Below are positions 1 to 64,000 of a DNA stretch of 64,000 bases, in pieces (the stretch's first letter is position 1; the number at the start of each line of letters is the position of its first letter). The stretch comes from Anadara kagoshimensis (lineage: Eukaryota; Mollusca; Bivalvia; Arcoida; Arcidae). The notes under the pieces are model-generated. The model saw only the letters and a list, made by a program, of their open reading frames with translations, was not told where the DNA came from and ran no database searches. Made by a program: the position numbers and the translations under genes. The stretch is taken from contig JACFYK010000033.1 of assembly GCA_021292105.1 (NCBI GenBank), positions 62,001-126,000 on the forward strand. The letters are read 5' to 3'.

Positions 1-66
1 TCAATCAGTCAGTCTTTCAGTCAGTCAGTCAGTCAGTCTTTCAGTCAATCAATCAATCAATCAATC

Positions 67-131
<65 letters not shown>
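1..131. repeat. CAAT/CAGT tetranucleotide microsatellite
   Basis: The window opens with runs of CAGT, then an almost pure CAAT run to about 131. The repeat continues past the left edge. No coding content. Confidence 0.95.
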
Positions 132-134
<3 letters not shown>

Positions 135-149
135 TTCTCGATTGGTACT

Positions 150-430
150 TTTTTGCCTCCCTAAAAAGAGCTAAAACTATAACGGTCTTTGGAGAGACAA
201 ATATATCCCTTTCCCAACGTCCAGACGGACGAACGGACGGACAGACGGACAATAACTTTGGTTCCAAGTTTGATCAAAATCCATTCATAGACATGGAAGC
301 TACATATTTAAGCTTACACGATATTTTGACGAACGGGCGGACGGACGACGGACCGACGGACGGACAGGATGATTCGTTTAAATACCCCCTAAACATTTTG
401 CGGGGGTATGGTACGGTTGGACAAAGCACA
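150..430. repeat. Interspersed repeat remnant with GGAC tracts and hairpin end
   Basis: Two short tracts built from GGAC/GACG tetramers lie at about 218-250 and 329-366. At about 383-410 a hairpin pairs ATACCCCC with GGGGGTAT. The same design (tetramer tract close to a palindromic terminus) recurs at 25,602-25,876 and 62,229-62,452, so I read this as the remains of a non-autonomous element. Family not named. Confidence 0.5.
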
Positions 431-545
431 CGATTATGTGCCTGAAGGTACATTGCCATTGCTTGTTGGTCTGAATTGAAGTCGTAAAATTTTGAGACTT
501 TTTTTGATAATTCAAAAGTCTCCTCGTCTTGAGCCCCAATCTGTG

Positions 546-660
546 GACTTCATTAGGCGTCGAAATTGTCAACGCCTAATGAAGTCCGGACTTCATTAGG
601 CGTTGCAATTTCGACGCCTAATGAAGTCCGGACTTCATTAGGCGTCGGACTTCATTAGGA
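546..660. repeat. Compound palindrome (GACTTCATTAGGCG units)
   Basis: Two arms of about 41-42 bp meet at TCCGGA (centre 587/588) with no loop and differ by one base. Each arm is itself a smaller inverted repeat: GACTTCATTAGGCG and its complement around a short AATTG-bearing spacer. Two further GGACTTCATTAGG units follow to about 660. It is either a MITE-like element or a hairpin-forming relic. No protein. Confidence 0.8.
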
Positions 661-734
661 GTTGTTACAAAGTCTTTCAAGTGACTATGCTACTAAAACG
701 TAATAAAAAAAATCAATTTATTGTTGAAAAGTAA

Positions 735-1545
735 TCATTAACCTTAAGAGAATTGATGAATTACAGCTTACACCAAAAAGTTTACCATGATCCTATAATA
801 CTAACAGTGGATATACATGTAGCTATAGAAATACTTTACAATTTTTTCAATAATTTATTCAATGTTTAATGAATATCCATTGCATCTTCTGTGTTATTTT
901 TATTTTGAATTTTAAATTAAAGTACTTTAAACTGAAACTGTAGGTGAATTTATGGCACTAGTTCATTTTGAATAATTCTTTTATTTTCCATATATTTTAA
1001 AATTTTGTGTGATATATTTTTTTTTCATAATTTAAATTACATTTTGCAAAATTTGACTTAGATGAATATATTGTTATAAGCATACTTTATCATCATAAGT
1101 TGTCAACTTGAGGGGCCATTTTTCTTTACATTTAGTTTTGGTTATTTTTTTTTTTTTTTTTTGAGTTTTTGAGTTTTTTTCCCTTAATTTTTTACATTAT
1201 TCTAAATTTAATAATTATAGACATTTATAAATTAGTTTATAAGAATTAATATGGGCAAGGATGGTATTTTAACCTGGTAAAGTTTTTGGTGTAAGCTGTA
1301 ATTTTATCAATTCTTTTAAAGTTAAATCAATCATGTTAATTATTTAGAATCAGTTGATAAGCATGTATATAAATATGATGTCTTTATTTTTTCTCAATAT
1401 CATTAACAATTAAAATGAAATTCCAGTCAGTATAAGATTTAAACACTTAATTTAAGTTTAACAATTTATTAATTATACCAAATAGGTGAGCTATGTGTAT
1501 TCTGACAACTCTTGTTTCAAAATTAAATCAGTCCAGTGCAAATTT
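735..1545. repeat. Dispersed repeat, copy A, with inverted arms
   Basis: Segments of about 50 bp at 738-787 and 1,273-1,328 are reverse complements (core TTACAGCTTACACCAAAAA). The stretch 1,385-1,545 reappears reverse-complemented at about 52,030-52,165, and the arm reappears at 53,740-53,780. This is therefore one of two copies of a dispersed repeat. It shows what copy B looked like before a transposon entered it. Between the arms I see only AT-rich DNA. Confidence 0.7.
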
Positions 1546-1555
1546 TTTTTTCATA

Positions 1556-1584
1556 TTTAATAATAATAATAATAATAATAATAC

Positions 1585-1622
<38 letters not shown>

Positions 1623-1623
1623 T
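1556..1623. repeat. TAA trinucleotide microsatellite
   Basis: About 20 AAT/TAA units with one interruption. Confidence 0.95.
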
Positions 1624-1989
1624 TACCCAAGTTTCTCATATTAGTCAATTCATTACATCTAAATGTAGAATAATATCGATTAAAGCAGAATAATATCCCG
1701 TCACAAAATTGGCTTATAGGACACTATAAAAGAGAAAATCATGTACATTATTATACTAAGAATGGATTCAAAACCTACAAATTCAAAAGATAATGGCCAA
1801 TATTTTCAACTGCTTGTTTTCGGTTAAAATCATATATTTTCAATCTCATTTTACTGGGAATTTTCTCTGGTATCAAGAATGGTATATTTTATTTGAAACA
1901 GACTTTAGTTTACCTGTAATTAATTTCTATTGTTTTCTTGATGGTCGAAAAAGATCCACCAGTCTTACCTAGCATACAGATTTTTGTAA

Positions 1990-2760
1990 AAGGCTGTTAT
2001 CTGTACGTACAAATACCCCAAATTATATGGTCTATTACGAATTGGGAAGATATCCCCCATAATAACATAGAAAAATTAGAATAATGAAATATTGGATTCA
2101 TTTACTCAGTACTAATAATCTAATTTTAAGATCATTATATAGTGAAATGTACAATATTGCTGAACTTAAACCAAACGTTTGTAACTGGGTAACTCAGATA
2201 AAAAATGAATTGTTCCAATTAGGATTAGGTTATATATGGTTACAGCAAAATATGTTTGATTCAAATAATTTTCTAATAATTTACAAAACAAAACTTATGG
2301 AAGTTTTTGAACAGGAATGTATAAACTATTTTAGTAACTCTCCAAAGTGTTTCTTATACCAGTTTCTAAATGATCATTTTTGTCTACAATCTTACTTAAA
2401 AAGACCTATCTTACAATCATACAAAAAATAATAACCAAGTTCCGTTTGGCTAGTCACAGTTTATATTGAAACTGGTAGATATAATAATATTCCAAGAAAT
2501 GAAAGATACTGCACTTTATGCAGTCTGAAATAGAAGATGAATTTCACTTTGTTCTCAATGTCCGCATATTCAAAATCTACGTAATCTTTATATAAAAAAA
2601 TTACTACTATCATAAGCCAAGTATGTTTAAACTTATTCAGTTATTTTCTGTACAAAACAATAAAGAATTGTGTAATTTAGGTAAATACTTAAATAAGGCT
2701 CTAAAAATAAGGGATAATCTGTCTGTTCTCTCTGACTAAGTCTACTTCAAAAAGCTAATT
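1990..2760 (+). mobile_element. LINE ORF2 C-terminal fragment
   Basis: Decayed 3' end of a non-LTR retrotransposon. The reading starts near a YELGRYP motif (about 2,037), runs through an open stretch at 2,084-2,431, then shifts frame into a segment reading LASHSLYIETGRYNN and a cysteine/histidine tail with DEFHF. That tail is also seen in the LINE pieces at 11.9, 27.5, 49.9 and 54.2 kb. It is the region after the reverse transcriptase; no RT motifs remain. At least two frame changes break it. The 3' untranslated part probably runs on to about 3,060, with no clear tail visible. Confidence 0.75.
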
Positions 2761-3069
2761 TTTTGTATTGCAATTACACGTCTATACGTAATAATGATAT
2801 TGTTGCACAAAAGATTGTTGGTGGGGGTATCCCAATCACTTTTCGTCTGTTGTGTTTACTATGCAACAAATGTAAATTTAAATATTCATATTTATTAATA
2901 TTGATTAATTGATGTATTATACTGTATATGATATATGTTGTCACCAAATCAATGAACATTGTCAAATATTGTGTTATGTGTATATATGCACTAAAAGTTG
3001 TAAAACTTACAGTGAAAAATAAACTATATATATTATACCTAAAAACTTATTAAATTTATATGAAAAATA

Positions 3070-3093
3070 TCAAATGTATGCTAGGTGAGACTA
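3070..3093. repeat. Left 24-bp target-site duplication of a nested LINE
   Basis: The 24 bp here (core ATGTATGCTAGGTGAGACT) recur at 12,195-12,218 with one difference. Immediately inside is a (CAATT)n run, the 3' tail of a LINE in minus orientation. The pair brackets a LINE that was later split by the foldback element. Confidence 0.75.
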
Positions 3094-3162
3094 CAATTCA
3101 ATTCAATTCAATTCACTTTATTCGCTCAAGCCCACAGGAGGTGGTACATGAGGTAAAGCTAT

Positions 3163-5812
3163 GTTACAACGCAATTGGTAACAAAAACGCATTTGGTAAC
3201 AAAAATTTTAACATCTTCTAGAAATAGAATACACAGCATCAGTATATCAGTCGGAGTTGTTAATATGACAAATAGTTGATCTGATGAGATATCACCAAAA
3301 ACAAAAAGATATCCAAATTTTCCCGAAAACGCATTTGGTAACAAAAGTATGTTGAACCTGTAACGCATTTGGTAACAAAAATTTAAACAACTTCTAGAAA
3401 TAGAATACACGGTATCTGAGTGTCAGTCGGAGTTGTAGATATGACAAATAGTAGATATCTGATGAGATATCACCAAAATGTAACAGATATCCTACTTTTC
3501 CCTAAAACGCATTGGTAACAAAAGTATGTTGAACCTGAAACGCATTTGGTAACAAAAATTTAAACAACTTCTAGAAACAGAATACACGGTTTCTGAGTGT
3601 CAGTCGGAGTTGTAGATATGACAAGTAGTAGATATCTGATGAGATATCACTAAAATGTAACAGATATCCTACTTTTCCCTAAAACGCATTTGGTAACAAA
3701 AGTATGTTGAAACCTGAAACGCATTTGGTAACAAAAATTTAAACAACTTCTAGAAATAGAATACACGGTATCTGAGTGTCAGTCGGAGTTGTAGATATGA
3801 CAAATAGTAGATATCTGATGAGATATCACCAAAATGTAACAGATATCCTACTTTTCCATAAAACGCATTTGGTAACAAAAGTATGTTGAACCTGTAACGC
3901 ATTTGGTAACAAAAATTTAAACAACTTCTAGAAACAGAATACACGGTTTCTGAGTGTCAGTCGGAGTTGTAGATATGACAAATAGTAGATATCTGATGAG
4001 ATATCACCAAAATGTAACAGATATCCTACTTTTCCCTAAAACGCATTTGGTAACAAAAGTATGTTGAACCTGAAACGCATTTGGTAACAAAAATTTAAAC
4101 AACTTTTAGAAATAGAATACACGGTATCTGAGTGTCAGTCGGAGTTGTAGATATGACAAATAGTAGATATCTGATGAGATATCACCAAAATGTAACAGAT
4201 ATCCTACTTTTCCCTAAAACGCATTTGGTAACAAAAGTATGTTGAACCTAAAACGCATTTGGTAACAAAAATTGAAACAACTTCTAGAAATAGAATACAC
4301 GGTATCTGAGTGTCAGTCGGAGTTGTAGATATGACAAATAGTAGATATCTGATGAGATATCACCAAAATGTAACAGATATCCTACTTTTCCCTAAAACGA
4401 TTCGGTAACAAAAGTATGTTGAACCTTAAACGCATTTGGTAACAAAATTTAAACAACTTCTAGAAATAGAATACACGGTATCTGAGTGTCAGTCGGAGTT
4501 GTAGATATGACAAATAGTAGATATCTGATGAGATATCATAAAAAAAGAGATATCCTACTTTTCCCTAAAACGCATTTGGTAACAAAAGTATGTTGAACCT
4601 GAAACGCATTTGGTAACAAAAATTTAAACAACTTCTAGAAACAGAATACACGGTTTCTGAGTGTCAGTCGGAGTTGTAGATATGACAAATAGTAGATATC
4701 TGATGAGATATCACTAAAATGAACAGATATCCTACTTTTCCCTAAAACGCATTTGGTAACAAAAGTATGTTGAACCTGAAACGCATTTGGTAACAAAAAT
4801 TTAAACAACTTCTAAAATAGAATACACGGTATCTGAGTGTCAGTCGGAGTTGTAGATATGACAAATAGTAGATATCTGATGAGATATCACCAAAATGTAA
4901 CAGATATCCTACTTTTCCATAAAACGCATTGTGGTAACAAAAGTATGTTGAACCTGTAACGCATTTGGTAACAAAATTTAAACAACTTCTAGAAACAGAA
5001 TACACGGTTTCTGAGTGTCAGTCGGAGTTGTAGATATGACAAATAGTAGATATCTGATGAGATATCACCAAAATGTAACAGATATCCTACTTTTCCCTAA
5101 AACGCATTTGGTAACAAAAGTATGTTGAACCTGAAACGCATTTGGTAACAAAAAATTTAAACAACTTTTAGAAATAGAATACACGGTATCTGAGTGTCAG
5201 TCGGAGTTGTAGATATGACAAATAGTAGATATCTGATGAGATATCACCAAAATGTAACAGATATCCTACTTTTCCCTAAAACGCATTTGGTAACAAAAGT
5301 ATGTTGAACCTAAAACGCATTTGGTAACAAAAATTGAAACAACTTCTAGAAATAGAATACACGGTATCTGAGTGTCAGTCGGAGTTGTAGATATGACAAA
5401 TAGTAGATATCTGATGAGATATCACCAAAATGTAACAGATATCCTACTTTCCCTAAAACGCATTCGGTAAAAAAGTATGTTGAACCTTAAACGCATTTGG
5501 TAACAAAAATTTAAACAACTTCTAGAAATAGAATACACGGTATATGAGTGTCAGTCGGAGTTGTAGATATGACAAATAGTAGATATCTGATGAGATATCA
5601 CCAAAATGTAACAGATTATCCTACTTTTCCCTAAAAAGCATTTGGTAACAAAAGTATGTTGAAACCTGAAACGCATTTGGTAACAAAATTTTAAACAACT
5701 TCTAGAAATAGCATACACGGTATCTGAGTGTCAGTCGGAGTTGTAGATATGACAAATAGTAAATATCTGATGAGATATCACCAAAAACAAAGAGATATCC
5801 AACTTTTCCCGA
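3163..5812 (+). repeat. Left-arm tandem array, 177-bp units, six-unit higher-order repeat
   Basis: Each unit carries two AACGCATTTGGTAAC boxes, a TTCTAGAAATAGAATAC segment, GTGTCAGTCGGAGTTG and an imperfect palindrome around GATATCTGATGAGATATC. Variant sites (TATCTGAG versus TTTCTGAG, CCTAAAACG, AACTTTTAG, TCCATAAAAC) recur in the same order at 3,588-4,650 and 4,651-5,712, a shift of about 1,063 bp. A block of six units was therefore duplicated as a whole. Confidence 0.85.
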
Positions 5813-7010
5813 CTTTAACCTTTAATCCTGACTCCAATATAAGAAACTTCAAAATTGAAATTTAAAAAAAAACCATTTCAAAATCTTTACATATAGACAA
5901 GACATAACAATTTAAGGTTTAAATGGCAAGGTAGGTCATGACATTGACCTTTGATCTTAGGTATATCTTCTTGCAAGCCTAGGCTTATGAAGGCCCTCAA
6001 AAAGTCTTATGACGTCATCACAGTATGTTGATAAGTTTGATGTCTCTGTGTTCAGGATTGCCAGGGATATTTTTGACGTCTCATAGTTCCATGTTCCCAC
6101 AATTTTGATTACAAAAGTGGCGGATGTAGCTAGCTAAACAGGAGGTGCTACCCTTCCGAAGCACCCGACCTCACTTCCCTGGTGGAAGTTCACGTGTCTT
6201 ACCTGACTTGTAAGTTCCAAAGTTTTTACTTTGCTTCTGGATTGTGATTTGGACATGGATGAGTATGTTTGATTTTGATTCTTTGAAATTATTCCCAATT
6301 ATAGCTAAAATAGAAACAAAAGCACACATACCAAGCAAAGCCATTACCTTGACCAGTTTTGAAGATATAGCAAGATTAAGCTTATTTCATAAATACTGTC
6401 TTGACCATGACCTTGCTTTATGTAGAAAAAACAGTGCTTTAAAACATCAAAATTAAATCTATATTGAAGCAATTAAAAATAGTTGAAATGGTAGTAAAAG
6501 ATCTAAGATTAGGCCATGACATTGACATCTTACTTAGACCCATTTTGAGGGTCATTTCAACAAAAGTAAAAATTGAAAACCTGATGCAAACTGTCATAAT
6601 TGGAAGCCATTTTACGAAATTCACACTAAGACGAGGTACCCATTTTTCTACCGAATATTTCTAAAGGGTAAAACCTTCAGAGGTTAATGCAACATGATAT
6701 TTTTCCATTATCGGTTACGGAGAGAAATGTTTTGCTCCTTAGACGACCTTGTCCTAGTTATGGTAACCGTGGCAATACAACGAAATAAATCTGAACTACA
6801 CCAGCCTATATATACTTCAGAACAAATTAAATGATATCTGTTATGTTGTTTTAGAAGAGAAATCAAAATTGGGTGTCAAAGATGTTATTCCGATTAAATG
6901 ATTAACGGAAACTTATTGAAGTCATTTGTACATTTCATTTGTATGTTGCAAAAAAAAAAAAACAAAAACAAAAACGCGCTTTTGTGTTTATTTCCCTGTC
7001 GTACTGTCAA
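5813..7010 (+). repeat. Foldback inner arm, left copy
   Basis: Non-tandem part of the left arm, reverse complementary to about 8,320-9,439 with small indels. An A-rich run at 6,950-6,980 is longer than its partner. Short open stretches here are also present, reversed, in the other arm and show no recognisable protein. Confidence 0.8.
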
Positions 7011-8319
7011 ACATTCTCTGAATCGGAAGTTTGGAAACATTTTTATCATAATCTACATGTTTTTTCTTTTTATGCTGTTCTGTGTCCAGTTTTTCTATGC
7101 ATATCGTGTAGGCAGTTATATACGAGCTGGAATTAGTTGTCATATACATTGTATTTTCCCAATATTATTGGAAAAGCTAACTTTTCTGTAAGACTACAAA
7201 AAAAGGTCGCAGTGATGTTTTGCAAATGAAGTTTAAGAAAAGGGAATGTCAATTTGTTTAAGTCGGTCCTGGCTGACGGGCTATTGACATCATTTTTTAA
7301 GCTTTTATTCAGATAAGCTGAGTAAAATGTTTAATCAGTAATGGTTAAACTTTTGTTAAGAATGGAATGGTGTTTGTAATATTATCATTATTATTATTAT
7401 TGTGATGAGGAAAGATGGGTTAGCCCTTACTAGTTCAAGATACACGTTATGATTATGTTATCTAACGGTTATAACAAAAGAAATCTTATAAAATTATAAT
7501 TTGTACATTATGTACACGTTATAGTCATGTTTTGAAAAGAATGTTAAAAAACAAAAACACACACAAACACACACACACACATTGACCATAATTATTTTGC
7601 TTATTATTCATTTTCGTATGTGTAATGTCATTCTTATTTATACATGTATGTCAATTTATAACTTCACTTATTTACTTACAGACATATTTGCCGTCAATCA
7701 AAATGGTTTTGATTTAAACTATCACATGCACCTTCCTGATATAATCTACACACTAAAATCAAATTAAACAAGAAGCCATAAAAATACTGGACAATTATAA
7801 TTTTTGAGAGCAAATGCCACTTGATTGCTTAAATGTTGCATGGAACATTCACAAAACACAAATGATGGTACGAATTATCGACAAATAACAAAAATCTAAT
7901 AAACAATGAGAAGCAACAAAACCTAGTGGAATTTACGAACTTGTAATGTACACTTATACTAGTAAAACAAATATGAATTAAATCATTGGAGCACAAGGTT
8001 TGAAAAATAAAAAAAATATTCATGAGAACATGTTATTGGCGCCAACCAATATTTCGGATTTCGAATCATGTATTTCCTGTTTCACGTATCTCAACCATGC
8101 GTAATTCCTATCGACGTTCTGACCGGACAAAACTTGTTTTACTTCAAACAATATTCCACTATGTGACCCAAACGTCCGGCGCAAGCGACGTACACTTACA
8201 ACCATGGAACCTCATATTAGGCTTAAATGAATGGTTGGAAACCCAATTGAGAGAACGATCTCTCGAAAACGTCAACAGACGTACTGTAGCCGATACGCGT
8301 GAGTGAGACATTTCAATAC
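7011..8319. other. Unique centre of the foldback element
   Basis: About 1.3 kb with no inverted partner inside the element. It holds an ATT run near 7,380, a CA microsatellite at about 7,557-7,581 and a GC-richer patch at 8,030-8,300. An open stretch of 94 codons in that patch resembles nothing I know, and I do not call it a gene. The centre is either captured DNA or the remnant of the element's original interior. Confidence 0.5.
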
Positions 8320-9439
8320 TTTTGACAGTAACACAGGGAAATACACAAAAGCACGTTTTTGCAACATACAAATGAATGTACAATGTGACTTCAATATGTT
8401 TTCGTTAATCATTTAATCTTAGACAACCAATTTTGATTTCTCTTCTGAAACAACTGATCAGATATCAATGATATTCGCTCTGAAGTATATATAGGCTGGT
8501 GTAGTTCAGATTTATTCGTGGTATTGCCACGGTTACCATAACTAGGACAAGGTCGTCTAAGGAGCAAAAACATTTTCTCTCCGTAACCGATAATGGTAAA
8601 ATATCATGTTGCATCAACCTCGGTACAAAAATGGGTACTGCGTCTTTGTGTGAATTCGTAAAATGGCTTTCAATTATGACAGTTTGCATCAGGTTTTCAA
8701 TTTTACTTCTGTTGAAATGACCCTCAAAATAGGTCGAAGTAAGATGTCAATGCCATGACCTAATCCTAGATCTTTTACTACCATTTCAACTATTTTTAAT
8801 TGCTTCAATATAGATTTAATTTTGATGTTTTAAAGCACTGTTTTTCTACATAAAGCCAAGGTCATGGTCAACACAGTATTTATGAAATAAGCTTAATCTT
8901 GCGATATCTTCAAAACTGGGTCAAGGTAATGGCTTTGCTTGGTATGTGTGCTTTTGTTTCTATTTTAGCTTATAATGGGAATATTTCAAAGAATCAATAA
9001 CAAACATACTCATCCATGTCCAAATCACAACCCAGAAGCAAAGTAAAAACTTTGGAACTTACAAGTCAGGTTAGACACGTGAACTTTCACCAGGGAAGTG
9101 AGGTCGGGTGCTTCGGAAGGGTAAGACCTCCTGTTTAGCTAGCTACATCCGCCACTTTTGTAATCAAAATTGTGTGGGAACATGGAACTATGAGATGTCA
9201 AAAATATCCCTGGCAATCCTGAACACAGAGACATCAAACTTATCAACAATACTGTGATGACGTCATAAGACTTTTTTCTAGGCTTGCAAGAAGATATACC
9301 TAAGATCAAAGGTCAATGTCATTACCTACCTTGCCATTTAAGCCTTAAATTGTTATGTCTTGTCTATATTTAAAGATTTGGAAATGTTTTTTTTTAATTT
9401 CAATTTTGATGTTTTCCTATAATGGAGTCAGGATTAAAG
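8320..9439 (-). repeat. Foldback inner arm, right copy
   Basis: Reverse complement of about 5,813-7,010, with scattered substitutions and indels. For example, the A-run of the left copy is a short A5 here. Not coding. Confidence 0.8.
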
Positions 9440-11374
9440 GTTAAAGTCGGGAATAGATGGATATCTCTTTGTTTTTGATGATATCTCATCAGATATCAAC
9501 TATTTGTCATATCTACAACTCGACTGACACTCAGAAACCGTGTATTCTGTTTCTAGAAGTTGTTTAAATTTTTGTTACCAATGCGTTCAGGTTCAACATA
9601 CTTTTGTTACCAAATGCGTTTTAGGGAAAAGTAGGATATCTGTTACATTTTGGTGATATCTCATCAGATATCTACTATTTGTCATATCTACAACTCCGAC
9701 TGACACTCAGATACCGTGTATTCTATTTCTAGAAGTTGTTTCAATTTTGTTACCAAATGCGTTTCACGTTGAACATACTTTTGTTACCAAATGCGTTTTC
9801 GGGAAAATTTGGATATCTCTTTTTTTCTATGATATCTCATCAGATATCAACTATTTGTCATATCTACAACTCCGACTGACACTCAGAAACCGTGTATTCT
9901 GTTTCTAGAAGTTGGTTTAAATTTTTGTTACCAAATGCGTTTCAGGTTCAACATACTTTTGTTACCAAATGCGTTTTAGGGAAAAGTAGGATATCTGTTA
10001 CATTTTGGTGATATCTCATCAGATATCTACTATTTGTCATATCTACAACTCCGACTGACACTCAGATACCGTGTATTCTATTTCTAGAAGTTGTTTCAAT
10101 TTTGTTATCAAATGCGTTTCACGTTGAACATACTTTTGTTACCAAATGCGTTTTAGGGAAAAGTAGGATATCTCTTTTTTTATGATATCTCATCAGATAT
10201 CAACTATTTGTCATATCTACAACTCCGACTGACACTCAGATACCGTGTATTCTATTTCTAGAAGTTGTTTCAATTTTTGTTACCAAATGCGTTTCAGGTT
10301 CAACATACTTTTGTTACCAAATGCGTTTTAGGAAAAAGTAGGATATCTGTTACATTTTGGTGATATCTCATCAGATATCTACTATTTGTCATATCTACAA
10401 CTCCGACTGACACTCGGATACCGTGTATTCTATTTTTAGAAGTTGTTTCAATTTTGTTACCAAATGCGTTTCACGTTGAACATACTTTTGTTACCAAATG
10501 CATTTTCGGGAAAATTTGAATATCTCTTTTTTTATGATATCTCATCAGATATCTACTATTTGTCATATTTACAACTCGACTGACACTCAGAAACCGTGTA
10601 TTCTGTTTCTAGAAGTTGTTTAAATTTTGTTACCAAATGCGTTTCAGGTTCAACATACTTTTGTTACCAATGCGTTTTAGGGAAAAGTAGGATATCGTTA
10701 CATTTTGGTGATATCTCATCAGATATCTACTATTTGTCATATCTACAACTCCGACTGACACTCAGATACCGTGTATTCTATTTCTAGAAGTTGTTTCAAT
10801 TTTGTTACCAATGCGTTTCACGTTGAACATACTTTGTTACCAAATGCGTTTTTCGGGAAAATTTGGATATCTCTTTTTTTTTCTATGATATCTCATCAGA
10901 TATCAACTATTTGTCATATCTACAACTCCGACTGACACTCAGAAACCGTGTATTCTGTTTCTAGAAGTTGTTAAAATTTTTGTTACCAAATGCGTTTCAG
11001 GTTCAACATACTTTTGTTACCAAATGCGTTTTAGGGAAAAGTAGGATATCTGTTACATTTTGGTGATATCTCATCATATATTTACTATTTGTCATATCTA
11101 CAACTCGACTGACACTCAGATACCGTGTATTCTATTTCAGAAGTTGTTTAAATTTTTGTTACCAAATGCGTTACAGGTTCAACATACTTTTGTTACCAAA
11201 TGCGTTTTCGGGAAAATTTGGATATCTTTTTGTTTTTTGGGGATATCTCATCAGATATCAACTATTTGTCATATTAACAACTCCGACTGATATACTGATG
11301 CTGTGTATTCTATTTCTAGAAGATGTTAAAATTTTTGTTACCAAATGCGTTTTTGTTACCAAATGCGTTGTAAC
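9440..11374 (-). repeat. Right-arm tandem array, dimeric higher-order repeat
   Basis: About 11 units of about 177 bp, the reverse complement of the left array. Two unit types alternate: one with GATATCTGTTACATTTTGG, the other with GATATCTC followed by a T-run. The working period is thus about 354 bp. The left arm does not show this alternation. Confidence 0.8.
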
Positions 11375-12194
11375 AAAGCTATACAAATATCAATACAAAA
11401 CGCATGTCTAAAACTTTATTAACAAATAATACAGAATGCGTTACATTCTAATATAATACAAGTAAATGTATACATACAGAAACAAAATATTACAAACATG
11501 TCCAATCAAAAAAACACAGATCTCATTATGTACACGTGTATTAAACCTTTAGTATTTGCTTAAACTTTCCTGAATAATAAACAGTACAGGTAAGACAAGT
11601 GATTGGGTAACCCCTACCTACAAGTTTCTGCAATGTTTATTACCCAGCAAAGCCATATATTGTAATAAATATAATGTTCAAATGAAAGTTCTGAGGTAAA
11701 ACATTCTGTAGTAATATTCTATATATTAACATTGGGTATAGTATATAGTTTTCCATAATAAATTACCAAATTCATATACTAGTAATAATCAAAAGGAAAT
11801 ACATATTTGATTCACATGAAGAGTGTATTTGTTTCTATAATAATCAATGGAATTTTTTTTAAGCCTTTTTCTAAAAATTTACACTGAGCAATAAGGGTAT
11901 CGGGATTTCTTGCATTAAGAAGTTTAGCCAACTTGATCACATTTGGATTGGAATATGTTTCTTTTGAAATAAATCTCTTTCTCAAATTTCTGAAGTACGT
12001 ACATTCAAATGAAAAATGAAATTCATCGCCAACAATTTTATCACAAAAAGTACAATATCTTTCATTTTTCGGAATATTTAACCATCGTCCTTTTTCTATT
12101 GGGAGTCTATGGTTTGATGTTCTAAACTTTGCTAAGATTGTTTTAAATTTAGAGAACAGTATGCTGAAATAACAGGGGTGAGACTATGTATTTT

Positions 12195-12218
12195 TCAAAT
12201 GTATGCTTGGTGAGACTA
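12195..12218. repeat. Right 24-bp target-site duplication of the nested LINE
   Basis: Partner of 3,070-3,093 with one substitution (CTTGG for CTAGG). It marks the 5'-truncated end of the minus-strand LINE. Confidence 0.75.
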
Positions 12219-12515
12219 AACCAATGACAATACTGTGGTTTTGAATTTGTAATAAAAACAGATATGCAATTTGACACATATTATGTAATGTATATAAATG
12301 TTATATAATATGGATATTAGGGGGTGCAGAGAATTTGAAATTTATCGAAGGCCCGGATTTTTTATGTAAATTTATTTTAAAAAAACTTTATATAGTTTGA
12401 GGTCTCATGATAAATGGAACTGAATTATAAAACTTATACATTAATATACACCGCATACTATCATAAATGATAAATAATTCAACGTTTAAAAGTTTCAACG
12501 ACATAATTATTTTGG

Positions 12516-12880
12516 GCCACGGTTCCCGAGTGGTTAAGGCGTTAGCCTTCAAACCCAAGGCTCATCAGTTCTGCGGGTTCCATATATCCGATCGATCATA
12601 AAGGGATTTTCCTTTGTGGTTTGCTTCTGCTGGTTGGCTCAGTACCAATATAATCGACTGAGTTTTCTGTGACGTTTATCTGCGTCATTACTGACAAGTG
12701 TACTTGTACTCTAGAGGCCGCCATAAGTGGCACTAGTACAAACCAGACCGTGAATACTTTTACAAAACTCACTCACAACATGAACTTGTCTTTAGGTTTA
12801 GAAAAAGTTGTAGCTAAAAGATTGCTGATGCGATGTAAAACAACATTCAACCAACCAATCGATCAACAGTACGTTTGAGA
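12516..12880 (+). mobile_element. tRNA-derived SINE
   Basis: The first 75 bases look like a Ser-type tRNA: an A-box-like CCCGAGTGGTTAAGGC, a paired stem around CCTTCAAACCCAAGG, and a B-box-like GCGGGTTCCA. The unrelated body that follows ends with TTGCTGATGCGATGTAAAAC and a loose CAAC/CAATC tail. The A and B boxes have drifted, so it is probably inactive. A similar 3' motif, TTGCTGATGCGGCTTAAAAC, occurs at about 52,987-53,006. The tail repeat rather than poly-A fits many invertebrate SINEs. Confidence 0.75.
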
Positions 12881-13328
12881 CAAGTTCTATACTATATCTG
12901 TAATACAGATAGACATCTAATAGGATCCCAGTAAAGACTTCGGAAACAGGAAGTGCTTTTGATTCAGAAAACGAAAACTACTAGTATATGGTCACTATTG
13001 TGACAGGAATGAAGAACCCTCACTTTATGTATGCGACTCTGATGCAGCAAAATGATTTCAAGCATTTTTTTTTAAATTCCATTAATATTTTTTATTGAAG
13101 TAACATTAATAGTAAACTTGAAAATACGAGCCTCTATTTCTCATTTATTTTAGAAAACATGTAGTTGTTATAAAATCGTCAAATATAAGAAAGTTCCAAA
13201 AAGGACCTGTCCCGGTTAAGCGAGGAACATTTGAAAAGGAGTCTCAATGTTTTTATGCTGTCATGTGCTACTTTTTAAAATATCCCCTCAGTTAAGATTT
13301 TCCTTAAATAACCTTAATTTTTTTTCAG

Positions 13329-13544
13329 GTTTGTGAAGAACAGATGTGCGAAAAAGAAGTATTTCCTCTATCTATGAATTACTTGGACAGGTTTTTAAGC
13401 GTCTTCGACACACCTAGAACAAGATTGCAACTCTTGGGTGCTGTCTGTATGTTTTTAGCCTCAAAGTTGAAAGAAACAAGTCCGTTAACAACGGAAACAT
13501 TAGTTACATATACAGATAACTCAATAAGAGTGGACGAATTAACG
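13329..13544 (+). CDS. ccnd: Cyclin D, exon 2 (first half of the cyclin box)
   Basis: Cyclin D binds and activates CDK4/6 to phosphorylate Rb-family proteins and drive G1 to S in the nucleus. This exon codes 72 residues from [14 protein letters not shown] to SIRVDELT. The hallmarks are [10 protein letters not shown] and [18 protein letters not shown]; the latter carries the cyclin-box lysine (ASK) and glutamate (KET) that contact the CDK. It is flanked by a TTTTTTTTCAG acceptor and a GTAATT donor, both phase 0, at the same positions as in vertebrate cyclin D1. Exon 1, which would carry the LxCxE Rb-binding motif, is not in the 13 kb upstream and must lie beyond the left edge. With exons 3-5 it gives about 219 codons, close to the vertebrate length for exons 2-5. 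Confidence 0.95.
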
Positions 13545-13896
13545 GTAATTATAAATTGATAAATTTCATTGATTTTTAAGTCTGTGCTTAATTTTTTAAT
13601 GCGATCAAGTGGACTTTAGTTTTGATAATGATTGTGCATGCAGAGAAAAATTATGCACTTTTACAAATAGTGAATAAATACAGAAATGTCGCCTCATAGA
13701 ATTTGTTTCATTTGAATCCAGGGGGCGCTGATGTCAGTCTACTGAATCTACCTAAGTTGTACTGGTTTCTGTATATAGGATTAACGTTGAAATTATTATA
13801 TGTCGTTACAAAACCTGTCATAACTTTTTTACTTTATAGAAGAATATTTTTCCCGTTATTTTTATAAAATATTAAAAAAATACCTTTCAGGAAATG

Positions 13897-14145
13897 TTTT
13901 TGAAAACAAAATAACTTTGTGTTTACTGAGTAATTTTAACTTTGAAGACATACAGGTGTATTACATGGAACATATAGGGGATTTCATTACCGACGTTCAT
14001 TAAAATAAATAATAAAATTATTTTCCATTTTCAGACAATATTTTTTCCGTTTTTGTTGTTTTAGGAACATTTTTTACTTTCTGAATCAGTTTTCAAAAAT
14101 AAAATAAGTTCATGTTTACTTGAGTAATTTTAACTTTGAAGTTGA
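13897..14145 (+). repeat. Imperfect direct repeat, offset about 187 bp
   Basis: GAGTAATTTTAACTTTGAAG appears at about 13,929 and 14,122, with matching flanks (AAAACAAAATAACTTTGTG against AAAATAAAATAAGTTCATG). It looks like an old local duplication in the intron. Confidence 0.6.
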
Positions 14146-14467
14146 AAAATCCTAGGGTTTTTTTCATTTTCTGTGACGTCATCGTCTTACCTAGGTAGCA
14201 GTACGACTGCCTGTAGGTACTGATAAGTACGTTATAGGTCAATAAACTCGCAATTAACAATATTGAGTTGGAAACTTTTTTATCAGAGAGAAACTTAATT
14301 GATAACCTATTGAAAAAGTTGGGTTTATGCAATAATAAAAACAAATAACCTTATGATTTTTTCTTTTATATTATTATTTATTTTAATATGCAATCCATTT
14401 TTAAATACATAAAAATGGTTACAATTTAATCCAAAAATAAATTAAATGTTTATAATTATAATCTTTA

Positions 14468-14596
14468 TTAATTGTAAAAAAAATTATTTGGAGCATAAAT
14501 TTGTAAAAAATCAAGATCTATCAATTGTTGCCACTAGGCTACTACAATTTTTGATCAAACACAATGCATCTCCGTGACATCGGCACGAGATTAGAA

Positions 14597-14649
<53 letters not shown>

Positions 14650-14782
14650 CAGTATTCTTATTGGAAATCTGCAGCATTGAATAAGCTAAATGCAATATTG
14701 TAAAATATGTAACTGAAGTGTCAGCTATTAAAAGATCTTGATTTTCAAATTTATGCTCCAAAATAATTTTTACAATTAAATT
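14468..14782. repeat. Inverted repeat with a CT microsatellite in the loop
   Basis: Arms of about 50 bp (14,468-14,520 and 14,733-14,782) pair via ATTTGGAGCATAAATTTG and its complement. The loop contains (CT)n at 14,600-14,646. Possibly a decayed MITE. Confidence 0.6.
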
Positions 14783-14858
14783 AATATCAGAGATAGATTC
14801 CAAATGATGCGGATGCAACATTTTTTTTTACAATTAATAAAGTAAAAAGTCTGTAAAT

Positions 14859-14860
14859 TT

Positions 14861-14928
<68 letters not shown>

Positions 14929-15140
14929 AAATTGGAAATTTTTGATTTTGATTAAAAAAATCTTAAATTTTAATAATCTTAAAACGGCTTTACATAATCT
15001 TTACTTTTTCTTGAGTTTCAAATAACATTTTTAAAATGGAACCGTTATTATTATTATTATTATTATTTTTTTTTTATTATTATTATTTTATTATTATTAT
15101 TATTATTATATTATTAATTATTATTATATTATTATCATTG
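14859..15140. repeat. AAAT and TTA microsatellites
   Basis: (AAAT)n at about 14,859-14,929, and (TTA)n with interruptions at about 15,045-15,135, separated by AT-rich DNA. Confidence 0.9.
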
Positions 15141-15557
15141 TGTTGATGTTTTCATAGCAGGTTCTCAAACACCTGCATATTGTTAATCCTCTCGATTGAA
15201 TGGTTTCCTTGATTTTTCGATGGGAACTGATCCTCAGCTTATTCCGATTATGACTTTAGGCAATGAAAGCTATCCTGAGAACTGAAGTTGTAAATACTGA
15301 ATAAACAATCTAGAAATATACTAAAATCTATGACCTCATCATGAGATAAAATAACGTGTGAAACTTTTTTTGAATATTGAAACTAGACTGAAAACCGAGA
15401 CATTTTGAACGATACTCACTCATCATGTGTCATCCCTTCAAAATGACCAATAGATTTCAGTTTTTTCTTCTGTCCAATGAAAATTAAAACTTTATAGAAA
15501 CATAAAATTATAACCAATACAGTATGAATATATAAAGTAAACTGACTAAACACCACT

Positions 15558-15746
15558 ATGTCTCGCCAACTACGCATCAAGAAGAAATTCAACTACAGGG
15601 ATCTCCATTTTGGAGAACCCTTGAGGCTGACTAAATCTGAAACAGTATCCAAAAGATTGATTTCTCCAGAAACATATGACGTTGAACGGTTAATCAGCAA
15701 AAAATCAGACCATGGGATGAGATATTTATATTTATGGTTACGTTAA
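15558..15746 (+). CDS. Short unrecognised open frame, possibly chromodomain-like
   Basis: 62 codons starting MSRQLRIKKKFNYRDL. The C-terminal part reads YDVERLISKKSDHGMRYLYL, which loosely follows the chromodomain pattern VE-x-I-...-YL-x-W. Upstream are CCAAT at about 15,474 and TATATAAAG at about 15,531, suggestive of a promoter but easily met by chance in such AT-rich DNA. It ends abruptly in the middle of what would be the domain, with no obvious donor. It may belong to a decayed mobile element, since a transposase fragment lies 650 bp downstream. Function unknown. Confidence 0.25.
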   Translation: MSRQLRIKKKFNYRDLHFGEPLRLTKSETVSKRLISPETYDVERLISKKSDHGMRYLYLWLR

Positions 15747-16394
15747 AAAAACACTTTTTGAATGAAATTATAAAATACATTTAAGTGGTATCTCACAATG
15801 AAGTATTTAGTCGGAAAAATAGGGTTTTTGTAATAAAAAAAATTATAAAGCAAATGAAAATGTCCTTTGTATAAATTATTTTAATAGCTAATCTTTTAAA
15901 GAACGTTTAAATTGATATTTGAAATAATAATACCTTTTTGCGACTAAATGATATTAAATAATGAATTTTTGAAAAAAATATTCCTCACTTTTCTTAATTA
16001 TATTGTGTTGTTATTTTATAAAGTTTTAATATATATACACAATTAAAACAATAACAAATGTGTTTGAATATTTTGTCAAAATATTTATTTCACTTAGAAC
16101 GCTGATACAATATAAAGATTGCTTTTTTATTGTCACATTACAGCATAAAGTAATTTTTTGTAAAGCTAAATCCACACAAGCATTTTTCTTATTAACTGAC
16201 CAACATAATTAATCTTATACGGCGACAAAATAAACGTCTCAACATATGAAATTATGTGTTAAGTCTAATATCGTTCAAATGTACTAAATCATCGAGGTAG
16301 TGCCTCGGATATTTTAGTTTTTTTTAAATGTATCACACGTTTCCCATATGTACGAAAAAGCTTTCTGTTCACTTTCGCATTAAATTATAGAAAG

Positions 16395-16866
16395 TTAGGT
16401 CAATGTCTGGAGATTTTGTAAAATCACCCCTACATAAAAAATTTAGTGGTCAGGCCGTTGAAGAAACAAATGATGTTGTTAAAACAATTTATCATAAAAA
16501 AATTAACCGTTCGGATACAACAACAGAAGCATTAAAAGTGAGAAAACGATTAGAATTTGTAATCAAGAAGATTTAAAACGAACTCAAAGGGGATATAGGA
16601 AAAGGATAATGATTATTGGGAAAGGAAAATTTACGACATAAGGGCTAGGAAAAAAAATCAAAAGTAGGAGAAGAAATGACTCATGCAAATGAAAGTTTTT
16701 ACCTTCTCCCATTAAAATAAAAAACATTACCGACTTACATCAAATGACAGATAAAGAAATAAAAGAATTACTTAAAACCAAATACGGGAAAACAACCAAA
16801 ATTAGAAAAAGAGAAAAATTAATAAAACTGGCAAAAACAATTATGGAAAGCAAATTTGAAATATAA
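16395..16866 (+). pseudogene. Decayed C-terminal fragment of the RAG1-like transposase family
   Basis: Reads LHKKFSGQAVEETNDVVKT, then SDTTTEALKVRKRLEF. It aligns with GKLRQFTGQGIEKTNDAVK and the following LRVRKRIE of the gene at 40,360-42,252, including the candidate catalytic glutamate. About 230 bp on, MTDKEIKELLKTKYGKTTKI with KREKLIKLAKTI matches that gene's SAP-like C-terminus. The middle is broken by stops and at least one frame change. Nothing N-terminal to the glutamate block is present. It is a relic within cyclin D intron 2. Confidence 0.7.
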
Positions 16867-16998
16867 GTGAGTTTTTGGATTTAATCATTTTTGAAACTTT
16901 TAAACCACAATATGTCCAACACCAATACTAGGATGTTGTTCAAAGTTGGACACACACTTATTTTAGTGTGGTATCCCTAGAATTTGGTGTGACATATT

Positions 16999-17025
16999 AA
17001 GTGATTTCTCTCTCTCTCTCTCTCT
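16999..17025. repeat. CT microsatellite
   Basis: About 13 CT units in intron 2. Confidence 0.85.
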
Positions 17026-17755
17026 AAAAACCAAACAAGAGTTTAGATAATCCGAATGTCAATCAATCGATAAATCACTCGATAAATGGGGTTTACTTGA
17101 TTAACTTTGTTGTATTTATGTAAATTCATTTTTATCGATTTTTTTATTCATTCGATTTATTGTTCTTTTCAATTAAATCTTTATTATTTATTGAAATAAC
17201 TTATTTATGTTTATTTTATTTATTGATGTAAGATGAAAATGACTTAACATTTTCTCTTATTTAACTGAAATCAGGAGTCCATGAATTACAGTGTTAATGG
17301 ACTTTTGCTGAAATAAATACATTTATCTTTATTTAAAAAGTGTTTTTTCGTCTTTTTTGTATGCTAGTTATAACGAAATTAATTAAACATATGGTGTAAA
17401 ATATTATAAATGTTATCTTAGTATATTTATAAGCGGTTGAAGACACTTAAATATGTAACCGGGTCATCTCATCAATAAATATATATATTGTGACACCACT
17501 GATCGTTTTTGTGTATAGCTGTGTGCATACGTCGTTCATGATATACCATTAACTCGTTTATATTGCATAATGTTTTCATTATAAGCAAGTGTGTGTAGTA
17601 CTCTAGTCCATTATAGGTGAATAAACTAACAGTTGGAGTTTTCAATCTCACCTGTTGAATGTTTATGTAACTCTGCAAAATGAGAAACACACACACACAC
17701 ACACTTTATAAATATTACGAATAATAAATTTACAAGCAATGTTGACTTTTCTTTA

Positions 17756-18018
17756 AATAAAATAAAATAAAATAAAATAAAATAAAATAAAATAAAATAA
17801 AATAAAATAAAATAAAAAAATAAATAAGGAAATAGTAGCAGAAATTCATTGAATACTATTTTAACGCAAATTTATTGTAATCAATGAATACTTATTAAAA
17901 TAAAATGAAATTATAAAATTTATTGATTTATTTATTGATTTATTTATTGATTTATTTATTGATTATTTATTGATTTATTTATTGATTTATTTATTGATTT
18001 ATTTATTGATTTATTTGA
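17756..18018. repeat. AAAAT and TTTATTGA simple repeats
   Basis: (AAAAT)n at about 17,756-17,815, followed by eight or so TTTATTGATTTA-type units at about 17,918-18,015. Confidence 0.9.
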
Positions 18019-18903
18019 CATCTTTTTAAAGTCCCGTTATAGTTTCTATGAAGGGGGGATATGTGTCGATGGCTTTCATAGGCTGAAAGCGTCAACCTGG
18101 TTTTTTTTCATCCAATCAAACTATTTCATCACTTAATCCTGGATTTTCTCTACTTCATTGGAATTGACCCATCGAAAATCGAGAGATCGCTCCGCCCACT
18201 GCCTGACGTCACATAGTTACCTCGAAATGCAGACAAACATTCATAAAAATGGCGGCGAAAGAGAATGCACGAGCGGATAGTCTACAGGATTTTCTCGAGA
18301 AATTTTCGCTTTTAATCTGAAAAGATGTGGAAATTTCGCTTCGGTGTAGAAAACAGGGATACACATATTGCATTGAACAGTATATTGACCGATTATAGGC
18401 AGTAGCGTCCAAATTTCTAACAGATGTTACCCGAAGACATAGAGGATCTGAGGCACATCGATGTCGGGCCAGAGGAAATTAAAATGAAAATTCTGAATTT
18501 ATTAAAGTTACTATCATGACAAATTTAGAACAATTAGTTTTTAAATTGTTGTAATCTTAGCTCATGTTTCAATGGTAATTTTAATTTTTGTCTTCTTGAG
18601 TTCTGTAATCAAAATGAAGTGATAAAAACTTTGTCATCATTTTGGCATTTATGCCAGAAACGCAAAGTTCTGTAAATTTATATAATAAAAAAATGGAACA
18701 CTATTTATTTATTAATTTATTTATTTTAATTTTTTCACAAATTAGTGAGTAAAGTATATAAAAAGTACTTTCAATTATGGCTGGTATTTCATATTTGAAA
18801 TAAAAACGGAAACTCGGTACATTGAAACAAAATTAAATCAATCGGTAGAATTTATTATTTCTTTTCAAATGAAATTTATTTGGTATTTGGTTTATTATTA
18901 TTA

Positions 18904-18908
18904 AAGCT

Positions 18909-18955
<47 letters not shown>
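18904..18955. repeat. AAT microsatellite
   Basis: About 16 AAT units in intron 2. A TTA counterpart is at 20,155-20,205. Confidence 0.9.
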
Positions 18956-18958
<3 letters not shown>

Positions 18959-20154
18959 AATAACCATTAACCACTAATTATCAGGATATTAGGCGGTAGG
19001 TAAAAAGAAATAAATTTCAAAGCAACATCGGAATGTGAAAAATTCCCAGGTGCGAGTTCAGGTTAATTATCAATGATATCGATGTGTATTAATTAACTTC
19101 TTGGTAAATTGATAATTATTTGTATATAAAATCACGAAAACTGAAATGACACGGAACCAGTAGCAAATATAATTTTAGGAATTTATTAAGTTTCCGAGGT
19201 TATCGGTCTGATTAGGCATACGACGTATACTAGTATTTTTAAAGAAATGAAAAATTGAGCAAAAAACTCGAATTTGAACGAATATGTGTTGATTTACTGA
19301 TGCAATCTTTAGTTTAGCTGACTATGATCGAAGTCGACCACATGCACAGATCCACTTTAAAAGGAATGAAGTGCATACTGCCGATTATTCGCTTTTCATA
19401 CCTGCTGTCAATTTGTCATATGCTGTATATTATTTTTAATGAAAAATTTAAAATCCATTTCTCTGCCTGCTGTCAGTGTTTCATATACCGTGATATCACA
19501 TTTAAATCCTTTTTTTACAATAATTATCCGATTCATCAGTAAGGACCTAATCATTATCAAAACATGGCATCTGTTACTAACGGTCAATGTTTGTCTGCGT
19601 TAGCAACAATTTACCCTCGTTTGATTGGTTAATGGACTTCGATAAGTTAAATTGTGGGCGGAGCTCCGATGGGTCAATTACAGTGTATAACTCAAGTAGT
19701 TTAATTCCACTTAACTGTACTAAACATTAAATTAACATGAAGCAGATAAAATCCATTTTCTCTCACTTAATTAAACTTAAGCTGAGTTAACTGGAGTTAA
19801 GTTGAATTAATTTCACATTAATGTGCTTCATCCTAGATGACTCTCATTACTCTCTCTTTTGTTCTGTGTTTATCAACTTCTTTCTGTGTTAACTCTGCCG
19901 GCTATTAGCTACCCTCTTTTGTATATAAATTCTCTTTCATTTATTTATTTATTTATTATTTATTTTTTACTTCATCTTTTTTTCTTACGACTTTGTTTTT
20001 GTTCTGCTTATTTTGTTCTTTTTTGTTTTTTTGTTTTTTTGATTTTTTTTTGTTCTTTTTACATTTTTTTCAGTATTCTAACAAACATGACATATATTTT
20101 TGCAGTATTACAGTTCTAATAATATCGTTATAATTATGGGTGCAACACTGGTCA

Positions 20155-20166
20155 CTATTATTATTA

Positions 20167-20203
<37 letters not shown>

Positions 20204-20205
20204 GT
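20155..20205. repeat. TTA microsatellite
   Basis: TTA/ATT run in intron 2, followed by looser TTATTAT-rich DNA to 20,270. Confidence 0.85.
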
Positions 20206-20640
20206 ATTGTTGTCATTTTTATTTCATTTATTATTATTATGTATTATTACTATTATGATTGTTATTGCTGTTACATTTACTTGACAATTTATTTGTACTC
20301 TGATTAAGGAGAGGACTTATATAGGCAATGCCTGCTGTCCAATCCTTTTCAAAAAATTTGTTTTTGAATAAAATATTGTTTAAATTATATATTTCAACAT
20401 GGATTGGTATGTTTGTGGTTGGTTGATTCCGATACTAAGTTGTGACCATGAGAAAGTAAACATGGAGTCATGGCCAAAAGATACTACATGATTGTCAGAT
20501 ATGCTAATTCGTGGTCGTGAGCTAACCCGTAGTCATGCCATGAGATCCCTGTTCACTAAAATGCAACAAAACGCATGCCCCCTTTGCCTACTCACAACCG
20601 TGATTGCTTATATGTTTCTTGGTATTGTTTTTTCTTGCAG

Positions 20641-20800
20641 GATATGGAATTATTAGTATTAAACCAATTAAACTGGAATATTTCTGCAATAACACCTCAC
20701 GACTTTTTAGAACAAATTTTGTGTCGGTTATCAATAGACAAAGACAAATGTGATGCGATTAAGAAAGACGCACAAACTTTTATAGGATGGTGTTTAACTG
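20641..20800 (+). CDS. ccnd: Cyclin D, exon 3
   Basis: 53 codons plus one base: starts DMELLVLNQLNWNISAITPH and ends AQTFIGWCLTG. It matches the vertebrate cyclin D1 segment [20 protein letters not shown] and AQTFVALCATD, that is, the end of the first cyclin fold and the start of the second. Acceptor TTTTTTCTTGCAG, donor GTAAGA. Entry phase 0 and exit phase 1, joining the next exon as GAT (Asp), as in vertebrates. A (CATA)n microsatellite starts about 15 bases after the donor. Confidence 0.95.
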
Positions 20801-20814
20801 GTAAGACTTCAGTC

Positions 20815-20982
20815 ATTCATACATACATACATACATACATACATACATACATACATACATACATACATACATACATACATACATACATACATACACATAC
20901 ATACATACATACATACATACATACATACATACATACATACATACATACATACATACATACTACATACATACATACATACATA
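20815..20982. repeat. CATA microsatellite beside the exon 3 donor
   Basis: About 40 CATA units with two small interruptions, beginning about 15 bases into intron 3. Confidence 0.95.
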
Positions 20983-20989
20983 GCCAAAT

Positions 20990-21450
20990 TTTGTTCACGT
21001 GAAATTCACGTGAATCTCATTTCACGTGAATTTCACATGAGTTTCACGTAAATTTCACATGAATTTCACTTCACGTGAATTTCATGTGAAATTTTCACGT
21101 GAAATTCACGTTAATTAATTTCATGTGAATTTAACATGAAATTTTTCACGTGAACTTCATGTGAAAAAATAAATGATATGCAAGTTGGAAAAAAATAGCA
21201 TCATGCTGAACCTTTTATTATTAACTGATACCTTGTAATACACACATCACATTTTTTCTGATAAATTCCCTCTTTTTTTGTAAAATGTATCTTTTCATGT
21301 GAAATTCACGTGAAATATTTCTTGTGAAATTCACGTGAAATATTTCATGTGAAATTCGCGTGAAATGTGAAATTCACGTGATATATATCATGTGAAATTC
21401 ACGTGAAATATTTCATGTGGAATTCATGCGAAATATTTCACGTTGAATTT
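20990..21450. repeat. Palindromic TTCACGTGAA array
   Basis: Two clusters (about 20,990-21,165 and 21,293-21,450) of short units built on TTCACGTGAAATTCACGTGA and near variants (CATGTGAA, CATGAA). Each intact unit contains CACGTG, a perfect E-box. A 120-bp unrelated AT-rich gap separates the clusters. It is probably a simple-sequence expansion; it could bind bHLH proteins if accessible. No coding content. Confidence 0.8.
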
Positions 21451-21990
21451 GTGTGAAAATTTCACCTTAAATTCACAAAAAAAAGCAAAAAAAAACTTCA
21501 AGTAGAAATTATATGATATTATCTTGTTCATGTCACCTGAATTGTAGTGAATTTTTATTAAAACGAAAGGAGTAGATATGACGGTAAGCTGTCTAGCCTT
21601 ACCCACTGCTGTAGCTCAAAATAAACGTCCAGTGTCAAGGTAGGCGTGGCACGATATAGAACCCTGCTGTATAATGCCATCAGCACAACGCACAGGCTTA
21701 ATTTCTGCACCTTCGCCTAAAGCTTGCAACGTCTCGTTAAACACCATCACTCCACTCCACTCCCACTAAAAATTAAATTTTCTGATGTGCATTTTCTAGT
21801 TATATATATGAATTATGATTACAAAGTCAGTATACCGGCTTCACTTAGAAAACTAACTTGCAACATTAATATTATGGGGCGTCATCAAATTAATTTCATT
21901 GCAGTTTTGAAGGAATATCATTAAAAATAAGCAATTTTCCAGCAGTGCTTGCCATTCTTGTATATATATGTACATAGCTAGGTAAAAGTG

Positions 21991-23328
21991 TCACACTTGA
22001 AAAACATAAAAACATTTCAAATTTGTACACGTTTTCAAGTGGGGTATCAGTGTACAGGCACCAGCTTGGTCCACCGAGGATCCCGCCAGTTGATCTTCAT
22101 GATTATGGGGGAACTGATCGGATGTGTCCAGGTACTCCTGGTCACTGTCTGAGGTGTCAGTCATCAAGTGGTGGTTATTATCATCCTGAGTTACTGTTAC
22201 CTCATCATCCTGTTGGATATGTGTCTCATCTTGTTCGGATTGGGGTGTACTGTTTAGACTTGACATAATATGCTGTTGTATGTCTGAGATATCAGCATCC
22301 AAATACTCATTAATTGAGGTTTGGGCTGTCTGACACTCGATTTGATCTGGGATATATGATATGTCCTGTTGGGTTCCAGGTATACTGGAAGGACTATTCA
22401 ATGTATCCTGTGTATTGGATGCCCTAGATATATTAGATAGTTGTGTAAGATCATCACTGTGGTCATCTTTATAATGGCCTGTGAGTTTGATTTGATCTAT
22501 GATTTGTTGAGATAATTCTTCTATCCCAGGTCCTATGCTGGGATCTAGAGGTGGGAATTCCACCATGTCATTCATATCTATTTGCTTTTCCATTGTAGTT
22601 ACTGATGTTATATCCCCTAGTTCCTTTAAACATGTGTTTTGCTCAGGAGTATCATCAGTCCTAGACTGTAAATTGACCTTATAAGGACAGTTGTCTGCTA
22701 AATGTAGCCCTATGATGCCGCAATTATAGCACTTTTTGCCTTGAATTTGCCCTGTGTACTTGGTTGATACCATTATGCCTTTAATATATAGTTTGCTTGG
22801 TATCGGCTTTGATATATTTTTTACCCTTACCACTCTAACACCCGACTGAATATTCGGGAAATTCTTGAAAGTTTGTCTACGTACAAACTGTACATCAGCA
22901 TATTTTGAAATCTTTGCTGTAACTATATCGTCTGATAGTTCGTAAGGTATCCCAAAGATTGAAATGTCAAGATGATCCCTTTTGACCTCCAGATCTAGGG
23001 GTACCGACGGGGCTGATGTGTATATAGCGTCATTACATTTAAACTTTTCAAATGTAATAAGAAATAATTCTTTAGCTTTCAAATCTTTAAAAGTTACATT
23101 AAAACAGGATTTACCATTGTTCTGACAACATATAATGTGGTCAATGTTGTAACCTTTATCTTTGATTTTTTGGAGCATGGTATCTGTGGTAAGGTTGTAT
23201 TCCCCGGTTTGAATGGGTTGAACATCAACAGTTAAGGGTCTCTCAATAAATTTTTGAAGCAAAACTCCATCTTCCACTGTTTGTCCCAACCGAAAAGGCA
23301 AATCCCTGTTATTAAATTGGTCTGACAT
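21991..23328 (-). CDS. LINE ORF1-like protein with a zinc knuckle, intact open frame
   Basis: 445 codons uninterrupted. The region of roughly residues 112-195 resembles the RNA-recognition-like part of LINE ORF1 proteins (DISIFGIPYELSDDIV, VRVVRVKNI). A zinc knuckle follows: C200-x2-C203-x5-H209-x4-C214. The C-terminal half is acidic and rich in Gln, Ser, Thr and Asp. ORF1 proteins coat their own RNA for retrotransposition. The expected ORF2 (endonuclease and RT) is missing downstream on the minus strand, which is odd because LINE copies normally lose their 5', not their 3', end. It could be a deletion remnant, a solo ORF1 copy, or a retained gene lying antisense in cyclin D intron 3. The start is the first ATG after the in-frame upstream sequence. 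Confidence 0.7.
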   Translation of the reverse strand: MSDQFNNRDLPFRLGQTVEDGVLLQKFIERPLTVDVQPIQTGEYNLTTDTMLQKIKDKGYNIDHIICCQNNGKSCFNVTFKDLKAKELFLITFEKFKCNDAIYTSAPSVPLDLEVKRDHLDISIFGIPYELSDDIVTAKISKYADVQFVRRQTFKNFPNIQSGVRVVRVKNISKPIPSKLYIKGIMVSTKYTGQIQGKKCYNCGIIGLHLADNCPYKVNLQSRTDDTPEQNTCLKELGDITSVTTMEKQIDMNDMVEFPPLDPSIGPGIEELSQQIIDQIKLTGHYKDDHSDDLTQLSNISRASNTQDTLNSPSSIPGTQQDISYIPDQIECQTAQTSINEYLDADISDIQQHIMSSLNSTPQSEQDETHIQQDDEVTVTQDDNNHHLMTDTSDSDQEYLDTSDQFPHNHEDQLAGSSVDQAGACTLIPHLKTCTNLKCFYVFQV

Positions 23329-23668
23329 GATCCTTAGTAATGCCGACTACCACGGTTATCAAATGGTAGCTCTAGTCGAACTTGGAACGCATCCTCGTGG
23401 TCTATTTGTAAAAACAGCGTGTGACGAAACACACAAATTAAGGTCTATAAATTGTTCTGGTTTTTAAATATCTGATATCTTAAGTTATTAAGACAGTGAA
23501 ATACATTATATATACCGATTATAAATCGAGTATAACAACCCACTTGTGCTTTTTACACTCGCGCTGTTTACGGCGTGCCTACATCTTGGTTGCGTTCGTC
23601 GAATTCTGTTCATAGTTTCATTTTCGGCATTCAAAGTGCCGTTTTAAGGTAGTGCACCACTTTTTATA

Positions 23669-23935
23669 GCAGATTATCACAGAGGTCTAACACGACAAAT
23701 CTCTTGATTAGTTGACCAGTGGTCAGTTTTTGGGGGTTTGACCTTTTTCTACGAAACCAATGACCTGCGTTCAGGGCACATGGTCACCGCCCTAAAATTA
23801 TGTAAATAAAGGTACTGAGTACTATTTACCGTCGGCGTGACCTGACGCGTTGACACGTTGTTTCACGTTGACATTAATTACTAATAGCTATTGTCATATG
23901 GTTTCCCTGGGTCTTAACTCTCTGTGGTAATCTGC
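23669..23935. repeat. Possible small inverted-repeat element upstream of the ORF1
   Basis: GCAGATTATCACAGAGGTCT at 23,669 and the reverse complement of 23,914-23,935 agree at about 18 of 22 positions. The 267-bp interval may be a MITE, or part of the 5' UTR of the LINE-like gene. No target duplication seen. Confidence 0.4.
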
Positions 23936-25580
23936 ATGTTTGATAATAATTGTGAAAGAAAAGTATTTAGCTTGTTTAAAATAAAGCTATTTGCGGGTTC
24001 GTAAAAATCCCTCTTTTATGTTGTAAATTAAATTAATAAACATATCAAGCTGGGTTAAATTATTTGCTTTTGTGATAAACGAGAATTATACTTGCAAAAA
24101 ATGTTAGAGTTATATCCAAATTATATAAGTCAAGACTATTTAAAATTAATTGTGGCTAATTTTTATAATAAAATGATAAAAATAAAGTTGAATTTTGAAA
24201 TTAAATTATTAAAAATATAAAGAAAAAATTATAAAACAAATCTTATTCACAGATTGTATTAGAATACCGATTTGTTTCAAATTTTAACCTAAATTTTTAA
24301 GTTTAAGGTTTTGAATTTAATCATAGAATACATTCAAAAATGATACATGACAATCCCCTTATGTATATCAAAGTTATTTCTCTGGGAATTACAGTATTGT
24401 TAGCTTTCTCTGTGTTTATGCTTTTAATAGCTGAAAACATGCCAGCAATGTCAGAATTTGTTCCACTAATATTTTAAGTGTAACACGGCGAGCGTAAAAA
24501 AATATCAAATTACAAATCACATACAAATTTGTTGTGATAGCTACAAAGATTTTCATTTAAAGAAAACTGAGCTCTAACTTTTTTCTTTTTTTTTTTTTAT
24601 CTAAAATCCAAATGGAATTTTATTACCGTTAAACTGATGGTGATCGCTTGAAGAATTTGTTAGACGAGACACATAAAAGTCTAAAACATTTATCAGAAAT
24701 GCTGTAAAAAGACAATAAAAAAGCCTCTATCATTTGACTAAAATAATCAATAATTTTCAACTTCTGGGATGAAATGTGTAGGATTGGGAGCAACTTACCT
24801 GATAATAAAAAAGAATATTATGTATTTAGGGTGCAACTTTCTCAATTCACAAACAATGGAGTACTATTTACTCATATTGACGAATATTTTCCAAAATGTA
24901 TATTGCCCTAAGTACGTATGATGTCCACAAATGTTTCAATAAATTATATCTAATTATTGAAATAAAGAAGAATTATAAAGTTTAGTTAAACTTAATAAAT
25001 TTTCAAGAAAATTATGTGAAATCTTTATATAGAAACTAATGACAAGTTAGTGGTAAAATTTTAGTATTTAATTCATAAATTAAAAAAGTATTATTTTGTT
25101 TCTTAGATCACTTTTTGATTGACTGTAATTTTGATTCGGATTCACATCGGATTGTTTGTTTCTTCATAACTTGAAATTTTACCAGACTTTTAAAATCGCC
25201 TTTCATTTGATATATTAGCGAATCATCACTCCAAGAACCTTAAGCCTCATCAATTGGACAACGTATCTGTGTATATAATAATATTTCTTATTTGACTTTT
25301 ATGTGTCTTTTTAGTGTCTCATAAGTCACTTTTGGCTAATTTATATAGATCTAATGAAATTTAAGTTTAATGCTTAGTGGCACTTAAATAATATTTATTA
25401 TTATTATCTAATAGAGTAAAAAAAATCTGTTAAATTCACAGGAAACAATTTGAGAAATAAAGAAACTTGACAAACCTGATCTTTTCTATCAATATTGTTC
25501 AACATGAAGTCAAACCGGTTAAAGGCAAGGGTTTACAAGCGGTAATAAAAAAAATTTAACTACTCTTATCAAATTTAGAA
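23936..25580. other. Intron 3 AT-rich stretch without genes
   Basis: No coding signal. One stretch of about 43 bp (24,310-24,352, core AATCATAGAATACATTCAAA) recurs at 43,267-43,310, so part of this is dispersed repeat. Confidence 0.6.
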
Positions 25581-25601
25581 ACAAGAGCACCGCAAAGCGG
25601 A

Positions 25602-25876
25602 GCATTATACGCCCGTGTCATATCAAGTAGAAGTATTTGCTAAAAGTATAAAGAAACAATAGAACTCAACCTGTGACCTTGACCTTCAATATTCTGACCT
25701 AAATTTTAAATGCGACACACCGCCTTCCCATAATACATGTTTGGTATAAGTTTCATCTTGATATCCTAATCGAGTCAAAAGATATGGACCGGACAAGAAA
25801 AATGTTAACGTACGTACGGACGGACAGACGGACAACGCCATACCATAATACGTCCCGTTACACGGGCGTATAATAA
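25602..25876. mobile_element. MITE-like element with 15-bp inverted ends
   Basis: Left end ATTATACGCCCGTGT and right end ACACGGGCGTATAAT are perfect complements. A GGACGGACAGACGGAC tract lies about 40 bp inside the right end. Too short to encode a transposase. The element sits in cyclin D intron 3. Confidence 0.75.
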
Positions 25877-26867
25877 AACTAATTCAAAAATTAATAATAA
25901 TTTGTAGATACGAAAATATACTGTAAATTCAGTATGAAAAAGTCCACTATATACATGGGTTGTAAATTCCTTTTTAAGTAATGCCCGAATCAGTTTTGTA
26001 ATAATTTCCTGTAAAAAAAATTCCATAGTAAAATACACTATTTTTGAATGAAAGTCAATCCTGGTAATTTCAACACAGTCTATAAGGTTGTTAAATATTA
26101 TCGAATTGTTTGATTTAGTCAGTTCACACATCATTATAATCCAGTATAGACATCCAAATTATTTAAATGGAACACCACTTATTATTTTCATATGCATTAT
26201 CAAAATTCACATAAAATAACTCAAAAACCTTCCTTATTCTTATACAAAATTCCATATTTATATAATATTCTAAGTAAACAAACTAATTTTAGAAATTATA
26301 GATAAAACTGAGCTCTAAAAATAAATAAAAAAAATAAATAAATAAAAATAAAACACATACACTATTCTAGAACAAAGAATATTCTCTGGTACCTAAATAT
26401 AAGAGACATAATAAGGTCACGACCTCTTATCCTAAAACAAGTTAACACCCTATAAAAACTATATAATTCAACCAAGTAAACCTACAATCCTGTTGCAGTC
26501 TTACAAGGGAATGACTTACATTTGTTCATGTTTATTATTTTGTTACTATACTAGGTAATGGTATTGTACTCGCAGAATTAAAATTATCTACAAGGGGAAA
26601 TATGTTAAGGTCATGTCCATTTGTTTTAATCTAGGAAAGACGACATCGCAGGCTGATTGTTCCATATTTTACTGTTGAAGTGCATACGTGACAATCACTC
26701 CGGTACATTGTTTTATGGTTACCATATTCTTTCATACTCTTTCAGTGTATGCTAATATCACAATACATCCGGTTGCTAAGAGAGAATTATGTAAATTTTG
26801 TAGTTTGATCTGGGGACACATTGGAAATGACATCCTAATTTGATTAAAACTTAATTTGTATTTTCAG

Positions 26868-27007
26868 ATTGCAAATTCATGCTTCATCTGCCGTCAGTGA
26901 TTGCAGCAAGTAGTATAGGGGCAGCGGCAAAAGGCCTTTTACAAACAATACCAGATTCTAATAACAAGTTATTACAAGAACTTCACCATATCACAAATAT
27001 TGATGTT
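26868..27007 (+). CDS. ccnd: Cyclin D, exon 4
   Basis: Two bases complete the split Asp, then 46 codons: CKFMLHLPSVIAASSIGAA to HHITNIDV. It corresponds to VKFISNPPSMVAAGSVVAAV in vertebrate cyclin D1, the second cyclin fold. Acceptor TTGTATTTTCAG; donor GTAAGT, phase 0, with a CA microsatellite starting four bases later. Confidence 0.95.
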
Positions 27008-27011
27008 GTAA

Positions 27012-27012
27012 G

Positions 27013-27053
<41 letters not shown>
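27012..27053. repeat. CA microsatellite next to the exon 4 donor
   Basis: About 20 CA units directly after GTAAGT. Confidence 0.95.
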
Positions 27054-27054
<1 letters not shown>

Positions 27055-27373
27055 TAATTCGTTAATTATCACACGTTTTTTGGTTATAACTTTGGACAAT
27101 TGTAAACTGATTAATAAGATTTTAACCGTTGATAATGCTGTAACATTATGCGATTTTGAAGACATTTTACAATGTAGTGGTTAAAATTTAATTATATAAA
27201 AAGTACTTGGTTAGCACTTCTTGTCGGAGATTTAATTCATTAAGTATAACTTTGTAATATCTTTATTACTTTGAAAATACATTCATCGGTATAACATGCA
27301 ACTGCATACAGTATGTGGTGTCAAGACAGTGACACATAATTAGTAATTTAATGTACATGTAATTACTTAATAA

Positions 27374-27770
27374 CTAATAATTAATAATAAATACAAATGG
27401 AGAATGAAGTAAATAATAAAATGACTGGAGTTGAACAGGTTTAGAACGTAGAAGAAAAGATGTTTTGATATATTTGTTTCCCAAATTGCACCGTGAATTC
27501 TGACAATTCCAATACAGTTTGAAGACTTCAAGTAATAACTGTATAGATTTAAACATGCTTGGTTTCTTCCAAAAATATTCTTTGATATATTTCAATCTAA
27601 AATGGTGATACAGAGCACATTGTAACATAAAATGAAACTCGTCCTCAATACGGTTCAAACCATGAAAACAGAAACGATTGTGCTTTTCAACTTTTTTAAA
27701 TCTGCCAGTTTCTATAGCTAATTGATGTGAGTACAGACGAAGTTTAGCCAAGTTCACTTATTATTGAGCT
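27374..27770 (-). mobile_element. LINE ORF2 C-terminal fragment in intron 4
   Basis: Minus-strand reading NLAKLRLYSHQLAIETGRF followed by CFHGLNRIEDEFHFMLQC and YFWKKPSMFKSI. This is the post-RT tail also found at 2.1, 11.9, 49.9 and 54.2 kb. Only the tail remains, in one open frame of 127 codons that ends close to the 3' end of the element. 5'-truncated and dead. Confidence 0.75.
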
Positions 27771-28205
27771 GGTATTTGTTTACAAAGATATGTTTGTATA
27801 CAAAAGTTTCCAATAAGCTATTCAAAAATATTACATTTGCTTGACGCTTGTATTTGTGAAAAGCTTAGCCTGATCAAGAACATGTTGTTTAATTAAAATA
27901 AAAGAAAGTTTGTGATCAAAAGCCATACATGTACATGTACATCATGCATACCAAGTTAACATAACTTCTCCTTTATATATATAAAGAATTTTACAGAATT
28001 TTAACCAGTACCTAAAAATACGAATTTTCTTAGTTGTGTACAATGGTAATCTGCCTAATTCACATTAAAATAGTATTATTCATAGTTACTGTAGTATTTT
28101 TAATACCAAGTAAATGTTTGCAAAAATCTAGCTGTACCTTTTCAATGATGATTTTATTATTATATGTAATATATTTCCCACCTGAAATTATTAAGGTTGC
28201 AATTG

Positions 28206-28211
28206 TGCAAT

Positions 28212-28258
<47 letters not shown>

Positions 28259-28260
28259 TT
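28206..28260. repeat. ATTT microsatellite forming the acceptor tract of exon 5
   Basis: About 14 ATTT units end at the bases ATTAACAG of the exon 5 acceptor, so the polypyrimidine tract is largely microsatellite. Confidence 0.9.
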
Positions 28261-28265
28261 AACAG

Positions 28266-28409
28266 GAATGTTTGAAATCATGTCAAGTACAAATTCAGCA
28301 GATTTTAATTTCAAAAGCTGTCACTACAAAAATGGACCATCACTATGTTGATTATCGCAATGTGGGTCAGCCGACCACACCAACAGATGTTCAAGATATT
28401 GTTTTCTAG
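28266..28409 (+). CDS. ccnd: Cyclin D, exon 5 with the C-terminal phosphodegron
   Basis: 47 codons and a stop, ECLKSCQVQIQQILISKAV to TTPTDVQDIVF. It matches vertebrate cyclin D1 ECLRACQEQIEALL-type sequence and its C-terminal TPTDVRDVDI. The TP threonine corresponds to Thr286 of human cyclin D1, whose phosphorylation (GSK3-beta or other kinases) drives nuclear export and ubiquitin-dependent turnover, so turnover control is probably conserved. The acidic run of vertebrate D1 before this motif is absent, and the tail is short. TAG stop at 28,407-28,409. Confidence 0.95.
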   Translation, partial: ECLKSCQVQIQQILISKAVTTKMDHHYVDYRNVGQPTTPTDVQDIVF

Positions 28410-28690
28410 GTAAATATTAATTTTCACTATGCCATTCAAAATATTTATAAACACCTAAGTTTTAAAAAAGAATCATGTGACTGGTCAAAGATTATGGGAA
28501 CATAGTGATGGTAAGACTTCCTTATATATATATATATATATTTCTATTTCTAGGTGTAACTTGGTGGAATGCATTGAAAACGCTGATCCTTACATTTTAT
28601 CTCATAGGATCAGTTAGTTTTGTGATTAAATAATAACTTGTTATCTACTATATGTGTATGAATTGTTACTGTCTAGTTAATTTTATAATG
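28410..28690 (+). other. Probable cyclin D 3' UTR and poly-A region
   Basis: AT-rich, with a TA microsatellite at about 28,521-28,540 and a candidate signal ATTAAA near 28,625. Which signal is used cannot be told from sequence. Confidence 0.4.
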
Positions 28691-29920
28691 GAATATTTAT
28701 CACAGTATTGTTTTTTCTTATTATTTAATTATTTTATTCACTACCAACTTCCTGCACTTTTCTTCTTCGCATGCATTTTTTTTGGAATAGAATAGAATGG
28801 TTTCAATATAGTATTGGAAGTTTCGTTTGTAAATTTGACATCGGCAGAGATCTGTAAGCCTTTCTAGGAACCACTTTCTTGTAATAAATGGTCTAATACT
28901 TTCAATATATAACATTGCATTATACATAACAATGATTAACATATCTAATCATTACCAATATGCAAAACGTATGTTTAAAGACTTCAATTAAGTTTAACGT
29001 TGCTCTTTTAAACAAAGTTATATTTTAATTTTAGTATTTAAATTTATTCATTTTTAACCGTTGTCCTGCATACATTCTAAATTTGTGAAGATCCAAATCA
29101 AAAACAAGCATGTATTTATATAAATTTAACATGGATAAAAAACCCACAGTAAACTTTCTAGGGTCCGCTGATGATAACAGAAGGAAATAAGGAATACTAT
29201 TAGTGAAGTAAAATTGTCCGAATATGGATGCGTTTAAACTAAAGCCAATTGGTTTGGCTACAAACTGCTATGTAGAGGACATTTTCTATAATTAGGCCCT
29301 ATGTTACTGGACATTTACTCCGGTGCCAAAAGTCAGGAATTTAAAATCAATTGAATCCTATGTCTTTTCTTGTCTTGTCTTGTTTGGTTTTTGTCATTAA
29401 CTTGTATTGTTTCGTGTTCTTAGTTGCGTTTGCTGTTTTTCAGATGCAGTTTTTTGTTCTATTATACCTTCTGAATGATATTTATCTTCTCCACACCAGA
29501 AAATAGATTATTAGCTTTAGATATACCATTCTTGCACCCCAGATAGAAATATCCATGAAAATAGCGGTGAAAGATATCTCCATCTTGCACCCCCCTGTGC
29601 AAGATAGCCTACACGCTCTTTTTCCCGCAAAGATTTATCAATGCAATCAGAGGTGTATCGATAGTTTGGGAACCGTTTCATTACCTCAGGAATTTAGACA
29701 CTGCCGCGCAAACAAATAAACTTAACAATAAAATCTACTTTAGTATATTAAGATTTATTTGATTATGATTTTTTATTCAAACCATAAATCAATAACAAAT
29801 AAAATAATATTTAACATTACTTAATGTGAAACCACTGTTAAATTTAAATTTCTGGCGCCACGACTCAACGAAACCGGTTGGAACCGGTTTACGGTAGTAC
29901 GTCACATCCTGGGTTGAAAA
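28691..29920. other. No gene seen
   Basis: AT-rich DNA. Near 29,530-29,610 a CTTGCACCCC motif occurs twice next to a small TTGCAC/GTGCAA hairpin, probably part of an old repeat. Confidence 0.5.
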
Positions 29921-29945
29921 TTAGAACGTCAAGAACAACATGGAT

Positions 29946-30149
29946 TTATTCAAAATCGCTGTTACTGTCAGTCCAAATAACAGGCATTTTACGCTTCCTG
30001 GACACTTTAGGTGATGATGGTTGTTGGTAAAAATTAATGTTGAATACGCCTCCAGAGATATTTGATCCTTCAAATATGGATTTAATGAGGATGTTGACAG
30101 TTTCCTGTCCTGCGTATTCATACGCCAGTTCCATTGTAATCAATTTCAC
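29946..30149 (-). CDS. Small unrecognised open frame
   Basis: 67 codons with coding-like composition: MELAYEYAGQETVNILIK, then GGVFNINFYQQPSSPKVS and a basic KRK segment, ending WTDSNSDFE. No family recognised. It lies between the cyclin D 3' flank and a strong hairpin, with no visible partner exon. It may be a single exon or chance. Confidence 0.25.
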   Translation of the reverse strand: MKLITMELAYEYAGQETVNILIKSIFEGSNISGGVFNINFYQQPSSPKVSRKRKMPVIWTDSNSDFE

Positions 30150-30198
30150 AAATTGCTATTGGTTTTTATTGATTTCATGTATTTTGTGGTGCAAGAAA

Positions 30199-30354
30199 TA
30201 GAATCAATCACTACTTATGGTACCAGATAGGGAAATCTCAACCCTCGTTCTAATATATTTGGTCCAGAACGAGGCTTGCCGAGTTCTGGACCAAATATAT
30301 TAGAACGAGGGTTGAGATTTCCCTATCTGGCACCATAAGTAGTGATAGATTCTA
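30199..30354. repeat. Near-perfect hairpin, 72-bp arms, 12-base loop
   Basis: Arms 30,199-30,270 and 30,283-30,354 differ at only two positions. The loop is GAGGCTTGCCGA. The core of the arm is CTCGTTCTAATATATTTGG. This could be a MITE of palindromic type or, if transcribed, a long double-stranded RNA source. No target duplication identified. Confidence 0.9.
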
Positions 30355-31135
30355 TTAATCTAGTATCTAGCTTAAAATATGTTGCTTGTAAATTGAAAAT
30401 AAAGTAATACAATCTGAATTGTAACTTCTATATATAAAATGTATCGTATTTATTATTTTTCCCCATTTCCAACACTGTGAGATTACTTTTGTCAAAGATT
30501 GTGATAAGATATTACCATGATCATGCGCCGCTTCCCGTTTTCCATGCGTCTCCAATTTTTTAACGTTTCAATTATCTCCTTCTAAAGTATTGCACCAATT
30601 TTAAAATCTGACATTTTTTTTGTCTCGGAAACAGGCTCCCAGAATTGCATAAATAAATGAATGGGCTTTATTTCTTTGTGGTCTAAACGGAAAATATTCA
30701 AAATTCTTCTTTTTAAAAAGAATAAGTACTAGTTTTAGATATCAAATCTGGCGTCCATATTGCATGTAGTTTCTACCTTATACTAGCTAGTTACTTTCCT
30801 ACAACCCCACTTCCCGTTTATGGAGTGTGACCATGGGTTGAAGATGTACACCAAAAATTAGCAAATTTTAGTCTTAACTTCTTTAGTGTTATGTGCCAAT
30901 ATTTCAATCATTTTTCAAATACAATATAATTGGTGAAACTTAAAAAGATTCAAAACTTTTCCCACCCTAGATTTATGGACAATATTCAAATTCTTACATT
31001 TTGTTACGATGACAACAAAACAAAATTTTTTACCTCAAATAGCTATTTCAATTTCATATGCAGATTTAGATTGTCAAAAACTCCGAATTACGTAGAATGG
31101 CAGATGTTTTTAGTCCTTTTTGTCCAAAATCCACA
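30355..31135. other. No gene seen
   Basis: AT-rich unique-looking DNA before the satellite. Short open frames here show no family resemblance. Confidence 0.5.
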
Positions 31136-34100
31136 TTGTTGTAGCAGAATACAGGATGTACTGAAGCAGAGTACAGATTTACTGTAACAGAGTACAGAGT
31201 GTACTATTGCATCGTACAGAGTGTTAATGTTTCGGAGTAAAGTGAGCTGTAACAGAATAAACTGTTGCATAGTACAGTGTACTGTTATACAATAAAGAGT
31301 GTACTGTCGCAGAGTGCAATGTACTGTAGCAGAGTACAGAGTTTATTTTAGCAGAGAAGAGTACAGAATATGATGTACCAGTGTACATTGTAATGTAGAA
31401 GAGTAGAATATACTGTATCAGAGTACATGGTGTGCTTAAGCAGAGTTTAAAGTATACTGTAGCAGAATATAGAGTTTATGCGGGAACAGAGTACAGTTTC
31501 CTGTTGCAGATCACAGTGTACTGTAACAGAGTACAGATTATAATGTAGCAGAGATAAGAAAACTTTAACAGAGTACAAAGTGTAATGTTGCAGAGAACAG
31601 AGTGTATTGCAGCAGTGTACAGAATTTACTTTAGCTGAGTAAAGTATACTGTAGCAGAGTACAGTGAAATGTAAGAGTATAGAGTGTAATGCAGCAGAGA
31701 ACAGAGTTTACTTAAGCAGAATAAAAAGTGTTATGTAGCAGGATACAGAGTGTACTGTAACATAGTACAGTTTATTGTGACAGTTTACAGTATAACTGAC
31801 TACAGTGTTCTGTAGCAGATAACACAATGTAGTGTTTCTGTGTACAGAGTATAATGTATCAAGGTACATAGTGTACTATAGCAGTGTACAGTGTACTGTT
31901 AAAGAGTACAAAGTGTTATTTAACAAAATACAGAATAATGTAATAGACTACAGTATGCTCTAACAGACTACAGTGTTCTGTAACAGATTACAGAGTGTAA
32001 TATATCAGATTTCATAGAGCACTCTAGTAGAGTACAATGTACTGTTGTATAATACAGTTTGTAATAAAGCAGAGTACATTGCACGGTTAGAAAGTACAGA
32101 TTGTACTTAGCAATGTACACTGTATTGTAATAGAGTACAGAGTGTAATGCTGCAGAGGTCAGTGTACTGTTGCAGAGGTCAGTGCACTGTTGCAGAGCGG
32201 TGTATTGTAGCAGGTTACGTAGTGACAGAGTGCAGAGTTACTGTTGTTGAGAACAGCGTTTACTTTAGCACAGCACAGTATACTCTAGGAGTACAGAGTG
32301 TAAAGTAAAAGAATACAGAGTTTGATATAGCACTGTACAATGTACTCTATCAAATTACAGATTGTACTTAACAGAGTACAGTGTAATGTAACAGAATACA
32401 AAGTGCAATGTAGCAGTTTACTGTAACAAAGTACAAATGTACTATAGCAGAGTATAGTGTACTTTGGCAGAATGCATAGTGTAATGAAGCAGAGTACCGA
32501 GTACAATAACAGATACAAAGTTATATGTAGCAGAGTACAGAATTTATTCTGGCAGATTACAGTGTTGTATAGCAGAGTAATTGTACTATAACAAAGTATA
32601 GTTTGAAGATAGTACAGAGTATACAGATCCAGATTACAGTGTACTGTTAAAGACTACATTGTACTGTAACAGAATATTTAGTGTAATGTTGAAGCGTACA
32701 AAGTGTACTGTTGCAGAGTATAGATTATTGTATAGAGTTTGTTGTTGGAGAGTACAGAGTTCCTTTAACAGAGTACAGAATGTACTGTTGAAGAGTATCG
32801 AGTGCTGTAACAGAATTCAGAGTGTAATGTAGCCGAGTACAGAGTGTAATACAGCAGAGTACAGAGTATTGTAACACAATACAGAGGGTAATATAGCAGA
32901 ATACAGCGTATGCTGTGGCAGAGTTGAATGAAGCAGAATATACTGTTACAGACTATAGTATGTACTTTTGCAGAGTACAGAGTTCCTGTACCAGAGTACA
33001 CAGTGTACTGTTGTAGAGAACAGTATAATATAGTGCAGAGTGTAATCTGTAGAATACAAAGTTTTCTGTAGAAGAGAACATGTGTACTACACAGAGTTGC
33101 CTTTTGCAGAGTACAGTGTAATGTTGCAGAGCAATGTATTGTAGCAGATTGCATAGTAAGATATACAGACTGTACTGCTGCAGAGTAAGTAGTGCTATAA
33201 AGAGTACAGAGTGCTATGTAGCGGACCACAGATACCAATGTTCCACAGTACAATGTTCTGTAAGAAATACAGTGCACTGTAACAGTTGATAGAGAGTACT
33301 GTTGCAGAGTACAGAGTGTACTATTGTATAGTACAGAGTATAATGTTGAAAAGTAAAGTGTACTGTAGAAGAGTACAGAGTTACTGTCGCAGAATACAGT
33401 GTAATGTTACAAGAGTACAGAGTATAATGTTGCAAAGAACAGAGTTTCTGTATCAGAGTACAGAGTGTACTGTTGCAGAGTACTGTTACAGAATACAGAG
33501 TGTACAGTGTTCAATACAGAACACAGAGCGTAATGTAACAGAATGCTCTGTACTGTTACAGAGTACAGAGTGTAAGTTAGTAGAGTACAGAATGTATGGT
33601 AGAGTACAGTGAATAATAACAGATTTCAGAGTGTAATGTAGAAGAGTACACAGTGTAATGTGGAAGAGTACAGAGTTTACTCTAGCAAAGAGTATACTGT
33701 AACAAGACATAAAGTGTAATGTTGTAGACTACAGAGTTATTTTAACAGAATACAGAGTGTACTGTTGCTGAGTACAGTGTACTGTATCAAAGTACAGATT
33801 GGTTAGGGTAAGGGTAATGTTGCAGGGTACAGTGTACTGTAACAGAGTACAAAGTGATATGTAGCAGAGTTTATTTCAGCAGTGTAAAGTGTACTGTTGC
33901 AGAGTAGAGTGTACTGTAGCAGAGTACAGTTGTAACTTACTACAGAGTATACCAGAGTATAGAGTATTGATAAAGACTAAAGTATGCTGTAACAGAATAT
34001 ACAATGTACGAATGCAGAGTACAGAGTGTACTTTTGCAGAGTAAAGTGCACTATAACAGAGTACAGAATGTAATGTAGCAGAGTATCGAATGCAGTAACA

Positions 34101-37100
34101 GAGTACAGACTGTACAGTAATCTGTAACAGAGTACAGAGTGTAAATATAGCAGAGTTCAGTGAACCGCAACATAGTAAAAAGTGATATGTAGCAATGTTG
34201 CAGAATACAGTGTATTCTAACAGATTACTGAGTGTAATGCAGCAGAATATGCTGTAGCAGAGTGCAGAATTTACATTAAATGAATGAAGCAGAGTACAGA
34301 GTATACACATACAGAGTATAGTATGTACTGTTGCAGAGTACAGAGTTTTTGTAATAGAGTGCAAATTACAGAATTTTAATACAGAATAAATATACTGTAA
34401 CAGAATATACAGTGTACTGGAACAGAGTGCAGAGTATAATGTAGCAGAGTACAGAGTGCTGTAACAAATTACAAACTATACAGTATTCTGTAACAGCACA
34501 GAGTGTAATGTAGGAGAGTACTTTCTAATATAGCAGAGTATATAGACTACTGTTGCAGAGTGCAGAGTACTGTAATAGAGTTCAAAAAAGATATGTAGCA
34601 GAGTGCCCAGTATACCGTTGCAAAGTACAGTGTACTGTTGCATAGTAGAGTTTACCTTAGCACAGTACAGTATATTGTAGCAGAGTACAGAATGCACTGT
34701 AGAGGAGTACAGAATATTGTGTAATGATGCAGAGTACAGTGTACTGTAACAGGGTACAGAATGTAATGTTGCAGAGTACAGTGTGTAATGCAGCAGATTA
34801 CATTGTACTGTAATAGCTTACAGAGTGCACTGTTGAAGAGTACAGAAGTTACTTTGGCAGAGAGGACTGTAGCAGAACAAAATGTAATGTGACAGAATAG
34901 TGTACAGTTGCAGTGTAGTGTACTCTCGCAGAGTGCAGAGTGTAATATCGCAGATTACAGACAACTGTAACAGAGTACAGTGTACTGTAAAAGTACAGAG
35001 TGTAATGTATCAGAGTATAGAGTGTACTGAAGCAGAGTACAGAGTGTACTGTTGCTGACTACTGAGTGTTGTCTCCAACAATACAGAATACTGAAACAAA
35101 GTACAGTATACTGTAACAGTGCAGAACGTAATGTTGCAGGAAAGTGTACTGTATCTGAGAACAAATTGTGCTGTTGCAGAGTACAGTGTACTGTAGCAGA
35201 TTACAGTGTGTAATGTCGCATAATAAAGACTACTGTAACAGAGTACAGAGTGTAAAGTTGCAGAGAACAGTTTATTGTAGAAAAGTTCAGTTTAGTGTAG
35301 CTGGTGGTAAGAGTTTACTTTAGAGGAGTAGATTGTACTGTTGCGGAGTAGATCGTGAAATTACAGAGGAGAGTGTAACATTTCAGAATAGAGTGTACTT
35401 AGTAGAGTAGAAGGTACTATTGCAGAGAATAGAGTGTACTGCAGCAAAGTAAAGAATGAACTGTAGCAAAGTATAGAGTGTACTGTAGCAGAATATAGAG
35501 TGTATTGTAGCAGAGTATAGAGTGTACTGTAGCAGAGTATAGTGTGTACTGTAGCAGAGTATAGAGTGTACTGTAGCAGACAATAGAGTGTACTGTAGCA
35601 GAGTATAGTGTGTAATGTAACAGAGAATAGAGTGTTCTGTAACAGAGAATAGAGTGTATTATAGCAGAGAATATAGTGTACTGTAGCAGAGTACAGAGTG
35701 TACTGTAGCAGAGTACAGAGTGTACTGTAGCAGAGTATAGAATGTACTGTAGCAGAGTATAGAGTTCAGTAGCAGAGAATAGAATGTACTGTAGCAGAGA
35801 ATAGAATGCACTGTAGCAGAGTATAGAGTCATGTGGCAGAGTATACAGAGTACTGTAGCAGAGTGTAGAATGTACTGTAGCAGGGTATAAAATGTACTGT
35901 AGCATAGAAAAGTATGTTCTGTAGCAGAGAATAGAATGCACTGTAGCAGAGAATAGAGTGTACTGTAGCAGAGTATAGTTTGTACTGTAACAGCGTATAG
36001 GGTGGACAGTAGCAGAGTATAGAATGTACTGTAGCAGAAAATAGAGTGTACTGTAGCAGAGTATAGACTGTCCTGTAGCAGAGAATAGATTGTCCTGTAG
36101 CAGATAATAGAGTGCACTGTAACAGAGTATAAAAGGTACTGTAGCAGTGTATAGATTGTACTGTAGCAGAGTATAGATTGTCCTGTAGCAGAGAATAGAG
36201 TGTACTGTAGCAGAGTATAGTGTGTACTGTAGCAGAGTATAGTGTGTACTGTAGCAGATTATAGAGTGTACTGTAGCAGAGAATAGATTGTCCTTTAGCA
36301 AAGAATAGAGTGTACTGTAGCAGACAATAGAGTGTACTGTAGCTGAGTATAGATTGTACTGTAGCAGTGTTTTGATTGTCTTGTAGCAGAGTATAGATTG
36401 TCCTGTAGCAGAAAATAGAGTGTACTGTAGCAGAGTATAGTGAGTAATGTAGCAGATGATAGAATGTACTGTAGCAGAGTATAGAGTGTACTGTAGCAGT
36501 GTTTTGGTTGTCTTGTAGCAGAGTATAGATTGTCCTGTAGCAGAAAATAGAGTGTACTGTAGCAGAGTATAGTGTGTAATGTAGCAGATGATAGAATGTA
36601 CTGTAGCAGAGTATAGATTCTCATGCAGCAGAGTATATAGTGCACTGTAGCAGAGTATAGAGTGTCCTGCAAGAGAGTAAAGAGTGTATTGTAGCAGAGT
36701 ATAGAGTGTACTATAGCAGTGTATAGAATGTGCTGCAGCAGGGTATAGAGTGTACCGTAGCAGGGTATAGAGTGTACTGTAGCAGAGAATAGGGTGTCCT
36801 GCAGCAAAGTATGGAATGTGCTGCAGTAGGGTATAGAGTGTACTGTAGCAGGGTACGGAGTGTAATGTAGCAGAGTTTAGAGTGTACTCTAGCAGAGAAA
36901 AGAGTGTACTGTAGCAGAGTATAGTGTGTACTGTAGTAGAATATAGGGTATATTGTTGCAGAATATAGAGTGTACCGTATCCGAGTATAGAGATTACTGC
37001 AGCAGAGTAGAGAGTATACTGTAACAGAGTACAGAGTGTACTTAGAAGAGTATAGAGTGCACTGTAGCAGGGTATAGAGTGCAGTGTAGTAGAGTATATA

Positions 37101-37565
37101 TCTTACTGTAGCAGAGTGTATTGTACTGTAGAAGAATACAGAGTGTACTGTCGCTGACCACTGAATGTCGTATCGCAGAATACAGACTACTGTAACAATA
37201 TACTGTAACAGTGCAGAGCGTAGTGTTGCAGGGAAGTGCACTGTAGCTGAGAACAGATTGTGCTGTTGCAGAGTTCAGTATTTTGTAGCCGATTACAGTG
37301 TGTAATGTCGCAGAATACAGACTACTGTAACAGAGTACAGAGTGTAATGGTACAGAGTACTGAGTACTGTAAAAGAGTACAGTATACTGTTACATTACAG
37401 AGAGTAATGTAGCAGAGTACAGTATACTATAACAGAGTACATAATGTACTGTAGCAGATTATAGAGTGTACTGTAGCAGAGTACAGTATATTGTAGAAAA
37501 GTCCAGTGTAGTGTAGCTGGAGGTTAGAGTTTAGGAGTAGATTGTACTGTTGCACAGTAGAATGT
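31136..37565. repeat. 6.4-kb satellite, about 22-bp unit
   Basis: Head-to-tail units built on AGAGTGTACTGTAGCAG plus a variable GTATAG/GTACAG part. The flanks (31.1-35.3 and 36.8-37.6 kb) are degenerate, with GTTGCAG and GTAACAG variants. The core at about 35,405-36,810 is near-uniform. Three units make 66 bp, so frames without stops persist; the longest is 294 codons on the minus strand, reading YTLLQYTLYSATVHSILC-type repeats, and overlaps another open frame. That is a by-product of the unit, not evidence for a protein. The right end is fused to a mariner element. Confidence 0.9.
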
Positions 37566-38470
37566 AACATAGGACCAAGGGCTTCTCGGGATTTGTAACG
37601 ACGACCAGATAAGGACTTTTTAAGTTTAAGAAATTGGAGGAAATCTGGAGAGTATGGTGGGTGTGGCAAGACGGTTACCTTCTCCGACTTTAAAAATTGC
37701 TTTACACGCTCAGATGTATGTGATGGAGTATTATCATGAAATAGACGAACATGCCTAAATCATGACACGGGCATCGTTTGAGATAATATTTTTAAGTATA
37801 ACATCTCGGTAATGCCGACTTGTACTACTTTTGTCCTTCAGCACCGGAATTTTACAGCCATACCATCAGATGAGAAGATACTAGTATGCAATAAAGAAAC
37901 TTCTTTGTGCCTATGCTTCTTTTGGCAACTACCGGTCCTCTACCGTGTTTAGTTAGCCATATTTTGTTTCCATTTTTTCTTACTGCTCCGAAATAGTGAA
38001 CCCATGTTTCGTCAGGAACAATGTTTGAAAATTGTCTTTGATTGAATTGGGAAACATTTTCAGCAATTGCTTAACGGTTTGTACTCGTACCAATGTTTGG
38101 TCATCTGTCAATATATGCGGGATCCATCTAGCAGACATCTTTCGAATTTTCAAAATATGCTTCAAAATGAAATGCACCCGCGATAGCGATATGCCAACAG
38201 CTTTAGTCATATCACGAATCGTGTATCTGTTATCACTTTTAATCATTTCCCTGACTTTTGAGACATTTGCCTTGCCTAAAACAGCCACAGGTCGGCCAGA
38301 TTGTGCTGCATCTTTTACGATTTTTTTTGTGCCAGTCAGAATTTTCTTTCTCCGCATACATTATAAGACCCATAAACCCAATTCAGTAAAAATCTGTATT
38401 ACCGAATGGCCGAGTTTTGTGCGAACTTTTATCATGAAAGCTCTAATTTCTTCAATATTCTCAACCCGTT
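37566..38470 (-). mobile_element. Broken mariner transposase (DD34D type)
   Basis: Plain Tc1/mariner DNA transposon. From the N-terminus on the minus strand: EIRAFMIKVRTKLGHS (about 38,450), then SGRPVAVLGKANVSKVREM and SDNRYTIRDMTKAVGISLS of the paired helix-turn-helix, and the mariner signature WIPHILTDDQ. The three catalytic aspartates are visible: DETWVHYF (about 38,010), FHDNTPSHTS (about 37,730) and PHPPYSPDF (about 37,650). Several frame changes and stops separate them, so it is dead. After SGRRYKSREALGP the sequence passes straight into the satellite. The last 20-30 residues and the 3' inverted terminal repeat are therefore missing. Confidence 0.85.
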
Positions 38471-38764
38471 TCCTAACAATTTTTATAACACTGATCAAAG
38501 ACTGGCTCTATTGAAATGAACTATACATGTATGGGGAACATAAGACGCGTACGTTGGTTTAGAAACGTATTGGATAGAGCTATTCCAGTGTATCATCATC
38601 AACAAAATCGTGCAAAGTGTAATCTTGCTGTGATACAATACACATTAAATATCGAACAGCCCTCGTATGTATGCAAGTATAACATCAGCATAAAAACCTA
38701 ATGTTAGCGCCAACTAATAAAGAGAAATGACAGGGAGTTATGGTGCTTTACTTTCCAATCAATG

Positions 38765-38830
38765 TTCGACAACTTCGGTGGCTCATCGGTAGAGCGAGAG
38801 GCGATGGGTACGAACCCGGTCGGGTCATAT
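38765..38830 (+). other. tRNA-like relic (A-box and B-box without anticodon arm)
   Basis: GGTGGCTCATCGGTAGAGC resembles an A box and GGGTACGAACCC a B box, only about 10 bases apart. This cannot fold as a tRNA; it may be a collapsed tRNA pseudogene or SINE head. Confidence 0.35.
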
Positions 38831-39429
38831 AAAAGACTTAATAATTTGAGATATTGCTTCCTCGTCTTGGTGTTGAATAGAAACTCGCTTAGTGCACCCA
38901 GAGCCAGTATAATGAGACTGGGGAACTGAAACCTTAAAGTCGCCATGATTCGCGCAAGTTCAAGGTATACCATAAAATACACTCGTACATATTACGCATA
39001 TACGAACTTGTTCTTAGATTAACATTTGAGATTTATAGACTTTCTCTCGTCGCGAAAACATCCCCAACTTATCTAATCACCCTTCTTATCTCTGTTAATC
39101 CCTCCTTTCTAGTAAGAGCACCCTACGGTAAGTGTTGTGGTCATCGATATCGATAATTTACCTATGTGTCCAATCAACCATTAAATCTCCCCTTGGTGTT
39201 ATGTTTCTATTTATAGAACGCATATGTGATTTTAGGGAATTAATGTTACATTTGACTTTTATATTTGATGATGTCCGTGTCCAGGTGTTTACGTTTCAGT
39301 AACTTCTTTTATCCTTTATTTTAATTGTAAACTACCAGTATTACTATTATTCGTTCTAACATATACAAATAATAAGGAAATATAAAATAACATTATATCA
39401 AGTTTATTTCAAAAATATCTGATCCAATT

Positions 39430-39991
39430 AAAAATAAATAAATAAATTATGCAAATTTTCGAATCAAAGTTTATATAATTCTTATTATAAACTAAATGCC
39501 AGGTAGGACATCATTTTGTACCCCACACCAATTAAATTCTATGTAATTTTTTTCAAAGAAATGTTGAAAATGGCTTCAATCACTCCTGTTTAGGTTTTCT
39601 GTCAAAATATGAATATGAGTGGGGGGTACAAATGGAAGTCCTTCCCAAAAAATAAAAATAAAAAAATAAAATAAAATAAAATAAAATAAAATAAAATAAA
39701 ATAAAATAAAATAAAATAAAATAAAATAAATAAGTAAATATTCTGATGCAAATATCCGAATGAAAAGTTATGAATTCTTATTATATACAAAAAAAGTCAG
39801 GTATGACTTCCTTTTGTAACCATCACCCCCCCCAATTAAATTGAATTTAATTCTATGTAATTATTTGGAAAAATTATTTCTCAAAGTTGAAAATGGCTTC
39901 AATCCGTCCTGTTTAGGTTTTCTGTCAAAGTATGAATTTTAGTGGAGGTTACAAATGGAAGTCCTTCCAAATATAAATAAATAATAAAAAA

Positions 39992-40038
<47 letters not shown>

Positions 40039-40250
40039 ATATTCTGATGCAAATATCCGAATCAATGATTCTAAAATTCTTATTATATACAAAAATGTCA
40101 GACAATTGTAACCCCCTCCCCTCCCAATTAAATTCTATGTAAATTTTTTGAAAAGTTATTTTTCGTTTAAGAAATGTTGAAAATGGCTTCAATCTGTTTC
40201 TGTCAAAATATGAATTTTAGTCTCAGGAGGGTACAAATGGAAGTCCTTCA
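39430..40250. repeat. Three-unit tandem repeat, about 280-320 bp per unit
   Basis: GGTACAAATGGAAGTCCTTC-type blocks occur at about 39,626, 39,947 and 40,229, each preceded by GAAAATGGCTTCAATC and CTATGTAATTTTT. An A-rich microsatellite follows the first two, (AAAAT)n at 39,660-39,729 and (AAAT)n at 39,970-40,040. Differing tract lengths explain the uneven spacing. Confidence 0.75.
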
Positions 40251-40359
40251 TAATTATTCAAGGTTACGTGCACAATTCCCAAAGATGTCCGATTTAATTA
40301 TATTTTACACGCACGTTTCATATCACAATTTAGTATTCTGGGCAGCCTTTAACATTTCA

Positions 40360-42252
40360 TCACAATTTAGTATTCTGGGCAGCCTTTAACATTTCAATTA
40401 ATTGTTCCTTTTTTCTAACTTTAGTTGGTTTTCCCAGTTCTTTCAGTTTGTTTTTTATGTCCGACACTGAAAGTTCACTATAATCCGTGTTTTCTTTTTC
40501 GTTGATTGTAATACTCAAATTAATTTCCTCCCTTGTTACGTCGCTATCGTCCATTTCTCGTCGAATACGCGTTTTTTTAAGTAGTTTTTTGGTGAAAATA
40601 TCCCGGTCCCAATAATCATTATTCTTTTTTGTGTAACATCGTTTTGGTCTTTCGGCATTGTCTTCACTTCCCCTTTCTATTCGCTTACGGACTCTCAGAA
40701 CGTCTACACAAATGTCCGATTTATTTGTTTTTAGATGATGTAGTTGTTTCACGGCGTCGTTGGTTTTTTCTATTCCCTGTCCAGTGAATTGTCGTAATTT
40801 TCCATAGCGGGATACAAAATATGGCACATGGTAAACGAAAGCATGCATGTATGGCGTGACGTTTTTCTTTTGGTATCCCTTTCTTTGCTGGCCAAGTTGA
40901 ACAAAATCTAGTAACCATGCTTTGCATTTTTCAAAAATGGATTCAATGGCAGCATTCTCTTGGATGTCATTACAAATTAAATGGTATAAATCACCGAAGT
41001 CATTCCACAATTTCACAACAGATCCATGCGTTTCGTTTGCAATAACAAAAAGTAACTTATCGGGTAAGTGTTGAAGTAACAGTTTGTAATCCCGTCCCGT
41101 TAGAGATGACCATTCCAAATCGCTCTTACCCGACACAGGCTTCCAAACGTGAAAATCTACCCCAAAGTCTCGTATTCGGCCGACTAAATCTTTAACATGA
41201 CTTTGGTCCTCTTTGTCACCGCGGATGTCACTCTTAACGTTCAAGTCCCTGGCATCATCAATTAAATTGCGAAGTAGAACGTCACAAATACGCATTAATA
41301 AATGAAGTTCATCTGGGGCAATGTGATGCGGTTCTATATTCACGAGTGGGAGAAACTTTACGCCATATTCGCACTTTGAAGAATGTTTAACAATTTCCGG
41401 TATAGTACGCAACATCTTTTCACTGTGGTAATATAAGCAGTCTTTCGTTGTATCAAACCGGTCATCTTTAGGAATTTTGCACCACGGGCAAGCATAATTT
41501 GAAATAGCAGAACTAAGTCCTAACATAAGCTGTATAAATTTCATATCACCACCAAGGAACAATTCTATGTCATAATCTATACCATCAACACAAAGTTTCT
41601 TGTCGGTGTTAAGTTTATTCACTTCATTAATAAATGGAGAACATGCTAGTCTTATATTTTCATAACTTTCAGTACATTTAATGATTCCAACAGTTTTTTG
41701 TTCCAAATTTGATAGCTTACGGGTATCGCCTATGATGGAAAACGAAAAGACTACAAAATTTGAAATGCGACTGACTTTTGCACCGTCACCTGAAAACTTC
41801 ACCAAATACTTATTGGTTTTCTCAGCTGATTTTGATAGCTCCAGTTTAATGGCCCGTTGAAGTTCAGACAAGAAACTTATATAAGCACCTTCTATGTTAC
41901 CCGGAGTACGTTCAATGTGAAACATTGAAGTTAAATCGCTTTTACACTGGCCAATCAAAAACTTGCGGGGCAAGTCGTCATAGTACATAGTAAGTTCGTG
42001 ATATGCTTCATTACTGATACAAAATCTGTCTAAAATATACACCAACTGTTTTAACTTGTTTTTATCCTCAGTGCTTAGCAAATTATAATCACACACTGGA
42101 GTATGGTTGATATTTAAAGTTACGTCATTGCCAAGGGTTGAAAAAATTGATGGTGCGGCGTTAAACAGAATATCAACCACCAACCCAATCAGAATTCTTT
42201 CATTTCTATCAGTACGGTCAGTTTTTAGATGGTGGGAATCAGTAGCGTGCAC
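40360..42252 (-). CDS. RAG1-core-like DDE transposase family protein with SAP-like C-terminus
   Basis: 630 uninterrupted codons of a multi-copy invertebrate family I know only as uncharacterised. Candidate active-site acids: D156 (KFSGDGAKVS), D236 (FLGGDMKFIQ), E495 (GQGIEKTND). Candidate zinc ligands: C255 and C258 (CPWC), H470 and H475 (YMHAFVYHVP). D236-C255 is 19, H470-H475 is 5 and H475-E495 is 20, exactly as in mouse RAG1 (D708, C727, C730, H937, H942, E962). Residues about 592-625 look like a SAP DNA-binding motif (LSVSDIKNKLKELGKP). The first ATG follows an in-frame TAA by one codon. Relatives I recall are longer at the N-terminus, so an upstream exon or a truncation is possible. No inverted terminal repeats found, so an autonomous transposon is unproven. 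A decayed relative lies at 16,395. Confidence 0.7.
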   Translation of the reverse strand: MHATDSHHLKTDRTDRNERILIGLVVDILFNAAPSIFSTLGNDVTLNINHTPVCDYNLLSTEDKNKLKQLVYILDRFCISNEAYHELTMYYDDLPRKFLIGQCKSDLTSMFHIERTPGNIEGAYISFLSELQRAIKLELSKSAEKTNKYLVKFSGDGAKVSRISNFVVFSFSIIGDTRKLSNLEQKTVGIIKCTESYENIRLACSPFINEVNKLNTDKKLCVDGIDYDIELFLGGDMKFIQLMLGLSSAISNYACPWCKIPKDDRFDTTKDCLYYHSEKMLRTIPEIVKHSSKCEYGVKFLPLVNIEPHHIAPDELHLLMRICDVLLRNLIDDARDLNVKSDIRGDKEDQSHVKDLVGRIRDFGVDFHVWKPVSGKSDLEWSSLTGRDYKLLLQHLPDKLLFVIANETHGSVVKLWNDFGDLYHLICNDIQENAAIESIFEKCKAWLLDFVQLGQQRKGYQKKNVTPYMHAFVYHVPYFVSRYGKLRQFTGQGIEKTNDAVKQLHHLKTNKSDICVDVLRVRKRIERGSEDNAERPKRCYTKKNNDYWDRDIFTKKLLKKTRIRREMDDSDVTREEINLSITINEKENTDYSELSVSDIKNKLKELGKPTKVRKKEQLIEMLKAAQNTKL

Positions 42253-42259
42253 ATGAATT

Positions 42260-45200
42260 ATCGCTGTGCATAAAAAGCGTCCCTCTAGGGAGGCCTGGGG
42301 GTCCAGAAAAATTATGATTTTTAGAACTTAAAATTCTGGGATTAAATGTTTTCTAGACGAACATTTTAGGCTGTTTAGCACTATTGGTTGATAAAATAGT
42401 CTTCTAGTCAATATTGTTGAACTTTATCACATCAGATTGCATAAACACTGACCCTCCGCATACACGCAGAATTTCATCACTACTTGATAATGATATGTTA
42501 ATAACTGGATGCTGAAAGCGCTGATTTATTGATCAGCACAGCATAGGTTCGAACGCCACTTAGACAGACCCTACCATCCATCTTATTTTATCATTAATAT
42601 ATAACATATTACATACGTGATTTAAATAAAGAATAAACTTTTTGACAACAAAAATCTAAAGACTCAAATGAATTAACTTTTTGCAGTTTTTGCAGAACAT
42701 AAATATGGGATAGAGTCAAGGTTTTAATCTAAAGACATCAAAATTGAGAGTTAGCGTAATTATACTATTTCACCCGGTCGGGTCCAATTACATTATTGAC
42801 ATTTGTAACACAAGTATAATGTAACCCTACATAGTAATTTGGTGTTTTACATCGCATCTGCAGTTTTTAACTATTCGCATGACAAAACAAAACGGCTACG
42901 ATATAAACTTCGAGTCACATTAGGAAATCCAGTAAAATGACGTAATTATAATGTTTTATCATTATATTGGTAAATTACTAGTCATAATCAGAACTAGTTA
43001 TAACATTAAAGCAGAAATAAAGTTATGGTTTTTAAGTTTTAAAGTTTTTTAATATTTTTATAATGTCTGTATTTTGATTTGTACGCCCAGGCATTTTGAC
43101 CTAATCGGCGCTACGCCACTGGGAATGGTGTTTGACACCTAGTCGAGACATTTTTCATTTTATTGATTCATGAGATGGTTAGTTCCGTTGGATATTGGAA
43201 AAGGGTGATGTATGTACTTATATACATCCAGTGCGGCTTTTATATGATAGTATCATAAATCATTTTTTTGAATTTAATCATAGAATACATTCAAAAATGA
43301 TATATGACAATAGAATACATTCAAAAAATTATATATGACAATAGCTAGATCTTGAATGAGTATCAAAAAGATGATTTTTGATTAGTAAAAAGGGTCCCTA
43401 TATATTTTCCACTGCCAAGATATGAAAAGAATGAAATTTCCATAAAGGTTCTTATGTACTTATGTATATCCAGTAATTAAAAACCAGTTCTAATGATCAT
43501 ATCCTAGCTAAACCAAACTATATGTATTAGATGCAGCATCCTTGTTGCCAGTTGTATTTAATTTGGAAAATCTTGGCATTGGAGCCCCGCAAAAATTAGG
43601 CAAATTGAAGCATGTTTTAAGTTTGTTACCAGTATTAATTAATCTCTGTATATATAACAAATAAGCCCTTATAAGATCTATATCAATCCTCAATAATCGT
43701 TGGCGGATCGAAACCAAGACTCTAAATTGTCACACGGAAACACGAGAAACCATGATTCACAGCTTGTAACGACTCTTTTATTTCATAACAAATCAAAGTT
43801 TTCACAATACAGAAAACCTTTATATTCGTATTAAAAATAATGTACGTTTCGTAAATTTGATGCGAGTAAAAAGTTTATATCTATTGCTAAAATCTTGTAC
43901 ATTTTCCTCAGCAACATATGTGGCTATTCTATATACTGAGTAATTCATCAATTGTTAAAATTAATTGAATTACTTTTTGTTGATGTATGTTGGTGTCAAG
44001 CACGTCGACGTATGGTCATACAGCAAAAATTCGCACACATTGCAAAAGTTCTCAGTTATATAAATCTTTCATTACTATCAAGATATACATTTCACCACCG
44101 TATAATTATTCATCTCATGTTATAATTTGATTTTTGTAAATTGAGACTTGATGAGTTTGAAATGGCAGGCTGTCTAGACACTGTTAGCGTTCTGTTTGTG
44201 TGTAGGCACATGATTTAATGTTTAATTATTTAATTTAATGTATCATCAAGATTGAATTTACATACGAATGTCATATTATTGAAGAACGCCCAAATTGTAC
44301 TCAAAATAGTTAATTACAGATACATGTTAACACTAATCAATACAAATAACAATATAGGCATGTCATCCATCCATGTTGAAAGAGGCTTTTGGTAAGCAAT
44401 ATGCTTTCTATTCTGAATATAGAACACGTACATGTAAATATATTTAATATACTTGCTTGACTTAACCTGTGTTTAAAAAAGAATGTCATCTTTGGTAAAA
44501 TTAGTTCTAGGATATGTAGGGTTCTCTGATATACTATCCAAACGAATATTAAATTGAAGAAATTTTTTTTGGTTCCATGCCGTATTTGATGTTAATAAAT
44601 CTGAAAGAATTTGTTAAAAGTTACAATTCAATAACTAAAAATGTCAGCCCTGGAAGTTTACATGTTTCTTTCCCGATATGCTAAAACGCAACCGTAAAAA
44701 GTTTTTCCCCCATGTCTGTTTCTACAAACAAAGGAATCCATTGACAACTTTCAACAGGTGATCTGAGTAGGAGCTCCTGGGTTAGAACCTCAACTAATTA
44801 GTTTGAGGGATGGGGGTAAATAGAAATCACTATGTCATGAAAATTATACCGGGTTGAAAAATCGCAGACTTCTGGGATAAAAAAAGCGTTTTGCTCTCAA
44901 ATTTCCAATGCCATTAATCTTTGAAGAAAAAAATTATTTATTTTGAAATGACGCTCAAATGTCCAACGCCGCCCTCGGACGACTTAGCATACATGTAAAA
45001 TTTCAAATAAACGAGCATATATGTTAAGTGAGTCTACAAGAAAACACAAATATATCTGTAAAGGGTGTCTGAAATCATTTGCACATAAAAACCCAACATC
45101 CATAACACTAATGTTAACGTGCAACATAAAAATCAAAATGAACCAAATTAAAGTTATGATTACGAAGCATATAGTATTGTAATTATTTGAACTTATTGTA

Positions 45201-45350
45201 TGCTCAATGTCTATAAACTAGGGTCAACAAAGTTTCACTGCAGTAGTTTTACACGAGTTATATAGATTAAAGTATATGTCTTCTATAAGTCCATGTTCTT
45301 TGGAAGTAACGTGGAAATTAAATTGACTTGATTTTTTTTTATTTTTGCCT
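42260..45350. other. Intergenic, no gene seen
   Basis: AT-rich. It contains the dispersed 43-bp repeat (43,267-43,310) shared with 24,310-24,352, directly followed by a second partial copy (AGAATACATTCAAAAA). A GGTTCGAAC box near 42,547 is an isolated B-box look-alike. Confidence 0.5.
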
Positions 45351-45356
45351 ACACAG

Positions 45357-45378
45357 AGAAATGGCAACTGAAAATAAG
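45357..45378 (+). CDS. Small unrecognised gene, first coding exon
   Basis: Acceptor TTTTTGCCTACACAG, then AGAA and the start codon at 45,361 giving MATENK, then donor GTAAGT in phase 0. An acceptor directly before the start implies a non-coding 5' exon upstream, which I could not locate. Joined to 54,052-54,088 and 57,696-58,006 the frame stays open and gives 121 residues. The call rests on compatible phases, good splice sites and a decayed copy of the last exon downstream that preserves the reading frame. Function unknown. Confidence 0.6.
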
Positions 45379-45894
45379 GTAAGTCATTTTATATAGGTTT
45401 TAAAACCTCGATTTTTTATGTTTTTTTATAGTTTCTTCTGATGTATCAGATTTAAAGAAGCATGTTAGTTTTCACGAAACAAGTCATCGTTTCCTCAAAC
45501 TATTCTTCAATTTGTTTAATAACTATATAAAAAATTAAAATCGATTAAGCAATTAATAATAATAATAATAATAGTGACGATGATGTTAAGATGTCATAAA
45601 TCTATGGATTCAGAAGAATCCGGAATTCTACTGGTACAGTTTAAAATTATATGATTTATACTATAGTAAATATACTCATTTTAAACATTTCTGTAACGAT
45701 TCATATTCCAATGGCGTCGGGCCTCCTGAATAAAATCCAGTATAATAAAAATTCAGAATTATTTTCATTGATCCCATTATTATTATTATCATCTAATTAG
45801 AAGTTTTTCATTACTATTACTTATTATTATTTTTGTTATTGATTAGAGACGGCTACTTCACGACCAAATTGACAGTTTAAATGAACCTGTAATA

Positions 45895-45895
<1 letters not shown>

Positions 45896-45942
<47 letters not shown>
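45896..45942. repeat. CA microsatellite
   Basis: About 23 CA units in the first intron of the small gene. Confidence 0.95.
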
Positions 45943-45943
<1 letters not shown>

Positions 45944-46468
45944 GAATTATTAGGTATTTTAACTTTATGTTTATCGGTATCTATATACTCTTATATGTTA
46001 AGTTCAGAGCTCTCAATTTTCTCACTTTTGATTAGAGATTTTCTGAAATTTTATTTTTAGTATTTTCTCGTTTAAATTTGCCTGAGAATTATTTGATGAA
46101 TTTACCTATATTTTGTTTACAAGTTTTTCCGTAAACCATGTTCTTAAATTCATTGTTCATTTGGGGTTTGCTACTCGTGATTCAAAATGAAATTTCCTAA
46201 CTTAATTTTAGCAAAACTCAGTTATCTTTTGTTATTAGTTTTTTCAATTAGAATAAATCTACTGGATTTAGTCAATACAAATCTGAATCGATTTCTACTA
46301 GTAGTCTGAATTCCAGAATCCATATTCTGTGATGAAATAACTCTAAATCTAAACTTAATATTGGCAAATTCCGAATATCATCCCTTACAAAAATAAAAAC
46401 AATTTATAACGAAAAAATCGTCTAAATGATATATACTGTATAAAATCCACTATTAATAAGACTCAGAA

Positions 46469-46503
46469 CTGTTGTTGTTGTTGTTGTTGTTGTCGTTGTT
46501 GTT
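46469..46503. repeat. GTT microsatellite
   Basis: About 11 GTT units with one GTC, abutting the left end of the composite repeat. Confidence 0.9.
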
Positions 46504-46979
46504 AAGTCTCCCACCACACTGTGTGTGGAAGACTTATTGTCCTTATTACGTTTCTTCTCTTTTCTTATTATTAAGTCTCCCACCACACTGTTTGAGGTGA
46601 CTTATTGTTCTAAACCCGTTTCTTTTTATTATTTATTATTAATTAAGTCGCCCCGTAACAAAGTTCGGTACTACTTATTGTTATTGTCCTGTTTCTTCCC
46701 TATTATCATTATTTTTTTTTCTTCCGTAATTTTTTTGTCCAGGAAAATTTCTCAAAATCTACTTAGCGCTCAAAGATCAAACTGGCACCCAGGTTCCTTG
46801 GCTGATCAAGAGGTGCAAACTTTGTTTTTTGAACTTTTTTGCGTTGTCATGGTAACAAATACCGAGCTGTGATTGGGCGATTTATGCAAATTTTGAACCT
46901 TTAATAACACTTTTGTGTTAGAATAACTGCTCATAAACTATTATATTCTTGAACGGTAAGACATAGCCAATGCAACTGT

Positions 46980-48760
46980 AACATAATACTGGACCTCGAA
47001 CCAATTTGGGTCCGGACAATTTTGGACCAAAGAAATCACATTTTTTTAAATAATCACAATCACCTATAAACTATATAGCATGACACATGTAATCTACATA
47101 TGAGAATATTTTGGACCCCGGACCCATTTTGGACCGGACCATTTTTGGGCCCAATCTATTTATCCTATATGGTTGACAAAATCAAATGAAATATGTAATC
47201 CATATATGACAAAAATTTTGACCCCGGACCCGTTTTAGACCCAATCAATTTCTCCCATATGGTTCACATAAGTATCCATAAGGCATATATATTTTTGATC
47301 AACATGAAATATGTAATCCATATTTGACAAAAATTTGGACCCGGACCCATTTTTGGACCCAATTAATATCTCCTACATTATTGAAATAAACACTCATAAC
47401 CCATGTATATTATTGATCACCATGCTATAACGAACTGATCTATCACATAAAAGTGGACTCCGCATCGATATTGGACCGGACCAATTTTTGGACCTAAGCA
47501 ATTTCTCCTATATGCCTCGCATAATCACACATATGCCATATATAACCTTCATCAGCATGAAATATGCAATCGATGTATGACAAAATTTTGGACCCGGGAC
47601 CCATTTTGGACTGGATCATTTTTTGGACCCAGTAAATTACTTCTGTACCATTAAGATAATTGCCAATAAGGTCATAACCCATCGCCTCAATTTTGAATTT
47701 TGACCGAAATTATAGAAACCCTATATATAAATTAGATCCAATTTCTTTATTGATTAAGAAACCCCTTTTAAATACTACAAAATTCGCGAAAAATACAATC
47801 AGTTCATTTTTGTGATAAATGTCATAATGTCAGACACAGGTACTAAAACTGGCACTAATAACTGCCTTCCGTGAGATCCTTCGGGAGCCATGTTGAGCTG
47901 GCCATAGATTCGAACACGCATGTCACATTTTAACGCAATTTACATATTCAGGTACGATAACACAATATCTTCCTTTCTAAAACGCTTTTTCCAGTCATTA
48001 CAGGCAACGCTATGTTGCCATGGCGATTTTTCATGAGTATTATCAAGCTTAGACGTAGACGAAACTACGAAACTATTGTATGAAAACTTAGACATATGAG
48101 TACGTTAATTAAAAGTTGGGGCTAGTAATCCATATATGACAAAAATTGGACCCCGGACCGTTTTTGGACCGGACCAATTTTGGACCCAATCAGTTTCTCC
48201 TAATATGGTTCGCATAAGTATCCATAAGGCATATATATTCTTGATCCTCATGAAATATGTAATCCATATATGAGGAAATTTTGGACCCCGGACTCATTTT
48301 GGACCAGACCATTTTTGGACCCAATTAATTTCTCCTATAAGGTTCACATAAGCACTCATAAGCCATATATATTCTTGATCAGCATGAAATGTGTAATCCT
48401 TACATGTGAAAATTTTGGACCCCGGAGCCATTTTGGACCGCACCATTTTCGGACCCAATCAATATCTCCAACATTATTGAAATAAACACCCATTACCCAT
48501 ATATATTCTTGATCACCATGTAATAAAGAACTGATATATCACAAATCACATTGGACCGGACCATTTTGGACCCAATCAATACCTCCTATATGTTTAACAC
48601 TTTCACCCGTAAGCAATATATATTCTTGATCAGCATGAAACATGAAACATATATGACAAAATTTTGAACCCCGGACTCATTTTGTACCGGACTGTTGTTA
48701 GAACCAGTAAATTCCTCCTACATTATTAATTATTAAGTAAATTGCCCATAACCCATCGCC
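46980..48760. repeat. GGACC-rich tandem repeat, about 125 bp
   Basis: Roughly 11 units, each with GGACCCATTTTGGACCGGAC followed by TTTGGACCCAAT, ATTTCTCCTA, CATAAG and ATGAAATATGTAATCC. About 400 bp of different sequence (47,690-48,110) separates two groups of units. Non-coding. Confidence 0.8.
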
Positions 48761-49229
48761 GAAATTTTGCATTTTGACCGAAATTCTAGTTATTATTTTT
48801 TTTCGTCCGTAGATTTTTTGTCCAGGAAATTTATCAAAAATTACTTAAACCTCAAAGCTCAAACTTATCACCAAGGTTGCTTGGTGGAACGCGAGGTGCA
48901 CGAATGTTTTTTGATTCAAGTGTGTATTTTGACACGTGACCACAGGGAGCGCTCCGATTAATCGAATTAAACAACGTTCATAACTAATCACACATTTAAC
49001 GTAGAGCCTTGAAATTTGGTACACATCCTCAGTGCACTAATGTGCTTTAATTGACCTACCAACACTTGACCTAATTTTCACGGTTGAGTGAGTTTGCCTT
49101 GTTAAATCAAGGCTATTTTACCGATGATGTTTAAATTTAGTATATTTGTACATATTGACTTGATCTGCATTCTAGTTCATTATTTAGCCTTAATTGACGT
49201 GCCCTAGTAGGACTTTACCTTTTACAGTC

Positions 49230-51820
49230 AAGTTTTACTTCTGTCATTGTGCTTGCCACAATTACAAATCTAGTTATTATTATTTTTCCTTCCACTTTCC
49301 GCACGCTTGTCTGCCCTTTTTCTCAAGATTCCTCACTCAATCTCGATGAAACTTTATATGAACAGTGTACTAACCATGTAAATGTGCTTTCTGCATTTGA
49401 AATTTCCAAGATGGCTGCCGTTACCATGGAAACATCTAAAAGAATAAAGATATTAAAACCCGTTTTTCTCGATAACCGTTTATCCGATTTTGATGAAATT
49501 TTCTAGGTTTATTCTAAAATCAAGCTTAAACGATTCCAAGGAAAAAAGACAACAAGAGCTATATTTATCACAGTTTAATGCCCCTCCAAAAACACATTTC
49601 CATAACCGTCTGATTTTCATGAAAATTTACAGAATTATTTCTAGCATGAAGAGTAATCGATTCCAGCATAAAAATTAACAAGAGCAGTATTTATCACAGT
49701 TTAATGCCCCTCCAAAAACACTTTTCGATGATTGCTTGTCCACCCTTTTTCTCAGAGATGCCTCATTCAATCTCAATGAAACTTTATAGCAACAATGTAT
49801 CTACTGTTACTAATAATAATCTTATTTGCATTAAACATATATTATAAGCTCCTTATAAAATGGGCATACCAATAGGAAGTGATACTCGTTTTCTAGAACC
49901 CTCATATTGCAACAATTACATAACCTATTTGTTTTGTTAACATTATTATACCTCCCTGTTTCAATAGATAAAGAATGAGAACCAGTACGAAAACGTGTAA
50001 GTGCTACTCTATATTTTTTTACCTTAATGATAGAAAGATAACGTTCGTAATTAAAACTACTCTTAAAGCCATAGTAAAAACACAATTTTGAACAATTTGA
50101 AAGTGAGCAATTCCATGTCTGTAAGTACTGGTCACATAATCTCTGTTTTAACAGTAAAATATCTGGAATATAGAAGTCTTGACTAATCCACAAATCTGTA
50201 AAACCCAAATGGAACAATACTTTTTTAACATTACTTGCCCAGTTTAAGCCTTTATAATTAACACCTTTTTCATCATCATTTCTTAACATTTGATAAATAT
50301 CATATAACATAGTATTTCTGCTACTTAAAATCTTAATCCAAAATTTTCAAATTTTAACTAAACGATTTATTTTTAAAGGCATTCGACCTAATTCACCATA
50401 CACTGCAGAAGAAACTGTTGACTTTTTCAAATTTAAAATAAACTTACAAAACTTTAGATGAACTTTTTCAATATTACAATACTCATTAAAACCCCAAACT
50501 TCTGACGCATATGACAAAACAGGTGTAACAAGAGTATCAAACATAAAACATTTCTTATCAATACTTATTTCACAATCTGATAAAATATTATATAAATTAT
50601 GTACTGCCACAGAGCCCTGTTCAACAATTTTGGACTCATTTAGTTTAAATTTACCATTATAAGAAAGTAAGACACCTAGATAGTTATAACTATTCACAAC
50701 ATCGACTTTTGAACCATCAATATAAAAATCATTGTTACACGATGGTGGTCTACCATTTTGAAAAATTACAATTTTTGTTTTATCTTTATTAATAGTAATA
50801 TCAAAATCCTTACAATAGCATTGTAAATTGTTTAATAGAGATTGCAGACCAACTTTGGATTTACTGAACAACACGGTGTCATCTGCAAACAGTAATGTAT
50901 AAAGAACAAAATCATTATATATAAAAGCATTATCTGCACTTGGTGCGATACACTCAACCATGTCATTTATAAACATTAAAAAAAGAGTTGGTGATAACGG
51001 TTCACCCTGTTTTACACCTGTGTGAGAACTGAAAAAATCGCTATATTCACCGTTATATTTAATACAAATCTGAACATCATTATACATAGCCTTTAATATT
51101 TTTACCATTTTGCAGCTGACACCTAGTGTATCTACTATGAAGATGTGCCTTCTGCATTTCAATTTCTACCGTTACCATGGAAACCACTAAAAGTATCAAA
51201 ACCTTAAAACTCACTTTTCTCGATAACCGTTTATCCGATTTTCATTGATTTTTGTAGGTTTATTTCTAAGATCAAACGTAATCGATTCCAAGGAAAAAAG
51301 ATAACAATAGTCGTATTTATAACAGTATAATGCCCCTCCAAAAACACATTTCCATAAACGTTTGTCCGATTTTCATGAAATTTTACAGGATTTTTTCTAG
51401 CACCAAGAGTAATCGATTCCAGCATACAAAATAAAAAGAGCTGTATTTACCACAGTTTAATGCTCCTCCAAAAACAGTTTTGGATGATCGCTTGTCTACC
51501 CGTTTTCTCAGAGATGCCTCAGTCCTTTATAGCAACAATGTATCAACCATTTACATTTGCAATCCGTATTTATCATTTCCAAGATTACTGCCGTTACCAT
51601 AGCTAAAAGTATTGAAACCTTAAACCTATTTTTCTCCATAACCGTTTATCCGATTATCATGAAATTTTATCGGATTATTTCTAGCATCAACAGTAATGGA
51701 TTTCAACGAAAACAAATAACAAGACCTATACTTATCACTGTTTAATGCCCCCTCCAAAGACACCTTTTCTCAAGAATGGAAAGTCATATCAACAGTACTT
51801 TTTCCAAATTCAAAGAAAAA
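49230..51820. repeat. Tandem family with CGATAACCGTTTATCCGATT and GCCCCTCCAAAAACA
   Basis: Units carry ATGGCTGCCGTTACCATGGA, CCGTTTATCCGATTTT and TTTAATGCCCCTCCAAAAAC and repeat before and after the nested LINE. The repeats around the LINE allow its empty site to be read. Non-coding. Confidence 0.75.
49806..51126 (-). mobile_element. 5'-truncated LINE with reverse transcriptase, clean insertion
   Basis: Bracketed by a perfect 10-bp duplication TGTATCTACT (49,796-49,805 and 51,127-51,136). On the minus strand 50,347-51,126 encodes RT motifs: GVKQGEPLSPTLFLMFINDM and the catalytic FADDTVLFSKS. The post-RT tail follows in another frame (about 49,831-50,310) with RTGSHSLSIETGRYNN, CNCC and LENEYHF. 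One frame change near 50,310-50,350 separates the two. The 5' truncation removes the endonuclease and the start of RT. The 3' end is a short ATT repeat rather than poly-A. Little decay otherwise, so it is the youngest LINE copy in the window. Clade not settled. Confidence 0.85.
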
Positions 51821-51959
51821 TTTGGGGAGGTGGGAGACTTCTTTACTTGTTAAATTTTCCACGCATCTTAATGTGGTGAATGTTAATCTAACTACAGTAC
51901 AAATAAAAGCAATTTTGATAAAAATTGCTATGGTTTTTTTACGAAATAATATCTTTATC

Positions 51960-51988
51960 AGGTGTGTGTGTATGTGTGTGTGTGTGTT
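51960..51988. repeat. TG microsatellite
   Basis: About 13 TG units with one TA. Confidence 0.85.
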
Positions 51989-52029
51989 TATTTAACATTT
52001 ATTATTTATTAAATATAAAAAAACTGGAC

Positions 52030-53785
52030 TTACTTAATTTTGAAACAAGAGTTGTCAGAAGACATCATAGCTCACCTATTTTATAATTAATAAAATTGTT
52101 AGACTTAATTTAAGTGTTTAAATTTTATACTGACTTGAATTTCATTTTAATTGTTAATGATATTGAGAAAAAATAGAGACCATGTTTTCATATACATGTA
52201 CATGGTTATAAGGTTTATTCATGATTGTCCCTATATTAAAAATCCAGGTAAATGTTAGGAAAATATGTTAAAAAATAGGGACAATAATGAATTTTTGAAA
52301 ATATGAAAACAATAGAAGTGAAGTCCAGCTTGGGTTATAGTTTGTTTCAGAAAACAAGGTAATAACAGACACAAATCATCTAAATAAATAAATGAATAAA
52401 ACAATACACAAAAATTACAAAAAGGAAAAAGCATAAAAGCATATGCTAAGCTCATACCACATTTAAGTCACAAGCACACCATAAATAAATAAATTAACTT
52501 ACAGTACACAAAAATTACAAAAAGGAAAAAGAAACATAATAACGTACCCTAAGTTAATACCATATTTAACACAAGTTTAAAATATTCAATGATCACAAAC
52601 TCCTCTATTATAGACACTGTCACTTAATTAATCCCTAATTGATGTTTCAAAATTTGTGATACAGCATCAGTGTAGTCCATTACATTTATGGTGTTGAGTT
52701 CGAATCTGTACTTTTTATTCATCGATGCAAGATCTTTTTAACAATGTCAGTGGACATCAGATTTTAAACTTCCTTCGGGAAATTGATTTATTTAATAAAA
52801 TATAATTTTTATCATATAATCCAGGTTTTAGTAATTGTCTGTGATAAAGCTGTTTTTTTAATCAGTTACGTAATATTTATTTCTTCCAATTTATATATTC
52901 TTATTTTTAGTTTTAAATTTTACTAGCTTGTGTTTTTTTTATACTATTGTATTTTTTACTTTGTCTAGCCGCGAATAGCTGCAATATTGCTGATGCGGCT
53001 TAAAACAATGTATCACTCACTCACTCTTCTTCATACATAGATGTTAATGGTTTACTTCATCTCTACAACATTCCTTAATGCTTCCAAGAAAAACTGCAGC
53101 ATTTATATCGTGGTTGGATACTGGGTGGTTATGTTGATGCAAGTAAAATTTGATTAGGATCAAACTGGGTTCATCATCTGTTCCTCTACAGTGCCTCTGC
53201 AATATCTCACAACATATCGCAAATACGCAATACAACCTGGCATGGTATTCCTTTTACAATTTTTTGCTTGTGTACGTTAAATTTTTGTTGAAAAAATGAA
53301 CTAGTATACTTTTTATCTTATTTTTTCCTTGTTTCTTGAAATAATGAATAAATAAAATAAACAAATCAATTTTTTTATATTAATATTTTTATTATGAATT
53401 ATTTTATTTTTATTAGTAAAAAAAAAAAATTTTTAAAAAAACCTAAAATTTTTTTATAACAATAATTATGAAATTAAAAAACCCTTAATATTCAATAAAC
53501 ATTTTGGGTTTTTTTTTTCTTAACAAATATCCAACATAAAAAATAGGGATAGATATTGTAACACCAGGTGAAATTCTGTACCTAAATTTAAAACAGACTA
53601 TAATTGTTTGTTTTGATAGTGGATTATATACTGATAGGGACAACCATGAATATCTGTTTTATGAAATAGGGACAATCATGAACAGACCGGTTATAAACAA
53701 ATTTATAAGTATTAAATTTGATTTAAATTTAAAAGAATAGGTGAATACAGCTTACACCAAAAACTTTACCAGGTTAAAATGCAGT
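52030..53785. repeat. Dispersed repeat, copy B, split by a transposon
   Basis: 52,030-52,165 is the reverse complement of 1,385-1,545, and 53,735-53,780 that of 1,270-1,325. In copy A these parts are about 60 bp apart, here about 1.57 kb. The extra DNA is the element at 52,212-53,688. Confidence 0.75.
52212..53688. mobile_element. 1.48-kb non-autonomous DNA transposon, 8-bp target duplication
   Basis: Ends GGTTTATTCATGATTGTCCC and, on the other strand, GGTCTGTTCATGATTGTCCC; they match at 21 of 23 positions. Perfect 8-bp duplications GGTTATAA lie at 52,204-52,211 and 53,689-53,696. The terminal motif TAGGGACAA recurs just inside both ends (about 52,277 and 53,636), as sub-terminal repeats do. 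There is no transposase frame. GG-starting ends with 8-bp duplications would fit Merlin, or less well hAT. Copy A of the host repeat confirms the uninterrupted site. It carries a short SINE-tail-like motif at 52,987-53,006. Confidence 0.85.
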
Positions 53786-54051
53786 AAAACTTAAAAATCA
53801 AGTCTACAAAAACTTGCTTGGAAAATACATTATCAACTGCAACGAATAAAATATTGTTTTAAAAGTTCTTCATATAATTCACACTAAAACAAACTATGGC
53901 GAAATGAAATATGTAAGCACATACCATTGGGCCTCTTTTTATAAAGGTATATCTAAAATATGAAAAATAATTTTATCCGAATTATTATGCTTGATTAGTT
54001 TTTTGTTTTTCACAAGTGGGCATTATCTTTTAAAATATTTGTATTTTACAG

Positions 54052-54088
54052 ACACCACAAGAAAAAGAAGAAAAGAATGTAGATTCTG
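54052..54088 (+). CDS. Small unrecognised gene, second coding exon
   Basis: 37 bases, TPQEKEEKNVDS plus one base, between acceptor TTTGTATTTTACAG and donor GTAACG. Entry phase 0 and exit phase 1 match the neighbours. The product is hydrophilic, lysine- and glutamate-rich. Micro-exon size makes the call less certain than that of the last exon. Confidence 0.5.
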
Positions 54089-54104
54089 GTAACGTATCTC
54101 CTGA

Positions 54105-54380
54105 TTAACATTTTGCAAATCTGACCAGTTTTCTTTTACTTAAATTACCCCACATAAGAAGAGAGAATTTATTAACATTTGGCCAATGGCAAATATAATT
54201 ATCTAAATATTTTATTTTTATATCCCTATAGATGGAACAAACCATAACAAAGTTGTATTCATCTTCAAGTACTTGCATACATTCTTTTAGACAAAGAGTT
54301 ACCATCATATCTACTTTTACTTCTTCTAACTGCGTACAGCAATACACAATTTTGCTAGTGACATTCAATACTTGGTTTCT
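54105..54380 (-). mobile_element. LINE ORF2 C-terminal fragment
   Basis: Minus-strand reading VLEDEYNFVMVCSIYRDIKI, then YLDNYICHWPNVNKFSLLM, the post-RT tail seen in the other LINE pieces. It is short and truncated. It begins only 17 bases after the second exon of the small gene, in its second intron. Confidence 0.65.
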
Positions 54381-54514
54381 GTTACAATATTTAAATATTC
54401 TGAGAAATAAAAATTATTTTTAAACATGCGATAATATTTTAGTTTTGTTGAATTGTTACAGCATGTAATATAATCTTTAAATATTAGTCAAAGACTCTTT
54501 GTTTCAAAATTGAA

Positions 54515-57400
54515 CAACCGGTGTCAGCTATCACATTTTACTTTTACATGTTCCACTGTCAGCTGTAAAATTTTCTTCTTCTGGCGTATTTTCTCCTTAC
54601 ATTTCAGGTGCCAGCAGGCACATTTTCTACTTAGAGTTCCAGTGTCAGCAGTCACATTTTCTACTTACAGTTTCAGTGTCAACAGTCACATTCTCTACTT
54701 AAGTTCCAGTGTCAACAGTCACATTTTCTACTTACAGTTCTAGTGTCAGCAGTAACATTTTCTATTTACTGTTCCAGTGTCAGCAGTCACATTTTCTATT
54801 TACTGTTCCAGTGTCAGCAGTCACATTTTCAACTTGCAGTTCTAGTGTCCGCAGTAACATTTTTTATTTACAGTTCCAGTGTCAACAGTCACATTTTCTA
54901 TTTACTGTTCCAGTGTCAACAGTCACATTTTCTACTTACAGTTTTAGTGTCAGCAGTAACATTTTCTATTTACAGTTCCAGTGTCAGCAGTAACATTTTC
55001 TATTTACTGTTCCAGTGTCAGCAGTCACATTTTCAACTTGCAGTTCTAGTGTCCGCAGTAACATTTTTTATTTACAGTTCCAGTGTCAACAGTCACATTT
55101 TCTACTTACAGTTTTAGTGTCAGCAGTTACATTTTCTATTTAAAGTTCCAGTGCCAACAGTCACATTTTCTACTTACAGGTCCAGTGTCAGCAGTCACAT
55201 TTTCTACTTACAGTTTCAGTGTTAGTTTTAACATTTTCTACTTACATTTCCAGTGTCAACAGTCACATTTTCTAATTAAAGGTCCAATGTCAGCAGTCAC
55301 ATTTTCTACTTATAGTTGGAGTGTCAATAGTCACTACTTACAGTTCTAGTGTCAGCAGTAAAGTTTTCTATTTACAGTTCCTGTGTCAACGGACACATTT
55401 TCTACTTACAGTTCCAATGTCAACAGTCACATTTTCTCTCTTAAGTTCCAGTGTCATCAATCACAGTTTCCGCTTACAGTTCCATTGTCAGCGGCCACAT
55501 TTTCTGCCTAAAGTTGCAGTGTCAGCGGTCACATTTCTCATTTACAGGTCCAATGTCAACAGTCATATTTACTTTCTTATGCCCCCTTTGACATTTTTGA
55601 ATTAAATGTTTAAATACATTTGATGGCCGTATTGTAAAATTAGAACATTTTTGGTTTTTATATTGTTGTGGCGATCCAATGTTTTCTTCTTAGACTTTTA
55701 GTTTCAGCAGTTACATTTTCTCCTTAAGGTTTCAGTGTCAGCAGTCCAATTTTTTCTTATAGTTCTAGTGTTTGCAGTCACATTTTCGACTTATAGGTCC
55801 AGTGTCAGCAGTCATACGTTTACTTTTGCAGCCTAAGTGCTAGCAAACACATTTTCCACTCAGAGTTCCGAGTGTCAGCAGTCACATGTTCTAACTACCA
55901 TTCCGAGTGCCAACACTCAAATATTTTCTTCTTACAGTTCCAGTGTCAGCATTCCTATATTTCCACTTAGTTTCAGTATCAGCATTCACATTTTCTATTT
56001 ACAGTTGCAGTGTCAACGTTTACAGTTACATTTACTTTTATAGTTCTAATGTCAACAGTCATTTCTACTTACAGGTCCAGTGTCAGTAGTCATACATTTG
56101 CTTCTTACAGATCCAGAAGTGCCTGTGTTTGTATATTGCTGCAGTGTTAGCAGTCACATGTTCTACTTACAATTCTGAATGCCAGCAGTCACATACTTTT
56201 TCTTACAATTTCAGTGTCAGCACTCACATTTTCAAATTACAGTTGCAGTGTCTACAGTCGCATTTATAATTACAGTTCTGGTGTTAGCAGTCATATTTTT
56301 TTATTGTTGGAATGTCAGCAATCTTATTTTCTTTCCTTTTGACAGTTCTAGTGCCAACAATCACATTTTTACTTACAGTTCCAGTGTCAGCACAAATATT
56401 TCGGTTTTTTTTTCAGTTTCAATGTCAGAGGTCACATTATTGTCTTATAGTTTTAGTGTGAGCAGTCACATTTGCTGCTTATTACTTATAGGTCTGGAAT
56501 CAGCAGTTACATGTTTAAATCTTACAGCTCTAGTGTCAGCAAACACATTTTCCACTCAAAGCTTCGAGTACCAGCAGTCACATATTTTCCTCTTACGGTT
56601 CCAGTGTCGGCATTTACATTTTTACTTACAGTCCCAGTGTCAACAGCAGTCCCATGTTTACTTACAGGTTTAGTGTCAGCAGTCCCATTTTCTACTTATA
56701 GGTCCAGTGTCAGCAGTCATATGTTTACTTCTTACAGCTCCAGTGTTAGCAAACATATTTTCGCCCCAAAGTTGCGAGTGTCAGCAGTCATCTTTTTACA
56801 GTTTCATTGTCAGCAGTCATATTTTCTACTAAAGGTTCTAATGTCAGCAGTCACATGTTCATCTTGTATGACCAGTGAGAGCAGTCACATTTTCTACTTA
56901 CAGGTCCAGTGTCAACAGTCACATGGTTACTTCTTACAGTCCCAATGCCAGCATGTATATGTTTTCTGTTTCCAGTTTCAGTGTCAGCGGTAACATTTTC
57001 TTCTTACAGTTTCAGTGTTAACAGTCTCATATTTACAGTTCCAGTGCAAGCTTTCAAATGTTTCTTTCATACAGCTTCAGTGTCAGCAATCAAATCTTCA
57101 ATTAAATTTCGAGTGTCAGCAGTAACATATTCCACTAACAGTTCAATTGTTAACAGTCACATTTTTTCTAACAGTTCCAGTGTCACATTTTCCACTTACA
57201 TTTCCACTGTCAACAGTGACATTTCATATTACAGTTCCAGTATCAGCAGTCACATTTTCTGTTTACAGTTCCAGTATCGGCAGTCACATTTTCTGTTTAC
57301 AGTTCCAGTATCAGCAGTCACATTTTCCACTTACTGTTCCATTGTCAACAGTAAAAAATTCTCTGGCAGTTCCAGTGTCATATTCTCTTTCTTAAGTCCT
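54515..57400 (+). repeat. 34-bp minisatellite carrying splice-acceptor-like sites
   Basis: About 80 units of consensus CAGTGTCAGCAGTCACA then TTTTCTACTTACAGTTC. A six-unit higher-order copy is visible: the CTAGTGTCCGCAG variant recurs 204 bp apart (about 54,842 and 55,046). Units degrade towards 55,600-56,200. Because three units give 102 bp without stops, frames of 90-170 codons open on the plus strand; I do not consider them genes. Most units contain a pyrimidine-rich tract followed by ACAG, a textbook acceptor, and the array lies just upstream of a genuine acceptor at 57,695. Confidence 0.9.
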
Positions 57401-57695
57401 CTTTGACATTTTTGTGAACATTGTATGGCGGCAGTGTAATATAAAAACACCTCAAGATATATATATTTTTTAGCAATTTTATACGATCAATAATTAGTTC
57501 TGAAAAATTACTTGATTAAAAATAAAATTGATAAAATTTATACTAAACCATTTTGTTCGTTATAATATCTTTACTTTAAACATCTAAAGTTCTTTGAACA
57601 AGCAAATACTACTTTATTACTTTCCATAATTTTTAAGTGGTGCATGCCTACCAATGTATCTTATATTTACGTATTTTTGTAATTTATGATTTCAG

Positions 57696-58006
57696 GTTTT
57701 CAGAAAGGACAGATAAAAGATCATGTTCCCGAAAAATACCACAAACATATCCCACAACATATCCTGAATTCATACTTCTTTAAAACGGATGAGGATGCTA
57801 ACAAATTTCTCGAAAATAGCTCGAAAGATGTAAGCTACATTGTGCATCACAGCACAAAATTATATGAACATATAAGGCAGAACCCAACGGAGGTTGGTAA
57901 AAGTGCCTTTATTGACATTGATCATTGGATAATCAATATTTTAGTCGATTGGGCAGACTTTGATTACATAATCTGCTCTGATCCAATCAGAGAAAAACAT
58001 TTTTAA
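57696..58006 (+). CDS. Small unrecognised gene, last exon
   Basis: After acceptor TTATGATTTCAG, two bases complete a Gly and 102 codons follow: FQKGQIKDHVPEKYHKHI, NSYFFKTDEDANKFLENSS, YIVHHSTKLYEHIRQNP, DHWIINILVDWADFDYII, ending REKHF and TAA at 58,004. It looks like a soluble, helical, charged domain with no signal peptide or membrane segment. No family recognised. A decayed copy (about 61,845-62,000) retains GKISKDVQES and YEHII-NPNEVNKIALI, so this is an exon that has been duplicated with its reading preserved for a time. This supports a real gene. Confidence 0.7.
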
Positions 58007-58560
58007 ATTTAACAGGGAGTTATAGTCAGCATATTATAGATATCTTAAAACGGAGAGTATCTGAAACATTTGCCATTAACGGTGTTAATCTGTGTGCAAC
58101 TTGCTTATCTTACTGTCTAATATGTCAGACAGACATATAATTATTAGCAATCTAATTACTATTCTATTAATATGTGAATCTTGTCACAGAAAGACATTAT
58201 TTTTTTCGATGAACTGTTAAAGTGTATATAGTTCTGAAAACTGCAATACCGAGTGGAGCAGGAAATGTATCATTGCGCATTTTGTTTGAATTTGGTATTT
58301 GAAAATAATGATTTAAGTTTTAAAAATAATAATTTAGATAAACATTTGTACATTATTGTAAATACACGTAAATGAATCAACAATTAATCGGTCATCAAGG
58401 TTTTAACTGTTAAAAAAATGGTTTATGATTGGTGTTTAGCAGTTCATGTCTTCATGGCAAATTAAAAAAAAAATTAATTACAGAGTAAAAGATATATAAA
58501 TTGTTGGTAGATATTATCTAAACATGCATGTAAAACAGGAATTCTAATGCAAATATTATG
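58007..58560 (+). other. Probable 3' UTR and flank of the small gene
   Basis: AT-rich with no further open frame. The poly-A site is not determined. Confidence 0.4.
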
Positions 58561-58568
58561 TAACGTGA

Positions 58569-59540
58569 ATCACCATGCAATTATCTCAAATAACATTTAG
58601 TATACAAAACAAAAAAAACCCAAATTTACAATATTGTTATAGTCCACCTGATTATGTTGAATAACATGACAATATTGTAAATTTGCGGTTTTTTTTTTTT
58701 GTTTTGTATCCTAAATGTTATTTGAGATAATTGCATGGTGATAGTCCACCTGGTTATGTTGAATAACATTAAAATATTGTAAATTCTGATATTTAATCAT
58801 TGTGTATACTAAATGTAATTTGAGACAATTGCATGATGATAGTCAACCTGGTTATGTTGAATACACTAAATGTTATTTGAGATAATTGCATGGTGATAGT
58901 CCACCTGATTATGTTGAATTACATGACAATATTGTAAATTTCGATATTTTATCATTGTGTATACTAAATGTAATTTGAAACAATTGCATGTGTATACTAA
59001 ATGTAATTTGAGACAATTGTATGATGATAGTCAACCTGGTTATGTTGAAAACACTAAATGTTATTTGAGATAATTGCATGGTGATAGTCCACCTGATTAT
59101 GTTGAATAACATGACAATATTGTAAATTTGGGTATTTTTTTTGTTTTGTATACTAAATGTCATTCGAGATAATTGCATGGTGAAAGTCCACCTGGTTATG
59201 TTGAATAACAATACAATATTGTACATTTCAATATTTTATTATTGTGTATACTAAATGTAATTTGAGACAATTGCATGATGATTGTCAACCTGGTTATGTA
59301 ATACACTAAATGTTATTTGAGATAATTGCATGGTGATAGTCTATCTGGTTATGTTATATAACATGACAATATTGTAAATTTGGGTTTTTTTGTTTTGTAT
59401 ACTAAATGTTATTTGAGATAATTGCATAATGATAGTCAACCTGGTTATGTTGAATACACTAAATGTTATTTGAGACAATTGCCTGATGATAGTCCACCTG
59501 GTTGTGTTGAATAACATGACAATATTGTAAATTTAGTTGC
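58569..59540. repeat. Inverted plus tandem repeat block, about 95-bp units
   Basis: The first unit (58,569-58,637) is the reverse complement of the second (58,669-58,742), with a 31-base loop. About nine further direct units follow, each with TTTGAGATAATTGCATGGTG or a variant, then AGTCCACCTGGTTATGTTGA and AACATGACAATATTGTAAAT. Two unit types (GATAATTGCATGGTG and GACAATTGCATGATG) tend to alternate. Possibly a MITE whose loop region was tandemly amplified. Confidence 0.8.
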
Positions 59541-61205
59541 GTCATCCGAGGGCTTATAATAGGAAATATATATTTCTTTTTACAAGTTAAAAAAAAAATA
59601 ATAATGAACATGCATTTCAACATTTATTGTAGCTAGAGAAGTTGGTTTAGATAATAGAGGAGGTTTATATGTGTTTATTAAAACACTTAAACGTTACAAG
59701 TTAAAGGTCATCGGGGAATTTTTATGTGAAGTAATTTCTGTTAAAGGGTACCTGTAACGATTTTTCATTTTCACATATTTTATTCCTCGTACTTAAATAT
59801 AACCGAAAATTTTATAAAAATTGATGCAGAAATAAGGAAGATATTGGTATTTTTTTAATACACTTCCGGTTAATCAAAATCGAAAAGGTCAGTTTTGGGG
59901 ACCCCATGGTGTGATGTCACAGGAGTAACATGACCCTGCAGAATATCATTTACCTTCAATACTATAATACTTGACTGACTGTACATTCTTTTATTATTCA
60001 AGGTAAAATCATTTGATGAAGTATTTTGTAATTTATATATTATTGTTGCCACCAGTTATGTAACATTATTTGTGGCAAAAAGCATTTGTATGCTTAATGC
60101 AATAAAGATATTGAAATTGAAAATTGAAGTAGAATTTACATCCGATTGACACCTGCTGATAATTAAGAGATTATCATTATTTCACCTGGACAAAAATTAT
60201 GTTAATAACACATTCCTTTGGCTAAGACCGATATCTTTAATCAACACCTTTTCTCGTGTAAATCAATTGATTTACATGTGTCGTTTACAGTGACTTCATG
60301 ATACCTGGTAATATACTATCTCAATTGTTTGATGTTGTCTTGAATTTAGTATTCCATATTAATGAAATGATTGTGAAAAGATAATTATGTTAAAAAAATG
60401 GGAGTTGAAATAAGTATGAACAGATGATAACTAGTACTGGCGACGGGTATTATAACAAAATTATTTAATTTTTGAAATAATAATCATGACATTTTACAAC
60501 GGTCATTATATTCTAATAGTCTTTTTTCTTCTTTCATTTCTACCCTTTTTTATATCATATAAATAAATAAATAAATAATAGTGTATCATTTAGGATGTAC
60601 GAAAAACAGTATGCTATTGCGATATCACGCAAAATGTCAGTTTTGTACTTAAAACTTTAAATCTTTACTAGGATGAATTGATTGCCTAATAATGCAAATT
60701 TTTCTAGTCAGAAGAATCCTTTTAAACGGTATGTATGAATGTACTTGCAGCATTTGATTTTCAATTAAAAATACAACGGTTTTTCACTTGTTACTTAGTC
60801 ACATCAGCCACATATAATACGTATAATATGCATTAAATGTCACTGGTGACATTCAATCCAAGATGTACTTATAAATACTAAAAAAATAAATAGATAAATA
60901 AATAAATAAATAAATAACCTTTGAAACGTGCTCTCATAGATTGAAAATTACAAGAAATAATAATAACGATATATTTTTACCATTTAAACCATGATAATAA
61001 ACTGTAAAATAATTTTAATTTGAAATGTCCTTGGTTTTATTTATTTATTTACCTAGCACTAAACGTTGAACAGTTATAAATAACTAAGTAAAAATGTCTA
61101 CTTGTGTGAACGACTTGAAGTCAGTGCCACGTTCGGGCATTTGATTTAAGATTTTGCATCATGATCTGCAGTCGGTAGCTAGTTTAGGCTGATTTTATAT
61201 TATCT
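59541..61205. other. No gene seen
   Basis: AT-rich. The start AAAGGGTACCTGTAACG at about 59,743 looks like an interspersed repeat boundary, but I could not find its other end. Small (AAAT)n tracts at about 60,559-60,578 and 60,884-60,915. Confidence 0.5.
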
Positions 61206-61207
61206 TT

Positions 61208-61400
61208 TTAGCTCACCTGGCCTAAAGGCCATGTGAGCTTTTGCCATCACTCAGCGTCCGTCGTCCGTCAGTCTGTCAGTCAGTCAGTCAGTCTGTCCGT
61301 CTGTAAACTTTTCACATTTTGGCTATCTCCTCTGAAACCCCTGAACCAATTTTAACGCTTTTTTGTTTACATAACAAAAATGTCAGAGATCGATGAAATC
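61208..61400 (+). repeat. Interspersed repeat starting AGCTCACCTGGCC
   Basis: AGCTCACCTGGCCTAAAGGC and CCATGTGAGCT form a terminal hairpin (61,211-61,239), followed by a CGTC/CAGT/CTGT tetramer tract. The hairpin-plus-tetramer layout is the same as in the repeats at 150, 25.6 and 62.2 kb. I associate this start with a common bivalve repeat; the family name is not known to me. Confidence 0.6.
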
Positions 61401-61657
61401 GATAAAGCAAAATATTGTAATGTTATCAGTTGTTTTGACAATTGTTTAGTTTTATGAAACTCAACAGTTTGAATGGGTATTTTTTCTATTTTATACAGGA
61501 CTATGTTTTAGCGTAACGATTCCGTCCTATTTGCAGTATCTGAGTGACGCGTCTCACTAAATATAGATTGTAACACTTGCTGCTGGAAGTTCCGTTATTA
61601 TTTACAATGTTGTGTACAATTAAGTCGATTTTGCATTAGAATAGAGATAACCGTCTT

Positions 61658-61789
61658 GTATTTGAAGAGTTCCGACCGTAAAACGTGGATTTTAAAATCC
61701 ACGTTTTACGGTCGCAAATTCCGGTTACCTGGTAGACCTCAATTTGCGACCGTAAAATCCACGTTTTACGGTCGGAACTCTTCAAATAC
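61658..61789. repeat. Nested palindrome containing a perfect 42-bp palindrome
   Basis: 61,658-61,720 pairs with 61,741-61,789 (GTATTTGAAGAGTTCCGACC at the outer edge), with a 20-base spacer. Within the left arm, 61,673-61,714 is a perfect palindrome centred on GGATTTTAAAATCC. The right arm is a smaller hairpin lacking 14 bases of it. Confidence 0.9.
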
Positions 61790-61839
61790 ATGACAGTTAT
61801 CTCCTAATTTCATAAGGTGTTAAAAGGGAACATGTCCCT

Positions 61840-62005
61840 AATATACCAAAATAGGTAAAATATCTAAAGATGTACAAGAGTCTATGAAGTAGATGAACAA
61901 ATATTTTGAGTTTTATTGTCCAAAACAGTAAAATATTATATGAACATATTATATAGAACCCGAATGAGGTTAATAAAATTGCATTAATAGAAAGAAATGT
62001 TGTTT
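61840..62005 (+). pseudogene. Decayed copy of the last exon of the small gene
   Basis: Reads GKISKDVQESMK against GQIKDHVPEKYHK, then SFIVQNSKILYEHII, a stop, NPNEVNKIALIERN against SYIVHHSTKLYEHIRQNPTE and following. About 70% nucleotide identity over the 80 best bases. A central part is deleted and there are stops and a frame change, so it is inactive. It lies 3.8 kb downstream in the same orientation, as a tandem duplication would. Confidence 0.65.
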
Positions 62006-62228
62006 AAATAACTACGAATAAAATATCGGTATTGCCTTTGTTTATCATATTTTGTGATGGGAGATAGACACATTTAAACAGCAAACATGGCAGTTCATTA
62101 AGATAAGAGGCATTAAAAAATGTATGAAAATAACCTCAGGAGTATAAATAGGTATTCTTCATTAAATACAGTACTATAAATGGTAAAATGCGTGCAAAGT
62201 ATAAATAACAAGATGTGTTTGTGAAACA

Positions 62229-62452
62229 CTATGCCCCCGGCAGCAAAGTTCATCTATGAAGATAAAATCTTTGGTACCAATCAAAAGGTCTCGCCACAAG
62301 GAATACACATGCCAAATATGAAAGCCCTAGCTTAAAAGAGACAAAAGTTATGGACAAGGTTAAATTTGCGCAAGGACAGACCAACAAACAAACAAACAAA
62401 CAAACAGACAGACCAAAAACAATATACCCCCGATCTTTCGATCGGGGCATAA
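62229..62452. mobile_element. Non-autonomous element with ATGCCCCCG ends
   Basis: Starts TATGCCCCCGGC and ends in a hairpin CCCCGATC-TTTC-GATCGGGG followed by CATAATAAT. A CAAA/CAGA tetramer tract precedes the end. The interior unit (GGTACCAATCAAAAGGTCTC) is the one amplified downstream. Confidence 0.55.
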
Positions 62453-63135
62453 TAATATGAAAACCCTATCTTAAATAAGATTAAAGTTTAGCCAAAAACT
62501 GTTATTTTCTTTAAGTAGGTCAAACGTTAAGGTAAAGGTCAGGAGGTAAAGAATTTTGGCACCAAAAGGTCTCGCCACAAGAAATGCACATGCTAAATAT
62601 GAAAGCCCTAGCTTAAAGGAGACAAAAAATATGGCCAATGTTAAAGTTGCAGTGTTATTTTCTGTAAGTAAGTCAAAGAACAAGGCCAAGGTCACAACTT
62701 TTAATGCCAATCAAAAGGGCTTGCCAGGAGAAATAAATGTACTAGATATGAACGCCATATCTTAAATAAGCTTAAAGCTATGGCCAAAACTATTATTTTC
62801 TATAAAGGTCAAGGTGAAGGTCACGAAGTCATATTTTTTGGTATCAATGAAAATGTCATGTCAGAAGAAATACACATGCCAAATATGAAAGCCCTAGCTT
62901 AAATAAGGTTAACGCTATGTCCAAAACTATTATTTTCTATAAATAGGTCAAAAGTCAAGGTCAAGGTCAGGACCTCAAATTTTTTGGTACCAATCAAAAG
63001 GTCTCGCCACAACGAATACACATGCCACATATGACAACCCTAGCTTAAATGAGATAAAAATTATGGTCAAGGTTAAAGTTGCAGTGTTATTTTCTCTAAG
63101 TAGGTCAAAGGTCAAGGTCACAACTTTTGATACTT
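62453..63135 (+). repeat. Tandem repeat, about 140-155 bp, related to the preceding element
   Basis: Units with AAAAGGTCTCGCCACAA, ACACATGCCAAATATGAAAG, CCCTAGCTTAAAT and GGTCAAGGTCA at about 62,549, 62,706, 62,842 and 62,985. Units diverge by 10-20%. The runs of GGTCAAGGTCA are half-site look-alikes for nuclear receptors, a consequence of the repeat. Not coding. Confidence 0.75.
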
Positions 63136-63358
63136 TTGACAATTTTTAACGGACGTTACACAACATCTCAATTTTTCAAAAATATGTACATGTACATAAT
63201 TGTGTAAAAATGTACATGACAAACGACACATCTTAGTTAGAAAAATGTGTACAGGTTCTAAAACAAGTACATATTTTTATAATGTGTGAATCATTTTTCT
63301 TATCTGTAAGGTTACCTTGTGATTAACCCCGAGAATTAAATTTCCTTAACTCCTGACC

Positions 63359-63714
63359 CATAGGCGTAGGAGCAGGGGTGGACGGGGGCCCCCAATGTCA
63401 AAGGAGGGGGCAGGCACCAGCAATATAATGTGTGAAATTTTGTATCACAGTTATTTATATAATCTTGCCTTGATATTACAGTATTTTAACCTATCAAAAC
63501 GCTGCAAAATACATTGAAAATGCGTCCAGACAGGACTTAGTTTTGAAAATTATCCGGGAGATGCCCCCAAGACCCCTACCTATGCGAGGGGTTTAGCACC
63601 CCTCTCATACTCTCCCCGCATCATGCCTCTGACACGAGGTCGTACCTGCGGCACGACATAGACATAGCTTCAGGCTGCCCCCCCCCCCAATATTAAAACC
63701 GTCCTACGCCTATG
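63359..63714. mobile_element. 356-bp MITE with 5-bp target duplication
   Basis: Begins CATAGGCGTAGGA and ends TCCTACGCCTATG, perfect 13-bp inverted ends. TGACC duplications flank it (63,354-63,358 and 63,715-63,719). The inner ends are G-run rich on the left and C-run rich on the right. No coding capacity. Confidence 0.85.
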
Positions 63715-64000
63715 TGACCGACACATCATTACCCAATTCAAAACAATTATCTACCATTATATCTACAGTAATACTCCAAGGCTAGCTTGAGTTTAACACG
63801 CTGTGTGTACCTTAAGGTTTATTACCCAGTTTGTCTATGGGCCTGTTAAAAGTAGTAATAGTATTAGTAGTAGTAGAAATTGTTTATTAACGTGTCACAA
63901 ATCATACACAACCTTTAGATAAATAACACATTTAGCATTATAAAATACTAGTATATGAAATCCTGCCTAAAACATATGAGACACGATAAAAGTGGTGTTC

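Follow-up and report, generated by a model that had tools for sequence, protein, structure and literature searches.

RAG1, the enzyme behind the assembly of antibody genes, is derived from a transposase, and the lineages that branch deeply near RAG1, Transib and Chapaev bear on how it arose. The 64,000-nucleotide stretch of Anadara kagoshimensis DNA analysed here (the window) contains an open frame of 630 codons with the residue spacing of the RAG1 core, and an earlier note on this DNA took the frame to be an intact gene in which a RAG1/Transib-type catalytic core is joined to a SAP-like tail. The locus raises two questions: to which branch of the transposases does such a core belong, and is this copy of it still a complete gene? 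The reading favoured here, with a probability of roughly three in four, is that the frame represents the catalytic core, together with the C-terminal tail, of a cut-and-paste DDE transposase belonging to the CMCT clade (CACTA-Mirage-Chapaev-Transib/RAG1), from a low-copy animal lineage whose nearest kin among those tested is DUF1280/Chapaev.

The open frame and its conserved residues

The frame lies on the minus strand at 40363..42252, with its stop codon at 40360-40362, and the catalytic core that was used in profiles and is kept in paralogues extends over residues 60-530 (40663..42075, minus strand). The residues on which the original proposal was built were found where it had placed them in the 630-residue frame: D156, the likely first catalytic acid, in the context SGDGAK (41785..41787); D236, the second catalytic acid (41545..41547); the zinc-site cysteines C255-x2-C258 (41479..41490); the zinc-site histidines H470-x4-H475 (40828..40845); and E495, the third catalytic acid (40768..40770), all on the minus strand. 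The RAG1-core spacings are also real: the successive distances from D236 to C255, C255 to C258, H470 to H475 and H475 to E495 are 19, 3, 5 and 20, equal to those of mouse RAG1 (numbering checked on PDB chain 6oem), and the distance from D236 to E495 is 259 against 254. The first and second acids are 80 residues apart in the window frame and 108 in mouse RAG1, and the equivalence of D156 to RAG1 D600 (SCDGMG) was drawn by eye only.

An additional conserved histidine, H317 (41302..41304, minus strand) in the motif DELHL, was absent from the earlier note, which likewise did not state the strand. By eye it corresponds to H795 of RAG1 (IDALH), but hhalign pairs H795 with H310 of the window frame and not with H317.

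The DDE triad, the CxxC/HxxxxH site and the extra histidine are conserved in the family. Among 16 loci, mostly decayed, the expected residue was present at D156 in 10 of 11, at D236 in 12 of 12, at C255 in 13 of 14, at C258 in 14 of 14, at H317 in 13 of 15, at H470 in 13 of 13, at H475 in 12 of 15 and at E495 in 15 of 15; the denominators are loci with a letter at the position, stops being counted as no letter, and the L026 row was left out since L026 and L053 belong to a single locus. In the mechanism proposed, two metal ions would be bound by D156, D236 and E495, a single zinc ion held jointly by CxxC and HxxxxH would keep the insertion in the RNase-H fold, and H317 would sit in the active site, like H795 in RAG1. 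An AlphaFold2 model of the core, made without an alignment, had a mean pLDDT of 35 and was unusable.

Kinship of the core

When a family profile built from seven sequences was compared with the PDB, RAG1 and RAG1L took places 1-10 of the best 15 matches (E 7.7e-4 to 0.028), and the best non-RAG match among the 15 listed had an E value of 0.23. The Pfam RAG1 model (PF12940) matched the 1.1-Gb genome at one place, inside paralogue L044 (E 3.3e-5), where the fragment scored 32 bits against a curated cut-off of 25. The window's own fragment reached 12.1 bits; RAG1 was not reported by hmmscan of whole family proteins, and L042, the namesake of a sister subfamily, gave no match when searched alone against the PDB by single-sequence phmmer. 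In hhalign, the family aligned to mouse RAG1 with a probability of 77-81% and a score of 46.2, against a maximum of 23.1 in 40 shuffles, and the alignment paired D236 with D708, C255-C258 with C727-C730, H470-H475 with H937-H942, and E495 with E962. The identity to mouse RAG1 is 16% over 311 aligned columns, and in the first-acid region the profile score against RAG1 D600 was nil. As judged by these profile comparisons, the homology of the predicted catalytic core to RAG1 holds.

A second point of comparison is DUF1280 (PF06918), which was assigned to Chapaev transposases, and placed in one clade with RAG1, in 2014 (PMC3985635, in excerpt). PF06918 has three matches in the genome, at two loci (L056, 38.8 bits; L057, 65.2 bits; cut-off 25), none of them at the loci of this family; both loci are decayed, they alone stand for DUF1280 in the comparison, and a single paper supplies the name Chapaev (PMC3985635, in excerpt). 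In the region of the second acid and the cysteines (D-CxxC), the family matched the DUF1280 piece L056a at 38.3 bits, with an hhalign probability of 94.5% and a score of 57.8 (at most 24.0 in 60 shuffles), against 8.6 bits for the matching region of mouse RAG1 and an hhalign score of 32.6 for a RAG1 piece of equal length. For the last-acid region the figures were 6.0 bits for the DUF1280 piece, which is decayed, and 10.2 for RAG1. With 38 bits against DUF1280 and about 9 against RAG1 in the D-CxxC region, the family has closer kin than RAG1 among the groups tested, and the nearest of these that is recognised appears to be DUF1280/Chapaev.

These alignments show the putative core to be homologous to both RAG1 and DUF1280. 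What stands of the RAG1/Transib-type core claimed for this locus is the homology to RAG1, on which PDB profile, Pfam and hhalign agree; the choice of the RAG1/Transib branch over another of the same clade is not supported.

The likeness to DUF1280 lies in the part of the core that surrounds the second acid and its neighbouring CxxC (FLFGDYSFLCNVIGHQGAASTFPCLWC in L056), where the distance from D to the first C is also 19. By eye, the LH motif LPYLHILLGV in L057 resembles the H317 motif, and L056 has a comparable late HH..G..EQG region. When the part from first acid to CxxC was scanned against PF06918, one of six family fragments was reached, at 17 bits (E 0.0046), which falls short of the 25-bit cut-off, none of six fragments further upstream, up to the first acid, gave a match, and the first-acid region had no profile match to its DUF1280 counterpart L057_D1. 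The first-acid motif there is GGDKGG, unlike the SGDGAK found here. Chapaev has been described with zinc regions of Chapa or RING type (PMC4411706, in excerpt); no region of either type was found by Pfam in the N-termini of L044 and L042, in a scan without a Chapa model, and this family differs also in carrying a SAP-like or zinc-knuckle tail.

The signature formed by C255-x2-C258 and H470-x4-H475 between D236 and E495, which is kept in paralogues, is that of the whole clade: C(2)C and H(3-4)H are described as common to EnSpm/CACTA, Mirage, Chapaev, Plavaka, ESTA, Lanisha, Transib and RAG1, and the clade as having mostly 5'-CA..TG-3' ends and target site duplications of 2-5 bp (PMC12730594, in excerpt). 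Since these features are common to all those lineages, they would also suit a family that belonged to CACTA/EnSpm, Mirage, Plavaka, ESTA or Lanisha, or that formed a separate lineage of the same rank, a placement which we think unlikely and whose second half overlaps the reading preferred here. It would accommodate the family's own tails and own N-terminus, and the fact that its sole Pfam match above cut-off is to RAG1, on a fragment. CACTA/EnSpm and Mirage share C(2)C and H(3-4)H with the family (PMC12730594, in excerpt), but among the matches listed neither the PF02992 model of the former (at least 88) nor the PF06869 (DUF1258) model of the latter (at least 36) overlaps any of the at least 69 family places, as far as coordinates compared by eye can tell. 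This is a one-sided test that covered CACTA and Mirage, both through their Pfam models.

Completeness of the window copy

The description of the window gene as intact was not upheld. The frame starts at a GTG, its first methionine is residue 89, with no ATG ahead of it, and the part of paralogue L044 that precedes its residue 272 had no counterpart in the 4.7 kb searched upstream. The window copy lacks some 250 N-terminal residues that the paralogue has, and the 5' end of the gene is either missing or located on unseen exons. Searches of the window for inverted repeats gave mostly A+T-rich pairs as expected by chance (best 25 of 156 pairs), and a scan for inverted ends with flanking repeats of 4-6 bp gave mostly A+T-rich pairs of the same chance type (best 14 of 135), the latter being a weak test in which the true ends of L043 were not within the best 14 of 173 rows. 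The inner end motif of the L042-type elements, allowing up to two mismatches, occurs twice in the window (3.3 expected), both times far from the gene; the outer motif occurs 27 times (19.2 expected; 27 was reached in 5 of 100 shuffles), with nothing better than two mismatches near the gene. The window copy has neither the N-terminal part nor recognised ends, and is therefore most likely an inactive relic in which the core frame has been retained.

It might instead be a host gene domesticated from a transposase, which would be compatible with the family placement preferred above. The core has stayed open for 630 codons where many paralogous matches contain stops, the closest copy besides the twin contig is about 50% identical among the matches listed, and the frame is seen in two contigs. 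Domestication is nevertheless improbable for a core that has no preceding start codon and no upstream counterpart of the L044 N-terminus, and an inactive relic is the better description. The second contig, C13, was considered as a separate insertion and rejected: it shares the same 10 kb at 99.7%, and so is the same locus in two contigs.

Tails, element ends and distance from Transib

The C-terminal tail of the window frame contains a putative SAP-like helix-loop-helix at residues 590-619 (40396..40485, minus strand). The SAP model PF02037 gave 15.1 bits (E 0.019) for the whole window protein and 17.5 bits (E 0.0032) for the tail alone, against a curated cut-off of 23.9, and no SAP match was found in the tails of L044, L045 and L047; the SAP-like tail of the earlier note is plausible, though below the Pfam cut-off. 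A model of residues 571-630 had a pLDDT of 76, and eight of its nine listed PDB matches were to Rho, MANF or emerin by title, all with E above 5. By title, then, the listed matches are mostly to the MANF SAP, emerin LEM and Rho, none of them significant. The literature searched, outside which lie most subscription journals, Repbase and preprints, yielded no SAP-tailed transposase of RAG1/Chapaev type. Among the listed places of the family, at least ten include part of the tail region of the window frame. L042 ends in a Cx2Cx3GHx4C knuckle, which has been reported for RAG1L proteins at their C-terminus as well (PMC7204232, in excerpt).

This L042-type sister subfamily comprises four near-identical copies of 8.0-13.7 kb in which both inverted ends are present, and which are candidates for a recently live element. 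The ends are bipartite, CATATCAACTTT-18 bp-AGTTATTTCCCTT, with identity of 12/12 over positions 1-12, 6/18 over 13-30 and 13/13 over 31-43, and the elements start with CATATC and finish with GATATG, which is the CA..TG form. Matching 5-bp flanks (TAAAA) occur at one of the four copies, the other three having no 5-bp match; from the base order of locus L043, a match in at least one of four would arise by chance with a probability of about 0.009. Of the copies with shared termini and 5-bp duplications that the earlier note proposed to look for, the L042-type subfamily supplied four with ends, one of which has 5-bp flanks. A constant duplication of 5 bp is typical of Transib and RAGL elements, one of 4 or 3 bp of Chapaev or Chapaev3. 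The open frames of more than 100 residues in an 8,279-bp element have 715, 173 and, antisense to the core, 137 residues, and no frame of RAG2 size was seen among those of at least 45 residues, which were read by eye and from which short exons would escape. The enzyme is envisaged to cut, by way of nicks and hairpins, at the bipartite inverted repeats, in which 12 outer and 13 inner bp flank an 18-bp spacer, after which the element would be rejoined elsewhere; DNA binding may be aided by the SAP-like tail in the window subfamily or the zinc knuckle in the L042 subfamily.

These ends and tails bear on whether the family belongs to the Transib or RAG1L transposases in the strict sense, the branch that gave RAG1. 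Like RAG1 and RAG1L (ProtoRAG), it has D, D, E, CxxC, HxxxxH and a mid-core histidine in the same order with the spacings 19-3-5-20; RAG1 and RAG1L head its PDB list, Pfam RAG1 exceeds its cut-off on one paralogue, and in the last-acid region RAG1 scores above the decayed DUF1280 piece. The L042-type elements add the Cx2Cx3GHx4C terminus found in RAG1L proteins, the 5-bp flank repeat at one copy, and bipartite ends such as are reported for RAGL elements (PMC9435367, in excerpt). Such membership is nonetheless very unlikely. The 16% identity to mouse RAG1 compares with a mean of 26.22% given, on a different calculation, for Transib and the RAG1L cores taken together (PMC9435367, in excerpt), and in the D-CxxC region the score against DUF1280 is far above that against RAG1. 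The L042-type ends have a different terminal sequence, starting CATATC rather than CAC; no second, RAG2-like gene was seen in the element, short exons aside; Pfam reported neither a RING nor a nonamer-binding region; and the window subfamily has its SAP-like tail. Transib shares the C(2)C and H(3-4)H signature (PMC12730594, in excerpt), but its CAC ends and constant 5-bp duplication were not found here, and HzTransib is absent from the 15 listed PDB matches of the family profile, whereas mouse RAG1 alone matches it at E 0.003. The family is apparently farther from RAG1 than Transib is. An initial equation of the RAG1 match with Transib membership was dropped once DUF1280 had been compared.

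A family that aligns both to RAG1 and to DUF1280/Chapaev, with a RAG1L-type knuckle in one subfamily and bipartite ends, would serve as an outgroup for testing in which order the tail, the ends and RAG2 were acquired. The L042-type copies are candidate material for assaying the hairpin mechanism, and the window itself, which holds a truncated copy, contributes less. A bolder proposal, which we offer tentatively and consider doubtful, is that the family is an undescribed lineage of superfamily level between Chapaev and RAG1/Transib, with a RAG1-alignable core, two exchangeable C-terminal DNA-binding tails, one SAP-like and the other the knuckle that RAG1L also has, and bipartite ends with an 18-bp spacer. 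If true, these fixed-spacer ends would recall the heptamer, spacer and nonamer of recombination signals, and the family would show what the ends and tail behind V(D)J recombination were like at an earlier stage.

That the RAG1-like spacing is mere chance in an unrelated protein, as its loose form in 197 of 3,000 shuffles of the window protein might suggest, runs against the profile, Pfam and paralogue evidence and is extremely unlikely. The exact pattern, D-x18-CxxC ... H-x4-H-x19-E, arose in 4 of 20,000 shuffles, protein shuffling being a weak null for spacing statistics. Because the pattern also arises in shuffles, spacing alone is only suggestive, and the conservation of the presumed catalytic and zinc-site residues in relatives is better evidence. 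Pattern-based scans of viral and prokaryote collections confirmed no relative. The window itself contains a second, decayed fragment of the family on the plus strand at 16436..16555, which corresponds to frame residues 487-526, with a weaker match that goes as far as 16819.

The window frame and its paralogues

The transposase frame lies on the minus strand, a point on which the earlier note was silent, and runs from 42252 down to 40363 with its stop codon at 40360-40362. The seven residues named previously (D156, D236, C255, C258, H470, H475 and E495) were all confirmed at their positions, as was the agreement in spacing with mouse RAG1: the intervals through the second acid, CxxC, HxxxxH and the last acid are 19, 3, 5 and 20 in both proteins, the numbering of RAG1 having been checked. 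The distance from CxxC to HxxxxH is 212 against 207 in mouse RAG1, and that from first to second acid departs more, at 80 against 108. The description of the gene as intact calls for correction: the frame begins at a GTG codon, and no methionine precedes residue 89. In the paralogue L044 the open frame extends over 832 residues, with a methionine at residue 20; nothing corresponding to the part before residue 272 of L044 turned up in the 4.7 kb searched upstream of the window frame. Nine other loci were tested against L044: stretches of its N-terminal part are present in six (L045, L046, L047, L049, L051 and L052), the match begins only at the start of the core in L048 and L053, and L054 gave no match at all. 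Having neither this N-terminal stretch nor recognised ends, the window copy is most likely dead, its core frame being open nonetheless. A copy on contig C13 was considered as a second insertion and rejected; the whole 10 kb is common at 99.7% identity, and this is the same locus assembled twice.

A search of the genome (1.115 Gb in 36 contigs) with the window protein listed at least 69 matches, many with stops and several being pieces of one locus. Relatives of the family presumably occur in other animals. The window protein was aligned with six paralogous frames (L047 as a part frame), of which five are 37-47% identical to it and the most distant 30%. This alignment was enlarged to a 16-locus set with stitched readings of decayed loci, one duplicate being removed; conservation of the catalytic residues and of the zinc site is good even among decayed loci. 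H317, in the motif DELHL, is invariant across the seven sequences and by eye falls at the position of RAG1 H795 (IDALH); hhalign, however, pairs H795 with H310, so that the proposed correspondence of H317 and H795 is not proved. A second, decayed fragment of the family, spanning the last-acid region, is present in the window at 16436-16819 (plus strand).

For the tail, 'SAP-like' appears a fair name but is not proved. In its favour are a model of residues 571-630 with two helices (pLDDT 76) and a weak match to Pfam SAP; the two scores, 15.1 and 17.5 bits, both fall under the Pfam cut-off, and of nine PDB matches listed for the model eight are Rho, MANF or emerin by title and none is significant. 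Pfam SAP was reported in one of four tails scanned, and in PHROGs the window tail had four weak matches (E 0.02-0.09). A piece of the tail region (residues 552-627) recurs with equal score and 47% identity at ten places on contigs C3, C4, C7, C12, C13, C16, C19 and C26; these may be copies of a repeated derivative, from which the 3' end of the window subfamily might be learned.

Kinship with RAG1 and DUF1280/Chapaev

A link of such transposases with RAG1 has been published; among the open-licence papers listed in the literature searches, none on this family, on its tails or on its ends was seen. With the window sequence alone, the top PDB match was an unrelated construct (E 0.2), and mouse RAG1 ranked second and third (E 0.6; best stretch, residues 461-515). 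With the seven-sequence profile, RAG1 and amphioxus RAG1L took places 1-10 of the 15 listed (E 7.7e-4 to 0.028), the next match standing at 0.23, and in the alignments with RAG1 the D-CxxC and HxxxxH-E elements were paired as expected. The profile-profile comparison proposed in the earlier note bore out the relationship: hhalign gave a probability of 81% against mouse RAG1 with the seven-sequence core and 77% with the larger set, whose score of 46.2 exceeds the maximum of 23.1 reached by 40 RAG1 shuffles. Across the entire genome the Pfam RAG1 model matched at a single place (E 3.3e-5), which falls within L044. The L044 fragment alone scored 32 bits (cut-off 25), and the window's own fragment 12.1 bits only. 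RAG1 was not reported by whole-protein hmmscan, a frame of the sister subfamily (L042) alone gave no match in the PDB, and the first-acid region of the family gave no score against that around RAG1 D600.

In a published study (PMC3985635), DUF1280 is assigned to Chapaev and placed with RAG1 in one clade. The DUF1280 profile (PF06918) located two loci in the genome, both outside the places listed for the family, and core pieces were read from each. The 16-locus profile scored 38.3 bits against L056a, a piece of one locus, and 8.6 against the matching mouse RAG1 region; for the other locus, a short piece around the second acid scored 12.2. By hhalign, L056a reached 57.8 (94.5%) and a RAG1 piece of equal length 32.6 (27%), with 60 shuffles of the DUF1280 piece scoring at most 24.0. 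RAG1 comes out ahead in the last-acid region, with 10.2 bits to 6.0 for L056b; locus L056 is decayed, and the first histidine is missing there. The CACTA and Mirage models, with 88 and 36 listed places in the genome respectively, show no overlap with the family's listed places in a by-eye comparison. On what could be tested, which was direct scores for RAG1 and DUF1280 and the listed model places for CACTA and Mirage, the family would belong beside DUF1280/Chapaev with RAG1 a more remote relative. Within or beside the core of the DUF1280/Chapaev locus, at L056:1321-1716 (plus strand), is a frame whose cysteines, judged by eye, are arranged as in a PHD finger.

The window-frame protein is most likely a cut-and-paste transposase of RAG1 type. 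By homology, a two-metal DDE site would perform catalysis, zinc would brace the insertion, and cutting at bipartite ends would proceed with hairpin formation.

A sister element and its ends

Loci L042, L043, L041 and L050 carry one and the same element (L042:1063-9341 and three copies), measuring end to end 8,279 bp on contig C4, 8,254 on C8, 8,044 on C10 (the copy that carries a deletion) and 13.7 kb on C9. The aligned pieces are 99.3-99.9% identical, and this sister subfamily has probably been mobile until recently. The two ends of the element form a bipartite inverted repeat: positions 1-12 (CATATCAACTTT) and 31-43 (AGTTATTTCCCTT) are identical, positions 13-30 agree at 6 of 18 and positions 44-60 at 2 of 17. 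This layout recalls RAGL transposons, for which PMC9435367 reports ends of two elements. The flanks are less convincing: matching 5-bp flanks were seen in one copy, TAAAA standing on both sides on C8, with no 5-bp flank match in the C4, C9 and C10 copies, and hence neither 5 bp nor another length is established for the target duplication.

In the element, a frame of 715 residues encodes the core and ends in CSICRQNGHTKVTC, of the form Cx2Cx3GHx4C, which is also a common zinc knuckle. The same motif is described for RAG1L C-termini in PMC7204232. An upstream frame of 173 residues, which may be a further exon, is present in all four copies and in two related loci; no RAG2-like frame was seen in the element. 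An open frame at L042:7192-7428 (minus strand) containing WYPAEVTELKNGLFRVHYKG resembles a Tudor/Agenet piece (Agenet E 0.11) and may belong to the transposase gene as one of its upstream exons.

Neighbouring sequences in the window

Just past the 3' end of the window frame, at 39440-40250, lie about three diverged units of some 300 bp arranged head to tail (by eye), in which AAATA-type runs are present. The frame at 37983-38360 (minus strand) has a helix-turn-helix signal under the cut-off (HTH_9, E 0.0019) and resembles the N-terminal region of mariner-type transposases. A long run of short tandem repeats at 32285-37274 (minus strand) gives rise to spurious open frames of the CYSTLYTLLQYTLYSATVHSIL type, and reverse transcriptase remains at 50350-51165 (minus strand; RVT_1, E 5.6e-17) are probably a LINE-type relic.
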